From a virus, in the IMG/VR virus record IMGVR_UViG_3300020442_002506, positions 1 to 51,071 of that record: a DNA stretch of 51,071 nucleotides; one strand, given 5' to 3'. Below are positions 1 to 51,071 of this stretch, in pieces (the stretch's first letter is position 1; the number at the start of each line of letters is the position of its first letter). A program made the translations under genes and the position numbers. Under the pieces are notes generated by a model. That model saw only the letters and a list, made by a program, of their open reading frames with translations, was not told the DNA's origin and ran no database searches.

Positions 1-326
1 TCTTCTGTCTTCTCTTCAGTTTCCGCAACTACTTCCTGACCTTCCTCTGCCTCAGTTTCCTCAGCATACTTAGGTGCCTTGGGCATTGGTTCAGCAGGTT
101 TAGCACCCTTATTAACGATATCCTTTACTGTTGCCAGTGAAGGAGTCTTAAGGGCAGCCGAGTTATCGTCGGGCTTATAGTTCTCAGGAGTAGGACCACC
201 AAGATCTTCTACCTGTGCTTGAGCAGCAGTATAAGATGCTTTCTTGGAGGTATCCATGGGGTCAGCGGCTTTCGCACCCCTTGTTACGGGATTTTCCATT
301 TCTTGTAATTCGTTACCAGCGGACAT
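1..326 (-). CDS. gp22: Prohead core scaffold protein gp22 (5' part, runs off the window)
   Basis: The reading frame opens at an ATG at 326 and stays open to the window edge, giving 108 residues of an acidic, Ala/Pro/Glu-rich, low-complexity protein. It lies directly after the gp21 protease, the T4 position of gp22, which forms the internal scaffold of the prohead and is cleaved by gp21 during maturation. The motif LGGPTPENYKPDD near residues 42-54 is one I associate with gp22 of marine T4-like phages. GAKAADPM and GAKPAEPM form a degenerate internal repeat. A GGAG sequence upstream of the ATG is a plausible ribosome binding site, and two overlapping late-promoter octamers lie 40-50 nt upstream. 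The call rests on synteny and composition. The C-terminal part and the downstream capsid gene are outside the window. Confidence 0.82.
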   Translation of the reverse strand, partial: MSAGNELQEMENPVTRGAKAADPMDTSKKASYTAAQAQVEDLGGPTPENYKPDDNSAALKTPSLATVKDIVNKGAKPAEPMPKAPKYAEETEAEEGQEVVAETEEKTE

Positions 327-364
327 TTTTCGGTTTCTCCGATTATTAGACTAGTGATAATCTG

Positions 365-376
365 TATTTATTTATT
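365..376 (-). promoter_or_regulatory. Late promoter (overlapping AATAAATA pair) for gp22
   Basis: On the minus strand AATAAATA occurs twice in overlapping register (369-376 and 365-372), close to the T4 late consensus TATAAATA. It directly follows the gp21 stop codon and lies about 40 nt upstream of the gp22 start. Confidence 0.6.
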
Positions 377-379
377 ATT

Positions 380-1030
380 TCAGAGATTTAATAAGAAATT
401 TTGAAACAAATTTAATTTGTTTTCTTCAAGTCGTCTCTGATCGACAAGAGTATTAATTGTCTTATAGGTTTTTTCCGCGTATTTTTCACGGAGAATGCCT
501 CCATCCCAGACCCAATCCTTACCTTCCATGATGCCGTTTACAAAAGCATCTGGAGCAGAAGGATCGGCAACGATATCAGCAGCAGTGGCAAGCATAAAAT
601 CTTCACCAACTACTTTGACACCATTACGGTCTTCTCTCAGAGAACCCATGCCTCTGGAAGAAACACCAAGTTTGACACCTTCATCGAGAAGGGACTTGGC
701 AATTGTTCCCATTGGTGTAGACAAAATTTGTGCTCTACCAATGAAATTTGAACCTTCTTGTCTTAGAGAGGTAATCTTGTGGGAAACACGATCAAGATTA
801 ATCGTAGGACCATCAGGATGACCAAGTTCTCCAAGAGCACGACCCTTTCCAACAAACTGTTCGTTATAACGACCAACCTCTTTAGCAAGAGTGTCAGAAG
901 GATACATTCTGCCATTACGATTCTTGATGTCTCCCTGTAGGAATACACCTTCAATGTAGAGGCTCTTTTTACCGTTACGTTGTTCGACGATAACCTCTAC
1001 GTTTTCGATTTCCTCTCTAATAAGTTTCAT
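380..1030 (-). CDS. gp21: Prohead core scaffold and protease gp21
   Basis: This 216-aa protein is the serine-type prohead protease of T4-like phages. It is assembled into the core and cleaves scaffold, capsid and internal proteins before DNA packaging. Family hallmarks are visible: the N-terminal block with YIEGVFLQGD and NRNGRMYP (residues 25-44), GELGHPDGP with the candidate catalytic His71, and LGVSSRGMGSL (121-131) with the catalytic Ser at 124 or 125. The length matches T4 gp21 (212 aa). It starts at ATG 1030, 33 nt after the stop of the preceding 91-aa gene. A CATAAATA late-promoter octamer lies in that gap. The placement between the gp67-type core genes and gp22 supports the identification strongly. 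Confidence 0.95.
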   Translation of the reverse strand: MKLIREEIENVEVIVEQRNGKKSLYIEGVFLQGDIKNRNGRMYPSDTLAKEVGRYNEQFVGKGRALGELGHPDGPTINLDRVSHKITSLRQEGSNFIGRAQILSTPMGTIAKSLLDEGVKLGVSSRGMGSLREDRNGVKVVGEDFMLATAADIVADPSAPDAFVNGIMEGKDWVWDGGILREKYAEKTYKTINTLVDQRRLEENKLNLFQNFLLNL

Positions 1031-1054
1031 CTTGTTCTGGGATCCCTATCTTTT

Positions 1055-1062
1055 TATTTATG
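1055..1062 (-). promoter_or_regulatory. Late promoter (CATAAATA) for gp21
   Basis: CATAAATA on the minus strand differs from the T4 late consensus TATAAATA only in the first base. It starts immediately after the TAA stop of the upstream 91-aa gene and lies 25 nt before the gp21 ATG. Confidence 0.6.
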
Positions 1063-1338
1063 TTAACCTTCAACTGTGACAGCTGTTCCGTAGGTAACGT
1101 TGCAACGAATATATTGATCTTTCTCTTTTACGAGATAGAGAGTTTCGTTATATCCAATAACATGTGACGCTACTAAAGTTGTATTGGTAGAATCATAAAC
1201 ATAAAGAAACTGAGCCACACCATAACAAGTCAATCTAACAAGACTTGATTCAATGAGAACACCAGATGTGTTCACATATGTACTTGTGGCGGACTTGAGT
1301 TTTACGACACCACCAGCGTCATTTCCGTAAAGTGCCAT
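1063..1338 (-). CDS. Small beta-rich protein (91 aa), probable virion component, paralogue of its neighbour
   Basis: I do not recognise a named family. The 91-aa product is Ser/Thr/Val-rich and should be all beta, without membrane or signal segments. Its C-terminal half (ETLYLVKEKDQYIRCN, about residues 65-80) resembles the ENMIIKKDPAQFLYGN segment of the preceding 90-aa protein and the NPIIIRKEHTDLIYST segment of the 92-aa protein encoded at 8415-8693. The three look like diverged copies of one small domain. Its start and the preceding gene's boundary coincide at 1338, so the two are probably translationally coupled. Its position among prohead genes, with a gp21 late promoter following, suggests a head-associated decoration or accessory role, which is inference only. 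Confidence 0.7.
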   Translation of the reverse strand: MALYGNDAGGVVKLKSATSTYVNTSGVLIESSLVRLTCYGVAQFLYVYDSTNTTLVASHVIGYNETLYLVKEKDQYIRCNVTYGTAVTVEG

Positions 1339-1610
1339 TATGGATGAGGTGCGACAGATACAAAATAAAGGTTACTGCTATTTCCGTAAAGAAATTGAGC
1401 AGGATCCTTTTTGATAATCATATTCTCGTAAGGATTGACATAAGATTGTGTTACGGCAGATCCACCGGCAGTATCTCTAACTTCAATTTGTGTGAGACTG
1501 CCACCAGCGTTAGATACTCGAACATATCTTGCACCAACTCCGTTGGCATCTGGTACTGTAGTTACGGTTCCACCACCTTGAGCATATGTTCCTAAAAGTT
1601 TAACTTTCAT
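1338..1610 (-). CDS. Small beta-rich protein (90 aa), paralogue of the 92-aa protein beside gp17
   Basis: No named family is recognised. The 90-aa protein shares a scattered but colinear pattern with the 92-aa protein at 8415-8693: TTVPDANGVGARY against TTVPGGDGVGAKY, then EVRDTAGG against EVRTGAG, an II[KR]K segment, and a VAPHP or VAPFG C-terminus. This indicates gene duplication within the structural region. The ATG at 1610 follows an AGGAG ribosome binding site that lies in the end of the preceding 35-aa gene. Lying between gp67 and gp21, it replaces nothing known from T4. A small virion or decoration protein is the simplest guess. Mass spectrometry of virions would settle it. Confidence 0.75.
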   Translation of the reverse strand: MKVKLLGTYAQGGGTVTTVPDANGVGARYVRVSNAGGSLTQIEVRDTAGGSAVTQSYVNPYENMIIKKDPAQFLYGNSSNLYFVSVAPHP

Positions 1611-1611
1611 T

Positions 1612-1719
1612 TTACTCCTCTACTACTGGTACACGCATAGATTCGTCATCCTCTTCAGTGGGAGGAGGTACTTCCTCTACTGGCACATGCATTGATGTAT
1701 CATCAATTTCTTCAGGCAT
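1612..1719 (-). CDS. 35-aa acidic peptide in the gp68 position, with an internal duplication
   Basis: A very short frame runs from ATG 1719 to TAA 1612. Its ATG overlaps the gp67 stop in a TAATG arrangement, and its own end carries the AGGAG ribosome binding site of the next gene, so it is tightly embedded in the operon. The peptide is acidic and is built of two similar units, DTSMHVPVEE and DESMRVPVVEE, joined by a PPPTEEDD linker. In T4 the slot between 67 and 21 holds gene 68, a 141-aa prohead core protein. This peptide could be a reduced core component, but I see no sequence similarity to prove it. It is supported by the overlaps and the repeat. Confidence 0.55.
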   Translation of the reverse strand: MPEEIDDTSMHVPVEEVPPPTEEDDESMRVPVVEE

Positions 1720-1910
1720 TACTCTTCCTCTTGTTGAGGTTCTGTTTCAATATTCTCTTCTTCAGATTCTCCATCAAAAAGAGAATTGGCAACTCCTGGT
1801 CTCAAAGCATCTACTCTTTCAGCAGCTTTGGTGAACAGAAGATCTTTAAGTTTGTCACTAATTTCAGATGCCGAAGAATCTGTAGCAATGAGGTCAATAA
1901 CTTCTTCCAT
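1719..1910 (-). CDS. gp67: Prohead core protein gp67-like (63 aa)
   Basis: This 63-aa protein follows the portal gene, as gene 67 does in T4, where the product (80 aa) is an internal prohead core component. The sequence fits: a short helical N-terminal part (MEEVIDLIATDSSASEISDKL), a middle with ALRPGVANSLF, and a strongly acidic Glu/Gln tail. A perfect TATAAATA late promoter lies 35 nt upstream and overlaps the portal stop codon. No strong Shine-Dalgarno sequence is evident. Identification rests on order, size and composition. Confidence 0.8.
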   Translation of the reverse strand: MEEVIDLIATDSSASEISDKLKDLLFTKAAERVDALRPGVANSLFDGESEEENIETEPQQEEE

Positions 1911-1944
1911 GATTTTGATTTATATCTAAAAGTTGACTAAAACT

Positions 1945-1952
1945 TATTTATA
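1945..1952 (-). promoter_or_regulatory. Late promoter (perfect TATAAATA) for gp67
   Basis: An exact match to the T4 late-promoter octamer on the minus strand. The TAA stop of the portal gene (1948-1950) lies inside it, so the promoter is built into the last codons of gp20. Confidence 0.75.
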
Positions 1953-3600
1953 TTGTACCTACATCTAGGTCAGTGTCTGTAATATCATTTCCTCTTTGCC
2001 TCAGATCTTCTTCTGGTGCTTGCTGTCCCATGGGATCCATGCCTGGTTCCATCTGAAGCATTTGTTCATTTGGATCTGGAATGATACCTCTTTCAATTTC
2101 ATCCTCAATCTGAGCATCAATTTCAAGAATTTCTGTATCCTTCTGTCTAAGAACTTTTCTACGAACATACTCAGTAGAATAATATCTACCAACGTAAGGT
2201 TCTACTTGCTGAAGAAGTGCCATTCTGTTGTTCATCAGCTCTGCTTCTTTCAGTTCAGCAAAGTGATTATCATAAAGATAATCGAATTGAATGTGCTCAG
2301 ACATTCTCTCCCAATCTTCAGGAGTACAAATATTTTTGAGGAGAAGTTGTGTCTTCAGCATATCCAAGAACAGATTGCTGAATCTCTTACGAAGTCTTCC
2401 TACAAACTTACTGAACCCAAGTTCATCACGGAGAATCTCAGAAGAACGTCCAAGGTTGAAACCATCACCAGAACCAGGCATTCTAGATTCTGGTACACCC
2501 AAAGATCTATAAAGTTTCTTCTGGAAGTATTCGATATCAGAGAGTTCACCCAAGTTCTGACCACCAGGTAGAGTGGTGATTTCAGTGCCACGTCCACCTT
2601 CTCTTCTAGGAAGCCAGAAGTCCTCCAGCATGGACATGTATTTTTTATCGTCACGAATCTCACCAGTGCTGGCATTATAAACCAACTTATTACGATAACG
2701 ATTCATTACGTCACGCAGATATTGTTCTGCCTTTACCTTAGGAAGATTGCCAACATCAATGTAGAAAATTCTACGCTCAGGTGCTCTACTCAAACGATAG
2801 ATAACCAGAGAGTCTTCAATCATTCTCAGTTGATTGAGAGACTTAGTTGCTTTCTGTAGATAAGATAGTACAGTGTGACGATTTCTATCAACCAGTCCAG
2901 ATGTACAATAAGAGATAGAATCTGGAGCAAACTTAACTCCCTTTGCTCCACCACCAGCAGAAGGAACTGTGGTTGGATAATTCATCTTTGGAGTATACAT
3001 GAAATACTCCTCAAGTTCAGGGAAGACTACCTTTTGGGCATCATCGACTCCCCTTACTTTGAAGATATCTGCTCTATCTTTATTTTGATTCTTTTCTTTT
3101 CTTACATACCTCATCTTCAGAGCATCGATATATCTCAGCTCTTGAATGCCATCCTGAGGTCTTTTGATATCAATTACTTTGTTGTAATAAATTCTTCCGT
3201 CAACATACCAGTTACGGAAGATCTCATGAGATTTTTTATCAAAGTCTAGAAGATCTTTGATGTGCTTGAATTCTTTTCTGATTTTATCTTTGATTCCATC
3301 ACTAGCATTCAAATTACTCAGATCAATCTCAACAGGAGAATCATCCAGGTCACTAACAATAGCTTCATTGATTACGTTTTCAATTGCTTGATCACACTCT
3401 GGATGGAGTGCCATCTCACGATATCTACGAATCAGTTCGTACTCACTTCTATAAACACCTTCAAAGTCAATTGTTTGGCTACCAAAAGCTGTTGAGACAT
3501 AAAAATCAGCCCCATCCTCGTTGGTAGGAGGAACGGGACTGATTACACTTTTTGATTTATCTTCGTTTTCCTCAATCGAAAAACCAAACAACCTTGCCAT
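1948..3600 (-). CDS. gp20: Portal vertex protein gp20
   Basis: This 550-aa protein is the dodecameric portal through which DNA is packaged and to which the neck attaches; T4 gp20 has 524 aa. It carries portal-family landmarks: YRSEYELIRRYREMALHPECDQAIENVINEAI (residues 46-77 in part), the YLRDVMNRYRNKLVYNASTGEIRDD block, and the GSGDGFNLGRSSEI segment typical of T4-like portals used for g20 surveys. The C-terminus is acidic and Met/Gln-rich. It lies between the tail tube gene and the prohead core genes, as in T4. A GATAAATA late promoter overlaps the stop codon of gp19 just upstream. There is no obvious Shine-Dalgarno sequence before ATG 3600. Confidence 0.97.
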   Translation of the reverse strand: MARLFGFSIEENEDKSKSVISPVPPTNEDGADFYVSTAFGSQTIDFEGVYRSEYELIRRYREMALHPECDQAIENVINEAIVSDLDDSPVEIDLSNLNASDGIKDKIRKEFKHIKDLLDFDKKSHEIFRNWYVDGRIYYNKVIDIKRPQDGIQELRYIDALKMRYVRKEKNQNKDRADIFKVRGVDDAQKVVFPELEEYFMYTPKMNYPTTVPSAGGGAKGVKFAPDSISYCTSGLVDRNRHTVLSYLQKATKSLNQLRMIEDSLVIYRLSRAPERRIFYIDVGNLPKVKAEQYLRDVMNRYRNKLVYNASTGEIRDDKKYMSMLEDFWLPRREGGRGTEITTLPGGQNLGELSDIEYFQKKLYRSLGVPESRMPGSGDGFNLGRSSEILRDELGFSKFVGRLRKRFSNLFLDMLKTQLLLKNICTPEDWERMSEHIQFDYLYDNHFAELKEAELMNNRMALLQQVEPYVGRYYSTEYVRRKVLRQKDTEILEIDAQIEDEIERGIIPDPNEQMLQMEPGMDPMGQQAPEEDLRQRGNDITDTDLDVGTI

Positions 3601-3625
3601 TTTAAAGTAATGCGTTCTATCTGAC

Positions 3626-3633
3626 TATTTATC
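3626..3633 (-). promoter_or_regulatory. Late promoter (GATAAATA) for gp20
   Basis: The minus-strand octamer overlaps the TGA stop of gp19 (3632-3634) and lies about 26 nt before the portal ATG. Confidence 0.6.
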
Positions 3634-4264
3634 AGACGATAGAACCACCATTTCCAGCAGCTTCCCACCACTGAACTTGGAGTTCAACAGTGAACTCTTC
3701 AATAGCATCGGTGTTATCGTAGTTCAGATCAATTGCAGAGACTGCTGTTGGGAAGATACCATGGAACTGATAACTTCTCAAAATTGGTTGATCTGTGCCA
3801 CTTTCTTGAGCACCACCACCACTGGTAACTGGAGCACGACCCAACTGATGAACAATAGCATCAGTTTGATAATCGATAGGATCTGTGTTACCAGAGTTAT
3901 CGGATACTTTGGCAACAGAGTTCATCCATCTTTCGAAGGAAGATCTGATTGCGAAGTCGGTATCGTTGATAACTGTGATTGTCCAAACATCAAATGTTCT
4001 GTCACCAGCAATCTTGAGATTACGTCCTCTGAAAGGAATGGTGATAGGTGTGATGTTAGATGCTGGGAGGTTTGCTCCCTTTACCAAGAATCTGGATTTG
4101 GAATCCAAGTCATTGACACTAGAGTCAACTACGTCATCTGGGAAAGTTAGTACAACCTCAAACAGATTAGGTCTGGCGATGCCGCCAGACAATCTGCTCT
4201 TGAATCTGTCGATAGTTCGATCAGCTGTCTTTGGGGGATTTTGTTGTTGAATTAAGTCTGCCAT
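3632..4264 (-). CDS. gp19: Tail tube protein gp19
   Basis: This 210-aa protein forms the hexameric rings of the inner tail tube. It is larger than T4 gp19 (163 aa). The N-terminal part (RFKSRLSGGIARPNLFEV) and the middle LPASNITPITIPFRGR block match the tube family of marine T4-like phages, in which the extra length is usual. The gene follows the sheath gene with a 20-nt gap containing an AGAGG ribosome binding site, and no separate late promoter is seen. The tube is therefore probably co-transcribed with the sheath, which would match their coupled assembly. Confidence 0.93.
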   Translation of the reverse strand: MADLIQQQNPPKTADRTIDRFKSRLSGGIARPNLFEVVLTFPDDVVDSSVNDLDSKSRFLVKGANLPASNITPITIPFRGRNLKIAGDRTFDVWTITVINDTDFAIRSSFERWMNSVAKVSDNSGNTDPIDYQTDAIVHQLGRAPVTSGGGAQESGTDQPILRSYQFHGIFPTAVSAIDLNYDNTDAIEEFTVELQVQWWEAAGNGGSIV

Positions 4265-4284
4265 CGGTTTGTTACCTCTTTAGA

Positions 4285-6447
4285 TTAAACTCCGAGAACT
4301 TCCTCAAAGCTGACACCCGTGCGAGTGGCAACGAAGGTCAGACCGATGAAGTTAATCGAACGTGCGGGTTTGATGTAAATATCGGCAACAAATTCATTGT
4401 TATCGATGACCGCAGCTGTGTTGTTTGTTTCATCACACTTGACTACAAAGTCAGTGATGCCTCTCTTTGCTTGAACATCACGAAGGAAAGGTTCAACGAT
4501 GCTAACAAAGTTTGTTCTTGTAATCTCATCATTAAACTCAAACATCTGATCTCTGGCAGCAGCAGAAATTGCTCTTTCCAGATAGATGAACAAACGACGA
4601 ACGTTAATTCTATCGAAGGCAGATGCCCTTGCCAGTCCTGTCTTATCACCGAACAGAACGATACCAGAACCAGGTGAGAAGATGACTGGGTTTACTCTAT
4701 TTGAGTAAAGAACGTCTCTCTGTGACTTGGTTGGGTTGTATGCCAACTTGACGGCATTCAGAATAGATCCTCTTTGTGTTCCAGCAGGTGAGAACCAAGG
4801 GAAGTTGTTGACATCGTTTCTAGCACAAATGCCAGCAATGTCACCATTCAATGGAACATATCTGAATGTATCGGCAAATCTATCATAAGTGTACTTGTAA
4901 GAACTATCAAATACAGCATACGAAGATGAAGGAATAGCAGAGAAGTAACTTACCAGATTATCAGTGATGGTAGAAGAATTGTTCAATGAAACACTAGCAC
5001 CATCAGATAAGAATGCCTGACGATAAGGAGAAACAAATGCTACAGCATCTTGTCTTTCCTCAGCAAGAGCAATAATCTTACTGGCAATTGCTTGTGTCTC
5101 TTCTTTACCATGAGCACCAGATCCCATCAGAAGGAAATCGATGTCAAAGGTATCAGGATTTTCGAAGAGATCGTATCCAGCAGAAAGATCACCTACGTTT
5201 ACCGAGAGTCCACCAGTTGTACTAATACCAACTGTATTACCATAATCTCTACCACTACTGATGCCTAAAGTTGAGTTACCGTAAACATCAAATGGTCGGT
5301 TGCTAGATGTTTGATCCCATCCACCATCACCATACGTTGTGAATGTAGTGGCAGCAGCACCAGCACTAAATCCAGATGTGGTAACACCAGATGGTGCTGA
5401 ACCACCAAACAGATTGTCCGAATTAAACTGTAACCACGTTCTCCAATATTGTGGAGTTCCGGCAGAGAATTCAGCATCAGTTGCCTTGGACAGACTCAAA
5501 TGCTTCTCTAGCAGAGTTCCAGCATTTCCACTTACTTTTCCGAGATCATCATAAACGACGATGTGAAGTTCGTCATTTCTTGCACCGCGGGCAGCAGCAT
5601 AACTTGTGGTTGTTGGTCTTTCAACCAATCTATTCCACTTGACATTTCCACTTGTCAGTTCAATCTCTTGCTGATCAAACCAGTCTACCTGACTAGTGTA
5701 GGATGCGGTTGTTACAGCACCACCAACGCTAGAAACGTATAGGTCTGTTGTACCAGTACCAGCAAATCTGTAAGTGCCTCCAGGTGTATAATCCTTAGCA
5801 GAGACAATTCCAGCAGCGGAAACGTGAGCAACAAACTTAACGTCTATAGAACCAGTTCCTACTCCTGTGATGATACCTTTAAAGTAACCATCCAAAGCAG
5901 AAGTTGTACCAACACCAGGAACAACAGTGTTAGCAGGAACTGCCTGAGTAACACCCATTCCAACTTCGACACCCTGACCATCGAATCCAGATAAAGTCTG
6001 ATCTGCTTTGCCGTCAATAAGGGCAATCTTTAGACCGTTTGACCATGATCCGGGGTTCTTGGCAACAAATGTTTTGCCAGAAATAATATTTGAATCATAT
6101 CCCTGATTCACATAATCATCATTACTCTTAATTTTGATAGAACTTGCTGTCCCAACGTATCCGTTGTATAGTCCATCGTTGTCTGATCTTACTACTCTTA
6201 ATACCCCACCATAGGCAAGATAAGATGAAGCAGTATACCAATATTCGTATTGATTATTGGCACCGTATGGTTCACCGAAATTGTTAAGCAGATCTGCTTC
6301 AGTTTCGACTAATGTTGGAATTTCTACTGGTCCTTTGGCGAAAGGAGCAACAAGTCCACCAGACTTGTCAGAAGTAGGATCAACTCTCCCTGAGGTGAGG
6401 TCTACTTCTCTTACGACAATACCAGGAGATGCTAAATTCAGCGGCAT
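4285..6447 (-). CDS. gp18: Tail sheath protein gp18
   Basis: This 720-aa protein polymerises around the tube and contracts on infection; T4 gp18 has 659 aa. The N-terminus (LASPGIVVREVDLT, then VGPFAKGP-like text) and the C-terminal half are typical of sheaths: IALAEERQDAVAFVSPYR, DGSWKY-like YKYTYDRFADTFRYVPLNGD, SPAGTQRG, NPVIFSPGSGIVLFGDKT and the closing SINFIGLTFVATRTGVSFEEV. The central, less conserved part (about residues 110-400) is the domain exposed on the tail surface. A GGAGA ribosome binding site precedes ATG 6447, and an AATAAATA late promoter lies 37 nt upstream. It is followed by gp19, as in T4. Confidence 0.97.
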   Translation of the reverse strand: MPLNLASPGIVVREVDLTSGRVDPTSDKSGGLVAPFAKGPVEIPTLVETEADLLNNFGEPYGANNQYEYWYTASSYLAYGGVLRVVRSDNDGLYNGYVGTASSIKIKSNDDYVNQGYDSNIISGKTFVAKNPGSWSNGLKIALIDGKADQTLSGFDGQGVEVGMGVTQAVPANTVVPGVGTTSALDGYFKGIITGVGTGSIDVKFVAHVSAAGIVSAKDYTPGGTYRFAGTGTTDLYVSSVGGAVTTASYTSQVDWFDQQEIELTSGNVKWNRLVERPTTTSYAAARGARNDELHIVVYDDLGKVSGNAGTLLEKHLSLSKATDAEFSAGTPQYWRTWLQFNSDNLFGGSAPSGVTTSGFSAGAAATTFTTYGDGGWDQTSSNRPFDVYGNSTLGISSGRDYGNTVGISTTGGLSVNVGDLSAGYDLFENPDTFDIDFLLMGSGAHGKEETQAIASKIIALAEERQDAVAFVSPYRQAFLSDGASVSLNNSSTITDNLVSYFSAIPSSSYAVFDSSYKYTYDRFADTFRYVPLNGDIAGICARNDVNNFPWFSPAGTQRGSILNAVKLAYNPTKSQRDVLYSNRVNPVIFSPGSGIVLFGDKTGLARASAFDRINVRRLFIYLERAISAAARDQMFEFNDEITRTNFVSIVEPFLRDVQAKRGITDFVVKCDETNNTAAVIDNNEFVADIYIKPARSINFIGLTFVATRTGVSFEEVLGV

Positions 6448-6483
6448 CTTTCTCTCCTTATGAAATCCAAATAATGCTAGAGT

Positions 6484-6491
6484 TATTTATT
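6484..6491 (-). promoter_or_regulatory. Late promoter (AATAAATA) for gp18 and gp19
   Basis: The minus-strand octamer lies in the 84-nt gap between the small zinc-binding gene and the sheath gene, 37 nt before the gp18 ATG. It is the only late-promoter-like site seen for the sheath and tube pair. Confidence 0.6.
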
Positions 6492-6531
6492 ATTCGCTAT
6501 GTTTACGATGGGGAAACAGTGAGTGAACAGT

Positions 6532-6756
6532 TTACCAATCAGGATATTCCCAATGTACAGTCGGTGTCTTATTTTTCCTAGAATCTGTGATTCTTTTTAT
6601 CGTACATTTTTTACATTCGTAAGAATATGCTGATGGACCGGTTCCTCTCCTTGTTTTGTAAAACTCAGAGATGAGATCTTTAGTTAGATGACATGTCCTA
6701 CACTGCCTATTCTGAAATATTAAGTGTTCTAAAGAAAACTCTTCATCAAAATCCAT
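6532..6756 (-). CDS. Small zinc-ribbon-like protein (endonuclease VII-type cysteine motif)
   Basis: The preferred start is ATG 6756, which overlaps the gp17 stop codon as TAATG. A GTG 15 nt upstream would add five residues. The 74-aa product has two CxxC pairs (Cys19/22 in RQCRTCHLTKD and Cys48/51 in YECKKCTIKR), with SEFYKTRRGTG between them. This C-x2-C-x3-K...F-Y...Y-x2-C-x2-C arrangement is found in many phage zinc-binding proteins, including domains next to recombination endonuclease VII. No catalytic HNH core follows, so a nuclease activity cannot be claimed. Its overlap with the terminase gene suggests a packaging-associated nucleic-acid-binding role, which is inference. Confidence 0.72.
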   Translation of the reverse strand: MDFDEEFSLEHLIFQNRQCRTCHLTKDLISEFYKTRRGTGPSAYSYECKKCTIKRITDSRKNKTPTVHWEYPDW

Positions 6757-8408
6757 TAGAGATATTCCCACATAAAGGATCTGTCACCATACTCAGCACC
6801 AGAACTCCATCTAGTTCCATCACTATCTACAAAACCATCATCACTGTTAATGCCATCCAGAACAAATCCAAATGGAGCCATATCTTGTTCGATTTGATTC
6901 TTTTGATCTTCATAGATTCTCTTACGAACATCCTGCTCCGTCATCTCCTTGAAGTAGTCTTGTGCTACCAACCAAGAGAAAATAACAAGACACATTGCCA
7001 AGTCATCATGGCAACCTTCTTCTGCCATGAATGTGTTCTTTCTTTGTACAAAGGTTGTCAACTCAGCAATAATATCATAGTCAACCGTCATCAACTTATC
7101 ATCTTCAAGTAAAGTCTTGAGGTTTGAACATCCCAACTTCTTAACTGCTGATGTCATTCTGACACCAAGTTGAGATTTTTTACCAGAGAAACCAGAACCG
7201 ACAACTTGCCCAGCACGTCCACGCATCGAACACATCAATACGTTCTCATACTCAAGATCAAAGAATAGGATAGATGCTACTTGATCACCGATGTCATTGA
7301 CTTCAATCAGAGTATAAGCATAGTTATATGATTTTGCAATATTATGAATGATGCTAGGAAATAGCATCGGTTTGATTTCATTATTTTTATATTTTGCTAC
7401 TACCTTGTATGGGAAATCGGTAATATCAAATACAATAAAAGCGGAATAGTCACCATCAATTCCTCTCGCAGTATCAACTGTGATAATGTAATTATGATCT
7501 TCAATTGGGTTTTCATAGATATCTAATCCGGCATTCTTTTTGATAGGATCATTATAGACAAGAGTTTTTAATTTTGAAACACTGATTAGTGTATCTACAG
7601 ATCCAAGAAATTCACATTCAAACTCAACACGGAACTGTTCTTCAGAAGTGTTGGCAATAGTTTGTTTTTTCCACTTCGCATTTCTGCCAGGAACTTCTGA
7701 CCAATGAACCTCAGTTGCAACATATTCATTTCTACTCCGTTCAGCATCATGCCACATACGGTAGAAGTGATTCATACCGTGAGGGGTAGATACAATAATT
7801 ACTTTTGTGCTTTTACCAGAAGTAATAGTAGGATAAACAGAGGCAAAGAACGAGTCAGCAATGTGATTTGGGACGAATGCGAACTCGTCGAGAAAGATGA
7901 TGTTGAACGACATACCTCTGACAGCACTCGCAGATGTAGATGCTGCCAATATTTTACTGCCATTTTCTAACTCCAATGAACCTTTGTTCCATGCTATGAT
8001 ACCCTGCTGCATCCACTTTGGTAGATTCTCGTAAGCAGTTTGTAACCTACCGAGAAGTTCTCTAGCAGTTGCTGCTTTGTTAGCAAGAATGCCAATATTT
8101 ACATTGTCATTGAAGACAGCATAATGTAGCAGAAAAGAAACCACTGTAGTGGATTTACCAGTCTGACGTGGCATCTTACAGATATTGAATCTGTTATTGT
8201 GAAAGTTCCTGATTAGTTTCTTCTGAAACTTGTACATATCGAATGGTACAAGACCTTCATCCAGAGAAACAATCTTTACATATTTTGCTGCAAAATATAC
8301 AGGATCTTTTTTACACTTAATAAATTCGGCAACTTGTTCTTTGGTAAATTGAATCGGCGTATTTGCCTTTTTTAAATTCGGATTACCAAGATATACATCA
8401 TCAGGCAT
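6756..8408 (-). CDS. gp17: Terminase large subunit gp17
   Basis: This 550-aa DNA packaging motor combines an N-terminal ATPase with a C-terminal RNase H-like headful nuclease. Walker A is MPRQTGKS (79-86), Walker B with the catalytic acid is IIFLDEF (170-176), and the coupling motif is VSTPHGMNHFY (206-216). Nuclease acidic residues are visible as D312 (ITVDTARG), E369 or D372 (IEVNDIGD) and D468/D469 (HDDLAM). The length is near that of T4 gp17 (610 aa). It follows a small beta-rich gene, and its stop overlaps the start of the zinc-ribbon gene. All catalytic motifs are intact. Confidence 0.98.
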   Translation of the reverse strand: MPDDVYLGNPNLKKANTPIQFTKEQVAEFIKCKKDPVYFAAKYVKIVSLDEGLVPFDMYKFQKKLIRNFHNNRFNICKMPRQTGKSTTVVSFLLHYAVFNDNVNIGILANKAATARELLGRLQTAYENLPKWMQQGIIAWNKGSLELENGSKILAASTSASAVRGMSFNIIFLDEFAFVPNHIADSFFASVYPTITSGKSTKVIIVSTPHGMNHFYRMWHDAERSRNEYVATEVHWSEVPGRNAKWKKQTIANTSEEQFRVEFECEFLGSVDTLISVSKLKTLVYNDPIKKNAGLDIYENPIEDHNYIITVDTARGIDGDYSAFIVFDITDFPYKVVAKYKNNEIKPMLFPSIIHNIAKSYNYAYTLIEVNDIGDQVASILFFDLEYENVLMCSMRGRAGQVVGSGFSGKKSQLGVRMTSAVKKLGCSNLKTLLEDDKLMTVDYDIIAELTTFVQRKNTFMAEEGCHDDLAMCLVIFSWLVAQDYFKEMTEQDVRKRIYEDQKNQIEQDMAPFGFVLDGINSDDGFVDSDGTRWSSGAEYGDRSFMWEYL

Positions 8409-8414
8409 AAAAAA

Positions 8415-8693
8415 TCATCCAAACGGAGCTACATTAGTCGCGTATACGTCGGCACCTGTTGAATATATTAAATCAGTATGCTCTTTACGAATAATTATCG
8501 GATTATTTCCTGTCATGTGGAAGCTTCCATAAGTTACTCCAGCACCAGTTCTTACTTCAACCACACGGTCAGATGAATGACTATGTTGAACCATGGCATA
8601 TTTGGCACCAACGCCATCACCACCAGGAACTGTCGTTCCCAATCCAGCATTTACTTGTGTGGATTCACCTAAAATTTTTACTATGTTAGCCAT
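8415..8693 (-). CDS. Small beta-rich protein (92 aa), paralogue of the proteins between gp67 and gp21
   Basis: No named family is recognised. The 92-aa product is predicted to be beta-rich and shares a colinear pattern with the 90-aa protein at 1338-1610 (TTVPGGDGVGAKY, VEVRTGAG, IIIRKEH, VYATNVAPFG). It sits between the 475-aa protein and the terminase large subunit, 2 nt after the former's stop and 6 nt before the latter's start, so it is probably in the same transcript. A small head or neck surface protein is possible. Its position next to gp17 in these phages is not explained by T4 biology. Confidence 0.75.
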   Translation of the reverse strand: MANIVKILGESTQVNAGLGTTVPGGDGVGAKYAMVQHSHSSDRVVEVRTGAGVTYGSFHMTGNNPIIIRKEHTDLIYSTGADVYATNVAPFG

Positions 8694-8694
8694 G

Positions 8695-10122
8695 TTAGCA
8701 ATTCCAAGCTCTAAGGGACTTATTGATCCTGCTATCGGGATCGTTAGCAGTTTTTGAAGAAGTGAGTTTCTTCTTCATACCTTTCATTCTCGCACAAAAA
8801 CTTGCTCTACGAGGGTTCCCAACTTTTTTTGAAGGTGCCTTAAGATCGCTTCCTGGGTTCTCACGCTCATACGACTTCCGCCCCTTCTCGTTGAGTCCAC
8901 CTGACTTATTCTTTCCTGCCTTTCTGGTCCATGCTGCTGCCTCATCAACTACTTCCTCCTTTGCCATATTAGTGGCAGTTGCATACATTACTGATTTATA
9001 ATCATCACCATAACGTGCTTTAAAATCCTTAGCGGATTTCTTCATACCCTTCACGTATTTCTCTTTATCCTTTTCCTCAGCTTTACTGAGTGATCTTTCT
9101 TCAATATTTTGCTCACCAACAGGAACACAGTTCGGAACCATACGGTTACCTTTCTTTTTCAATCCTTTCTGAGTATATCCATCCCAACACTTTTCATCGA
9201 GTTCATTCTCTTCTTTCTTTACACAGTTTGGATATCTCTTACCAAACATGGTCTTCATACCCTTCTTCTCATATCCCTTCCAACACTTCTCACCAATTAA
9301 TTTTGGTCCTTTTGCTTTTTTCTCAGCAGCTGCTTTTTCTCCGGGATTGTCGGTGTTTCTGGCAAGGTTGCCGATCTTAGCATCTCTTTGAGCAGATCTA
9401 TGTTTCCTTTTATCTATTGCCATAGAAACTTCTTCTTTCATCTTCTCTGCCTTTTTACGTTTGGCAAATTGAATGTAAGATTCACCTGGTTTTAACTTAT
9501 TACTGTAGTCTGGTTTTTTTGCTGGTTTGGATGTGCCTCCATCTTCACGGGCTCTACGGTTAGCACCTGGTCCACCCATTGTTCTATCTTTATCAGCATC
9601 AGGATTCCAGAAATCACCCTCATCCAATAATTCTTGTACTGTCTTTAACTTCATAGATTCCCTCTGTACTTTAGTCTTAATTTTTTTCTTTCCATCAGCA
9701 GATGGTACAAATTCACCCATCTCCTGAGTTTTGGGATCTGAGGTATCTACATCACCATCAACATCGGCATCAATTCTCTTTACTGCTCTAGCAGCAAGTG
9801 CTTTAAGATTCTTTGAAGGAACCTCAACATCAGTGGAGACACCTTCAGTCTTTACGTTGATTGCTTTACCCTTTCTATCGGGATTGGGATCCTGACGATT
9901 CTTACGACGAAATGCTGATTCCTCCTCATCTTTGGAGAGAGCACGTTTCATTTTACTAGAACCGCACTTTGGTTTGGTGGTTTGTCCTGGTTGTCTGGCA
10001 CAGGGCTTTCCTGCGTATTTGCCACCCAACTGAACCCAACCAGGCTTGCCATCAGAAGACTTACTCTTGCCAAACCAGTCACGCAAAGAAGAATCACCAC
10101 TTTTGTTTTCATTCAGTGCCAT
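8695..10122 (-). CDS. Lys-rich protein with DUF5872/DUF6321-like ends, between the terminase subunits
   Basis: This 475-aa, highly charged, Lys-rich protein is probably mostly disordered. Residues about 12-58 (SLRDWFGKSKSSDGKPGWVQ, GGKYAGKPCARQPGQ) resemble DUF5872. The C-terminal 80 residues (AAWTRKAGKNKSGGLNEKGR, SFCARMKGMKKKLTS, DPDSRINKSLRAWNC) resemble DUF6321, a region also found in large eukaryotic viruses. The middle contains two copies of a short CW-x-GY ... NCV motif (KCWKGYEKKGMK and KCWDGYTQKGLK, each followed by a P-N-C-V). I have seen this motif near the protease and head genes of marine T4-like phages. An AATAAATA late promoter lies just upstream. DNA condensation or packaging is a reasonable but unproven role. 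Family names are from memory. Confidence 0.7.
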   Translation of the reverse strand: MALNENKSGDSSLRDWFGKSKSSDGKPGWVQLGGKYAGKPCARQPGQTTKPKCGSSKMKRALSKDEEESAFRRKNRQDPNPDRKGKAINVKTEGVSTDVEVPSKNLKALAARAVKRIDADVDGDVDTSDPKTQEMGEFVPSADGKKKIKTKVQRESMKLKTVQELLDEGDFWNPDADKDRTMGGPGANRRAREDGGTSKPAKKPDYSNKLKPGESYIQFAKRKKAEKMKEEVSMAIDKRKHRSAQRDAKIGNLARNTDNPGEKAAAEKKAKGPKLIGEKCWKGYEKKGMKTMFGKRYPNCVKKEENELDEKCWDGYTQKGLKKKGNRMVPNCVPVGEQNIEERSLSKAEEKDKEKYVKGMKKSAKDFKARYGDDYKSVMYATATNMAKEEVVDEAAAWTRKAGKNKSGGLNEKGRKSYERENPGSDLKAPSKKVGNPRRASFCARMKGMKKKLTSSKTANDPDSRINKSLRAWNC

Positions 10123-10147
10123 ACTTGCAAAAAAGTATTATATATCT

Positions 10148-10155
10148 TATTTATT
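10148..10155 (-). promoter_or_regulatory. Late promoter (AATAAATA) for the 475-aa protein
   Basis: The octamer contains the TAA stop of gp16 (10151-10153) and lies about 26 nt before the ATG at 10122. Confidence 0.6.
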
Positions 10156-10570
10156 TCTTTTCGTCCATTAGACCTTGCTTGATCAGTTTTTGTAACTCAG
10201 CAGTTGTTCCAACGATCAAAGCATTGTTGGTAATATTGGTTGTACTCTTCTTGTCTTCAGCGTTCAAGTCTTTCAACTCTTTTTGCAATTTGAGTAATTT
10301 ATCTGTGGCATCTGAAACATTCTTGATCAACTGACCAGCAACTTCATATGCTCTTGGTGAATTGGTTTCTTGTGCTAATTCTAGAACACCATCTAAAGTC
10401 TCTTGCCCTTTTTCAATAATAGAGTACAGTTGACCTCTAGTATATTCATAATCTTTATCAACATCACTCTTTGTCAACCTATCAGGTTTCTCTTTCTTCT
10501 TGACAGGAGTTACATCTACAGTTTCACTAGTTGTATCTAATGCGTCATCGATACCATCATATCCAGGCAT
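10151..10570 (-). CDS. gp16: Terminase small subunit gp16
   Basis: This 139-aa protein is the DNA-recognition and regulatory partner of gp17; T4 gp16 has 164 aa. It has a disordered acidic N-terminus, a central helical part (DYEYTRGQLYSIIEKGQETL, then ELAQETNSPRAYEVAGQLIK) typical of T4-like small terminases, and a coiled-coil stretch around KLLKLQKELKDLN. It lies directly after gp15, as in T4. It is unusual in being separated from gp17 by two genes (475 aa and 92 aa) rather than adjacent to it. Confidence 0.93.
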   Translation of the reverse strand: MPGYDGIDDALDTTSETVDVTPVKKKEKPDRLTKSDVDKDYEYTRGQLYSIIEKGQETLDGVLELAQETNSPRAYEVAGQLIKNVSDATDKLLKLQKELKDLNAEDKKSTTNITNNALIVGTTAELQKLIKQGLMDEKK

Positions 10571-10572
10571 AA

Positions 10573-11373
10573 TCAGATATCCTCTTGTTTGGTTGGACTA
10601 TAAGTTTTGGAGTCAAAGAACATTTCAGTTGTTTCACTGAATCCAAAATCATCACTAGGATCAGCAGATATTGGATCTGGAACAGCAGTGTATCTTTGCT
10701 CTCTCTTGGCAACAGTTTGATCTGTGTTTGTATGATAATCCACCTGAACTTTTCTAATGAGTCCATCAGAAGAATCCGCGATAGGACCAAACAGATAAGT
10801 CTTGGCAGTAAAATCAAATGTATAAATCAGTGATCTTCTTGTCGTAAAATCACCCTCATAATCATCTTGAATATCGATACTGTTCAGAACAACAGGGATA
10901 TCTTTCTTTTCTCCAATAGAAGAAATTAAATCAACAGTTAGATTAAATGATGGTTGAAAAAATGGTAAGATCTGCTCAGTTACCTGTAAAGCATCATCAT
11001 TTAATTTTGAGAACAATGCTAACTGGAAATTGATATTGTATGGTACAGGCATGTAAACTTTCCGTACATCCCCTGTGCCCGTTGCTGCTTTAAATGTTTT
11101 TGTTGCTGTAGTTTTTCTGGTAGGATCTACTGCTATGCCAGTCATTTCAAATGACATTCTTGGTAGAGTGATAGCAACTGGTTTACTCAGTTCTGCCTGC
11201 TGCTGAATCTTTGCCAAAAACTTTTGCATTGGTCCATATGCCAATGGCACTTTAATATCGTCAATTACTTGTCCACTATCATTTTTGTGTTGAATGTGGA
11301 TGTTATTAAACAGAGTGCCAAACGAAACAATAGTTTTCCTAATAATTTCGTGATAAAAATAAGTTCCAAGCAT
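10573..11373 (-). CDS. gp15: Tail sheath stabiliser and tail completion protein gp15
   Basis: This 266-aa protein forms the hexameric ring that caps the tail and joins it to the neck; T4 gp15 has 272 aa. The N-terminus (MLGTYFYHEIIRKTIVSFGT, LFNNIHIQH) and the PVAITLPRMSFEMTGI block are diagnostic. The ATG shares one base with the end of gp14, and the stop is 2 nt before gp16, so the gp13-gp14-gp15-gp16 series reads as one translationally coupled unit. No late promoter is visible inside this series. Confidence 0.96.
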   Translation of the reverse strand: MLGTYFYHEIIRKTIVSFGTLFNNIHIQHKNDSGQVIDDIKVPLAYGPMQKFLAKIQQQAELSKPVAITLPRMSFEMTGIAVDPTRKTTATKTFKAATGTGDVRKVYMPVPYNINFQLALFSKLNDDALQVTEQILPFFQPSFNLTVDLISSIGEKKDIPVVLNSIDIQDDYEGDFTTRRSLIYTFDFTAKTYLFGPIADSSDGLIRKVQVDYHTNTDQTVAKREQRYTAVPDPISADPSDDFGFSETTEMFFDSKTYSPTKQEDI

Positions 11374-12800
11374 TAGAATGTACCAAATGGATTTTCTTCA
11401 GTAAAATCGATAATGTCTAAACCTTGAGTTTCAAACTCATCGTTTTGATCATATGGAGATTGATCATCGAAAGTATCATATGATTGAACTTTACGTCTAG
11501 CACCTGAACTAGAACCTACTACAAGTTCACCAACGAAGAAAGTACCACTATTTATTCCAACCTTCATAATACCAGTGTCAGCAGTCCAACTCCTGACCTT
11601 AGCTCTAACAGAACTAGCAGCTCCAATGATTTCTTCATTGTACTGGTAGTTAAGACTATTAGCTTCTGTAGATCCAATTCCAGTTCTGTCTACAGTAATT
11701 GTTGGAGTTCCACTTCCACCATAATTTTCACCAGCGTCTCTAATCAAGACATGGGTCATGGTGCCATTATTAAACTGTGGTTCAAGAATAGCAGGAATTC
11801 CAATGACTGGATCAATTGTTAGGGTTGGTATATTGAAGTAATTAGTTCCACCATTGAGAACACGAATTGAAGTGATGCCAGTATCATTGATAACTGCTGT
11901 GGCAGCTGCTCCAGTTCCATAAACAGCACCAGAGGTGGCACCAATTGAAGTATTAGCAATACTAGTTATTGTTATAGTTGGTGGTTCAGTATATCCAAAT
12001 CCAGTATTCGTTAATAGGATTCTATCAATAGAATGAACACCAGACCTTACAGTTGTAATTGCCACAGCTTTGGCAGTGGCATTGGTCAAAACAGAGGGAG
12101 AATCACTGATAGTAACGGTTGGAACTTCCGTGTATCCAGATCCATCATTGGTAAGTTCAATACTTCTTACCATTCCAGTTCTTGGGAAACTATCTACCCT
12201 GAGAGTAGCAGTGATTCCTGTGCCAACAAGAGTTAGTTCTGTAATGTATCCTTGCTCTTCAACCTGAGTATCGATAAAGTCGATACTGGTATCAATGTCT
12301 TCACCTTCATACTGGAAGAGTTCACATTGAAGTTTATAAACGTAATTTGTTCCTAATTGATAGAAAGGTTGTTCATGCTCAACTCTTTTTACCTCAAATA
12401 ATCTCTCACCTAAGGGGAAGAATACCAAATCTCCCTCTCTAGGTCTTGAATCAATCAACATTTCATCGTCTGGTTGATCTGCCATGAAAGGTTGAACAAA
12501 TTCTTCAAATCTTTCTTTTGATAAAATCAACGTAACTTCATTTTGAAGGTTGATACCAAACTTCGTCATGATATCAGATCCAGGAGCATACCCTTCAAAG
12601 TTCTCTAGATATGCCTCAATGGCAAAGTTATCATCAAATTTTGAAGTTTCAACTTCTCTGATGATATCATCCGAACCCAAAACTTTTCTTGGGATGTAGT
12701 GAATATCTATACCGTACGTTCTGAGGTGTTCATTGATCAGATCCTGTAAAAGGAACTGTTCGTTCGATGAACCCTGTAAAAAGAAAGGATTGAGTGCCAT
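11373..12800 (-). CDS. gp14: Neck protein gp14 with a large beta-repeat insertion
   Basis: This is the gp14 neck protein, which with gp13 seals the filled head and connects the tail. The N-terminal 190 residues (NPFFLQGSSNEQFLLQDLIN, RTYGIDIHYIPRK, EGYAPGSDIMTKFGI) and the C-terminal 90 residues ending DFTEENPFGTF are family core. T4 gp14 has only 256 aa. Here residues about 195-375 are an insertion containing four degenerate repeats of the kind G-x-G-Y-x-x-x-P-T-x-T-I (GSGYTEVPTVTI, GFGYTEPPTITI, GTNYFNIPTLTI, GENYGGSGTPTITV). Similar units occur in the gp7, gp8 and DUF4815-type proteins of this window. The inserted domain probably projects from the neck surface. Confidence 0.94.
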   Translation of the reverse strand: MALNPFFLQGSSNEQFLLQDLINEHLRTYGIDIHYIPRKVLGSDDIIREVETSKFDDNFAIEAYLENFEGYAPGSDIMTKFGINLQNEVTLILSKERFEEFVQPFMADQPDDEMLIDSRPREGDLVFFPLGERLFEVKRVEHEQPFYQLGTNYVYKLQCELFQYEGEDIDTSIDFIDTQVEEQGYITELTLVGTGITATLRVDSFPRTGMVRSIELTNDGSGYTEVPTVTISDSPSVLTNATAKAVAITTVRSGVHSIDRILLTNTGFGYTEPPTITITSIANTSIGATSGAVYGTGAAATAVINDTGITSIRVLNGGTNYFNIPTLTIDPVIGIPAILEPQFNNGTMTHVLIRDAGENYGGSGTPTITVDRTGIGSTEANSLNYQYNEEIIGAASSVRAKVRSWTADTGIMKVGINSGTFFVGELVVGSSSGARRKVQSYDTFDDQSPYDQNDEFETQGLDIIDFTEENPFGTF

Positions 12801-13627
12801 TATCCAATTAAATCAAGGGGTGGAATTTCATATTCAGATAGCATTCTCTTCTCAATATCTTCAATCTCTTTTACCGCATCATCGTAGATTTCTCTACCAT
12901 TTAATTCAATACCACCAGGGAGTTTTGCTCCTTTAAATTTAATGAGGTTCTGTCCCCACTGTTTCTTAATCAAAGCAGTGGCATATTTTTTGACAAAAGA
13001 GTCATTATACACTTCACTGAAATCATTTGGATTCATGATTCGGTAGCAGTCTAGAATAATGTAATCACCGACAGCAACACTAGACCAGTCAATATCAATG
13101 TATAATCTATTTTGCCTTTTGTTGAACCTTAATTGCTTATCTGTGGTTAGTAGAAAACTAATATCTTCCAGGTAACTCTTTGTCATAGCATAGTTCAGGA
13201 GACCATTGTATCCTATGTCAAAAGCAATGTCATTTAAGAACAACTGATATTTGACACTGAACATTCCATTTGAAATGGAACTAGCATCAAATTTAAATAA
13301 TTTTTCTATGCCTATAATTGAGTCTGGAACTTGGATATAATTTTGATTCTCATACCAAGTAAAATTGGTTGTTACCCCAACAGCAGTTTCTGATGTGACA
13401 CCCACACCATCAATCTCTGCTCTTCCACGGTCTTTGTCAGCTTGTGTAATTTGATATTTTAAAAACGTTCTGACCACACCATCATAATGCCTTTCGTGAA
13501 AGAGTTGAAAAGCATCATCAATAGAGTCGTCTACTTGTTCATCAGCAACATTAACTTCAAGTACAGGAGCTCCTAGTTTTCTTAGACAATAGTCAATTAA
13601 TTCTTGTCTAGTCGATGGTTGTGCCAT
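12800..13627 (-). CDS. gp13: Neck protein gp13
   Basis: This 275-aa protein is the gp13 head completion protein (T4: 309 aa), which binds the portal and gp14. The N-terminus (STRQELIDYCLRKLGAPVLE, VADEQVDDSIDDAFQLFHER) and the central YAMTKSYLEDISFLL and RIMNPNDFSEVYND segments are typical. It starts within the stop region of the 1711-aa fibre-like gene and shares its stop base with the gp14 start, so expression is coupled on both sides. Confidence 0.95.
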   Translation of the reverse strand: MAQPSTRQELIDYCLRKLGAPVLEVNVADEQVDDSIDDAFQLFHERHYDGVVRTFLKYQITQADKDRGRAEIDGVGVTSETAVGVTTNFTWYENQNYIQVPDSIIGIEKLFKFDASSISNGMFSVKYQLFLNDIAFDIGYNGLLNYAMTKSYLEDISFLLTTDKQLRFNKRQNRLYIDIDWSSVAVGDYIILDCYRIMNPNDFSEVYNDSFVKKYATALIKKQWGQNLIKFKGAKLPGGIELNGREIYDDAVKEIEDIEKRMLSEYEIPPLDLIG

Positions 13628-16600
13628 TAGAAGGAGCCTCCGTCAAATACGTCTGTCCACACTGGAACTCCAGATGCGTTAGTTGTGAGAAGATAATTAG
13701 AAGTGGTAAGACCACTAGTTGTAGCACCACTGCTGACGATTAATCCGTCATCATTGAAGAATGCTATTCCATTAGGACCATTATAATCACCAGAGTCATA
13801 ATAAATTCCGTCAGTTGCCGAAAGGAATCCGACGATATTAACGTGAGTGCCAATAGCAACGTTATTGCCAACCTCAGAGTCTAAGGTTAAAGCACCCGTC
13901 TTGCTATTTATTGTGTTATTGCTAGCAGAACCAATCTCAATGTTAGCTGCTGTTGTAATACCAGAGACTTGTAATGTGTCAGTCTCAGTATGACCTGTTA
14001 TATCAATACCAAATGCAGTGGTAGCAAACTTCTGACTTCCACTAGCCTTGATAACTACCTCACCAGTTCCTCTGGTATCAATAACAATATCACTAGATCC
14101 AGAAGAAGGTCCGTTAATTTGAACATCAGCACTCGTTGAGTTTGGAAGAACAAATCCGGCTCTTGTTGAGGTATTTCCACCACCTCTAATTACCAGGTCT
14201 CCTCCATTGCTATGAAGATTAGTTGCTCTAATCGAACCAACAACATGAAGGTCAGTTGAGAATGTAGAAGCAGCAGAAACAAGAGTACCACCAGTAATTG
14301 TTACACCATGAGTGGAGGTTTCAAATTTCTTTACATTATCATAATATAGATCTACTGAACCATCATCAGTAAACAAAGCAAACTGCTCATCAGCAGCAGA
14401 ATTCTGGAATCTGATTGTCTGTCCATATATCTTTAGTTCATTTGGACTAATATTCTTGATATGAGTATCAGTCCCATCATGATAAATCTGTAAGTCTTGA
14501 CCAGTACCAAATCTCAATACATCATTATCACCAAGAAAAACATCATCCTGGAATATGGTGGCACCAGAGAAAGTGAAGTTAGTAGCGAATCCAGCGTTAA
14601 CATAGAGGTTAGTAAACTCACCGAGAGAAGCATCAAGTGTTTGAATTGTACCGATACCAGTAATATCGATATCTTCAACTAAGGTTTGACCAATGACATC
14701 AAGTTTTGCTCTGGGTGAAGGTGTACCAATACCCAACCTTTGGGCATTGGTTAATCTCATACCTTCTGTTCCATCAGTATTAAATCTGATAGTACCGTCA
14801 GAACCAGAATCATCTAGAGCAATCGAAGTATCACCTTTCTGGAAAGCATCAATCTGAACAACCTGTGCTGTCAAAATACCAGCAATGTTTACGTTACCAG
14901 TGATGTTGACATCGCCAGATCCAGCTGGATCAATATTGATATCACCAGCAGTAGATTCAATGTTATTTCCAGCAATAGTAATGTTTCCAAATTGACCACT
15001 AGTTGGTGTAATAACACTACTATCAACACCATCGGTGATGGTAAGAGACGATAGTGCCTGGAGACTTGTTACTTGGTTGGTGAAAGATACTGTTCCGTTT
15101 TCTTGATCAACAAAGAATGCCTCACCAACTCTAAAGTCACCCTTATGGTCGATACTTACATAAGAAACTTCACCATTGTTGGTTTCAGTAACTTCATTTG
15201 CTTGGATAGCAAGGTTGGGATCATTGGTGAAATCTTTACCAGCACCAACAAAGTTAAAGTTAATAGCAAAGAGTCTCAATGCTACACCATCACCATCAGC
15301 AACTACACCTTGCTGACCATATTCAACAGCACAACCAACAGATCTCATGTCAGCACCAAACTGACTGAAATCTGCCAACGTAAACTTAGTAGCAGTGCCT
15401 ATACCACCATCTTGAGTAATTCTAATATCTTGATTGACAATTACATCATCAGGAGCAGTTGTAACTCCGGTAGCACCATCAAAGTGAAGTAAAATAGAAG
15501 TATCTCTATCACCCAAAAGTGCTTGAGTTGGAGCCGTAAAGTTCGATCTATACTTACTTACTCCCTTTTCTACTCTCAGTTCATCGATATAACCCTGGAA
15601 AGCATCTGTAGTGCCGTCATATTGGGCACCTAAGACCATTGGTTTGGTGCTTCCATAGTCATTGCTATCTGAGTAGGTAGAACCCTCCTGAGTGCCGTTA
15701 ATGAAGAGTTTAGTCTCTGTGTCGGATCTTGCAACTGATACGTGATAATACGTTTCTGTACTAAGACCAGTATTGCCAAGAATAGCAGTCGTGGTTCCTA
15801 CTTGAAGACCAATACTATTTCCAATCGAAATAATGTTGAGAGCAGTATCAGTTCCTGAACCATCTCTTAAATCAAACAGAGTTTTCTTATCACTTAAAAC
15901 ATCTGGTCTAATGAAGAATTCTACAGTGAAGTCACCTGTACCAAATCCGAATCCACCAGCAGTTTCAGCACTGATAGAGTCGTTTGTACCGTCGAGAACT
16001 AGAGCACCAGTTCCAAACTTAGGAAATGCTGTTGAAATAGAAGCATTACCATTGAAAGTGACAGTTTGTGCCGTTCTATTTGGAAGAACTTCAAATCCTG
16101 TGCTCTTTCCTTGAATTCTAAAGTAACCTGAGTCTGCTGAGGCAACTATCCCTGTAGCAAGACCAGTAATACCGTCTGTATCAAAATAAGTAACCGTATC
16201 ACCAACACCAATTGTTGTGGTAATACCAGTTGCTTTTAGTCTTGTTTTACCTGTGGAAGCAAATCCCACAGATCCAGATGTTCCAGCAATACCAATAGAA
16301 GCAAAGTATGAGAAACAGTTAAGGAACTCAACACGAGCACCATTAGTCATTTCAATACCTTTACTGTTTGGAACAATAAAAGTACACTCGTTGAACAAGA
16401 ATGCTGCTTCTAAAGAGTCACTGGTACATTGAGAACCGTCAATATAAGCACCACCACCAGCAATGTAAGAAGATGGTGGAGAGTCTGCTGAATCATATCC
16501 ATATGGATCATCAGCAGTAATATTGCTACCAAAGTTCAGGACTGTTACTCTTTGAACATATGGAGATCTGGTTGTGATAGCAATACCTGGAGCATATTTG

Positions 16601-18762
16601 AATGCAAATCCCTTATTGTTTGGAGTATCAAAATACAGACCACCAATGGTCATGTCTTCCACAACCGTACGGTCATTCATCAAGAAACAATCTTCTTGTC
16701 TGGTGGCAAATGTTGGCATAATCTTCGTAGCACGAAGACCAGCACCCTTAACTGTTAAACCTACGGGAATGTTTAGAGGGAACTCTTCCTCAAAAACACC
16801 AGAGGCAATATTTAAAACATCATTCTCCCCAATATCTGTAATTTGGCTTAGAGCATACTTAACAGTTTTCCATGGTCTTTCTAAAGTATTTCCTTCATTA
16901 CTATCACTTCCATTAGCAGAAACAAAGTAAGTATTTCCAGTAACAAAAGAAGTTGAGATACCTGCGTCTTGTGGATTTTGCCAGATTAACTTACCACTAG
17001 TGTTGACAGTAAGGATGGAATTAGCAGCACCTACATTATTATTACTATCGTAGATTGCTGTATCAACTCTTACAATCTCACCTGTAAGGGTTGTAGCACT
17101 AACAATACCACTTCTGAAGGTAATTGCCGTTCCTACGGTTAAAGTGTCTGTGATCGTGGCATAGGTGCCAGTCAGAGATGTAATGACACCAGTAACAATT
17201 TTAGCATCGAGAGTGTCGATGGTATTGGCATCAATAGTTGTAATGCTAGCAACACCAGTTGTTACAACATCATTAAATGTGGCAATACCAGTAATATTGA
17301 GATTTCTACCAGATACCTCATCATATACAATATCACCAGTTACATTGAGATCACCAGCAACATAAACATCACTTTGGAATGAAGCTACACCAACTACAGT
17401 GGAAACACCAGAGACATTTAACTGATCAGTCTCTGTCGTTCCTGTTACATCAATACCAGCAGAAGAAGTTTCAACTTTCTTGACATTATCATAATAGAGT
17501 TCTGCTGCTCCATCCGTAATGAATTTTGCTTTAGTTTCAGCACCATTTTGGTTGCCAATAATTACTTCATTGCTACCAAAAATGCTTAGATTTCCAGGTC
17601 CAATATCTTGAATAATGGACCCAGCACTAGGACTATGATAAATTTGTAAATCATCACCATCACCAAAATTAATCTTAAAATTATCAGTAACATGAACTGA
17701 ATTTGAAAAGGTGCTAGCACCAGATACATTAAGACCACCAGTTACAATACCAGTCTTAATATTGGCATTTTCAATATTACTGGTAGTAGCACTTAAAGTT
17801 GTAAATGTTGCTCCAGTACCAACAGTATCCGTTACTGCCAGTCCAGTGATATTAGCAGATAAGGCATCAAGTGCCTCTGTATCTAAAGTGGTTATTGTTG
17901 CTAAACCACTATTGAAGTTGGTAATTGTACCAACTCCAGTGATGTTCAGATTTCTACCACCAACTTCATCATAACGAATATCACCAGTTACATTTAAATT
18001 ACCATCTACATAGACATCACTTTGGAATGTGGCAATTCCAACTACTGTAGAGGCACCAGAAACTTGAATATCGGTGACAATACCACTACCAATTGTTGCT
18101 GTAACAACGTCAGCTGCATTAACATCGAGGGTAACGATGGTTGCAGCAGTACCGACTATATCGGTTATGATACCCGAAGTAATACGGACATCAATAATAT
18201 CAGCAAATTCAGAATCAATATCTCTGATTGTTGCTCCAATACCAGTCAGTGACTTCAGATCACTAACGTTAGCATTAATTACGGGAGCAAATAAATCTAC
18301 ACCAACTTCAACTTTACCATCAATGGTAGCAGCACCAGAGACTTGAATATCAGTAAAGGTTGAACCAACACTAGCATTAATTGTGCCAGTTACATCAACA
18401 TTTCCTAGAACAAAGACACTTTCCCTGAAAGTTGATATACCACTGACAGATAATCCGTTTCCTACCTGAATTCTATCGATTACAGCTTCATCGTTCGTCG
18501 ATAGAACTTTTCTTGGAATTAAGACGCCTTCTTCCGTAAGATCGGAAGGTAGTCTCTCCATATAATATTGACCACCAATAGCCGAAGGCAAAGAGCTTGG
18601 ACCATTGGCACCATCACCAATATAAAGTTTTTTATAAGTTCCACCAGCACCAATATTGCTAGTGTCGTAAACGTATACTAGTTCACCGTGAGTAGCACCT
18701 GTTCCAACTGGGGGTAAATCTGGTAAACCGATGCCATACGTTCTTTTTATCTGAATTGGCAT
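13627..18762 (-). CDS. Fibre-like protein with beta-helix and LamG-like module (1711 aa)
   Basis: This large, beta-rich virion protein lies at the place of T4 gp12/wac, between the baseplate and neck genes. The N-terminus is MPIQIKRTYGIGLPDLPP with a GELVYVYD segment, as in marine phage fibres. Residues about 100-600 consist of fibre repeats (FQSDVYVDGNLNVTGDI, NFGDGDDLQIYHSP, ELYYDNVKKVETS); the same repeat types return after residue 1300. Around 610-830 is a parallel beta-helix-like region (TYFVSANGSDSNEGNT, RPWKTVKYAL). Residues about 905-1080 form a LamG/concanavalin-like module (DFTVEFFIRP, ETYYHVSVARSDTETKLFIN, GYIDELRVEKGVSKY), after which helix-like sequence resumes. LamG folds bind glycans, so host-surface attachment is likely. 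An enzymatic role for the helix is not shown. Confidence 0.85.
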   Translation of the reverse strand: MPIQIKRTYGIGLPDLPPVGTGATHGELVYVYDTSNIGAGGTYKKLYIGDGANGPSSLPSAIGGQYYMERLPSDLTEEGVLIPRKVLSTNDEAVIDRIQVGNGLSVSGISTFRESVFVLGNVDVTGTINASVGSTFTDIQVSGAATIDGKVEVGVDLFAPVINANVSDLKSLTGIGATIRDIDSEFADIIDVRITSGIITDIVGTAATIVTLDVNAADVVTATIGSGIVTDIQVSGASTVVGIATFQSDVYVDGNLNVTGDIRYDEVGGRNLNITGVGTITNFNSGLATITTLDTEALDALSANITGLAVTDTVGTGATFTTLSATTSNIENANIKTGIVTGGLNVSGASTFSNSVHVTDNFKINFGDGDDLQIYHSPSAGSIIQDIGPGNLSIFGSNEVIIGNQNGAETKAKFITDGAAELYYDNVKKVETSSAGIDVTGTTETDQLNVSGVSTVVGVASFQSDVYVAGDLNVTGDIVYDEVSGRNLNITGIATFNDVVTTGVASITTIDANTIDTLDAKIVTGVITSLTGTYATITDTLTVGTAITFRSGIVSATTLTGEIVRVDTAIYDSNNNVGAANSILTVNTSGKLIWQNPQDAGISTSFVTGNTYFVSANGSDSNEGNTLERPWKTVKYALSQITDIGENDVLNIASGVFEEEFPLNIPVGLTVKGAGLRATKIMPTFATRQEDCFLMNDRTVVEDMTIGGLYFDTPNNKGFAFKYAPGIAITTRSPYVQRVTVLNFGSNITADDPYGYDSADSPPSSYIAGGGAYIDGSQCTSDSLEAAFLFNECTFIVPNSKGIEMTNGARVEFLNCFSYFASIGIAGTSGSVGFASTGKTRLKATGITTTIGVGDTVTYFDTDGITGLATGIVASADSGYFRIQGKSTGFEVLPNRTAQTVTFNGNASISTAFPKFGTGALVLDGTNDSISAETAGGFGFGTGDFTVEFFIRPDVLSDKKTLFDLRDGSGTDTALNIISIGNSIGLQVGTTTAILGNTGLSTETYYHVSVARSDTETKLFINGTQEGSTYSDSNDYGSTKPMVLGAQYDGTTDAFQGYIDELRVEKGVSKYRSNFTAPTQALLGDRDTSILLHFDGATGVTTAPDDVIVNQDIRITQDGGIGTATKFTLADFSQFGADMRSVGCAVEYGQQGVVADGDGVALRLFAINFNFVGAGKDFTNDPNLAIQANEVTETNNGEVSYVSIDHKGDFRVGEAFFVDQENGTVSFTNQVTSLQALSSLTITDGVDSSVITPTSGQFGNITIAGNNIESTAGDINIDPAGSGDVNITGNVNIAGILTAQVVQIDAFQKGDTSIALDDSGSDGTIRFNTDGTEGMRLTNAQRLGIGTPSPRAKLDVIGQTLVEDIDITGIGTIQTLDASLGEFTNLYVNAGFATNFTFSGATIFQDDVFLGDNDVLRFGTGQDLQIYHDGTDTHIKNISPNELKIYGQTIRFQNSAADEQFALFTDDGSVDLYYDNVKKFETSTHGVTITGGTLVSAASTFSTDLHVVGSIRATNLHSNGGDLVIRGGGNTSTRAGFVLPNSTSADVQINGPSSGSSDIVIDTRGTGEVVIKASGSQKFATTAFGIDITGHTETDTLQVSGITTAANIEIGSASNNTINSKTGALTLDSEVGNNVAIGTHVNIVGFLSATDGIYYDSGDYNGPNGIAFFNDDGLIVSSGATTSGLTTSNYLLTTNASGVPVWTDVFDGGSF
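17289..18062 (-). repeat. Two diverged direct repeats of about 125 bp inside the fibre gene
   Basis: The segments about 17289-17415 and 17937-18062 share long stretches, including the blocks coding FQSDVYV, LNVTGDI and GRNLNIT. They are roughly three-quarters identical by eye. They encode two copies of one fibre module about 215 residues apart and are potential sites for recombination that changes fibre length. Confidence 0.7.
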
Positions 18763-18998
18763 TAGTATACTCCCCCATCAATTGATACGAGATCCTGGAG
18801 ACTAGCTGTGTTAATCCATCTTCCAGCAGAAGTCAAATACTGTAAAACCTCACCGTTTTTCAAGTCAGTGATAGTAACATCAGATAATTGATTCAAAGAT
18901 CCGGCTCCACCACCACCGCCTCCTCCTCCACCAGAGGTTCCTACGGTTAATACTTTAATACTAGGTTGTTGTCCAACACGTACTTTTACGTTTGCCAT
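18762..18998 (-). CDS. 78-aa structural-like protein with a polyglycine hinge
   Basis: The product has an N-terminal beta segment (VKVRVGQQPSIKVLTVG), nine consecutive glycines (about residues 23-31), then LNQLSDVTITDLKNGEVLQY, a motif that recurs in phage fibre and virion proteins. The C-terminus ends SIDGGVY. The ATG overlaps the previous gene's stop, and its last base is shared with the start of the 1711-aa fibre gene, so it is translated with the fibre. It may act as a flexible connector or fibre cap, which is inference. No exact family name is known to me. Confidence 0.75.
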   Translation of the reverse strand: MANVKVRVGQQPSIKVLTVGTSGGGGGGGGGAGSLNQLSDVTITDLKNGEVLQYLTSAGRWINTASLQDLVSIDGGVY

Positions 18999-19336
18999 TA
19001 TCTCGTTACACCTCCTCTAACAAGAACGGTTCCCTCAACAGCTCTGGTTCTAGTGTCACCAGTTCTAATAACTAAATCGTAAACATAACGACCTGGTTTC
19101 AAGGTGCTAGTCAAAGTTGCACCCATAGATACCGTGATTACGCCATCGGTTCCGACACCAGCATTTGTAGCAAAGGGAGTGCTAGTTGTGGCAAGAAAAT
19201 GTTTTCTTAAAGCAGCACTATGACCATAACCAGTTAAATCTAAAACACTGTCGGATGCCGAGTCTGCTAGTGTGAAATTTTGACTAAAATCAGCACCGAC
19301 ACTTATGCTAAGATTGGATACATATACGGCAGCCAT
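18998..19336 (-). CDS. 112-aa beta-sandwich structural protein
   Basis: This 112-aa, Thr/Ser/Val-rich protein is probably a small beta-sandwich. The pattern VGADFSQNFTLADSASDSVL followed by LDLTGYGHSAALRKH and then GRYVYDLVIRTGDTRTRAVE is the kind seen in phage baseplate and upper-baseplate Ig-like domains (BppU-like N-terminal regions), in which a short linear polymerisation-type domain ends with a VxGxVxVxGG strand. A GATAAATA late promoter lies just upstream and would start the transcript for this gene, the 78-aa protein, the fibre and the neck genes. A baseplate or fibre-attachment role is inferred from position. Confidence 0.72.
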   Translation of the reverse strand: MAAVYVSNLSISVGADFSQNFTLADSASDSVLDLTGYGHSAALRKHFLATTSTPFATNAGVGTDGVITVSMGATLTSTLKPGRYVYDLVIRTGDTRTRAVEGTVLVRGGVTR

Positions 19337-19364
19337 TTATTGTAAGTAAAGCACCCTGTATTGG

Positions 19365-19372
19365 TATTTATC
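19365..19372 (-). promoter_or_regulatory. Late promoter (GATAAATA) for the fibre and neck unit
   Basis: The octamer contains the TAA stop of the 64-aa gene (19368-19370) and lies 29 nt before the 112-aa gene. No other late-promoter-like octamer outside coding sequence was noticed until 10155, so it may drive genes as far as gp16. Confidence 0.6.
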
Positions 19373-19562
19373 TTGTCAGTAAGTCATGAACTAGTTTTTT
19401 AAGTTCTTGCAGTTCATTCTCCAATTCTACGATTCTATCATTCTCACTATTTTTCATATTTCTCATACGAATGTATTCCTGATACCCTTGTGTATCAGTA
19501 TTGACAATAGCATTTGACCGTGGATCACGATACAAATGCTTATGACCTTCAACTCTTATCAT
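19368..19562 (-). CDS. 64-aa coiled-coil protein
   Basis: This short protein begins MIRVEGHKHLYRDPRSNAIV, a form I have seen in marine T4-like phages without a known function. The C-terminal 30 residues (NDRIVELENELQELKKLVHD) are a clear amphipathic heptad coiled coil, likely oligomeric. Its ATG overlaps the TGA stop of the 2346-aa baseplate protein (ATGA), so translation is coupled to it. A small trimeric or hexameric connector in the baseplate is a reasonable guess. Confidence 0.8.
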   Translation of the reverse strand: MIRVEGHKHLYRDPRSNAIVNTDTQGYQEYIRMRNMKNSENDRIVELENELQELKKLVHDLLTR

Positions 19563-22500
19563 GCTAAGGCAACAACTCTAATGTCTGAGAATGTGGGAAC
19601 TTTTGCTTGGTTTGAAGTTGTACAAACAACTTTTATCAAGAATCCAGTAAATTGATCAAGATTATTAGCACTGAACTGATACTCTAAGTAATCATTTTCA
19701 GTAAGACTTGGTGGGACAATAACGTCTGGATGACCAGTATTTCTGCTTGGATCAATTATCTCATCACCGAAACCATTTCCAGTTGTATCACGAAGATTTT
19801 CATAACCTGGGAACAGTTCATATGCTTGATCGATTTCACTAGAATCTGCTCTTACCAACTTATACAGAACTCTAAAGTCTGCCTCTGCTGGTCTAGCAGC
19901 AGAAAGAAGGACTCTGAGAGAACTAGCAGGTTGAGCAAGATCAACTCTTCTAGAGATATAAACTGAGGTATGTGGATCATCCTCATCAGTATTCACTCTT
20001 CCATCAAGAGCATAGTTTACGCCAGGATTGTTGATTCTATTAGCAAAGAGTTGGAAACTAGCAACATCAAGATTGATATATGGAGAAACATAAGAACTAT
20101 CTGTAGTAAATTCTACTCCGAAAGTCAGTGACTTGTTGCGTGGTAGGTTTGTAGTTCTGGCATCTTCATTGATCTTAGAAGCAATCATTCTTGGTGAAGT
20201 CAAATCATTGATAGTATTGATACCGATTGGTTCAAATCCTTGATCCAAGAAAGAAACTTCAGTTCCATCTACACTTGTTGCTGAGATAGTTCTGAGACTA
20301 CCACTGGCATTAGTCTTATCTCCAGGTGTGACTAAATCAAATCTAGGAGCAATCTGGTTGAACTGAACATTCTGAGTTGCTTCAATTCTAGCACCACCAA
20401 CTAAGGCATTTGTGGTAAATGAAAGTTGTGGTTCTTGATTTGGAGTATCATCAGTGTCTCTGTTTGATCTATCAATCTGAATGTAATATCCAGCGATAGT
20501 TCTATCGAGAGATCCAATATCATGATCTTTGTTAATTCTTCTCAGAGAAACACCATTGAGTTCATACTTACGTGTTTCTGTATTTGTTGGGTGAGTGACA
20601 GTCAAACTATTGTCAACACCTCTCTGAAGGACTCCAACACTTCCAACACCAACAGAGTTATAAGCAATAACTTCATCACCAACGATCAGATATCCAGTGT
20701 TAGCAGCACCAACAGCAACACCTTCAAATGTTTCCAGTCCCACAGTGCTACCGAGAGAAACGATTGTGTCGTCAACTCCAAGAGATGCTGTCAGACTTTG
20801 AACTGGTGTATTTGCTACAATCTTAGACAGATTTAATTTGTTATTAGCAGCATACATTCCATGTGCTACATGATTAACAAATGCCCAAGAACCATCATTT
20901 ACAGTTCCTCCAGTTACATTAGAACTGAGAACATTAACATTGGCACCCTTGATGCTACCACTGTTGTCATAGTAAGAAAGACCTGCTCCAACGGTTGGAC
21001 CTTCACCTTGGACGTTTGTGAGGTAAAGAGTATCAACACCAGAGAGTGATGTTAGGTTAATTACAGCACCGTTTCCAGAACCGAGATCTGAAGTAACAAT
21101 TCCAACGGTATCACCAACGACATATCCAGATCCACCTGCAACGATGGTTGCTGCTGTAATGGCACTAGTACCACCACCAACGGTAACACTCAACTTCAGA
21201 CCTGTTCCGTTACTATTGATGTTATAAGTGTCTACAGAAGTTACACCTGAGGTTGGACCATATCCCAGACCTCCCGTAAAGATTCCAACACCATCGACTC
21301 TTCCACCTTGATTCTCAACTGTTCCAAATATATAACTCTTGCTATCGGATGTTACCTTTCTACCAATTGCAAGTGTAGTGATACCACTTACACCAGATGT
21401 ATATGTTTCAATACCAACTGTTAATCTTCTGGGATAGGTTTCGATTGGATCCTGACCAAGAATTCTAGTTCCACTGTTACCAACATCCAGTTTTGGACTG
21501 TAGAAGTAAGCACTACCAGCACTAGCAGTAAAGTCTGCTCTGTAGAGCTTAAACATCATATCCTCATACTGTGAAGCAGACCAAATAGACCCGTTCTGAG
21601 ACTTGAACAAGGATCCCATGGAATACTGGGTAGCATAAACAACACCTGTTGCTGCTGGAAGATCGTTAGCATTAACAGTCTTCTTACCCATCTCAGCAAT
21701 CCAGACTTCATACTGATCTGTGTCAGCAAGAAGAACTACGGCATATTCTAAGTTTGGTTCCAGATAGATTGGTGATGGGAACTTAATGTTTGTGGCAATA
21801 GAGGCATCCCTAGATGTTGTAATTTCCTCTGGTTTTACCAAAACTCTAGCATGTGGAGAGGCTAAAGTTGTTGTTGGAGTGCCCAACTCCATTGTTCTCA
21901 ACTGAACTTCAACAGGAATATTACCTGGATCTTTGTTTGCAAAGAACACATCAACCGACGTGATGAAAGCACCGTCATCTTCAACTAAGAAGGATTGTGC
22001 CAGAGGATCAAAGAAGACAGTCTGAACATTCTGAAGGACCAGAACTCTACCATTAGCAGTATAAGTAGTTTCTGCTGTAGAAATTAGTTTACTACCTGGT
22101 AATGGTTCGGCATTGGTAGGACTGTTGGTAAGTTTATACTCTTTAGTACCTGTTCTAATTCTTACGGTTGGTGCTGGTCTTGCTAATGGGTTTCTAAGGA
22201 AGAAACAACCAAGGAGATCACCACCATTATCAGAGAGGAGTCTGACATCAGATACTACAGCTTGAGCACCACTGTTAACACCCTTGACCTTCATCTGAGG
22301 TTCAACTCTTCCACGATACTGTCCTAGAGCATTCTGAGACATTGCCAGAACATCAAGGTTCAGGAAAGTGGTTGCCAAAGAATACTGCTCTGGTGGAACA
22401 GTATCTATGCTGTATGGGTTGTTTGTATAAGAGGTTGTAGGAGCAGCAAAAGGACCTTTCTTGTGGTCTGGTCTACAAAGTCTGAATCTACAGATTTCAA

Positions 22501-25500
22501 CGTCATTATCACCAATTGTTCCGATTACAGTTTCTCCGATTTGGAAAATACCAGACAGATCTTGAATTTCAAGAAGTTTGGGAACAAAATCAACGGATCC
22601 GTTACCATCCAAGAACTGATAATATCTTGTGTTTGGTTTGAGTCCGACTGCTTCGAAACTTACGTTTCTAGATCTCATAAAGACATCGGCTGTATTAGAG
22701 ACGACTCTTGTTCCACCAAATGCTTGTCCACGACGACCTGGGTTGGGGATCATGGTAACACGAGCTGGTCTCCAAAGTCTTCTGACCCAGAAATCCTGCT
22801 GTGGGTTCAATGTAACACTACCATTGTACAGAACAACAGCAAATGGGTTTACGTTCTCTACTTTAGTAGCATGTGGTTGATTTAAAAACTCAACTTCGTT
22901 GTACTTAAGTGTTACTAATTTACCAGTCTTTTGTACATTTGAATCCAACAGATCAAAATCAATTGACAAGTCGATTTCATCATCTGGAACACTGTTAGCA
23001 CTAGAGAGAAGTCCTTCAACAGTGGCAGCATCTCTGAATGGAATCAAAAGTCCAGTATCTGGAAGCATTGTAGAAGAATCATCTACAAAATCAGAGTTCT
23101 TAAAGTCATCAACAAAGATTCCACTCTTGAATCTATCCAGTCCTGTGGCATCTCTTACTTGCAACGATTGTGTTTGGACTTCAAGTAAGTTAAGAGATGT
23201 GAGTTGCTCTAAAGTTTCAATTCTATCTTCTAACTTACCAATATCACGCATCGTGTATCTTCTGTTATCGATACTAGTGATATTAGCAGTATCTGGATCG
23301 TACAAGTATGCTGGCAAATTAATTTCTGCCAATAACATTACATCACCAACCTTTTCTGGTGGTTTTGGATTTCTATCAGCTACACCTTCAACATAAACAA
23401 AGTTTCCGAGTTTGTTAAGATACAGTCTATCAATTCTAGGTACATAGAAATTGTAACCAATGATAGAACTTTCATTCGAAGCAAGTAAAAGTTTTGGTTG
23501 ATTAGTAAATACCCTAGAATTATAGTCAAATGGAGAAGCAGTTGCTGTATCTGGATTAAATATGGCAACTCTAGGTCTGAAGTCCAATGTATCAGAAGCC
23601 CTTCTCATATTTGGACCAATTAGTGGAATATCCTTGGCAAATCTTTCAGCATCATAACTATCAACAGTAAAGATATCACCCTCATCATTTGATGGCACTG
23701 TATAGTGGTCAAAAATAGCAAATAACTTTCTTGTTGGTTCTGGATATCCATCTCTTCTAATGAGACGAGAATAATCATAGTATTGATCCTTTTGTCCCTT
23801 ATCTAAATCGAAGAAGGAAGAGACATCGTTGTATCTTCCAGGAACAAATGACTGAATTTGACCGATAACATTAGATTCTTGGAAAATTACATTTTCCTGA
23901 GTATTAAAAGTGTTTTCGTTCAAATAAACGAAGGTGATAGTATTAGCACCCTTAGTCACTACTTTAGCAACGGCACCAGAGTCATTGCCAATAACATTTT
24001 CACCTAAAATTACACTGTCATTAATCTCAGAATTAGTGAAGAAGTTCAGAGTATCTAAGGTTACAGTAACATCATCAAGAGATTGATATACAGCAAAAAC
24101 ATTTGCTACATCAGGATAATTCAAGCAAATTTCTTTATCTTGAACCCTAGTTCCATAGAATACATTGAAATCCAATCCATCACTATTGCTGGTATTGGCA
24201 TCAGTTCCAGACTGTTTAGTCTTAGACTTACTAATTTCTACAGTTCTTACACGATTATAAACTTTCTTCTTATTCTGAATAGAAGTTTTTCTAATAGTGG
24301 CAACTACAACAATATTCGACTCACTAAATCTCAGAGAGTTGAAAGTTACAGTGTTTGAAGTCACAGTAACTTGGTCAGAAGTCAATGGATGAATTTGACC
24401 ATCACTATAAATGATGACATATCTGTCTTCATCAAAAGCATCAAATACAATATCCGTAAGATCAGTGATATCTGATGTTTGTAGTGTCAACACACCACTT
24501 GCATTAGTGGTTTTACCAGTAACTTGAACTACTGCTTTGAGATCCGAACCCAAGAAATCAACTGTGGCAATGTTACCATCGTCAATTGGAGCATAAAGAT
24601 ATGCCTCTTCTTCATTTCTTACTCTACTTCTACCCAATTTAAATTGAGTGGTTGTTGTAGAACTTGGAAGTGTCCCTTCACAAACATCTTGAACGCTATC
24701 AACGGCAGATAACGTCATGAATGTACCACCAACAGAAATAGAGTCTACTCTGTTAAATGTTACCTCTTGAGCCTGTGGTTTCTGATATCTAATAATATCA
24801 CCAACTCTGAAGTTTACAAAATTATTTCCTGGAGAGGTAGTAATACCATTATTATTGATAGAAAGTGTATCTGCTACACTGTAATTAAATGGGGTATCAA
24901 AATCAAGAACAACGTCTGCCATAAAATCTGTAGAATATCCAGATAAAGCAGCACTGTTCTGATACAACATTCGGATATCACCAGATCCAAACTGAGTTAC
25001 AGAATCAATAGTTCTTGGAATAGTCGTAATACCATTGATAGTGATAGATTCACCAACAACAAATTTGCCAGCAGTTTGTCTCAGGAAAACTTCTGATTTT
25101 CCAGATCCAACAACAGTGGCATATCCACTAGCACCACTACCGTTTCCTTTGACATAGGCAGTTGCTGGTAATTCACCAGCATCGACTGTAGCATTTAATT
25201 GAAGTTTAGTGTATGTTTGAAGATCATAAAGATAGCAATCAAATACACTAGCATCTGTAACAACACCAACAGCAGATTCTGGTCTTACTGTATAAACTCT
25301 TGCTTGACCAATTTGTGTTCCAACACCAACACCAGTGTTATCTCTTCTTTGATCATATAGTTCAACTGTTCCAGTGAATTCTGGTATTCCATTGACACGA
25401 TTGAGTCTAACAAGGTTCCCCATCTCAAAATCAACGGATGAGGATTCTACTTTTTTAGTATCTCTAGTTTTTTTAACGTCTAATACTGTTGTGCCATTTT

Positions 25501-26599
25501 TTTCAACGTCATATCCTTTGACGTAAGCAACTCCAGGACCGACTTTTAACAAAGCTAAATCATCGGAAGGGGTGCTTCCTTGTGGAGTTGACTGATTTGA
25601 AAAATACAGACCATCATTACCAGTTCTATCATTTAGAGAATTATATAAATCAAATTCAAAGTCTTCTACAGAATAATTACCAGACTCATCAAAAGTTCTC
25701 TTTGCAAAATAATCACGAATGATATTATATTGAGACCCTTTGATAACTTTTCTTATTTCACCGTTTTCTACTCTTAAAAGTTCGATGAAATTGACATCTG
25801 TCGTGTCATCTAATACTTTTTTGGATAAGGTAAGGGTGATTTTTAATCTATCAGCACCTGGAGCAGTGTAGTTAGAAAATCCTTTAGCATTATCATAGAG
25901 AGATGGATCATCCTTAGCAGTTGCTAAAGTTTCTGATACCGTCAATCCAACTCTATATGATGGTTGATTACTATACTGCTCAAGTAAAATAGTCTGTTTT
26001 GTTACTCTAGCAAATGTTCCTCTAAGGAACATGATACCATCACCAATATGTGCCGCGGCACCAATAGAGTTAGCATCTTCTGGAATACATGTGGCAAAAG
26101 TATTACCAGCAGGAATTGTTGTATTACCGTAATCGACTGGTTCTAATGCCTCAAGATTTTCACCATCAGTAAATCCATCAAAACTATAATTTGTAGCAGA
26201 GTTGATGAATTTTACGTAGAGAGTAACATTATTCCTTTCAGATAGACTCTGAGGGAGGACATACTGAACCTGTGCTGTGACACCAGATTCCTGTCCGATA
26301 ATTCTCTTACCTACAAAGTTATCAATATAAACACTTACATCTGTTCCCAGATGAGTTGCTGTGATTTCTACAGCATAATACTGGTTATCAAAAGTAACAT
26401 TGCCAGGAATAACAATGGAACCTTCTTTGAAAATATGACTACCAAAGTTTTCAAGTTGATTCTGTAAAATCGATTGTAGAGTCGTCAGTTCTCTAGCCTG
26501 GATAGGAAATCCTGGTTTGAAGAGAACACGATAATAATCCTTATCAGCGTCAAAATCGTCAAAATATGGATTGACGTTGAGATTAGTCTGTTGTGGCAT
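19559..26599 (-). CDS. DUF4815-type baseplate structural protein (2346 aa)
   Basis: This giant virion protein lies after gp8, where T4 has gp9, gp10 and gp11. The N-terminus (NVNPYFDDFDADKDYYRVLF, KPGFPIQARELTTLQSILQN, GSHIFKEGSIVIPG) matches the DUF4815 family as I recall it. Around residues 1520-1640 lies a second conserved block (FDPLAQSFLVEDDGAFITSV, then LEYAVVLLADTDQYEVW) typical of the same proteins. Near 1800-1900 are GGLGY/GGSGY units shared with other baseplate proteins here, and near 1960-2030 is a VGDEVIAYNSV...LQRG module. It is probably a baseplate-periphery or fibre-attachment component that functionally replaces gp9-gp11, which is inference from position. It starts 5 nt after the gp8 stop. 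Confidence 0.85.
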   Translation of the reverse strand: MPQQTNLNVNPYFDDFDADKDYYRVLFKPGFPIQARELTTLQSILQNQLENFGSHIFKEGSIVIPGNVTFDNQYYAVEITATHLGTDVSVYIDNFVGKRIIGQESGVTAQVQYVLPQSLSERNNVTLYVKFINSATNYSFDGFTDGENLEALEPVDYGNTTIPAGNTFATCIPEDANSIGAAAHIGDGIMFLRGTFARVTKQTILLEQYSNQPSYRVGLTVSETLATAKDDPSLYDNAKGFSNYTAPGADRLKITLTLSKKVLDDTTDVNFIELLRVENGEIRKVIKGSQYNIIRDYFAKRTFDESGNYSVEDFEFDLYNSLNDRTGNDGLYFSNQSTPQGSTPSDDLALLKVGPGVAYVKGYDVEKNGTTVLDVKKTRDTKKVESSSVDFEMGNLVRLNRVNGIPEFTGTVELYDQRRDNTGVGVGTQIGQARVYTVRPESAVGVVTDASVFDCYLYDLQTYTKLQLNATVDAGELPATAYVKGNGSGASGYATVVGSGKSEVFLRQTAGKFVVGESITINGITTIPRTIDSVTQFGSGDIRMLYQNSAALSGYSTDFMADVVLDFDTPFNYSVADTLSINNNGITTSPGNNFVNFRVGDIIRYQKPQAQEVTFNRVDSISVGGTFMTLSAVDSVQDVCEGTLPSSTTTTQFKLGRSRVRNEEEAYLYAPIDDGNIATVDFLGSDLKAVVQVTGKTTNASGVLTLQTSDITDLTDIVFDAFDEDRYVIIYSDGQIHPLTSDQVTVTSNTVTFNSLRFSESNIVVVATIRKTSIQNKKKVYNRVRTVEISKSKTKQSGTDANTSNSDGLDFNVFYGTRVQDKEICLNYPDVANVFAVYQSLDDVTVTLDTLNFFTNSEINDSVILGENVIGNDSGAVAKVVTKGANTITFVYLNENTFNTQENVIFQESNVIGQIQSFVPGRYNDVSSFFDLDKGQKDQYYDYSRLIRRDGYPEPTRKLFAIFDHYTVPSNDEGDIFTVDSYDAERFAKDIPLIGPNMRRASDTLDFRPRVAIFNPDTATASPFDYNSRVFTNQPKLLLASNESSIIGYNFYVPRIDRLYLNKLGNFVYVEGVADRNPKPPEKVGDVMLLAEINLPAYLYDPDTANITSIDNRRYTMRDIGKLEDRIETLEQLTSLNLLEVQTQSLQVRDATGLDRFKSGIFVDDFKNSDFVDDSSTMLPDTGLLIPFRDAATVEGLLSSANSVPDDEIDLSIDFDLLDSNVQKTGKLVTLKYNEVEFLNQPHATKVENVNPFAVVLYNGSVTLNPQQDFWVRRLWRPARVTMIPNPGRRGQAFGGTRVVSNTADVFMRSRNVSFEAVGLKPNTRYYQFLDGNGSVDFVPKLLEIQDLSGIFQIGETVIGTIGDNDVEICRFRLCRPDHKKGPFAAPTTSYTNNPYSIDTVPPEQYSLATTFLNLDVLAMSQNALGQYRGRVEPQMKVKGVNSGAQAVVSDVRLLSDNGGDLLGCFFLRNPLARPAPTVRIRTGTKEYKLTNSPTNAEPLPGSKLISTAETTYTANGRVLVLQNVQTVFFDPLAQSFLVEDDGAFITSVDVFFANKDPGNIPVEVQLRTMELGTPTTTLASPHARVLVKPEEITTSRDASIATNIKFPSPIYLEPNLEYAVVLLADTDQYEVWIAEMGKKTVNANDLPAATGVVYATQYSMGSLFKSQNGSIWSASQYEDMMFKLYRADFTASAGSAYFYSPKLDVGNSGTRILGQDPIETYPRRLTVGIETYTSGVSGITTLAIGRKVTSDSKSYIFGTVENQGGRVDGVGIFTGGLGYGPTSGVTSVDTYNINSNGTGLKLSVTVGGGTSAITAATIVAGGSGYVVGDTVGIVTSDLGSGNGAVINLTSLSGVDTLYLTNVQGEGPTVGAGLSYYDNSGSIKGANVNVLSSNVTGGTVNDGSWAFVNHVAHGMYAANNKLNLSKIVANTPVQSLTASLGVDDTIVSLGSTVGLETFEGVAVGAANTGYLIVGDEVIAYNSVGVGSVGVLQRGVDNSLTVTHPTNTETRKYELNGVSLRRINKDHDIGSLDRTIAGYYIQIDRSNRDTDDTPNQEPQLSFTTNALVGGARIEATQNVQFNQIAPRFDLVTPGDKTNASGSLRTISATSVDGTEVSFLDQGFEPIGINTINDLTSPRMIASKINEDARTTNLPRNKSLTFGVEFTTDSSYVSPYINLDVASFQLFANRINNPGVNYALDGRVNTDEDDPHTSVYISRRVDLAQPASSLRVLLSAARPAEADFRVLYKLVRADSSEIDQAYELFPGYENLRDTTGNGFGDEIIDPSRNTGHPDVIVPPSLTENDYLEYQFSANNLDQFTGFLIKVVCTTSNQAKVPTFSDIRVVALA

Positions 26600-26603
26600 T
26601 TTA

Positions 26604-28187
26604 TTAGAACTCTAATACGATTTTAACATCTTCCTTCTGTCTTTCATTCCTGGTTACAGAAGGTCTATTATCAAGGTAGATAATTTCACCTTTCCTCTTA
26701 TTTATTTCTGGATTAGCAAGACCATCTGTGAACTGAACGCCAAGGTTGACGACCTTTCCTGATGCCAAGGTGGTTGTAATTCCAGTAAAGTTTTGATCTA
26801 CGTTTACACTAAATGAACCACCAGTTTTTGTGATGGCATTTGCACTTGATGTAAAGTCAATAACTGGTGATCTAAAGTTAACACCAAAGTTATCTTTTTG
26901 ACCACCAGAGGCAGGGTTGAAGTAAAGACTTCTGTCTTGGTAGTATTTGATAATCTTTGTGTTTGTATCGTAAGAAGCTACGATTCCTCTAGCAGTAGAT
27001 CCTACACCAACTGTTTGTTCAATCTTATCACCAACTACTAAATCCTGAGCAGAACTCTGGGATTCGTATTTGATAGCATACAAAGCAGAGAACTGATTAT
27101 CAGTAAATGTACTGTCAGATCCAAATGATGCTGGGTTTTGAACAATTCCAACCTGGGCAAATACAGTATCGGAAGCAAAATCAAAAGAAGAATTATCAAA
27201 TCTGGAATACATCAGAACCTTATCAGCACCCAGTTCCTTATAGACATCGAACCCATGTCCCTTAGATGGTGGAATAATGGGAATCAATGTAGCAAAAGCA
27301 GCAGTTGCTGTTTGAATACCAGAGTTTTCACTAGAAAGATCCACTCTACCAAATGAATACCCAGCACCACCAGCGGTAACCTGAGTTTCAATAATTTGAC
27401 CTAAGGAGTTGGTTGTAATTCTAACCTTACCACCTGTTCCATCACCAAGAATATCAAATTCTCTAGCAGTAAATTGTGGATATCCAAGACCAGGATCATC
27501 AATTGCAACAACTTTAATTTGATTATTATTAATCTCAGAATTACCGTTATCTCTAACAGCTTGAATTCCTACGTCAGTGGTTGTTGACCAATCATTTGGA
27601 ACAGTAATGTATTCTGTAGAGTCAAACTTAACAATGTCACTGGGACTAATAGTATAAAGATACTTCCAAAGATATCCATCACCACTAGTGCCTGCTCTAG
27701 TTGGTTCTACATCGGTAAAAGTTGGTTCATCAAGAGATGATGATGGGACAGTAGAAATTCCTGCTGCTGTTCCATTATCTAAACAAATATAAACACGAAA
27801 CTCACTATTTACCACATAATAATTTGCTCCATAAAGTCTATTGGAGTTGGTTACCTGAGATTGGTTTGTCGAACTATAGTCATGTCTATAATAATCATAG
27901 GTAGATCCTTGAACCCAATTTACCTTTCTAACCAATCTTCTAGTATTAGCAGATGTGACACGTTTGCCAAAAAGCATTGTGTCATACACATGGTTAGAAT
28001 AATTAATATTGTCAGTTGGGAATGGAGGACCACCAGAATCATTCCATGTAGATGTCCTACCAAATCCAGCAGTAGTAGGATCTGATAAACTCATGAATGT
28101 ATAATATGAGTTTGCTGTATTTGCCACCGAAGCAACAAAATTACTAGCGTTCAAAATCCTAAATTGATCCGTGATTATAGCAGACAT
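26604..28187 (-). CDS. gp8: Baseplate wedge protein gp8
   Basis: This 527-aa protein is the gp8 wedge component (T4: 334 aa). The N-terminal half is family core: ITDQFRILNASNFVASVANT, YYTFMSLSDPTTAGFGR and LVRKVNWVQGSTYDYYRHDY. The C-terminal end (NKRKGEIIYLDNRPSVTRNE, EDVKIVLEF) is also typical. An expansion in the middle includes a GLGYPQF...GGAGYSFG pair, similar to the beta repeats in gp14 and gp7. A perfect TATAAATA late promoter lies 24 nt before the ATG. Confidence 0.95.
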   Translation of the reverse strand: MSAIITDQFRILNASNFVASVANTANSYYTFMSLSDPTTAGFGRTSTWNDSGGPPFPTDNINYSNHVYDTMLFGKRVTSANTRRLVRKVNWVQGSTYDYYRHDYSSTNQSQVTNSNRLYGANYYVVNSEFRVYICLDNGTAAGISTVPSSSLDEPTFTDVEPTRAGTSGDGYLWKYLYTISPSDIVKFDSTEYITVPNDWSTTTDVGIQAVRDNGNSEINNNQIKVVAIDDPGLGYPQFTAREFDILGDGTGGKVRITTNSLGQIIETQVTAGGAGYSFGRVDLSSENSGIQTATAAFATLIPIIPPSKGHGFDVYKELGADKVLMYSRFDNSSFDFASDTVFAQVGIVQNPASFGSDSTFTDNQFSALYAIKYESQSSAQDLVVGDKIEQTVGVGSTARGIVASYDTNTKIIKYYQDRSLYFNPASGGQKDNFGVNFRSPVIDFTSSANAITKTGGSFSVNVDQNFTGITTTLASGKVVNLGVQFTDGLANPEINKRKGEIIYLDNRPSVTRNERQKEDVKIVLEF

Positions 28188-28210
28188 TATAAGCCTATAG
28201 TTTATTTTTG

Positions 28211-28218
28211 TATTTATA
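28211..28218 (-). promoter_or_regulatory. Late promoter (perfect TATAAATA) for gp8
   Basis: An exact T4 late octamer on the minus strand in the 39-nt gap after the giant gp7-position gene, 24 nt before the gp8 ATG. It probably also serves the DUF4815-type gene that follows. Confidence 0.75.
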
Positions 28219-28226
28219 AGGTGATT

Positions 28227-31200
28227 TTACCTCTTGCTCAGAGCACCTGTGTCTCTGAGACCAACGTCTCTTCTTTGGAATGTGGGATAAGTTGTAAGAC
28301 CAACTTCAAAAGCATTACCATCGGAGAAGAATTCTAATGGTGTAGATGCTCTGTCAATACCAAAGATACGTCCCCATGATATCTTACCAGCAGGTTCTAA
28401 GTAAGAACCAGTCGTGGCAACACCAACAACGTTAGTGTCTGGATCAACATAACATGTGATAAGTCCAACCGTTCCAGAAATATTAGCATAATATAATTCA
28501 TAAACATTATCAAGTTTATCTGTAGAAATACCAATCACATTTGTAGTACCAATACCAACAGATGTTGCCGATCCAACCAATGTAGTTAGTCCAGTTCCAA
28601 CTCCAGTATCGGAAACTACAATTCTATATCCAGGCAAAAGTTTTTGCCTTTCAATCTCTGTTGGAACATCTTGAAGATCCAATTGGAATACAATTCCCAA
28701 ACCTTCAGCAGGAATACTCATGTTATATTGAGAAGTAAATCCAGTGGTGTTAAGAACATATGCTCTATCACCATCGGCCGCCGAAGTTTGAATTGTCATT
28801 GCTGTGGGAATACCAACACCAATAGTGGAGGTTTCGACACCAACAGCAGTAGTTATGTCATAATCAGTAGACAAATCAAATTCAATAATTTGTTCATTTT
28901 CACCACCAACAACCAACATCTTAGATCCATCTTGACTGATTGAGAAGTCATATGGAGCATTATCATCTACAATGGTGTGATTTTGTACATATCCAATTGA
29001 GGTAATGTCATATGGAATTGTAAGTTGATAATGATAGAAAGTAGCAGTAGCTGGATCAAGTGTATAAACTGTACGACCGACTCCAGTAACAACCATTGCT
29101 CTATGTGCCTGAGTTTGGTTGGCAATTGAAATCTCTGTGCTAACTCCAGTTGCTGCAATTGATGTAAGATCCCAAGCAGTTCCTAAATCAAATTGATTTA
29201 ATTGAGTTACAAATGGTGCCTGAGCACCTTTGCCTACTGTATACAGTTTAGTTCCATCAGCAAGGAAGTAAATATCATATAGTTCAGTCACACTACTACG
29301 AATATCAACAGTATTGCTCCCATTAATAACTGCTGTATTGATTTTGTGTGGTGTTGACATTGTATATTCAGTGATCGTTCCACCGGCTCCAGCAGCAAAG
29401 ATGCTAGAACCATCATCCTTAACTGCTATAGAGACTGCTGTGTTGATACCTGTAGATACGTCAAATCTATCATTTGGAGTTGCCTTAGTAACATCAAATG
29501 GGAAGAATTCTTCCAATCTGGCAGCAGATGTTGTGATGCCAGTAATCAGACCAGTGTATCCCTCAACTTCAAGATTTGTAATACCACCAACAGATTCAAT
29601 ATTAATGGTTTCGGTAGAACCAAATCCAACAGTAGCAATGCCAGTTTGAAGCACTCCACCAAAATTAGTATCTGTTCCATCAACACCAAGGAACAGTGAT
29701 GTGTCATCAACAAATATTTGTGTGTCACTAGTTGTAACATTTTTAATCACACTTGCTGTTGGATAAATTTGAGCCTCAATTGAATCTCTTTCTTTTGAAA
29801 TAAATTCACCATTCAATATCCTGTCAACCTTTTGTTTGGTCCAAATTATTGGTTTATTAGTTACCTGATTAACACCCTCACCTCTGTAGAGAGTGGTTTC
29901 GGTTTCACTGGAAGAAGTAATACCAATAACTGTTCTGGTGGATTCTTGAGAACGATTTTCTAAAGTATTTGGTGCTAATCCAAATTCAATCAAAGGTGTT
30001 CTCTTTATAAAGATATCATCACCAGGTTTGATTGTCTCATTGATATTCGTGAACAGACTATCTGTACCAACCTTACCTCTATAGAAGAAGATAGATATTT
30101 TGTCCTGTGGTACTGGTGGTTCAGTAAACACAATTGATGTGCCGCCATCAAAGTTGTATGCTGTGCCAGGTTCTTGTAAAACACCGTTGATGAACACAAT
30201 CAACAGAGATTCGAGATCAATTAAGGCAGAATCAGGATCATTCTTATCAACTTCAAAACTCAATGTTTGATCATTGTATGATAATGGGAATCTAGCTCTT
30301 AGTCCATCTTGAAGAGCACTAATGTCATCAATGTAATCAAGTTCACCAAATTGCCAAGATGAGAATGTATCTTCAAATGTATCAAGGATTTCAATCTCAA
30401 ACTGTCGGAAATTGTCACCAACGTTAGGATCTGTTGCCAGTCCAACGACAGTCACCTTATCACCGGCTCTAAAGGCATAACCTGGTTTGGTAATTCTAAA
30501 CTCCTTAATTTCAAACAGAGTAGCACCAATACCAGATCTTACAATTCCACCACTTTCATAAGTATGAGCGATCGTACTAATTCCAACATTTGTAGTGAAT
30601 TGTTGTAAATCTGTATCGATAGACAGAACACGATAATCAAATCCTTGAGTTCCATCTGGGAAAATGGTTGTGGTCACACCAGCGTGTGGTGCTGTACATG
30701 CGAAACTAATATTTCTCAGTTGTACAAACTCATTAAGTCTAGGTACAAAATCTGGTGCTGTTACTGTGGCAAGACCAGTGGTTTCGTCATATTCAAAGTT
30801 TACAATTGGTTTTTCTTGGAAAAATGTGTTGATACCAATAACGTCGATAGTTACCGACATTCCAATACCAGTCTCTGAGGTATTACCAATAGCAAGTCTA
30901 GAAATACCAGTAACTGGAAGATTTTCATAACTTGGAGAATCAACAAAAACTCGTGGATTTACATATCCAGTTCCACCAGAAACGATCGAAACAGCAATTG
31001 TTCCACCAGCACCTACAGTAGCAGTAACTTCGGCACCTGTACCAGCTCCACCACCAGGATGGGCATCAACAGTGATTGTGTTTGTGGTTACAGAAAGAAT
31101 TGCGGTTACAATTCCAGCAAGTGGATCTGTTGATCTTGGATATGGATTCAAAGATCTAAAATCATCAGAGGAGCATGTGAATACAATACCACCAGTATCA

Positions 31201-34200
31201 ATTCCAATAGAATTACTAGTAGTTAATCCGTGATTTGGGATAGTCAGAACCAAAAGTCCTGTTGGTGAATCATAAGTTGCTCCAGTGGCAGTAAAGGCAG
31301 GTCCATCAAAACTTGTTTGTCTAATAGATCCAACACCAGCACTTACAAATCTATGCTCAAAAGCAATGTCTGTGACAGCAACTCCAGGAACGGTTACATA
31401 TCCACTACCAAAGTTAGCAGTTGTCCACTTGGCAAAGTTACCACTACCAACATAAGTATGAGCAAATGTAACTACACCTACCTGAGACTTGAATTGTGTT
31501 GCTGAAATGATTTCATCAACGTAATATGGACCAGCTGGTTTGACCTCAAATGCATTTCCAGCAGTTGCTCCAGATCCAGTGTAAGTATGGGCAATTGTAG
31601 AAACACCAACATCAACGACGAATTTATTCGTACCAGCAATTCCAAGAATTGGATATCTGTTTGTGTTAACACCAATTGCTTTTTTACCCGAACTTCCATC
31701 AGGGAAGGTAGTTGTAGTTACTCCAGCATGTGGCAGAGTACAAGAGAATCCAATATTCGACAGATCAACATATCTACCAATACTAAAGTTGTGGGCTGAA
31801 GTTAATCCAACAGTAGCAATGCCTGTTTTGTTATCATAATCGAAAGAACTAATCGTAAAGTTAACTCCTTGCTCAGATGGGAAAACATAAACATTGTGGA
31901 AAGGAGATTCAGATGGACAAGAGAACTCCAGTCCACTAAAGTTAATTTTGTCACCAACATTTAGTGTATGGTTTCCATCTGATGTAACTGTCAAAATACC
32001 TGTCAGATTATCATAGGCAGCTGTAGAAATATTGACTGTTGTTCCTGTCGTTGGAATACCAGTAACTTCAGTAATTACACCATTAGTTGCCGTAGCGACA
32101 ATTTCAGCTGGAACAATTGGAGCATATCCCAATCCATTTGTAGAACCAAACGAAATAGGAACTCCACCCCTTGGAAGTTGATTTAGGTTAATATCAGTTT
32201 CATCAACAATTTGACCACCGGCAGCTGACAAAATACCAGTAAACACAACACTGCTTATACCAGCATTTTCTATAATTGAGAAATTATTATTTGTGTTATT
32301 TGGAGTCGAAGGTGCTTGGAAAATACCATTGATTAAAACTAATCCATTTCCTCCAGTAGATCCGATGCCAGTTACATCAGTACCAATAGATGTCAATCTA
32401 AACCTAGAAGTAACTCCATCAAATTGATCAGAGATATCGTCAAAGATTAAATTGCTATCATAATTCTTTCTTAGATAAACACGACCATTGAAAGAAGATC
32501 TAGGTATGGTTAAACCTCTTTCGTCTAAGTCTTGTCTACCAGCACCTTTTGGAGCAGATGTGAAATGAATTTTACTATTAACAATATTGAATGCTCCACG
32601 ATAAACACTAACGGCATCTTCAGCACTATGAGAGGTAGCACTGCTTCCAACAAATCCTCTTGTAACTTCTACGAGAGGAATGTCACCATCTGCAGCAACA
32701 CCAACGTCTGATGTGCTGCCCAAACCAACAATATTAATCTTGACATATTCATCATTAATCTTGAGCAAATCATTTGGTCTAATGGAAGAAATTCCACTCA
32801 GTTCAAAAATAGTTGCTCCTGCTCCGATAGCATTTGTGAGTGTAAAATCAAGAGGAGTTTTACTAATTGGAGATTGAACAATACCATCAATACTGATTAT
32901 TGCCTTTTCCTTATTCTTGACCATGGAAAGAACGTGCTTATTGCCCGTTCCAACAGATGTAAATGTAACACCTGTGCCTGCTATGGCATTAGCAGTGGTA
33001 ATAGCAACTCTAAATTGAGAAGCATTATCTCTAATAGCATAAACTGTTTGTGGTAGTCTGGCTGTGCCAACACCGGTATCATATACAAGTCCAGTGGCAG
33101 CTACTCCAACCAAGTTGCTACCAGGAGTGTAACTTAATTCTTCACCATCTTGGAAATAATGCTCTACGGTAAATACACCATCAGAAGGTCTAAGAATAGA
33201 AGAATCTGGGTCGAAAGTTTTAGCAAAAATATCTACAGAGTTATGTTTGGCATCAAACTCTAATACTTCTCTTTGATTAATACCAAAGTAAGTAACTTGA
33301 GCTACATTTGATCTAACATTTCCATATGTAAGATCACCGATTCCACTAACACCACCATTGTTATCAAGATCTCTATAAACAATTTCATTGAAAGTCTTGA
33401 TATCAACATCACCAGTGATGTCTGGATAGAACTTAACATCAATGATATTGTCAACACCATAATCAACTCCGAAAGTACCAACTCCACTAGTGCTACCAAT
33501 CGATAAGAAAGGATAAGTTAGAATATAAAGGTTCTTTCTTTGATCATCGTTTACAACGTAAACTTGGTGAATCGCTTGTGTTTCACCGATGGCAACTTTT
33601 ACAGTTGATTTAACAGAAGCATCAGTAATACTACTAATACCCAAGATGCTTGTAGAAACACCACTAGTTGTAGTGGAAAGACCAGCCTCAAGTCTTGCAG
33701 TTCTTTCAGAACCATCTATTGTTCCTGTAAATTTGAATCTGTATGTTCCAATTCCAGCACCACTAGTATTGATTCCTACAGTTTGAGTTCTTATTCTTAC
33801 ATCATTAGATCCATTGTTAGTAAAGGAAAGTGTAACAACACCAGAATCAATAGATGAAGTAAAGGATCCAATAAATGGACCAGAGAATCCCGAAAGAGAA
33901 ACTCTAGTGTTAAATGCTGCCAGTTCCGTCAAATGAGTGTCACCAGCACTATGGGACAATACTAATTCATAGTAATCAATATCATTTGTCAAACTATCAT
34001 AAACTTCTACAGAGGAATATATGCTATCGGTATGTAAAGTGCTGAATCCAATAACGGTTGCTGATGCTCCGGCAGAAACAGTGTCTGTTGAGGAAATTAA
34101 ATCAACAAATCCAACATTAGCCGACCCTACACCTGCTGTAGTATCATCAAAGAATGTTTGTAATATTTTAATATCATAATCAGTATTGTATGGTTCAAAT

Positions 34201-37200
34201 GGAGTGAATCTCAAACTATATTGATTATCATCAGAATCATAAACACCATCAAATTCTCCAACACTATCACCAAGACCAACCTTTTCCAAGGCAAAGGTAT
34301 CTTGATTATTTGTTATCAGAACAATTTCTTTCAGGGACAGTTCATTGCTATTTGTAGCATCAACTGTTTGAACAATAAACTTATTAGTTTGTCTACCTTC
34401 AGTCCACTCACCAGTATCAGTAAAGTCAATCAAGTCTTCTGAGTTTTCATTTAAGAAATTGTCACTAATATCATCAATAGAAAGAACTCTGTTTGATTTG
34501 TTCAGGATAAAATCACTGACTTTAATATTTTCAAATTCAATAGATTTAGAAGTGTTAGTTGTAGCCTCAACATCTCTAACATAATCAAAATCATTTACCG
34601 AATCTACTCTCTTTGCTCCATCATAAACATCAATGACCAAGAAAGGATCTTCCTGAGCAGTGGTGAAAGAAGCACCAACATTACCAGTTGGGTCTATCTG
34701 CATGTCAACGAAGTTTCTATATCCAGCTGGGTGAACAATATCATTCACATAACTGATAACATCGTCAAACGATTTTACACTTTGAACAGAATATGACATT
34801 CTCTGATAGTAGTCATTATCAGATGTTACTTGATAATCCTCATCTAAGAATCCAATTTCGTTACTCCAACCCTTAGTGAACTTAGAAGTAGAATCTACAT
34901 TAAATCTACCAACTTTACTGCTCAAATCAGAAATTGTACATCTAGATCCACTTACAGAACCAGTTAGTCTATCACCAACTTTAATTGGTGTAATTCCAGT
35001 GACATTCAATTTACCAGTCAAATCATTGAAACTACTTACAAAGAGATCAACAGATCCAATGACAAAATTATCATTCAAGAATAATGCTTCTCCAGGTATA
35101 AATGTAGATGATTTTCTTTGAATAGAAAATTCTGCCAAATTATCCTTTTTAATTACATTAGCAAAGAATCCTGGATTTGTGATTGCAATACCAGTATTAT
35201 TTCCCCCAGAAACAAAACTAGAAAGGCTATATGTAAGAGTATTAGGATTAGCAGAACTATTATAGTTTGTAATTGTAAAATAAGCATAATCATAGTCAGA
35301 TGAGTTGTGACCCTGACCATCAGTAGATGCTAAACCAATACCTTCAACAAAAATTAGATCTCCATTAGCAAATGGTGCTGTTGTAAAACCTAAAATTGGT
35401 GTAGAAATACTAAGTGTAACTGTGTTATCTGTACTTGAAGCAACACTAACAATAGAAACACCATTATCATTGTTTATAGGAATAATTCTATAAACACTTT
35501 CATCATCAAGACCAACTGGATTTCTATCAATTCTAATACCAGCAACTTCTACACCATCTATAACTGTTGTTGGACTTACAGAACTTCCAGCTAGTTCTAC
35601 TGTTCCATCAAATTCAGGAACAACGGTGCCCTCTTCAGGATCAAAGAGAATCAAACTGGGTGGAGTTAGATAGTTTCTTCCACCAGTAACAACCGTTACT
35701 GAATCGAGAGTTTGATAGTCCTGAACGGTCAATTCATTAGGGATGGCAGCTTCAGGTTTTAAGGTTTTGTCAGATGGATAAGAGAATCCCTGAGTCAGTA
35801 GTCTTACACCTTCAAGTTTTCCAATGCTACTTGAATTCAATCTTAAAATAGCACCGACACCTTCATCAGAAGTTATACTGGAGATGCTAGGAACTGTTCT
35901 ATAGTCAAGACCTTCGAATATAAGTTTGACATCATTAATTCCACCAGTTGCTGTTAAAGAATCTGTCGTATATTCTAGTTTTTCAATTTGATCTCTTACA
36001 TAAGAATCTCTTTCTGGTGGAGAATTCAAATTAACATCGAAAGTATTGCTGCTTACATCAGTAACTTTATAAGATCCATTATATTTGCTATTGTAATATT
36101 GAATTTGATTATTACTTAAAACACTAACATCAGAAGTGCTGATATATCCACTCTTCTCAAGATTGTAATATAAGATGGATGGGAAATTATCAGAATATTC
36201 TAAAGTTACTCCAGCACCAACTGTTCCTGGAGTGCCAAATTCTGTAATTAAGAATTCAGTAGTTGATCCTGTAGATACAACTCTGTTCTTATAATCATCA
36301 GTGTAATATATTCTAAAGTTATATCCAGTAAGAGTAGAATCTGATAAGTTAAATTCTACATTGTTGTTTTTAAAGACTTCTAATGGAGGATTAATCAAAG
36401 AGAATGTATGATCATGTCCACCAGCAGAAGTTAAAGTGATGGTTCTAGGGGGAGAAGAGAATATATCTTTCTTGGTATCTGCCAGTTGGAAATTATTCGT
36501 ATCAACCGTATATACAAAGTAAGATCCTGTAGTAAGACCACCAATTGATTCACTAGTTTCATAGTAGACTTTATCACCACTTATAAATCCATGAGAATTT
36601 TGAGTAATGATGTTGGTCGTTGTATTAATACCACTAGAACTAATTGCTACTGGATTGATCAGTAGTTTTTCATCTACAATTTTAACTGTTACAGTACTAG
36701 CAGCACCAACTCCAGTCGTTATACCTGGTTTTACGTTTAATTCAATTTTATCACCATTAACAAGTCCATGAGATTCTCCAGTAGTTACTGTTGCTTTTAT
36801 CTTCTTGATATCAGCAGTAACTTGTGGATATTTTGTAGTTAACTTATAATCATAAGAATCAGTTCCAGTAACGTCACGGAAGAAAACACTGGGTCCATTC
36901 AATACCGTAGCAATACCAACATGATCTTTACTTGATACGACAGCATAAACTACGCTTGGCATATCAAATTTAGATTGTGATGGAGAGGTTGAAATGCCAA
37001 TTGCTCCAGCAGCAGATCCAACTGTAAAATCAAGTTCTTGATTAGTTACAAATGGATGATTTTGTAAGAAAATAGATTGTGTTGGAATAGATCTTATTGT
37101 AGTAATTCCATTGAACTGATAAGATCTTGTGGTGGCAATACCTGCTGTAGATCCAATACCAACAACTTCAAATGGATTGAAGAAAATTTCATCCTGTTCT

Positions 37201-40200
37201 CTGGATTGGAAATATGGTGTATTGATTTTTATTTCAAACCTTTGAGGTAAGAAATTAACATTTTCAGTTGCAGTATGTGCTATGCCAGATTCATTAGCAT
37301 ATCTTTGAACTCTTAATATTCCATCTGCCTCAAAGACATTCAAAATACCCATGGTTTCATTCGATACTGTAATCGAACTACCAAAAGAAACTGGAACAAA
37401 AGAAACTTGAATGTCAGTTACCATACCACTGACACCTGTTGATCCAACTCCAACAACTAATTTTGCTTGATTAGTTCCGATTCCAGCTTCTTGAGGTCCG
37501 TTAAGACCAGCAACGAAAGTTGATAATCCAGTAACCTGAACAATATCATTATCCAATAAATCAAAGTTTGGTTTAATGGAAACTTCTACCGTGGAATTAT
37601 TTTTCCAAGTTACAATAGCGTTTTCATATGTTTCTTCTGTAGAAGCAATGCTAGTAATAGTTCTACCATTAATTCTACTGATTTCAGCAGCAACTCCTGT
37701 TCCGACCTCTGTCTCATCAAAGTTAATATTGTCCCCAACAGCATATCTGGCATTACCTGTAGAGGCAACACTGATAAAGTCAACAGAACCACTACTTAAG
37801 TCATCAACAATTGAATCTTGTGGGAATATCTTATATGGTTCAATAACAAAGTCATAAGCAGACTGTTGTTGAGCAATTTTATGTGGGAAAGTATTTCTAA
37901 TAAGTTTTGAATTATTAAAATCAAAAGACTGATCAATTTTATCAGCTGGATTTATATTTTCACTGATCGCCTTTGATCTAAATGAATTTCCAATAAAGAA
38001 GGGGAATTCTGGATTGTTAGAAGAATCAATAGTTCCATAATAAGCATACACACCTTGGGGGAATTCATTGGTAATAGAGAATCTACCATTGAACTCATCA
38101 AGATCTCCAGAGTTGTTAAATTTAAAGTCATCAACAAAGAAACCTGCTGGGAAAGTTACGGAACTAGGTCTATTTTCAATATGAGTGATACTTTGCACAT
38201 AACCAGATTCCATTCTTCTGGTTCCACTCTGAATATCTTCTGGATCATTATATCCAAAAGATCCATAAATTGGATTTCCATCATATGCCCATCCAATCAA
38301 TGGTGAGTGGAAAGATCCACTATCTTCAAAAGCATCTCTTAAAGTTATACCATATCCAATAGCAGCATATTCAAGACCTTGATCAGGTGTTGGTGAAATA
38401 ATCTCACCACTGTTATTATTATTTTTAGCAAACTTATTGACACGTAAACGTCTTACGAAACCATTCAGATTTGCCCCAGAACCGACAGAATCTGCCCTAA
38501 TGACAGTTGTATTGGCATCGTAGTTTACACCCCCACTCAAGACGACTACAGAGGTTACTATACCAGCACTGTTTATCTGTGCTCTCAGTCTAGCACCACT
38601 ACCTGTGGTGGCAATTCCCACTGCATTTGACTGAACTACTAATTCTGGTGGTGAAGTATATCCACTACCACCACTAAGAACAAATACACTATCAATTCTA
38701 CCATTTAGAACAACTGGTTTTACTTCAGCTCCTTGTCCACTGTTAATTTCAATTTCAGGAGTTCTTTCAAAATTTAAAATCTCAGATCCATAATCAGTTC
38801 CTGGTTCGTAGAGATAAGCATCAACAATTGGACCACGGATAACAGGTGTTGCCGTAAACGTACCCTCTTGTTGTTGTGTGGTTACAGCACTAATAGTTAC
38901 AGCTACATCTGGGTATTTAAAGATATGACTACCAACTCCAACAGTTGTCATATTGACAAATTTGCCTCTGTTGAAGTCAGTTAAATCTGTTCCAGCAGCT
39001 CCAGCATTAGACAGTCTAAAAGTATCACTATCTACGACTAAAATCTTGTATTTTGTATCCGATGATAATCCTGAAACAGCAGTATCTGAGAATTCATATT
39101 CTACAATATCACCATTAGAGAAGTTATGATTATCAAAGTTAACTGTATCATATTCAGTTCTAATACCACTTGACTGAACAATTAGTTTTCTATTAGAATA
39201 TCCTTGTCCAGGGTTAAGAACATTAATCCTATCAATCTTTAGCTTCTTCTCTGTAGTTCTAAACTTCATTACTCCAGAATTATTTTCTGTAGTAATACCA
39301 ATAGTATTAATACCAGTTAAAGCATCTAGTTGATTGTTATAAAGTTGAATCGTTCTGCTGTTGATAAATCCAGCATAGTATATACTTCCCGTTTGTAACG
39401 TTAAACCTTGAATCTCATCATTAGATGTATTTGAAGAAATACCCAAAGGTTGTGCTAATTGAGCACTGTAAACAATTGGATCACCAGTTTGGAATGGATG
39501 AATTGAATCAAAAGTAATTGTATTAGCAGTGATGTCAACACCACCATTTTGTGTAATTGGTTGAGCATCAAAGAAAGCTTCTCTGAATTCAGATGCTAAA
39601 GTTGCAGAAGCTCTTGCTCCAGAACCATTACCACCAGTAATGTTAATTGCTAAAACTTCTTCAATATCAAAGTTAACTGGATCAACTAAAATATCTGTGA
39701 ATGATCCTTCGACAACTGCCTGAATTCTTGCTGTGGTTCCTGTAGAAACTGATGGATTATCAACAACAACATTTGGAGGAGTAACAGCATCATAATTAGA
39801 ACCACCGTTGAATACTTCGGTTCTATCTAATGGTCCATAGAAAACAGAATCATCAACTTTATAGTTAACAATTTCTACACCATTAATCAACATTCCAGTT
39901 GATCCTGGTAATGTCTCTTCTTTAACACCATCAGTCAATCTTTGACTTAATGGGAATTTTTTAAGAAGTTTTTGTGGTTGAACCTTACCTTCTCTTTGTT
40001 CTGCTAAGGTAAAATAATGTGGTCCATCTATAACCTCATTAAAACTTACAAAAGATCCTGCTGCCAAGAAAGATCTACTTAGAGCTAATTTACATCTATT
40101 GTTATTTGGTGGTGGTTCTTTTGAAACATAATACACACCTGTAGACAATCCAACAATTGGTTTTACTCCTGGACCGGGTTCATAGTAAACCTCATCACCA

Positions 40201-42116
40201 GTGAAGAATGGCAGAGCATCTTGGAAAGAAAGTGTATTATACGATAATGTATTTGAATCAAAGTTCAGAATAGATCCAGAAGATGTGGATGCTACAGAAA
40301 TAGTTACAGATGTAATTGATGGAGAGATAGCATAATTTGGTAGAGAGTTTGAAGCAGAATATCCAAATTCTTCATTTTCAATATAAGTATTGAGAACATC
40401 GGAAGCAACTACGTTATTACCGAGAGCAATCGGAGTTACGTTACTTGTTGCTGTATTAATTCTTTTTCTTACATCATAAGTGCCAAGTGGATTGATTTGA
40501 GAATAATCACCAGCACCTAAAGTTATGGCATTATCTGTAAGGTTTACATTAACAACTTCTAAATTAGATGCTACAATATTTTGACTGTTTCTATCAAGAA
40601 TATCTACAAAATCAAAAAGTTTTAAACTTGATTTGGCAATAGGTGATTCAAGATTGAATGTAGATCCACTGAATGTAGATACAAAATATCTTGCAGAACT
40701 ATTGTAAATCCAAGAATTGAAAAATACTTTGGAGTATGAAGTATCTTCTGGATTATCATAAACTACTTTACCAAGACTCTTTACAGAAATCTTAGAACCT
40801 TCAACGGCAGAGAAAATGCTTTGATCTTCTGTGTCTAATTCACTTAGAACACCTGTTACAAAGAATCTTACAGGTTTTGTAAGATCATTTGATTCGTAAG
40901 CATATACAAAAGTATCTTGAATAACTTCAGATCTGGGAGAGATGTTTTCAATTACACCTTCACATCCAAAGAACTGAGTAATAGTTTTGTCGGTATAAGT
41001 TACAGTATTAACACCAACGTTAAATATTCCAGCTTCGGGGAATCCAATAGTTGAATCTACAGTTATAATAGAACCACCAACTCCAACTTCACCAATTGTA
41101 AAACTACTACCAGGAATAACAAATTTACCTTCAACCAAAGGAGAGTCATCAAATCCAGTAAACAAGGAAATTTTATAGTAAGTCTGTATACCAATGTTCT
41201 CAGAGGACCCTCTAGAGAAAATTTCAATTTCAGAAACTGGACCAGAAGCAGCTCCAACTCCAATACTTGGATTAGCATCTTGGAACAACGTTGTTCCAGA
41301 AATTAGAGCAGGGTTTTGAGTGAAAAGAGATGTGCCAGAGATCAGTCTTGGATCACCACTAATCAGTCTTGCTACGATTATTTCTCTACGAATATATTCG
41401 GCAAATGATGGTTTTGATAAAAATTGTTCTAGATCAATTACTTTAGAATCTATTCCATACAAAACCTTCATCAAGATTTTGATAGATTCTTCTGTTCCTT
41501 TTGTTTGATATAAACTCTTGGATTCTTTAATAAAGTTATTGACATCCAAACCAGATGCTACTGGGGTATCTTCTAGACCAGGAGCATATAATGCCTTGAG
41601 TTTTTTGTAAAACTCTTTTAGGAAGAGAGCACTTAAGTTTTGAACGGCAGTTCCTGAAATGTGCTCAGAAGCATCACTGGTAGAGAAAACTAATTCACTT
41701 GGATCACTAGGATCACGATATGATGTGATACCAGAAAAACCACGTAAGCAACCAGTAAATGAATTTGTTGTTACGCCAGTGTATGAAATAACTTCACTGT
41801 CAAGTCTAATAAGACCATATTCAGTAGGAAATCCTTTTGTATTTGTTACAAAGATTTCAGTGTCAGTTGTTGAAATGCCAGCAGTAATAGCAGACATTCC
41901 AGAAATTATATCTGGGGTTAAACTATCTAATTTTATATAACTATCTAAATTTTCGGCAAGATCAACTGGACCTCCAGGAAATTCCTGTGAGGTGTAATAA
42001 GACTTTAAAAAGTCTATGGTAAGAGGATTTTCTTCCTTGATAAACTCAGGAACCTGACTATCAACAATTTGTTGAATTTTGACTCTTGAGTTAAAGACGG
42101 AATCTGTGTTTATCAT
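28227..42116 (-). CDS. gp7: Giant gp7-position baseplate wedge protein (4629 aa)
   Basis: One uninterrupted frame of 13.9 kb lies between gp6 and gp8, the place of gp7 (1032 aa in T4), the wedge protein that binds gp10, gp8 and gp6. The N-terminal 300 residues (IQQIVDSQVPEFIKEENPLT, LKALYAPGLEDTPV, YQTKGTEESIKILMKVLYGI) look like the conserved core of marine T4-like homologues. Most of the rest is beta-rich repeats: at least nine GG-x-GY...P units, YTG...C-x-RG modules, and two copies of an INGVxQxPG module (near residues 3262 and 3989). Residues about 4215-4470 resemble a beta-propeller with DGSKMLVVGG-type and EFDLSTDYDITTA-type strands. No frameshift is seen. The gp7 name rests on position, and the size and domain set are unlike T4. 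Confidence 0.82.
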   Translation of the reverse strand: MINTDSVFNSRVKIQQIVDSQVPEFIKEENPLTIDFLKSYYTSQEFPGGPVDLAENLDSYIKLDSLTPDIISGMSAITAGISTTDTEIFVTNTKGFPTEYGLIRLDSEVISYTGVTTNSFTGCLRGFSGITSYRDPSDPSELVFSTSDASEHISGTAVQNLSALFLKEFYKKLKALYAPGLEDTPVASGLDVNNFIKESKSLYQTKGTEESIKILMKVLYGIDSKVIDLEQFLSKPSFAEYIRREIIVARLISGDPRLISGTSLFTQNPALISGTTLFQDANPSIGVGAASGPVSEIEIFSRGSSENIGIQTYYKISLFTGFDDSPLVEGKFVIPGSSFTIGEVGVGGSIITVDSTIGFPEAGIFNVGVNTVTYTDKTITQFFGCEGVIENISPRSEVIQDTFVYAYESNDLTKPVRFFVTGVLSELDTEDQSIFSAVEGSKISVKSLGKVVYDNPEDTSYSKVFFNSWIYNSSARYFVSTFSGSTFNLESPIAKSSLKLFDFVDILDRNSQNIVASNLEVVNVNLTDNAITLGAGDYSQINPLGTYDVRKRINTATSNVTPIALGNNVVASDVLNTYIENEEFGYSASNSLPNYAISPSITSVTISVASTSSGSILNFDSNTLSYNTLSFQDALPFFTGDEVYYEPGPGVKPIVGLSTGVYYVSKEPPPNNNRCKLALSRSFLAAGSFVSFNEVIDGPHYFTLAEQREGKVQPQKLLKKFPLSQRLTDGVKEETLPGSTGMLINGVEIVNYKVDDSVFYGPLDRTEVFNGGSNYDAVTPPNVVVDNPSVSTGTTARIQAVVEGSFTDILVDPVNFDIEEVLAINITGGNGSGARASATLASEFREAFFDAQPITQNGGVDITANTITFDSIHPFQTGDPIVYSAQLAQPLGISSNTSNDEIQGLTLQTGSIYYAGFINSRTIQLYNNQLDALTGINTIGITTENNSGVMKFRTTEKKLKIDRINVLNPGQGYSNRKLIVQSSGIRTEYDTVNFDNHNFSNGDIVEYEFSDTAVSGLSSDTKYKILVVDSDTFRLSNAGAAGTDLTDFNRGKFVNMTTVGVGSHIFKYPDVAVTISAVTTQQQEGTFTATPVIRGPIVDAYLYEPGTDYGSEILNFERTPEIEINSGQGAEVKPVVLNGRIDSVFVLSGGSGYTSPPELVVQSNAVGIATTGSGARLRAQINSAGIVTSVVVLSGGVNYDANTTVIRADSVGSGANLNGFVRRLRVNKFAKNNNNSGEIISPTPDQGLEYAAIGYGITLRDAFEDSGSFHSPLIGWAYDGNPIYGSFGYNDPEDIQSGTRRMESGYVQSITHIENRPSSVTFPAGFFVDDFKFNNSGDLDEFNGRFSITNEFPQGVYAYYGTIDSSNNPEFPFFIGNSFRSKAISENINPADKIDQSFDFNNSKLIRNTFPHKIAQQQSAYDFVIEPYKIFPQDSIVDDLSSGSVDFISVASTGNARYAVGDNINFDETEVGTGVAAEISRINGRTITSIASTEETYENAIVTWKNNSTVEVSIKPNFDLLDNDIVQVTGLSTFVAGLNGPQEAGIGTNQAKLVVGVGSTGVSGMVTDIQVSFVPVSFGSSITVSNETMGILNVFEADGILRVQRYANESGIAHTATENVNFLPQRFEIKINTPYFQSREQDEIFFNPFEVVGIGSTAGIATTRSYQFNGITTIRSIPTQSIFLQNHPFVTNQELDFTVGSAAGAIGISTSPSQSKFDMPSVVYAVVSSKDHVGIATVLNGPSVFFRDVTGTDSYDYKLTTKYPQVTADIKKIKATVTTGESHGLVNGDKIELNVKPGITTGVGAASTVTVKIVDEKLLINPVAISSSGINTTTNIITQNSHGFISGDKVYYETSESIGGLTTGSYFVYTVDTNNFQLADTKKDIFSSPPRTITLTSAGGHDHTFSLINPPLEVFKNNNVEFNLSDSTLTGYNFRIYYTDDYKNRVVSTGSTTEFLITEFGTPGTVGAGVTLEYSDNFPSILYYNLEKSGYISTSDVSVLSNNQIQYYNSKYNGSYKVTDVSSNTFDVNLNSPPERDSYVRDQIEKLEYTTDSLTATGGINDVKLIFEGLDYRTVPSISSITSDEGVGAILRLNSSSIGKLEGVRLLTQGFSYPSDKTLKPEAAIPNELTVQDYQTLDSVTVVTGGRNYLTPPSLILFDPEEGTVVPEFDGTVELAGSSVSPTTVIDGVEVAGIRIDRNPVGLDDESVYRIIPINNDNGVSIVSVASSTDNTVTLSISTPILGFTTAPFANGDLIFVEGIGLASTDGQGHNSSDYDYAYFTITNYNSSANPNTLTYSLSSFVSGGNNTGIAITNPGFFANVIKKDNLAEFSIQRKSSTFIPGEALFLNDNFVIGSVDLFVSSFNDLTGKLNVTGITPIKVGDRLTGSVSGSRCTISDLSSKVGRFNVDSTSKFTKGWSNEIGFLDEDYQVTSDNDYYQRMSYSVQSVKSFDDVISYVNDIVHPAGYRNFVDMQIDPTGNVGASFTTAQEDPFLVIDVYDGAKRVDSVNDFDYVRDVEATTNTSKSIEFENIKVSDFILNKSNRVLSIDDISDNFLNENSEDLIDFTDTGEWTEGRQTNKFIVQTVDATNSNELSLKEIVLITNNQDTFALEKVGLGDSVGEFDGVYDSDDNQYSLRFTPFEPYNTDYDIKILQTFFDDTTAGVGSANVGFVDLISSTDTVSAGASATVIGFSTLHTDSIYSSVEVYDSLTNDIDYYELVLSHSAGDTHLTELAAFNTRVSLSGFSGPFIGSFTSSIDSGVVTLSFTNNGSNDVRIRTQTVGINTSGAGIGTYRFKFTGTIDGSERTARLEAGLSTTTSGVSTSILGISSITDASVKSTVKVAIGETQAIHQVYVVNDDQRKNLYILTYPFLSIGSTSGVGTFGVDYGVDNIIDVKFYPDITGDVDIKTFNEIVYRDLDNNGGVSGIGDLTYGNVRSNVAQVTYFGINQREVLEFDAKHNSVDIFAKTFDPDSSILRPSDGVFTVEHYFQDGEELSYTPGSNLVGVAATGLVYDTGVGTARLPQTVYAIRDNASQFRVAITTANAIAGTGVTFTSVGTGNKHVLSMVKNKEKAIISIDGIVQSPISKTPLDFTLTNAIGAGATIFELSGISSIRPNDLLKINDEYVKINIVGLGSTSDVGVAADGDIPLVEVTRGFVGSSATSHSAEDAVSVYRGAFNIVNSKIHFTSAPKGAGRQDLDERGLTIPRSSFNGRVYLRKNYDSNLIFDDISDQFDGVTSRFRLTSIGTDVTGIGSTGGNGLVLINGIFQAPSTPNNTNNNFSIIENAGISSVVFTGILSAAGGQIVDETDINLNQLPRGGVPISFGSTNGLGYAPIVPAEIVATATNGVITEVTGIPTTGTTVNISTAAYDNLTGILTVTSDGNHTLNVGDKINFSGLEFSCPSESPFHNVYVFPSEQGVNFTISSFDYDNKTGIATVGLTSAHNFSIGRYVDLSNIGFSCTLPHAGVTTTTFPDGSSGKKAIGVNTNRYPILGIAGTNKFVVDVGVSTIAHTYTGSGATAGNAFEVKPAGPYYVDEIISATQFKSQVGVVTFAHTYVGSGNFAKWTTANFGSGYVTVPGVAVTDIAFEHRFVSAGVGSIRQTSFDGPAFTATGATYDSPTGLLVLTIPNHGLTTSNSIGIDTGGIVFTCSSDDFRSLNPYPRSTDPLAGIVTAILSVTTNTITVDAHPGGGAGTGAEVTATVGAGGTIAVSIVSGGTGYVNPRVFVDSPSYENLPVTGISRLAIGNTSETGIGMSVTIDVIGINTFFQEKPIVNFEYDETTGLATVTAPDFVPRLNEFVQLRNISFACTAPHAGVTTTIFPDGTQGFDYRVLSIDTDLQQFTTNVGISTIAHTYESGGIVRSGIGATLFEIKEFRITKPGYAFRAGDKVTVVGLATDPNVGDNFRQFEIEILDTFEDTFSSWQFGELDYIDDISALQDGLRARFPLSYNDQTLSFEVDKNDPDSALIDLESLLIVFINGVLQEPGTAYNFDGGTSIVFTEPPVPQDKISIFFYRGKVGTDSLFTNINETIKPGDDIFIKRTPLIEFGLAPNTLENRSQESTRTVIGITSSSETETTLYRGEGVNQVTNKPIIWTKQKVDRILNGEFISKERDSIEAQIYPTASVIKNVTTSDTQIFVDDTSLFLGVDGTDTNFGGVLQTGIATVGFGSTETINIESVGGITNLEVEGYTGLITGITTSAARLEEFFPFDVTKATPNDRFDVSTGINTAVSIAVKDDGSSIFAAGAGGTITEYTMSTPHKINTAVINGSNTVDIRSSVTELYDIYFLADGTKLYTVGKGAQAPFVTQLNQFDLGTAWDLTSIAATGVSTEISIANQTQAHRAMVVTGVGRTVYTLDPATATFYHYQLTIPYDITSIGYVQNHTIVDDNAPYDFSISQDGSKMLVVGGENEQIIEFDLSTDYDITTAVGVETSTIGVGIPTAMTIQTSAADGDRAYVLNTTGFTSQYNMSIPAEGLGIVFQLDLQDVPTEIERQKLLPGYRIVVSDTGVGTGLTTLVGSATSVGIGTTNVIGISTDKLDNVYELYYANISGTVGLITCYVDPDTNVVGVATTGSYLEPAGKISWGRIFGIDRASTPLEFFSDGNAFEVGLTTYPTFQRRDVGLRDTGALSKR

Positions 42117-44020
42117 TTCCTACTTAATTGACCGTTTGTATAACTGGATGCTACAGGGAAACCAACACCTGAAATTTGTTCGCCAGATGCAATAGTGTCT
42201 CTTGCCATATTTATGGTGCTATTGGAGATGTCTAGTTGTAGGTAGAGATCTTTTAGACCAATGACATCATTGGATTCAGGAACGGCTTGTATTTCGATAA
42301 TACCGTCTGGTTTTTCTGTAGATGTGATATTAACGGTATTAATTAAAATTTCACCTTTGACATAATCAACACTTCCAGCAGCTGGAACCACCAGAACTGG
42401 TTTCCCATCAACTTCTTTAACAATAGCAATGGATCCGTCCTTAAGTCCTGGGTTCGGAACGTCGGTAAAGTATAAAACATCCGAAGAACCAGAAATTGTA
42501 AATCCAGTGCTCTTAATGTTATATCCCTCAGACACTACATGAAACTCATTTCCATAACACAATTCATACTGTGTAAATTGATTTAAAAGAGATCTTAAGT
42601 TTCTTCTGATAATAACTCTTGTTACGTTCGATGTAATGGCACTGTTGGTTTGGTCAATAACCTTCAGAGCTTTACTATACTTAAATCTTCCCCCAAAAGC
42701 ATTTAATTCTACTGAATCGGAATATGTGTTAAGACTTGAAGTTACATCAGACTTCAATTGGTTAGCATCTTGAACTTGAGCAGCATTGTAAAATACCGTT
42801 GACCGTAACTCAATGAATAGTAGTTTCAGATCTTCAATTCTTTGATTAACACCAGCAACAGCAAATTGCTTTAAGTCACTTAGAATCTGTGCTTTGGAGA
42901 AGTCTGATAGGAATGTACCATTTCTTGGTTTGATACTCAGTACAACTGTTCCAAACTCTGGTGGATCTAATTCTTCACCACCAACGACAGATACGGATTC
43001 TGTATCAGGATAGATTTGCTGCACTATAGCTTCGTAATCTTTTGCTGTAACCGCTCTGTACTGTGAAGAATATAATCTAGGAGCATAATATTTTACAGAC
43101 TCTACAGATTCAACATTAGCACCATCAATAGCTGATTGATTCGTCGTGACAGTAACAGTGTTTGTCTGAACAAAATTAATTCCCGAACTATTCTTCAGTG
43201 ACCCAACAAAACTAAAATTGGCAGATCCATTTCCATCTGTACCATCACAAATAATGTAACTTACAGAAATAACAGCATCATTTTCTAATTTCTTTCCAAA
43301 GATGCCGTCACCAAATAAGAGTTCATATCTTTCATCAGATACTTCTTGAATCAAGAATATTTCTGAAGTTCCAGAAACTTTAATAATATTATCTACTAAG
43401 TTATATTCTCTACCAACACTATCTGATGGTCCTTGTACTGTTACCCTGATTGACTCAGTATCAATTCCTGGGTTGTCTAATACAAATCTTTGATCTGTAG
43501 AACCTGTTACAGAAAAAGTTTTCGTAATTAAGGTTCCTTGATAGATATCAAGATTTGAATAAGTTGCTCTCCTCAATCCATGAGCATTAGTGTCTTCAGA
43601 AACCAACGGAGAGACCGTTGTAACGTCCTCAGGGATGGAGAAGACTACAGAAGTATTATCGGCATTGCCAACACAAACAAGACCCTTATTGAGGGTTACA
43701 GAGGGACTTGTGCCAGTGAACTCAACATCAAAACTAACCTGTGCTATGGAAGATCTTCTTGATCTTGGAACATAACCAATGTTTCTGGCAAGAGATACAA
43801 TGTTCTCTCTCAAAGTCGCTGAATCTATGAAAGATTCATTGACAATCATATTTGTGTTGAATGCAGTAATATAGGTATTATATGCTAAAGTATCAATCAG
43901 GACGGAGAAGTTTGAACCCTCAAAATCAAAGTCCGTAAAATTAGTATTAGCTCTCAGATAAGACTTGATTGAAGTCTTTATCTGATCAAAATCTAAATTT
44001 GTAAATCTAGTAAGTGGCAT
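42113..44020 (-). CDS. gp6: Baseplate wedge protein gp6
   Basis: This 635-aa protein is the gp6/J-like wedge protein that forms the ring around the baseplate hub (T4: 660 aa). The N-terminus (TRFTNLDFDQIKTSIKSYLR, DFEGSNFSVLIDTLAYNTYI, NMIVNESFIDSATLRENIVS) is strongly conserved, as are VTAKDYEAIVQQIYPD and GGEELDPPEFGTVVLSIKP. It overlaps the giant gp7-position gene by 4 nt and starts immediately after the gp25 stop, so gp25-gp6-gp7 form a coupled series under the gp25 late promoter. Confidence 0.97.
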   Translation of the reverse strand: MPLTRFTNLDFDQIKTSIKSYLRANTNFTDFDFEGSNFSVLIDTLAYNTYITAFNTNMIVNESFIDSATLRENIVSLARNIGYVPRSRRSSIAQVSFDVEFTGTSPSVTLNKGLVCVGNADNTSVVFSIPEDVTTVSPLVSEDTNAHGLRRATYSNLDIYQGTLITKTFSVTGSTDQRFVLDNPGIDTESIRVTVQGPSDSVGREYNLVDNIIKVSGTSEIFLIQEVSDERYELLFGDGIFGKKLENDAVISVSYIICDGTDGNGSANFSFVGSLKNSSGINFVQTNTVTVTTNQSAIDGANVESVESVKYYAPRLYSSQYRAVTAKDYEAIVQQIYPDTESVSVVGGEELDPPEFGTVVLSIKPRNGTFLSDFSKAQILSDLKQFAVAGVNQRIEDLKLLFIELRSTVFYNAAQVQDANQLKSDVTSSLNTYSDSVELNAFGGRFKYSKALKVIDQTNSAITSNVTRVIIRRNLRSLLNQFTQYELCYGNEFHVVSEGYNIKSTGFTISGSSDVLYFTDVPNPGLKDGSIAIVKEVDGKPVLVVPAAGSVDYVKGEILINTVNITSTEKPDGIIEIQAVPESNDVIGLKDLYLQLDISNSTINMARDTIASGEQISGVGFPVASSYTNGQLSRK

Positions 44021-44422
44021 TTATCTCGTTACCTCAAGAAGGAAAGAAATATTCTGAGTCGGTAGTTCTTGACCAACAATATCAAATACAACTGTGACTT
44101 CAAAAGTGTTCTCGTCAGGTCTTGGAACCACAGTTACGTTTAAGTTGGCTGCTCTTGGTTCAAAATTTAGTAGAGTTTCCTCTATTTGGTCCTGGATAAT
44201 GGCAGCAGTACCAAAATCACAGAACCCAAACAGAGAACTTCTAACATCAGAACCCAAATCGGGGTTAAAAAACCTCTCTTCGGGCACTGTCTCTACCAAA
44301 TTCCTCACGGCTCTAGCAATAGTTCTCTCATTAGAAAGAACTGGAAGGTCTTTCGTGACTGGATGTGGCACAAAAGATAACGAAATATCCTTAAATGATC
44401 TAGATTTTCTTGTCGAAGCCAT
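44021..44422 (-). CDS. gp25: Baseplate wedge protein gp25
   Basis: This 133-aa protein is the gp25 (GPW-like) sheath-initiator wedge component; T4 gp25 has 132 aa. The ATG at 44422 (MASTRKSRSFKDISLSF) is chosen over an in-frame TTG 12 nt upstream because it gives the family length. No strong Shine-Dalgarno sequence precedes either. Recognisable blocks are VPHPVTKDLPVLSNERTIAR, RNLVETVPEERFFNPDLGSD and PTQNISFLLEVTR at the C-terminus. An AATAAATA late promoter lies 28 nt upstream. Confidence 0.95.
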   Translation of the reverse strand: MASTRKSRSFKDISLSFVPHPVTKDLPVLSNERTIARAVRNLVETVPEERFFNPDLGSDVRSSLFGFCDFGTAAIIQDQIEETLLNFEPRAANLNVTVVPRPDENTFEVTVVFDIVGQELPTQNISFLLEVTR

Positions 44423-44449
44423 GAAAAGGCACAATTTTAACCGTAAACC

Positions 44450-44457
44450 TATTTATT
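44450..44457 (-). promoter_or_regulatory. Late promoter (AATAAATA) for the gp25-gp6-gp7 unit
   Basis: The octamer overlaps the TAA stop of the 99-aa gene (44456-44458) and lies 28 nt before the gp25 ATG. Confidence 0.6.
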
Positions 44458-44755
44458 ACCGTTTTTCATAACCATCATAGTCACCAAATGCAAGGTGATC
44501 AAACGTGGCTGGTTTCTTACCATAGGTTGGTTCAGTGCCATACTCCCAATCATCATAGTCTTCGTCGTTACGAATACTTTCATGGAGCATAGTTTGACGT
44601 TTCATGTCATGGATGTGGTCTCCCACAACCTCTCTGAGCATTTGGTCTTCTGGTTTTTTCATAGGTCTAGTCCAATAGTCGGTGATTAATCCTCTCGTTC
44701 CCCACATTGACTCCATGTAATCTGGATCTCTATCTGGATGTGGTTGAGTTGCCAT
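44456..44755 (-). CDS. 99-aa Asp/Tyr-rich protein upstream of gp25, function unknown
   Basis: The product is hydrophilic and acidic, with DYMESMWGTRGLITDYWTRP near the N-terminus and a DEDYDDWEYGTEPTYG segment. It has no signal or membrane segment. I recognise it only as a protein type recurring before the baseplate genes of marine T4-like phages. Its ribosome binding site (AGGAGGGG) is part of the 3' arm of a GC-rich hairpin that ends about 6 nt before the ATG, so translation may depend on opening that hairpin. Confidence 0.75.
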   Translation of the reverse strand: MATQPHPDRDPDYMESMWGTRGLITDYWTRPMKKPEDQMLREVVGDHIHDMKRQTMLHESIRNDEDYDDWEYGTEPTYGKKPATFDHLAFGDYDGYEKR

Positions 44756-44756
44756 T

Positions 44757-44799
44757 AAAAAACCCCTCCTGAGTTCGTTTTAGAACTTTTAGAGGGGTT
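44757..44799 (-). terminator. Hairpin with T-run ending the 45-kb cluster; overlaps the next gene's ribosome binding site
   Basis: On the minus strand an 8-bp perfect stem AACCCCTC/GAGGGGTT (arms 44792-44799 and 44761-44768) encloses an inner 5-bp stem AGTTC/GAACT. It is followed by a run of six T's (two from the stem end plus four). This is the form of a rho-independent terminator, placed 8 nt after the stop of the preceding gene. The 3' arm also carries the Shine-Dalgarno of the 99-aa gene. Confidence 0.68.
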
Positions 44800-44806
44800 A
44801 CTATCC

Positions 44807-45049
44807 CTAACCGTTATTTAGTTTTTCTTCTTTGACTTTTTTGAAGTACAATTTATAGTACCTTCCCTTAATTTCTTCCAAAGTTTCCATATCTTCTTTG
44901 AACCCACAGTACTTTAGCATCTGAAAAGCACTCTCAAGTTCACTAATCACCCTTAAAATGTTGGTAGCATGTGGTTCCATGCCTCCAAATACGTATTTTC
45001 TTGAATCTTTCTCTACAAATTGGATATGTTCAGGTTTCTCCATCTTCAT
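44807..45049 (-). CDS. 80-aa hydrophilic protein, function unknown
   Basis: The open frame extends back to a TTG at 45112, but that would overlap the preceding gene by 83 nt. The ATG at 45049, preceded by a GA-rich stretch (AAAGAGAGAGAAA), is preferred and overlaps the 222-aa gene by 20 nt. The product is basic, mostly helical, with NILRVISELESAFQMLKYCG and a Lys-rich C-terminus (GRYYKLYFKKVKEEKLNNG). No family is recognised. It is the last gene before the terminator-like hairpin. Confidence 0.68.
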   Translation of the reverse strand: MKMEKPEHIQFVEKDSRKYVFGGMEPHATNILRVISELESAFQMLKYCGFKEDMETLEEIKGRYYKLYFKKVKEEKLNNG

Positions 45050-45698
45050 TTTCTCTCTCTTTCGCGGTTTTCCAAAAATATTCGTCTTCTCGACCCATTC
45101 CAAGTCGTTCAAATCCGTTTTCTACCTGATAATATTGAGTAGAAACCTTAAAATCCGGCATTTTTGGATCAACAGGCGTCAAACTGTTGTCATAAATCCG
45201 CATTCTGTTGTTTGGATAGAGTGCGTACTGCCCATTTTCGAGTTCAATGAGGTTATGTGACTTATGTTCCGCGGGATTTTCACTCGTAGCATAGTCAACT
45301 ACATCAGGATCTTGATGATAATTGTCTAAAGTACAGATATAAGTTCCTTTTTGAATACCAAAATCCCGTGTGTACAGTTCATAATCCATAGAACCGATGA
45401 ATTGTTTCTGAACTGCTACTACTCCATAGTCCATACAATTCCAAAACTGAAGATTTGGAAGGTTCATGTCAGGATTTGGAGTCTCTGGAGCAGATACAAA
45501 AGCACTGATGGGAAGTTTATCGTACATTGCCGCATATTCTGGCAAATAAGTCTCAAAATAAAAAGTACGTCCAGGTATGGACTTTGCCGATACCCAGACG
45601 CCTTTGACGAATTCACCATGACCAGATTGATGATCCGTGAGATATTCTTTACGAACCCATACTTCCATAGAAGGAAGGTTACAAATAAGAGCAGCCAT
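45030..45698 (-). CDS. Conserved phage protein of unknown function (222 aa)
   Basis: This 222-aa protein has conserved-looking blocks MEVWVRKEYLTDHQSGHGEF, VKGVWVSAKSIPGRTFYFET, LQFWNCMDYGVVAVQKQFIG and YALYPNNRMRIYDNSLTP. I recognise this pattern from many marine T4-like phages, always as hypothetical. There is no signal peptide or membrane segment. It starts one base after the stop of the oxygenase-like gene. The presence of many aromatic residues and an NNRMRIYDNS motif suggests a folded beta-rich protein. I make no functional claim. Confidence 0.85.
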   Translation of the reverse strand: MAALICNLPSMEVWVRKEYLTDHQSGHGEFVKGVWVSAKSIPGRTFYFETYLPEYAAMYDKLPISAFVSAPETPNPDMNLPNLQFWNCMDYGVVAVQKQFIGSMDYELYTRDFGIQKGTYICTLDNYHQDPDVVDYATSENPAEHKSHNLIELENGQYALYPNNRMRIYDNSLTPVDPKMPDFKVSTQYYQVENGFERLGMGREDEYFWKTAKERENEDGET

Positions 45699-46427
45699 TT
45701 ACTTTTTCACATAATGGAAGTTTACCTGGTGGAAGTAAGCATCATCACTTTCTACAATCAGATCAATTGGATCTCTCCAATGCATCTGCTTACCATTATA
45801 AAGAACGGCATCACCAGGTTTCGTTATATATGTGACATCGAAAAAACAAAGTGTGTAATGATCACTCAATCCTCTTGAAGAAATGTTCACGGATACGGTA
45901 ATGTCATCTTCATCACTATCAGAGTGGAATTTTAGTTCCGAACCTTCGTAATAAAAAGTTTCACACCAATAGTTACTTTTCAAGTCAACAGAAAGTATAC
46001 ATTCCATATAAGTCTGAACCTTATCATTCAAATCCTTAAGGAAGGGATTATTGATGACTTGTAGATGACCGTAATGAGCATCACGATCATCTGGATCATA
46101 CTCACAAGTATAGGTGCCTACTTTCTTACCTGTCGGAAGGGTGAAAGATGTCTTTCCGGTTTCTCCTTCGACCTGATAGGTCTTATTTGCATTGGACTCG
46201 GTGTTCTCAACGAAAGTGAGTTTACCAGTCAGTTTCTGGTCACCCCATTGTACGATTGGAGAAGTACGGTATCGGTCAATATCTAAGACCAAAGATTCAA
46301 TATAAAAGTGACCCTTCTGTTCAAAGAAGTCCATGGGTCGGATCTTCAGAGGATCACAAATATGTCCATTGATCTTTTTGGGAACATGAAGTTCCAAAGC
46401 ACTCAGATCTTCACCGATAGCACTCAT
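45699..46427 (-). CDS. Probable 2-oxoglutarate/Fe(II)-dependent oxygenase
   Basis: This 242-aa protein ends with a pattern typical of phage prolyl-hydroxylase-like oxygenases: LKFHSDSDEDDITVSVNISS supplies the HxD pair (His168, Asp170), KPGDAVLYNGKQMHWRDPI supplies the distal His216, and FHQVNFHYV follows. The double-stranded beta-helix would be residues about 145-240. The usual Arg that binds 2-oxoglutarate some ten residues after the distal His is not obvious; Arg218 is a candidate. The substrate is unknown, and hydroxylation of a protein or nucleotide is possible. The start overlaps the stop of the 49-aa gene (ATGA). Confidence 0.65.
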   Translation of the reverse strand: MSAIGEDLSALELHVPKKINGHICDPLKIRPMDFFEQKGHFYIESLVLDIDRYRTSPIVQWGDQKLTGKLTFVENTESNANKTYQVEGETGKTSFTLPTGKKVGTYTCEYDPDDRDAHYGHLQVINNPFLKDLNDKVQTYMECILSVDLKSNYWCETFYYEGSELKFHSDSDEDDITVSVNISSRGLSDHYTLCFFDVTYITKPGDAVLYNGKQMHWRDPIDLIVESDDAYFHQVNFHYVKK

Positions 46428-46573
46428 TTACCTTGCCCCCTGTACCGTTTCTTTGCCGAGTTACGAGACGTTGCTGAAAGTTTGGTATTCTTTGATTTAC
46501 CCTGACGAGTTGTTTTGGGTTTACCTGGTTGAAAAACCAGACCAGAGATACCAATTTTAGAACGAACTGCCAT
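46424..46573 (-). CDS. 49-aa very basic protein
   Basis: The frame runs from ATG 46573 to TGA 46424. The product is strongly basic (RSKIGISGLVFQPGKPKTTR, then SKNTKLSATSRNSAKKRYRG), with Lys/Arg about a quarter of residues and almost no acids. The KKTRQGxxKNTKxSxTSRNxAKKRYRGQG form recurs in marine T4-like phages to my knowledge, without a function. It overlaps the preceding gene by 17 nt and the following oxygenase-like gene by 3 nt. Nucleic-acid or ribosome binding is plausible from charge alone. Confidence 0.75.
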   Translation of the reverse strand: MAVRSKIGISGLVFQPGKPKTTRQGKSKNTKLSATSRNSAKKRYRGQGK

Positions 46574-46751
46574 TTGTTTGATTTACCTCAATAGTTTCAT
46601 AAGTGATATCATCGGGATGTGGGTGTCCACAGTGATAGAAAGACATGGCCATATCCTCCATGAAATCAAAGAAGTAATCCTCAGAAATTTCCTTATGGAT
46701 TACTTCCCCCCGACACATGATATTATACACCACCTGTCGTTGATTTGTCAT
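46557..46751 (-). CDS. 64-aa acidic protein, function unknown
   Basis: The product starts MTNQRQVVYNIMCRGEVIHK and contains a YFFDFMEDMAMSFYHCGHPH segment, with two His and one Cys near residues 40-45 (CGHPHPDD). No named family is recognised. The start overlaps the stop of the glycosyltransferase gene and the end overlaps the 49-aa gene, so it belongs to the same operon. A small soluble alpha/beta fold is likely. Confidence 0.75.
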   Translation of the reverse strand: MTNQRQVVYNIMCRGEVIHKEISEDYFFDFMEDMAMSFYHCGHPHPDDITYETIEVNQTNGSSF

Positions 46752-47509
46752 CAGATTACACGAGTCTTTTCGTGACCAACACGGATACGGGGATCACACC
46801 AGATTTCATATCCTGCTTCGATAGCATCAAGACAGAACGAAACGTCCTCTCCACACATATCCTGAACTTCACCAGAGTTGAAACGTTGCATCTTAGGAGC
46901 AAACCAAGGATACTCCATCTTGGGATCTTCAAAGACACCATGCTTGATCAGAACCCAACCAAAACCTGTGTAGTCCACGGTGAAGGGTTTACGACGTTTT
47001 GCCATGGTATCGTTGGTTTCATGGTTCATGACCCCACCGTTGTTCTTGAAGTCATCTTCTTCCAACCAGTGTGCTACAGACGAGGTACGTCCGTCTTCGG
47101 TCAGATACCAACCAGCGGCAATGGGTTTGTCCATCAGAACCAGTTGCCAGAACTTCTCAGTGTTGAAAACGATATCCGAGTCGATCCAGAGTTGATAATC
47201 GTAGTCGAGTTTTCCGTCCCAGGGGATCTGATTAGGACCACGGAGGACATTTGCTCCAAGGCACTTACAACGAGCAAAGTTCACCATGGAACTGTAGTCT
47301 TGAGAGATCTGTACCTTTGCTCCGACACCGACCAGATCGAAACAGAGTTGTGTGAATGATTTTAAAAATGCGAAAGAGCAACCACGACCGGGCAGGCAAA
47401 AAACAATTGATTTGCCTCGTACCATTTCTTTTGCCTTTTCGTAATCCCACTCTGGAGTCTCTGTGGGTTTCGAAGGTGCCTTTGCTTTAACTGTGAATCC
47501 TTTAGTCAT
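46751..47509 (-). CDS. GT-A-type glycosyltransferase
   Basis: This 252-aa protein has a GT-A nucleotide-sugar fold pattern: an N-terminal beta strand GKSIVFCLPGRGCSFAFLKS, a DxD metal-binding motif in YQLWIDSDIVF (Asp110, Asp112), a TGFGWVLIKHGVF segment, GEDVSFCLDAIEAGYEIW (Glu221, Asp222 as possible base) and a C-terminal GHEK with His246 as a likely metal ligand. It is cytoplasmic, with no membrane anchor. Possible targets are phage virion proteins, host surface sugars or DNA. None can be chosen from sequence. A sigma70-like promoter lies 22-51 nt upstream, so it heads its own early unit with the small genes and the oxygenase. Confidence 0.85.
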   Translation of the reverse strand: MTKGFTVKAKAPSKPTETPEWDYEKAKEMVRGKSIVFCLPGRGCSFAFLKSFTQLCFDLVGVGAKVQISQDYSSMVNFARCKCLGANVLRGPNQIPWDGKLDYDYQLWIDSDIVFNTEKFWQLVLMDKPIAAGWYLTEDGRTSSVAHWLEEDDFKNNGGVMNHETNDTMAKRRKPFTVDYTGFGWVLIKHGVFEDPKMEYPWFAPKMQRFNSGEVQDMCGEDVSFCLDAIEAGYEIWCDPRIRVGHEKTRVI

Positions 47510-47531
47510 AATCTACAATGGTTACTTCAGT

Positions 47532-47560
47532 ATTCTAACAAATTATATAGTGCTTGTCAA
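47532..47560 (-). promoter_or_regulatory. Sigma70-like promoter TTGACA-N17-TAGAAT
   Basis: On the minus strand the -35 TTGACA (47555-47560) and -10 TAGAAT (47532-47537) are separated by exactly 17 nt, and the -10 is preceded by TGT (extended -10). It begins at the stop codon of the fibre-like gene and points to the glycosyltransferase operon. Confidence 0.72.
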
Positions 47561-48310
47561 TTAGGAGGATTGATAAATCTCCTCCCAGAAGAAGGTGGTT
47601 ACACCATATTCATAATTGGTCCCGGTCGAAGCCACTGCTCTGTTCAGTCTATAAGTGTTAGCACTATCACCATTGGCACCAAACATGATTGTATATGTTC
47701 TTTCATCAGTGCTATTTGGTTTGTCATGATAAACAAAATTACTCATTCTAGGAGTGCTAGAATCATCAGCATCGTAGAAATCACTAATGTAATGATTATA
47801 TTCTACAATACCTTCTGCTGCATTCCGATTATATCCTTCATATCCAGTACGTCGAATAATCGTGGGAACACCATCAACTAACTCGGCAATCTTAAATCCA
47901 GTATTATGAGTATTTGGTTCACCAAATATATTCCAATGAATAGCAATTAAACTATTAGTATACCTTGGAGTAATCGTTACTCTTACGGGAGTAATCTCTA
48001 CAAATCTTTGTCCAAAGTCATTATCCGTTGTTGACCAATTACTACCGTTTGATACTGCCGCTGTATAAGTGACATAACCATTTGTCATTCCATCTGCTCT
48101 ACCATAACCCCTTTGAACTACGTCACCATTTTGTGGTGTGGTTGCAACTAGTACGGCAGCATCTACCTGGGCTTGGAGTCTATCTTCTAATGTAGTAAAC
48201 TGACTGTCAAACTGTTCCTTATTATAAACATCAGATATATCACCCGTTACAAACAGATTACCTTGGATCGTCTTAAACGGTCCCTTACTGACATTTTCTT
48301 CTAGTCTCAT
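47561..48310 (-). CDS. Fibre- or adhesin-like virion protein (249 aa)
   Basis: The ATG at 48310 is preferred over an upstream in-frame TTG because it overlaps the AbrB-like stop (ATGA) and follows a GAGGA ribosome binding site. Residues about 10-60 resemble a fibre shaft start (IQGNLFVTGDISDVYNKEQF) with a short coiled stretch (LEDRLQAQVDAA). The C-terminal 150 residues (FVEITPVRVTITPRYTNSLI, KIAELVDGVPTIIRR, RTYTIMFGANGDSANTYRLN) resemble the beta-sandwich head of phage fibre tips. It stands apart from the main tail cluster and is followed by a glycosyltransferase. A host-interaction role is inferred. Confidence 0.7.
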   Translation of the reverse strand: MRLEENVSKGPFKTIQGNLFVTGDISDVYNKEQFDSQFTTLEDRLQAQVDAAVLVATTPQNGDVVQRGYGRADGMTNGYVTYTAAVSNGSNWSTTDNDFGQRFVEITPVRVTITPRYTNSLIAIHWNIFGEPNTHNTGFKIAELVDGVPTIIRRTGYEGYNRNAAEGIVEYNHYISDFYDADDSSTPRMSNFVYHDKPNSTDERTYTIMFGANGDSANTYRLNRAVASTGTNYEYGVTTFFWEEIYQSS

Positions 48311-48480
48311 ATCTTCCTCAGAATTAAACAATCGTCTTCTTCATCAATTATCCATTCTAATTCATCTCCCTCGTCCCATCCAAGATCCATATACATCCAG
48401 TCTGGAATGATCACTACTGGTTCACCCGTAACAGGATCAATCTCTACAGTCGTAGTTTCATGTCCGAAATTTTTATCCAT
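48307..48480 (-). CDS. AbrB/SpoVT-like small DNA-binding protein (57 aa)
   Basis: ATG 48480 with AGGAT 9-14 nt upstream is preferred over a GTG 15 nt earlier. The product contains VEIDPVTGEPVVIIPDWMYM, DLGWDEGDELEWIIDEEDD and CLILRKI, the swapped-hairpin beta pattern of MazE/AbrB-type domains (IPxxxxxxLGWxxGDxLEW...LRK). Such proteins are common in marine T4-like phages. It lacks the basic loops of classical AbrB and is strongly acidic, so direct DNA binding is less certain. A perfect-consensus promoter lies about 200 nt upstream, giving a long leader. Confidence 0.75.
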   Translation of the reverse strand: MDKNFGHETTTVEIDPVTGEPVVIIPDWMYMDLGWDEGDELEWIIDEEDDCLILRKI

Positions 48481-48682
48481 ATAAGTGATCCTCACACTGC
48501 TTTTATATATGGGAAAAATTTTTTGAAACCGACTGGAATCGTTATAGCGAACTCGATCTGGGTCGTTTATAGCTTAGAGGGACCCATAAAATTATAACCC
48601 CCATCGGCGGCACGAACGGCACAACGAAGGGGGCATATAACTGCCAGCACACTGACACTGACTGTGGAGGATTCACTCCCCC
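48481..48682 (-). other. Structured leader, about 195 nt, between the strong promoter and the AbrB-like gene
   Basis: No gene of useful length is present; only peptides of 20 aa or fewer could be coded. On the minus strand it contains a CCCCC...GGGGG pair (48629-48633 with 48598-48602) followed by an AT-rich run TTATAATTTT, then a GGGTC...GACCC pair and two similar units GCTATAAACGA and GCTATAACGA. This could be an attenuator or a regulated 5' leader. The short stems and long loop make it weak evidence. Confidence 0.4.
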
Positions 48683-48711
48683 ATTATAACACTAACTGTG
48701 AGGACTGTCAA
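48683..48711 (-). promoter_or_regulatory. Perfect sigma70 consensus promoter TTGACA-N17-TATAAT
   Basis: The minus-strand -35 TTGACA (48706-48711) and -10 TATAAT (48683-48688) have 17-nt spacing and an extended TGT before the -10. This matches the bacterial consensus at every position. Two DnaA-box-like sites begin 12 bp upstream. It points to the AbrB-like and fibre-like genes. Confidence 0.82.
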
Positions 48712-48722
48712 GTATACTTACC

Positions 48723-48743
48723 TGTGGAAAAACCTGTGGAAAA
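48723..48743 (-). promoter_or_regulatory. Tandem DnaA-box-like sites (TTTTCCACA x2)
   Basis: Two copies of TTTTCCACA on the minus strand (48723-48731 and 48735-48743), 12 bp apart. TTTTCCACA is the DnaA-box form I recall from cyanobacterial origins. They lie just upstream of the perfect-consensus promoter. Confidence 0.55.
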
Positions 48744-48754
48744 CTAACATTAAT

Positions 48755-48898
48755 TCAAGCACAGTATCTGTCAGCCAACTGCTCATAATGCCCTACTTGA
48801 TCATAATCATCGTCCACATAGTAGTGCTCACAAACCTCTCCCATATCATAGGTTTCGATGATACTTTCATAATCGTCATAAGTGTAATCTTCACCCAT
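48755..48898 (-). CDS. 47-aa Tyr/Asp-rich acidic protein, unknown
   Basis: This small frame (ATG 48898, TGA 48755) has an AGGGG ribosome binding site 8 nt upstream and its own promoter-like sequence. The product is extremely acidic and Tyr-rich (GEDYTYDDYESIIETYDMGE, YYVDDDYDQVGHYEQLADRY), which could mimic nucleic acid. DNA-mimic anti-restriction or polymerase-modifying peptides have this composition, but that is only a hypothesis. The opposite strand also carries a frame here, and the codon composition and ribosome binding site favour the minus strand. Confidence 0.6.
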   Translation of the reverse strand: MGEDYTYDDYESIIETYDMGEVCEHYYVDDDYDQVGHYEQLADRYCA

Positions 48899-48926
48899 GA
48901 TTGAGACCCCTGACTGACACTGTGGT

Positions 48927-48957
48927 ATTATAACATATTTATCACTGACACTGCCAA
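48927..48957 (-). promoter_or_regulatory. Probable promoter for the 47-aa gene (extended -10 TGTTATAAT)
   Basis: TATAAT at 48927-48932 on the minus strand is preceded by TGT. The -35 candidate TTGGCA (48952-48957) is 19 nt away, longer than ideal. A GATAAATA late-type octamer lies between them at 48936-48943, so the site may be used at more than one stage. Confidence 0.5.
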
Positions 48958-49180
48958 TTTATGAGGTTTCACTGACACTTACTGTTCCTGGGGGTTGACA
49001 ACCTCTTCTCGTTATAGTATGCTTGCTAAACTCACAACGACACCGAACATTAAAGTATATTTAATTCAACCTTTTTTAATCATCAAAATATACACATGGA
49101 TACTATCCAAAACTAACAATTTCAGTGCTTAACATTCTCCCAGATCACTGATGCCTACTGTGATACGGAGAAATAACAAA

Positions 49181-49214
49181 GTTTTCCACAGATATGAGAA
49201 AAACTGTGGAAAAC
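49181..49214. repeat. Inverted DnaA-box pair (11-bp perfect inverted repeat)
   Basis: GTTTTCCACAG at 49181-49191 is mirrored by CTGTGGAAAAC at 49204-49214, separated by 12 bp. Each arm contains a TTTTCCACA box, one per strand. The pair could form a hairpin as well as bind a dimer. Confidence 0.7.
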
Positions 49215-49266
49215 TCTACGTTTAGTTTATGATAATTTTATACCGAAAACGCCTCGTTTTTACACC

Positions 49267-49416
49267 CTACCACTCTGAAAGAACGTGATATTTTGGGGAG
49301 GGAATATCCTCGTCCCAGATAATATCCTCGGGGTCTAACTTATCCCACAAATGTTCAGGTATCTCATCCATGATAACATCAACGAGATCAACAAACTTTT
49401 TCTCGATAGTAGTCAT
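49267..49416 (-). CDS. 49-aa acidic protein, unknown
   Basis: ATG 49416 is chosen because a strong GGAGG lies 9 nt upstream. The longer frame back to 49476 would run through the preceding gene. The product (TTIEKKFVDLVDVIMDEIPE, then LDPEDIIWDEDIPSPKYHVL) is acidic with an amphipathic N-terminal helix. No family is recognised. It is the last gene before the origin-like region. Confidence 0.7.
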   Translation of the reverse strand: MTTIEKKFVDLVDVIMDEIPEHLWDKLDPEDIIWDEDIPSPKYHVLSEW

Positions 49417-49420
49417 TAAC

Positions 49421-49699
49421 CTAAACCTCCGAAAGTGAAACAATCTCAGTGGACAGTACGTTATACTCCTCATCAATTATAGCACACAAATGCCTAACTT
49501 CCTTCTCACCCGATCCATACACTTTAACCAGGAAAGTATCAGTCCAAGCTGATACTAACTCTACCGTTTCATATTTATCAAGAAAGGCAGCAATTGTATC
49601 ATATGTTGTTGATGCAAACTCTATCTCTAGTTCAGCAACATAACCAGTGTGAAAGTACAGACCTTTGGAAAGATTTTCAAGGGAAAGAGTCTTAGTCAT
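49421..49699 (-). CDS. 92-aa protein of unknown function
   Basis: The product has a likely alpha/beta fold (SLENLSKGLYFHTGYVAELE, TIAAFLDKYETVELVSAWTD, FLVKVYGSGEKEVRHLCAII) without signal or membrane segments. No named family is recognised. It lies 4 nt before the next gene and 6 nt after the previous one, in the small-gene operon. No strong Shine-Dalgarno sequence is visible before ATG 49699. Confidence 0.75.
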   Translation of the reverse strand: MTKTLSLENLSKGLYFHTGYVAELEIEFASTTYDTIAAFLDKYETVELVSAWTDTFLVKVYGSGEKEVRHLCAIIDEEYNVLSTEIVSLSEV

Positions 49700-49705
49700 T
49701 AGTGA

Positions 49706-49900
49706 TCAATTAGTAGGGGTGAGATCGGGAATAAAGAGAAACTCATAGGCACCATCTTCTGGATCGTTACCATCAACAATCCATTCAGACATTACCGAAT
49801 AAGCATCATCGACTCGATTAGATTCACAATGTTCAGTGACAGTATCCAAGAGTGATTCACTCATGAAATCGATACACTGTTGACGAAGTTTGTTGTTCAT
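49706..49900 (-). CDS. 64-aa acidic protein, unknown
   Basis: The product begins MNNKLRQQCIDFMSESLLDT and is helical and acidic, with SEWIVDGNDPEDGAYEFLFI near the C-terminus. No family is known. Its start lies in a TGATCATCATG junction identical to the one before the next upstream gene, which suggests duplicated translation-coupling signals. Confidence 0.72.
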   Translation of the reverse strand: MNNKLRQQCIDFMSESLLDTVTEHCESNRVDDAYSVMSEWIVDGNDPEDGAYEFLFIPDLTPTN

Positions 49901-50077
49901 GATGATCAGAAAATGTTGGTCCAGGACTGATGTTGTGCTTTAGAGATTCTACCCTCCTTTAACATGTTATCACACACATTGAGGAAGACTTGAAACTTTT
50001 GTTCACGGGTGAGATCAATACCTTCAGACGTAGATTTGATGACTTTGAGAAGATTTAATTTGAGCATGATGATCAGG
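49897..50077 (-). repeat. Duplicated 12-nt stop/start junction CTGATCATCATG
   Basis: The same 12 nt on the minus strand joins a TGA stop to an ATG start at 49898-49909 and again at 50065-50076. Both junctions separate small genes, so this may be a conserved coupling signal or a duplication remnant. Positions are accurate to within one or two bases. Confidence 0.5.
49906..50067 (-). CDS. 53-aa basic helical protein, unknown
   Basis: The frame runs from ATG 50067 to TGA 49906. The product is MLKLNLLKVIKSTSEGIDLT followed by REQKFQVFLNVCDNMLKEGR and ISKAQHQSWTNIF, a mainly helical basic peptide. It overlaps no neighbour and fits exactly between two genes with 5-nt gaps, which supports reality. 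The REQKFxVFLNVCDxML pattern is suggestive of a conserved small phage protein, but I cannot name it. Confidence 0.65.
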   Translation of the reverse strand: MLKLNLLKVIKSTSEGIDLTREQKFQVFLNVCDNMLKEGRISKAQHQSWTNIF

Positions 50078-50423
50078 CAAAAACATAACCATTGTGGAAA
50101 TCTTCGACGTTGAAGACTTTACCGGTGATGGAGGATTGACCCACCAATTTACGAACAAACCACTTAAAATCTTTCTGAAATACACCTTCACCGGCAACAC
50201 AGAAATAATCACACAAAGCATTTAGTCTGCTCTTGGTAGTTACTGTCTGCCAACCACCATCAAAGATGGTCATGGAGTTGTCATCAATCTCGGCAATCTT
50301 GTTACCGTGGAGACGAACAACAGAAACCCCAGTCTCGGGATCAAAGTGAACAGAAGTGTTAGCAGATTGCCAGTCGATGTTTGCCTGAACTGCCTGGCAC
50401 ATTTGCTTCTCGATCTTACGCAT
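50073..50423 (-). CDS. 116-aa conserved-type phage protein, unknown
   Basis: The product begins MRKIEKQMCQAVQANIDWQS and contains ANTSVHFDPETGVSVVRLHG, NKIAEI, DNSMTIFDGGWQTVTTKSRL and NALCDYFCVAGEGVFQKDFK. This beta-rich sequence type (MRKIExQM...N-W...NT-V...GW-T-TTKSRLNAL) is one I have seen repeatedly in cyanophages and other T4-like phages as hypothetical. It is soluble with no membrane segment. Upstream is a 113-nt gap with an inverted repeat. Confidence 0.82.
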   Translation of the reverse strand: MRKIEKQMCQAVQANIDWQSANTSVHFDPETGVSVVRLHGNKIAEIDDNSMTIFDGGWQTVTTKSRLNALCDYFCVAGEGVFQKDFKWFVRKLVGQSSITGKVFNVEDFHNGYVFA

Positions 50424-50498
50424 GAGAGTGAAAAGAATGGGTTTGGTTTGGTGGGGTCGGTTTCCCTCCCCCTGTGCTTACACACAATAAAGGATCTG

Positions 50499-50526
50499 GG
50501 TGGCAATGCCAAAAAATTGTGCCACC
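50499..50526. repeat. Inverted repeat GGTGGCA/TGCCACC
   Basis: A 7-bp perfect stem with a 14-nt loop lies in the 113-nt gap between two small genes. There is no T-run on the minus-strand 3' side, so it is not a clear terminator. It could be an operator or an mRNA-stabilising hairpin. Confidence 0.45.
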
Positions 50527-50536
50527 TAGTCGATTG

Positions 50537-50734
50537 TCACATCTGATCGGCAAACATCTCGAAGTGGGCATCTACAACGAAATCAATAACCTCCTCTGTC
50601 GCGGAGCACTCGAACTGCTCGCAGAACCAGTCTACCGCCAGGTCAGCAGGTGCCATGGTATCAAACAGGAAATCTTGCAGATCTTGGAGGTTTTGAGGGG
50701 AGAAGAGGTCTTGAGTCATGGTTGTTTTGTTCAT
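50537..50734 (-). CDS. 65-aa acidic protein, unknown
   Basis: The frame is open back to a GTG at 50752. ATG 50734 lies only one base after an AGGAG sequence, while a second ATG at 50719 lies 16 nt after it, so the start is uncertain between the two. The product contains LFSPQNLQDLQDFLFDTMAP, LAVDWFCEQFECSATEEVID and ends VDAHFEMFADQM. It is acidic and helical with two Cys near the middle. No family is recognised. Confidence 0.65.
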   Translation of the reverse strand: MNKTTMTQDLFSPQNLQDLQDFLFDTMAPADLAVDWFCEQFECSATEEVIDFVVDAHFEMFADQM

Positions 50735-50778
50735 GCTCCTACTATTACGCACCCAGGTTAAATGCCGGTTAAGGATTG

Positions 50779-50907
50779 CTATTGCGTGGACAGTCGTTCG
50801 ATCGTCTCCCTACGTTGTTTCAAAACCTCCAACATATTGGAATCTAGTAACTCAATGATGAGATTACTTGCTAGCATGATGACAGCAACCATAAACAGGA
50901 TTCTCAT
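50779..50907 (-). CDS. 42-aa single-pass membrane peptide
   Basis: This short frame runs from ATG 50907 to TAG 50779. A strong GGAGG ribosome binding site lies 7 nt upstream, inside the last codons of the preceding gene, whose TAA overlaps the ATG. Residues 3-21 (ILFMVAVIMLASNLIIELL) are a hydrophobic helix. The rest (LEVLKQRRETIERLSTQ) is a charged amphipathic helix. The arrangement suggests a small inner-membrane protein. Its function is unknown, though membrane-active phage peptides often modulate lysis or superinfection. Confidence 0.65.
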   Translation of the reverse strand: MRILFMVAVIMLASNLIIELLDSNMLEVLKQRRETIERLSTQ

Positions 50908-51071
50908 TAGTTTTCCTCCAAAAGTTCGGGATAATACTCTTTAACTTCTTCGATCAATTCTTCATCGGTATACTTATCATAACTCTGATCCATAAAATCA
51001 TAAAGAACTTGCCACATAGTTTTGAAGTCCATTCCCTCAATCACGTTGTCGATAAGTTGTTCTTGAAGTTC
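50907..51071 (-). CDS. Acidic small protein (3' part only)
   Basis: The last 54 codons of a gene that begins beyond the window. The visible end contains DFKTMWQVLYDFMDQSYDKY, TDEELIEEVKEYYPELLEEN and is acidic, helical and Tyr-rich. Its stop overlaps the ATG of the membrane peptide as TAATG, and its end carries that gene's ribosome binding site. No family can be assigned from the fragment. Confidence 0.7.
   Translation of the reverse strand, partial: ELQEQLIDNVIEGMDFKTMWQVLYDFMDQSYDKYTDEELIEEVKEYYPELLEEN

Follow-up and report, generated by a model that had tools for sequence, protein, structure and literature searches.

A conserved cluster of host-type DnaA boxes in T4-like cyanophages as a candidate origin of early phage replication

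In many T4-like viruses that infect ocean cyanobacteria, one conserved place in the genome carries predicted binding sites of the host DnaA type, and this cluster is real biology. We interpret the interval as a putative cis-acting module through which T4-like cyanophages, the Kyanoviridae and their relatives, would recruit host DnaA, most likely the origin, or an origin activator, of early phage DNA replication, a reading to which we give close to an even chance. These phages may borrow the replication starter protein of their host, which to our knowledge is not known of phage T4. T4-like cyanophages are abundant ocean viruses, and a conserved host-DnaA site would tie their replication to the cell-cycle initiator of the host. 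As to where replication starts in them, only a single theta origin has so far been predicted, in Syn9 (PMC2984593).

A dense box cluster in the window and in cultured cyanophages

The window, meaning the whole stretch of 51,071 bases analysed here, is a 51-kb virus fragment that belongs, judging by its predicted portal (71% identical to that of S-T4), tail and baseplate proteins, among the T4-like cyanophages. Four exact copies of the 9-mer TTTTCCACA lie inside 491 bp of it, at the coordinates given by the initial annotation, and they are the sole exact copies in the record. Two form a tandem pair on the minus strand (copy 1 at 48735–48743, copy 2 at 48723–48731), 12 bp apart as first described, and two an inverted pair with a 14-bp spacer (left arm at 49182–49190, plus strand; right arm at 49205–49213, minus strand). 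The inverted repeat had been recorded as perfect and 11 bp long; perfect it is, but its arms measure 12 bp (AGTTTTCCACAG at 49180–49191 and CTGTGGAAAACT at 49204–49215, around a 12-base loop). Dinucleotide shuffles of the window gave an expected 0.96 copies of TTTTCCACA per window, and four copies anywhere in the window were reached by 3 of 100 shuffles; the informative feature is the clustering of all four in so short an interval. Among four close relatives, namely the window itself and the contigs L102, L143 and L154, all four boxes are letter-perfect in L102, which is 82% identical to the window. The tandem pair is confined to these two and absent from L143 and L154, and the inverted pair is retained in L102, L143 and L154 with shifted spacing. 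The DNA of the site itself showed no similarity to named phages at E 1e-5.

Across 2.9 million viral contigs, a scan for TTTTCCACA-N14-TGTGGAAAA recovered the pair in at least 119, and among the matches listed 116 of the 119 contigs carried ORFs similar to those of cultured cyanomyoviruses. The box cluster is the densest of the genome in six isolates, where it always lies 2–8 kb upstream of gene 25: Syn9 (52,565–52,597, at 52.6 kb), P-SSM7 (45,973–46,004, in a region at 46.0–46.6 kb), S-ShM2 (52,811–52,842, in a region at 52.8–53.1 kb), S-PM2 (19,231–19,264, at 19.2 kb), P-TIM68 (58.2 kb) and S-SM2 (58.1 kb). The exact coordinates in the cultured phages Syn9, P-SSM7, S-ShM2 and S-PM2 allow direct coverage and DnaA-binding work. 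S-TIM5 is a weak case at best, because its densest spot, close to the beginning of the record, has no more than two exact boxes, separated by 208 bp, and T4 and KVP40 contain single scattered matches only. The initial annotation had suggested counting the motif genome-wide and looking for the same cluster in related phages. The count revealed no similar density elsewhere, copies of TTTTCCACA outside the locus being about as frequent as those of a reversed-motif control, that is, at background; the comparison with related phages showed that both position and helical phase are conserved across cyanomyoviruses. Two of the three outcomes named in advance as refuting the origin thus did not occur. 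We found no earlier description of this box cluster in the openly searchable literature.

These counts bear on DnaA titration, which had been listed at the outset as an alternative. Titration by scattered sites is unlikely because box counts outside the locus remain at background. A local sponge, in which the clustered boxes would sequester more and more host DnaA with the growing number of phage copies and bring replication of the host chromosome to a halt, could draw on the concentration here of exact consensus boxes, of which the four host genomes counted hold 8–24 exact copies each in 1.7–3.3 Mb. However, only 2–4 boxes per phage genome cluster at this place, with no enrichment elsewhere, and a sponge would need neither the helical phasing nor the neighbouring promoter and AT-rich block described below; we regard it as quite improbable.

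A second conserved element and the anatomy of the interval

In many contigs a second conserved element, (T)TGTAGTCTTAGCACGC..CCTAACGA.TGTCAACCCC, lies about 50–90 bp from the box pair. Using part of this element alone as bait, we collected a complete set of 105 stretches, which reduced to 58 non-redundant loci. Within 200 bp on one side of the element the commonest 9-mer was TTTTCCACA, present in 44 of the 58 loci and in at least two copies in 43 of those 44; on the opposite side it occurred in 2 of 58. The element-anchored result thus agrees with the box cluster by a non-circular route. Box variants with one mismatch departed from the consensus mainly at positions 1, 2, 3 and 5 (ATTTCCACA, TATTCCACA, TTATCCACA, TTTTACACA and TTTTTCACA). 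Read on the opposite strand, the element contains TTGAC-N-N17/18-TAAGA in 43 of 58 loci, in two spacing classes, and its conserved core extends past the −10. This pattern suggests that the element is a promoter, oriented antisense to every flanking gene and directed at the AT-rich block and the boxes.

In the window, a sigma70-type promoter sequence, TTGACA-N17-TATGCT (48995–49023, plus strand; 10 of 12 consensus positions), runs antisense to the flanking genes and points across the AT-rich block at the inverted box pair; it is followed by TGCTAAACTCACAA. Both hexamers and their 17-bp distance are retained in the window, L102, L143 and L154, while the spacer sequence has diverged. The conserved core GCTTGCTAAACTCACAA (49021–49037, plus strand; family consensus GCGTGCTAAGACTACAA across the 58 non-redundant loci, which were anchored on part of this core) would lie at or just past the predicted start of the antisense transcript. 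The AT-rich tract noted initially is present at about 49049–49096 as a candidate unwinding element and is conserved in four relatives; in other cyanomyoviruses, the 35 bp beside the box pair are 75% AT. From this arrangement we infer the later steps, from binding of DnaA through opening of the strands and priming to the start of replication, along the following lines. Host DnaA would bind the helically phased array of consensus boxes, and the local sigma70-type promoter would fire toward the array, antisense to the surrounding genes, its transcript crossing the AT-rich block; transcription and DnaA binding would together open the duplex, leaving an RNA primer or R-loop at which the phage's own T4-type replisome could load.

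A second promoter sequence lies directly downstream of the tandem boxes: a perfect sigma70 match, TTGACA-N17-TATAAT (48683–48711, minus strand; 12 of 12 consensus positions), whose −35 is retained in L102, L143 and L154 and whose −10 is retained in L102 and L154. The tandem pair is placed as the binding site for an activator of any ordinary promoter might be, which we count against the origin reading, and this pair may serve transcription. The main rival explanation extends this to the whole site, as a DnaA-responsive transcription switch and not an origin: host DnaA on the boxes would activate or repress flanking promoters, so that the early-gene block tracks the replication state of the host. 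It draws on three observations: in the window and L102 a perfect promoter follows closely on the tandem boxes, in S-ShM2 and P-SSM7 a second tandem pair immediately precedes a start codon, and in four relatives a promoter is directed at the inverted pair. Yet L143 and L154 lack the tandem pair although the promoter region stays, the place of the tandem pair relative to promoters varies between phages, and the box-facing promoter is antisense, with no gene to serve. We judge such a switch possible, if unlikely, and continue to prefer an origin or origin activator.

At the conserved position, boxes are present in the 44 anchored loci and the six isolates; the other 14 of 58 anchored loci are boxless at a retained element, and MITS9220M01, S-RSM4, P-SSM4 and P-SSM2 keep the neighbouring element without exact boxes there. 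Because several relatives have the element without the boxes, which weighs against the origin reading, the boxes are not essential in all of these phages, and DnaA is either not universally needed or replaced. In at least some of these relatives other repeats occupy the place, ATTGAGAATCAAT in S-RSM4 and GATATGAATTCGTATT in MITS9220M01. More tentatively, and at appreciably less than an even chance, we propose a composite early origin foreign to T4, in which host DnaA on phased boxes would be triggered by an antisense promoter across the AT-rich block; its box part would be a swappable cassette, exchanged in boxless relatives for other repeats beside the same promoter-like core.

The replacement repeats also enter into a further alternative, that a phage-encoded protein, either an initiator or a repressor, happens to prefer TTTTCCACA. 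The occurrence of ATTGAGAATCAAT and GATATGAATTCGTATC at the same place in boxless relatives would suggest lineage-specific binders, and an inverted pair with one favoured spacer resembles a dimer operator. Against this, the 9-mer is identical to the DnaA box of the host, the tolerated variants include TTATCCACA, TTTTACACA and TTTTTCACA, and no candidate gene was found beside the boxes; we consider a phage-encoded binder distinctly unlikely. The boxless relatives with copies of ATTGAGAATCAAT or the near-palindrome GATATGAATTCGTATC at this spot comprise L620 (S-RSM4), L480, L481, L443, L448, L508 and MITS9220M01 (49.45–49.75 kb).

The description of the interval as mostly non-coding is correct only in part: the two box pairs enclose a 47-aa ORF (48755–48898, minus strand), whose coding frame is conserved in three relatives besides the window and for which a family search returned no match. 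The reported 13-bp palindrome TGGATACTATCCA is present at 49097–49109; we rejected it as a part of the module, since L102 does not retain it and GGATANTATCC-like sites are limited to 3 of the 58 anchored loci. Four 10-bp repeats of the CACTGACACT type are also found as described (48650, ~48914, 48943 and 48970). Between 48650 and 48985, four copies of the repeat ACTGACACT lie near promoter-like sequences, and several are retained in L102. A 62-aa protein adjoining the module (48307–48495, minus strand) weakly matches the MazE antitoxin (E 8e-4, short of the curated threshold).

Candidate binder and box geometry

The 9-mer TTTTCCACA, taken from the start for a cyanobacterial DnaA box, indeed matches the published box of most cyanobacteria, which cyanobacterial DnaA binds in vitro (PMC4674748). 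The dnaN-upstream region of three of the marine host genomes studied (L613, L614 and L615) carries 1–2 exact and several one-mismatch boxes. DnaA domain IV (PF08299) was absent from the 14 phage records searched and present once in each of six host genomes, so that if DnaA binds the phage boxes, it would be the DnaA of the host.

An inverted box pair with a 3–28-bp spacer occurred in 1 of 201 host genomes, that one being a terminator-like palindrome, and since such pairs are practically absent from hosts, the arrangement is not host-derived, a point against the origin reading. A host copy of the phage element was also rejected, 60 of 61 host genomes having none and one giving a weak one-mismatch match. 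Hosts do carry a wider inverted pair, TTTTCCACA-N29-58-TGTGGAAAA, which is found in 62 of 201 host-family genomes, once in each and mostly with a 35–36-bp spacer (examples are L601:1973–2025, L602:2009–2062 and L605–L608). Where checked, it lies 300–560 kb from dnaN, and in MIT9201 and UW140 it stands between genes read as EVE-domain-like and Hsp70-like; it is possibly a DnaA regulatory site.

When cyanomyovirus-like contigs were scanned for any box pair with a spacer of 3–33 bp, spacers concentrated at 3–5, 14–16 and 25–27 bp with few between, a period of about 11 bp (nominal Rayleigh p ~1e-25, which is a guide only, the contigs being related). This period implies that the boxes tend to share one face of the helix. 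The order, orientation and spacing of the boxes vary while the 9-mer stays constant, and phased boxes in variable order and orientation fit what would be expected of a DNA-bound protein array, not of an RNA hairpin. A control scan with the reversed motif likewise gave abundant matches, but among those listed they came from one family whose spacer is always 10 bp and which lacks helical periodicity. In phage contigs (L207–L326) this control motif often forms an inverted repeat, ACACCTTTT-N10-AAAAGGTGT, with the fixed 10-bp spacer in 81 of about 115 sites among the matches listed.

The geometry also weighs on the idea that the inverted repeat encodes a hairpin, either a terminator or a small-RNA stem, in the antisense transcript. 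Perfect 12-bp arms and a 12-base loop would suit such a structure, but tandem, divergent and 3-bp-spaced arrangements occur as well, one fixed 9-mer fills both arms, and no T-run follows. With no Rfam match, and with variable box arrangements ruling against it, we rejected a hairpin or known RNA family, and find this reading scarcely plausible.

Comparison with known origins

Cyanobacterial oriC, located upstream of dnaN (S. elongatus, Anabaena and Cyanothece), shares with the phage site the 9-mer box, the presence of several boxes in a few hundred bases, and AT-rich sequence nearby. Of the features of an oriC-type origin, a cluster of DnaA boxes fitting the host consensus and, beside it, an AT-rich candidate unwinding element (49049–49096) are both found. 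Unlike oriC, the phage site has neither dnaA nor dnaN, its box pairs are phased at 3–5, 14–16 and 25–27 bp in a manner almost absent from the 201 host genomes, and its additional conserved element, GCGTGCTAAGACTACAA, is missing from hosts.

Among the origins of T4, oriF and oriG are primed by R-loops and need motA. Cyanomyoviruses share the replisome and recombination genes of T4 but lack motA (PMC2984593), so the oriF promoter type is not available to them, and the promoter at the cyanophage site is not a MotA-dependent middle promoter but reads sigma70 TTGACA-N17-TATGCT. The likeness, within the same broad T4-like phage group, lies in a promoter firing into an AT-rich block: oriF and oriG require a promoter and a downstream A+T-rich unwinding element (PMC3016281), and in the window a promoter is followed by an AT-rich candidate DUE. 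The cyanophage site differs from them in the missing MotA-type promoter and in the added DnaA boxes. T4 oriF adjoins gene 25, and in cyanophages this gene is a few kb away from the cluster. Full synteny with oriF, which is placed between uvsW and gene 25, was rejected: the cyanophage site is flanked by gene 25 and, upstream, by a gene annotated 'helicase', but this helicase is not UvsW, whose orthologue is ~50–75 kb away in most isolates, so only the nearness of gene 25 remains. The iterons of T4 oriE, repeated short sites near an early-mode promoter that are retained in relatives (PMC3016281), are alike in being short repeats near a promoter and differ in sequence from the cyanophage boxes.

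At the lambda origin, the antisense promoter pO has DnaA boxes downstream, and transcriptional activation of this origin is enhanced by host DnaA (PMC3985674). The cyanophage site likewise combines a predicted antisense promoter with DnaA boxes downstream; initiation in lambda, however, relies on the phage O protein with its iterons, and no counterpart of these was seen at the cyanophage site. As we read it, the anatomy brings together three features that are separate in known origins, namely a promoter followed by an AT-rich element, DnaA boxes, and a promoter running antisense toward such boxes. The DnaA-dependent origin or control hub put forward by the initial annotation gains from the published box, the single dense locus, and the conserved position and phase. 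It loses from the GC skew, in which the suggested check revealed no switch at the site, and this absence counts against the origin reading.

Elsewhere in the window, a single 4,629-aa ORF (28227–42116, minus strand) lies directly downstream of gene 6; the long ORF found at this place in S-SM2 bears the annotation baseplate wedge gp7. Homologues of the stretch 45048–45700 are annotated as purM, ferredoxin or virion protein in S-SM2, S-SCSM1 and S-BM3, so public annotation of this stretch is inconsistent.
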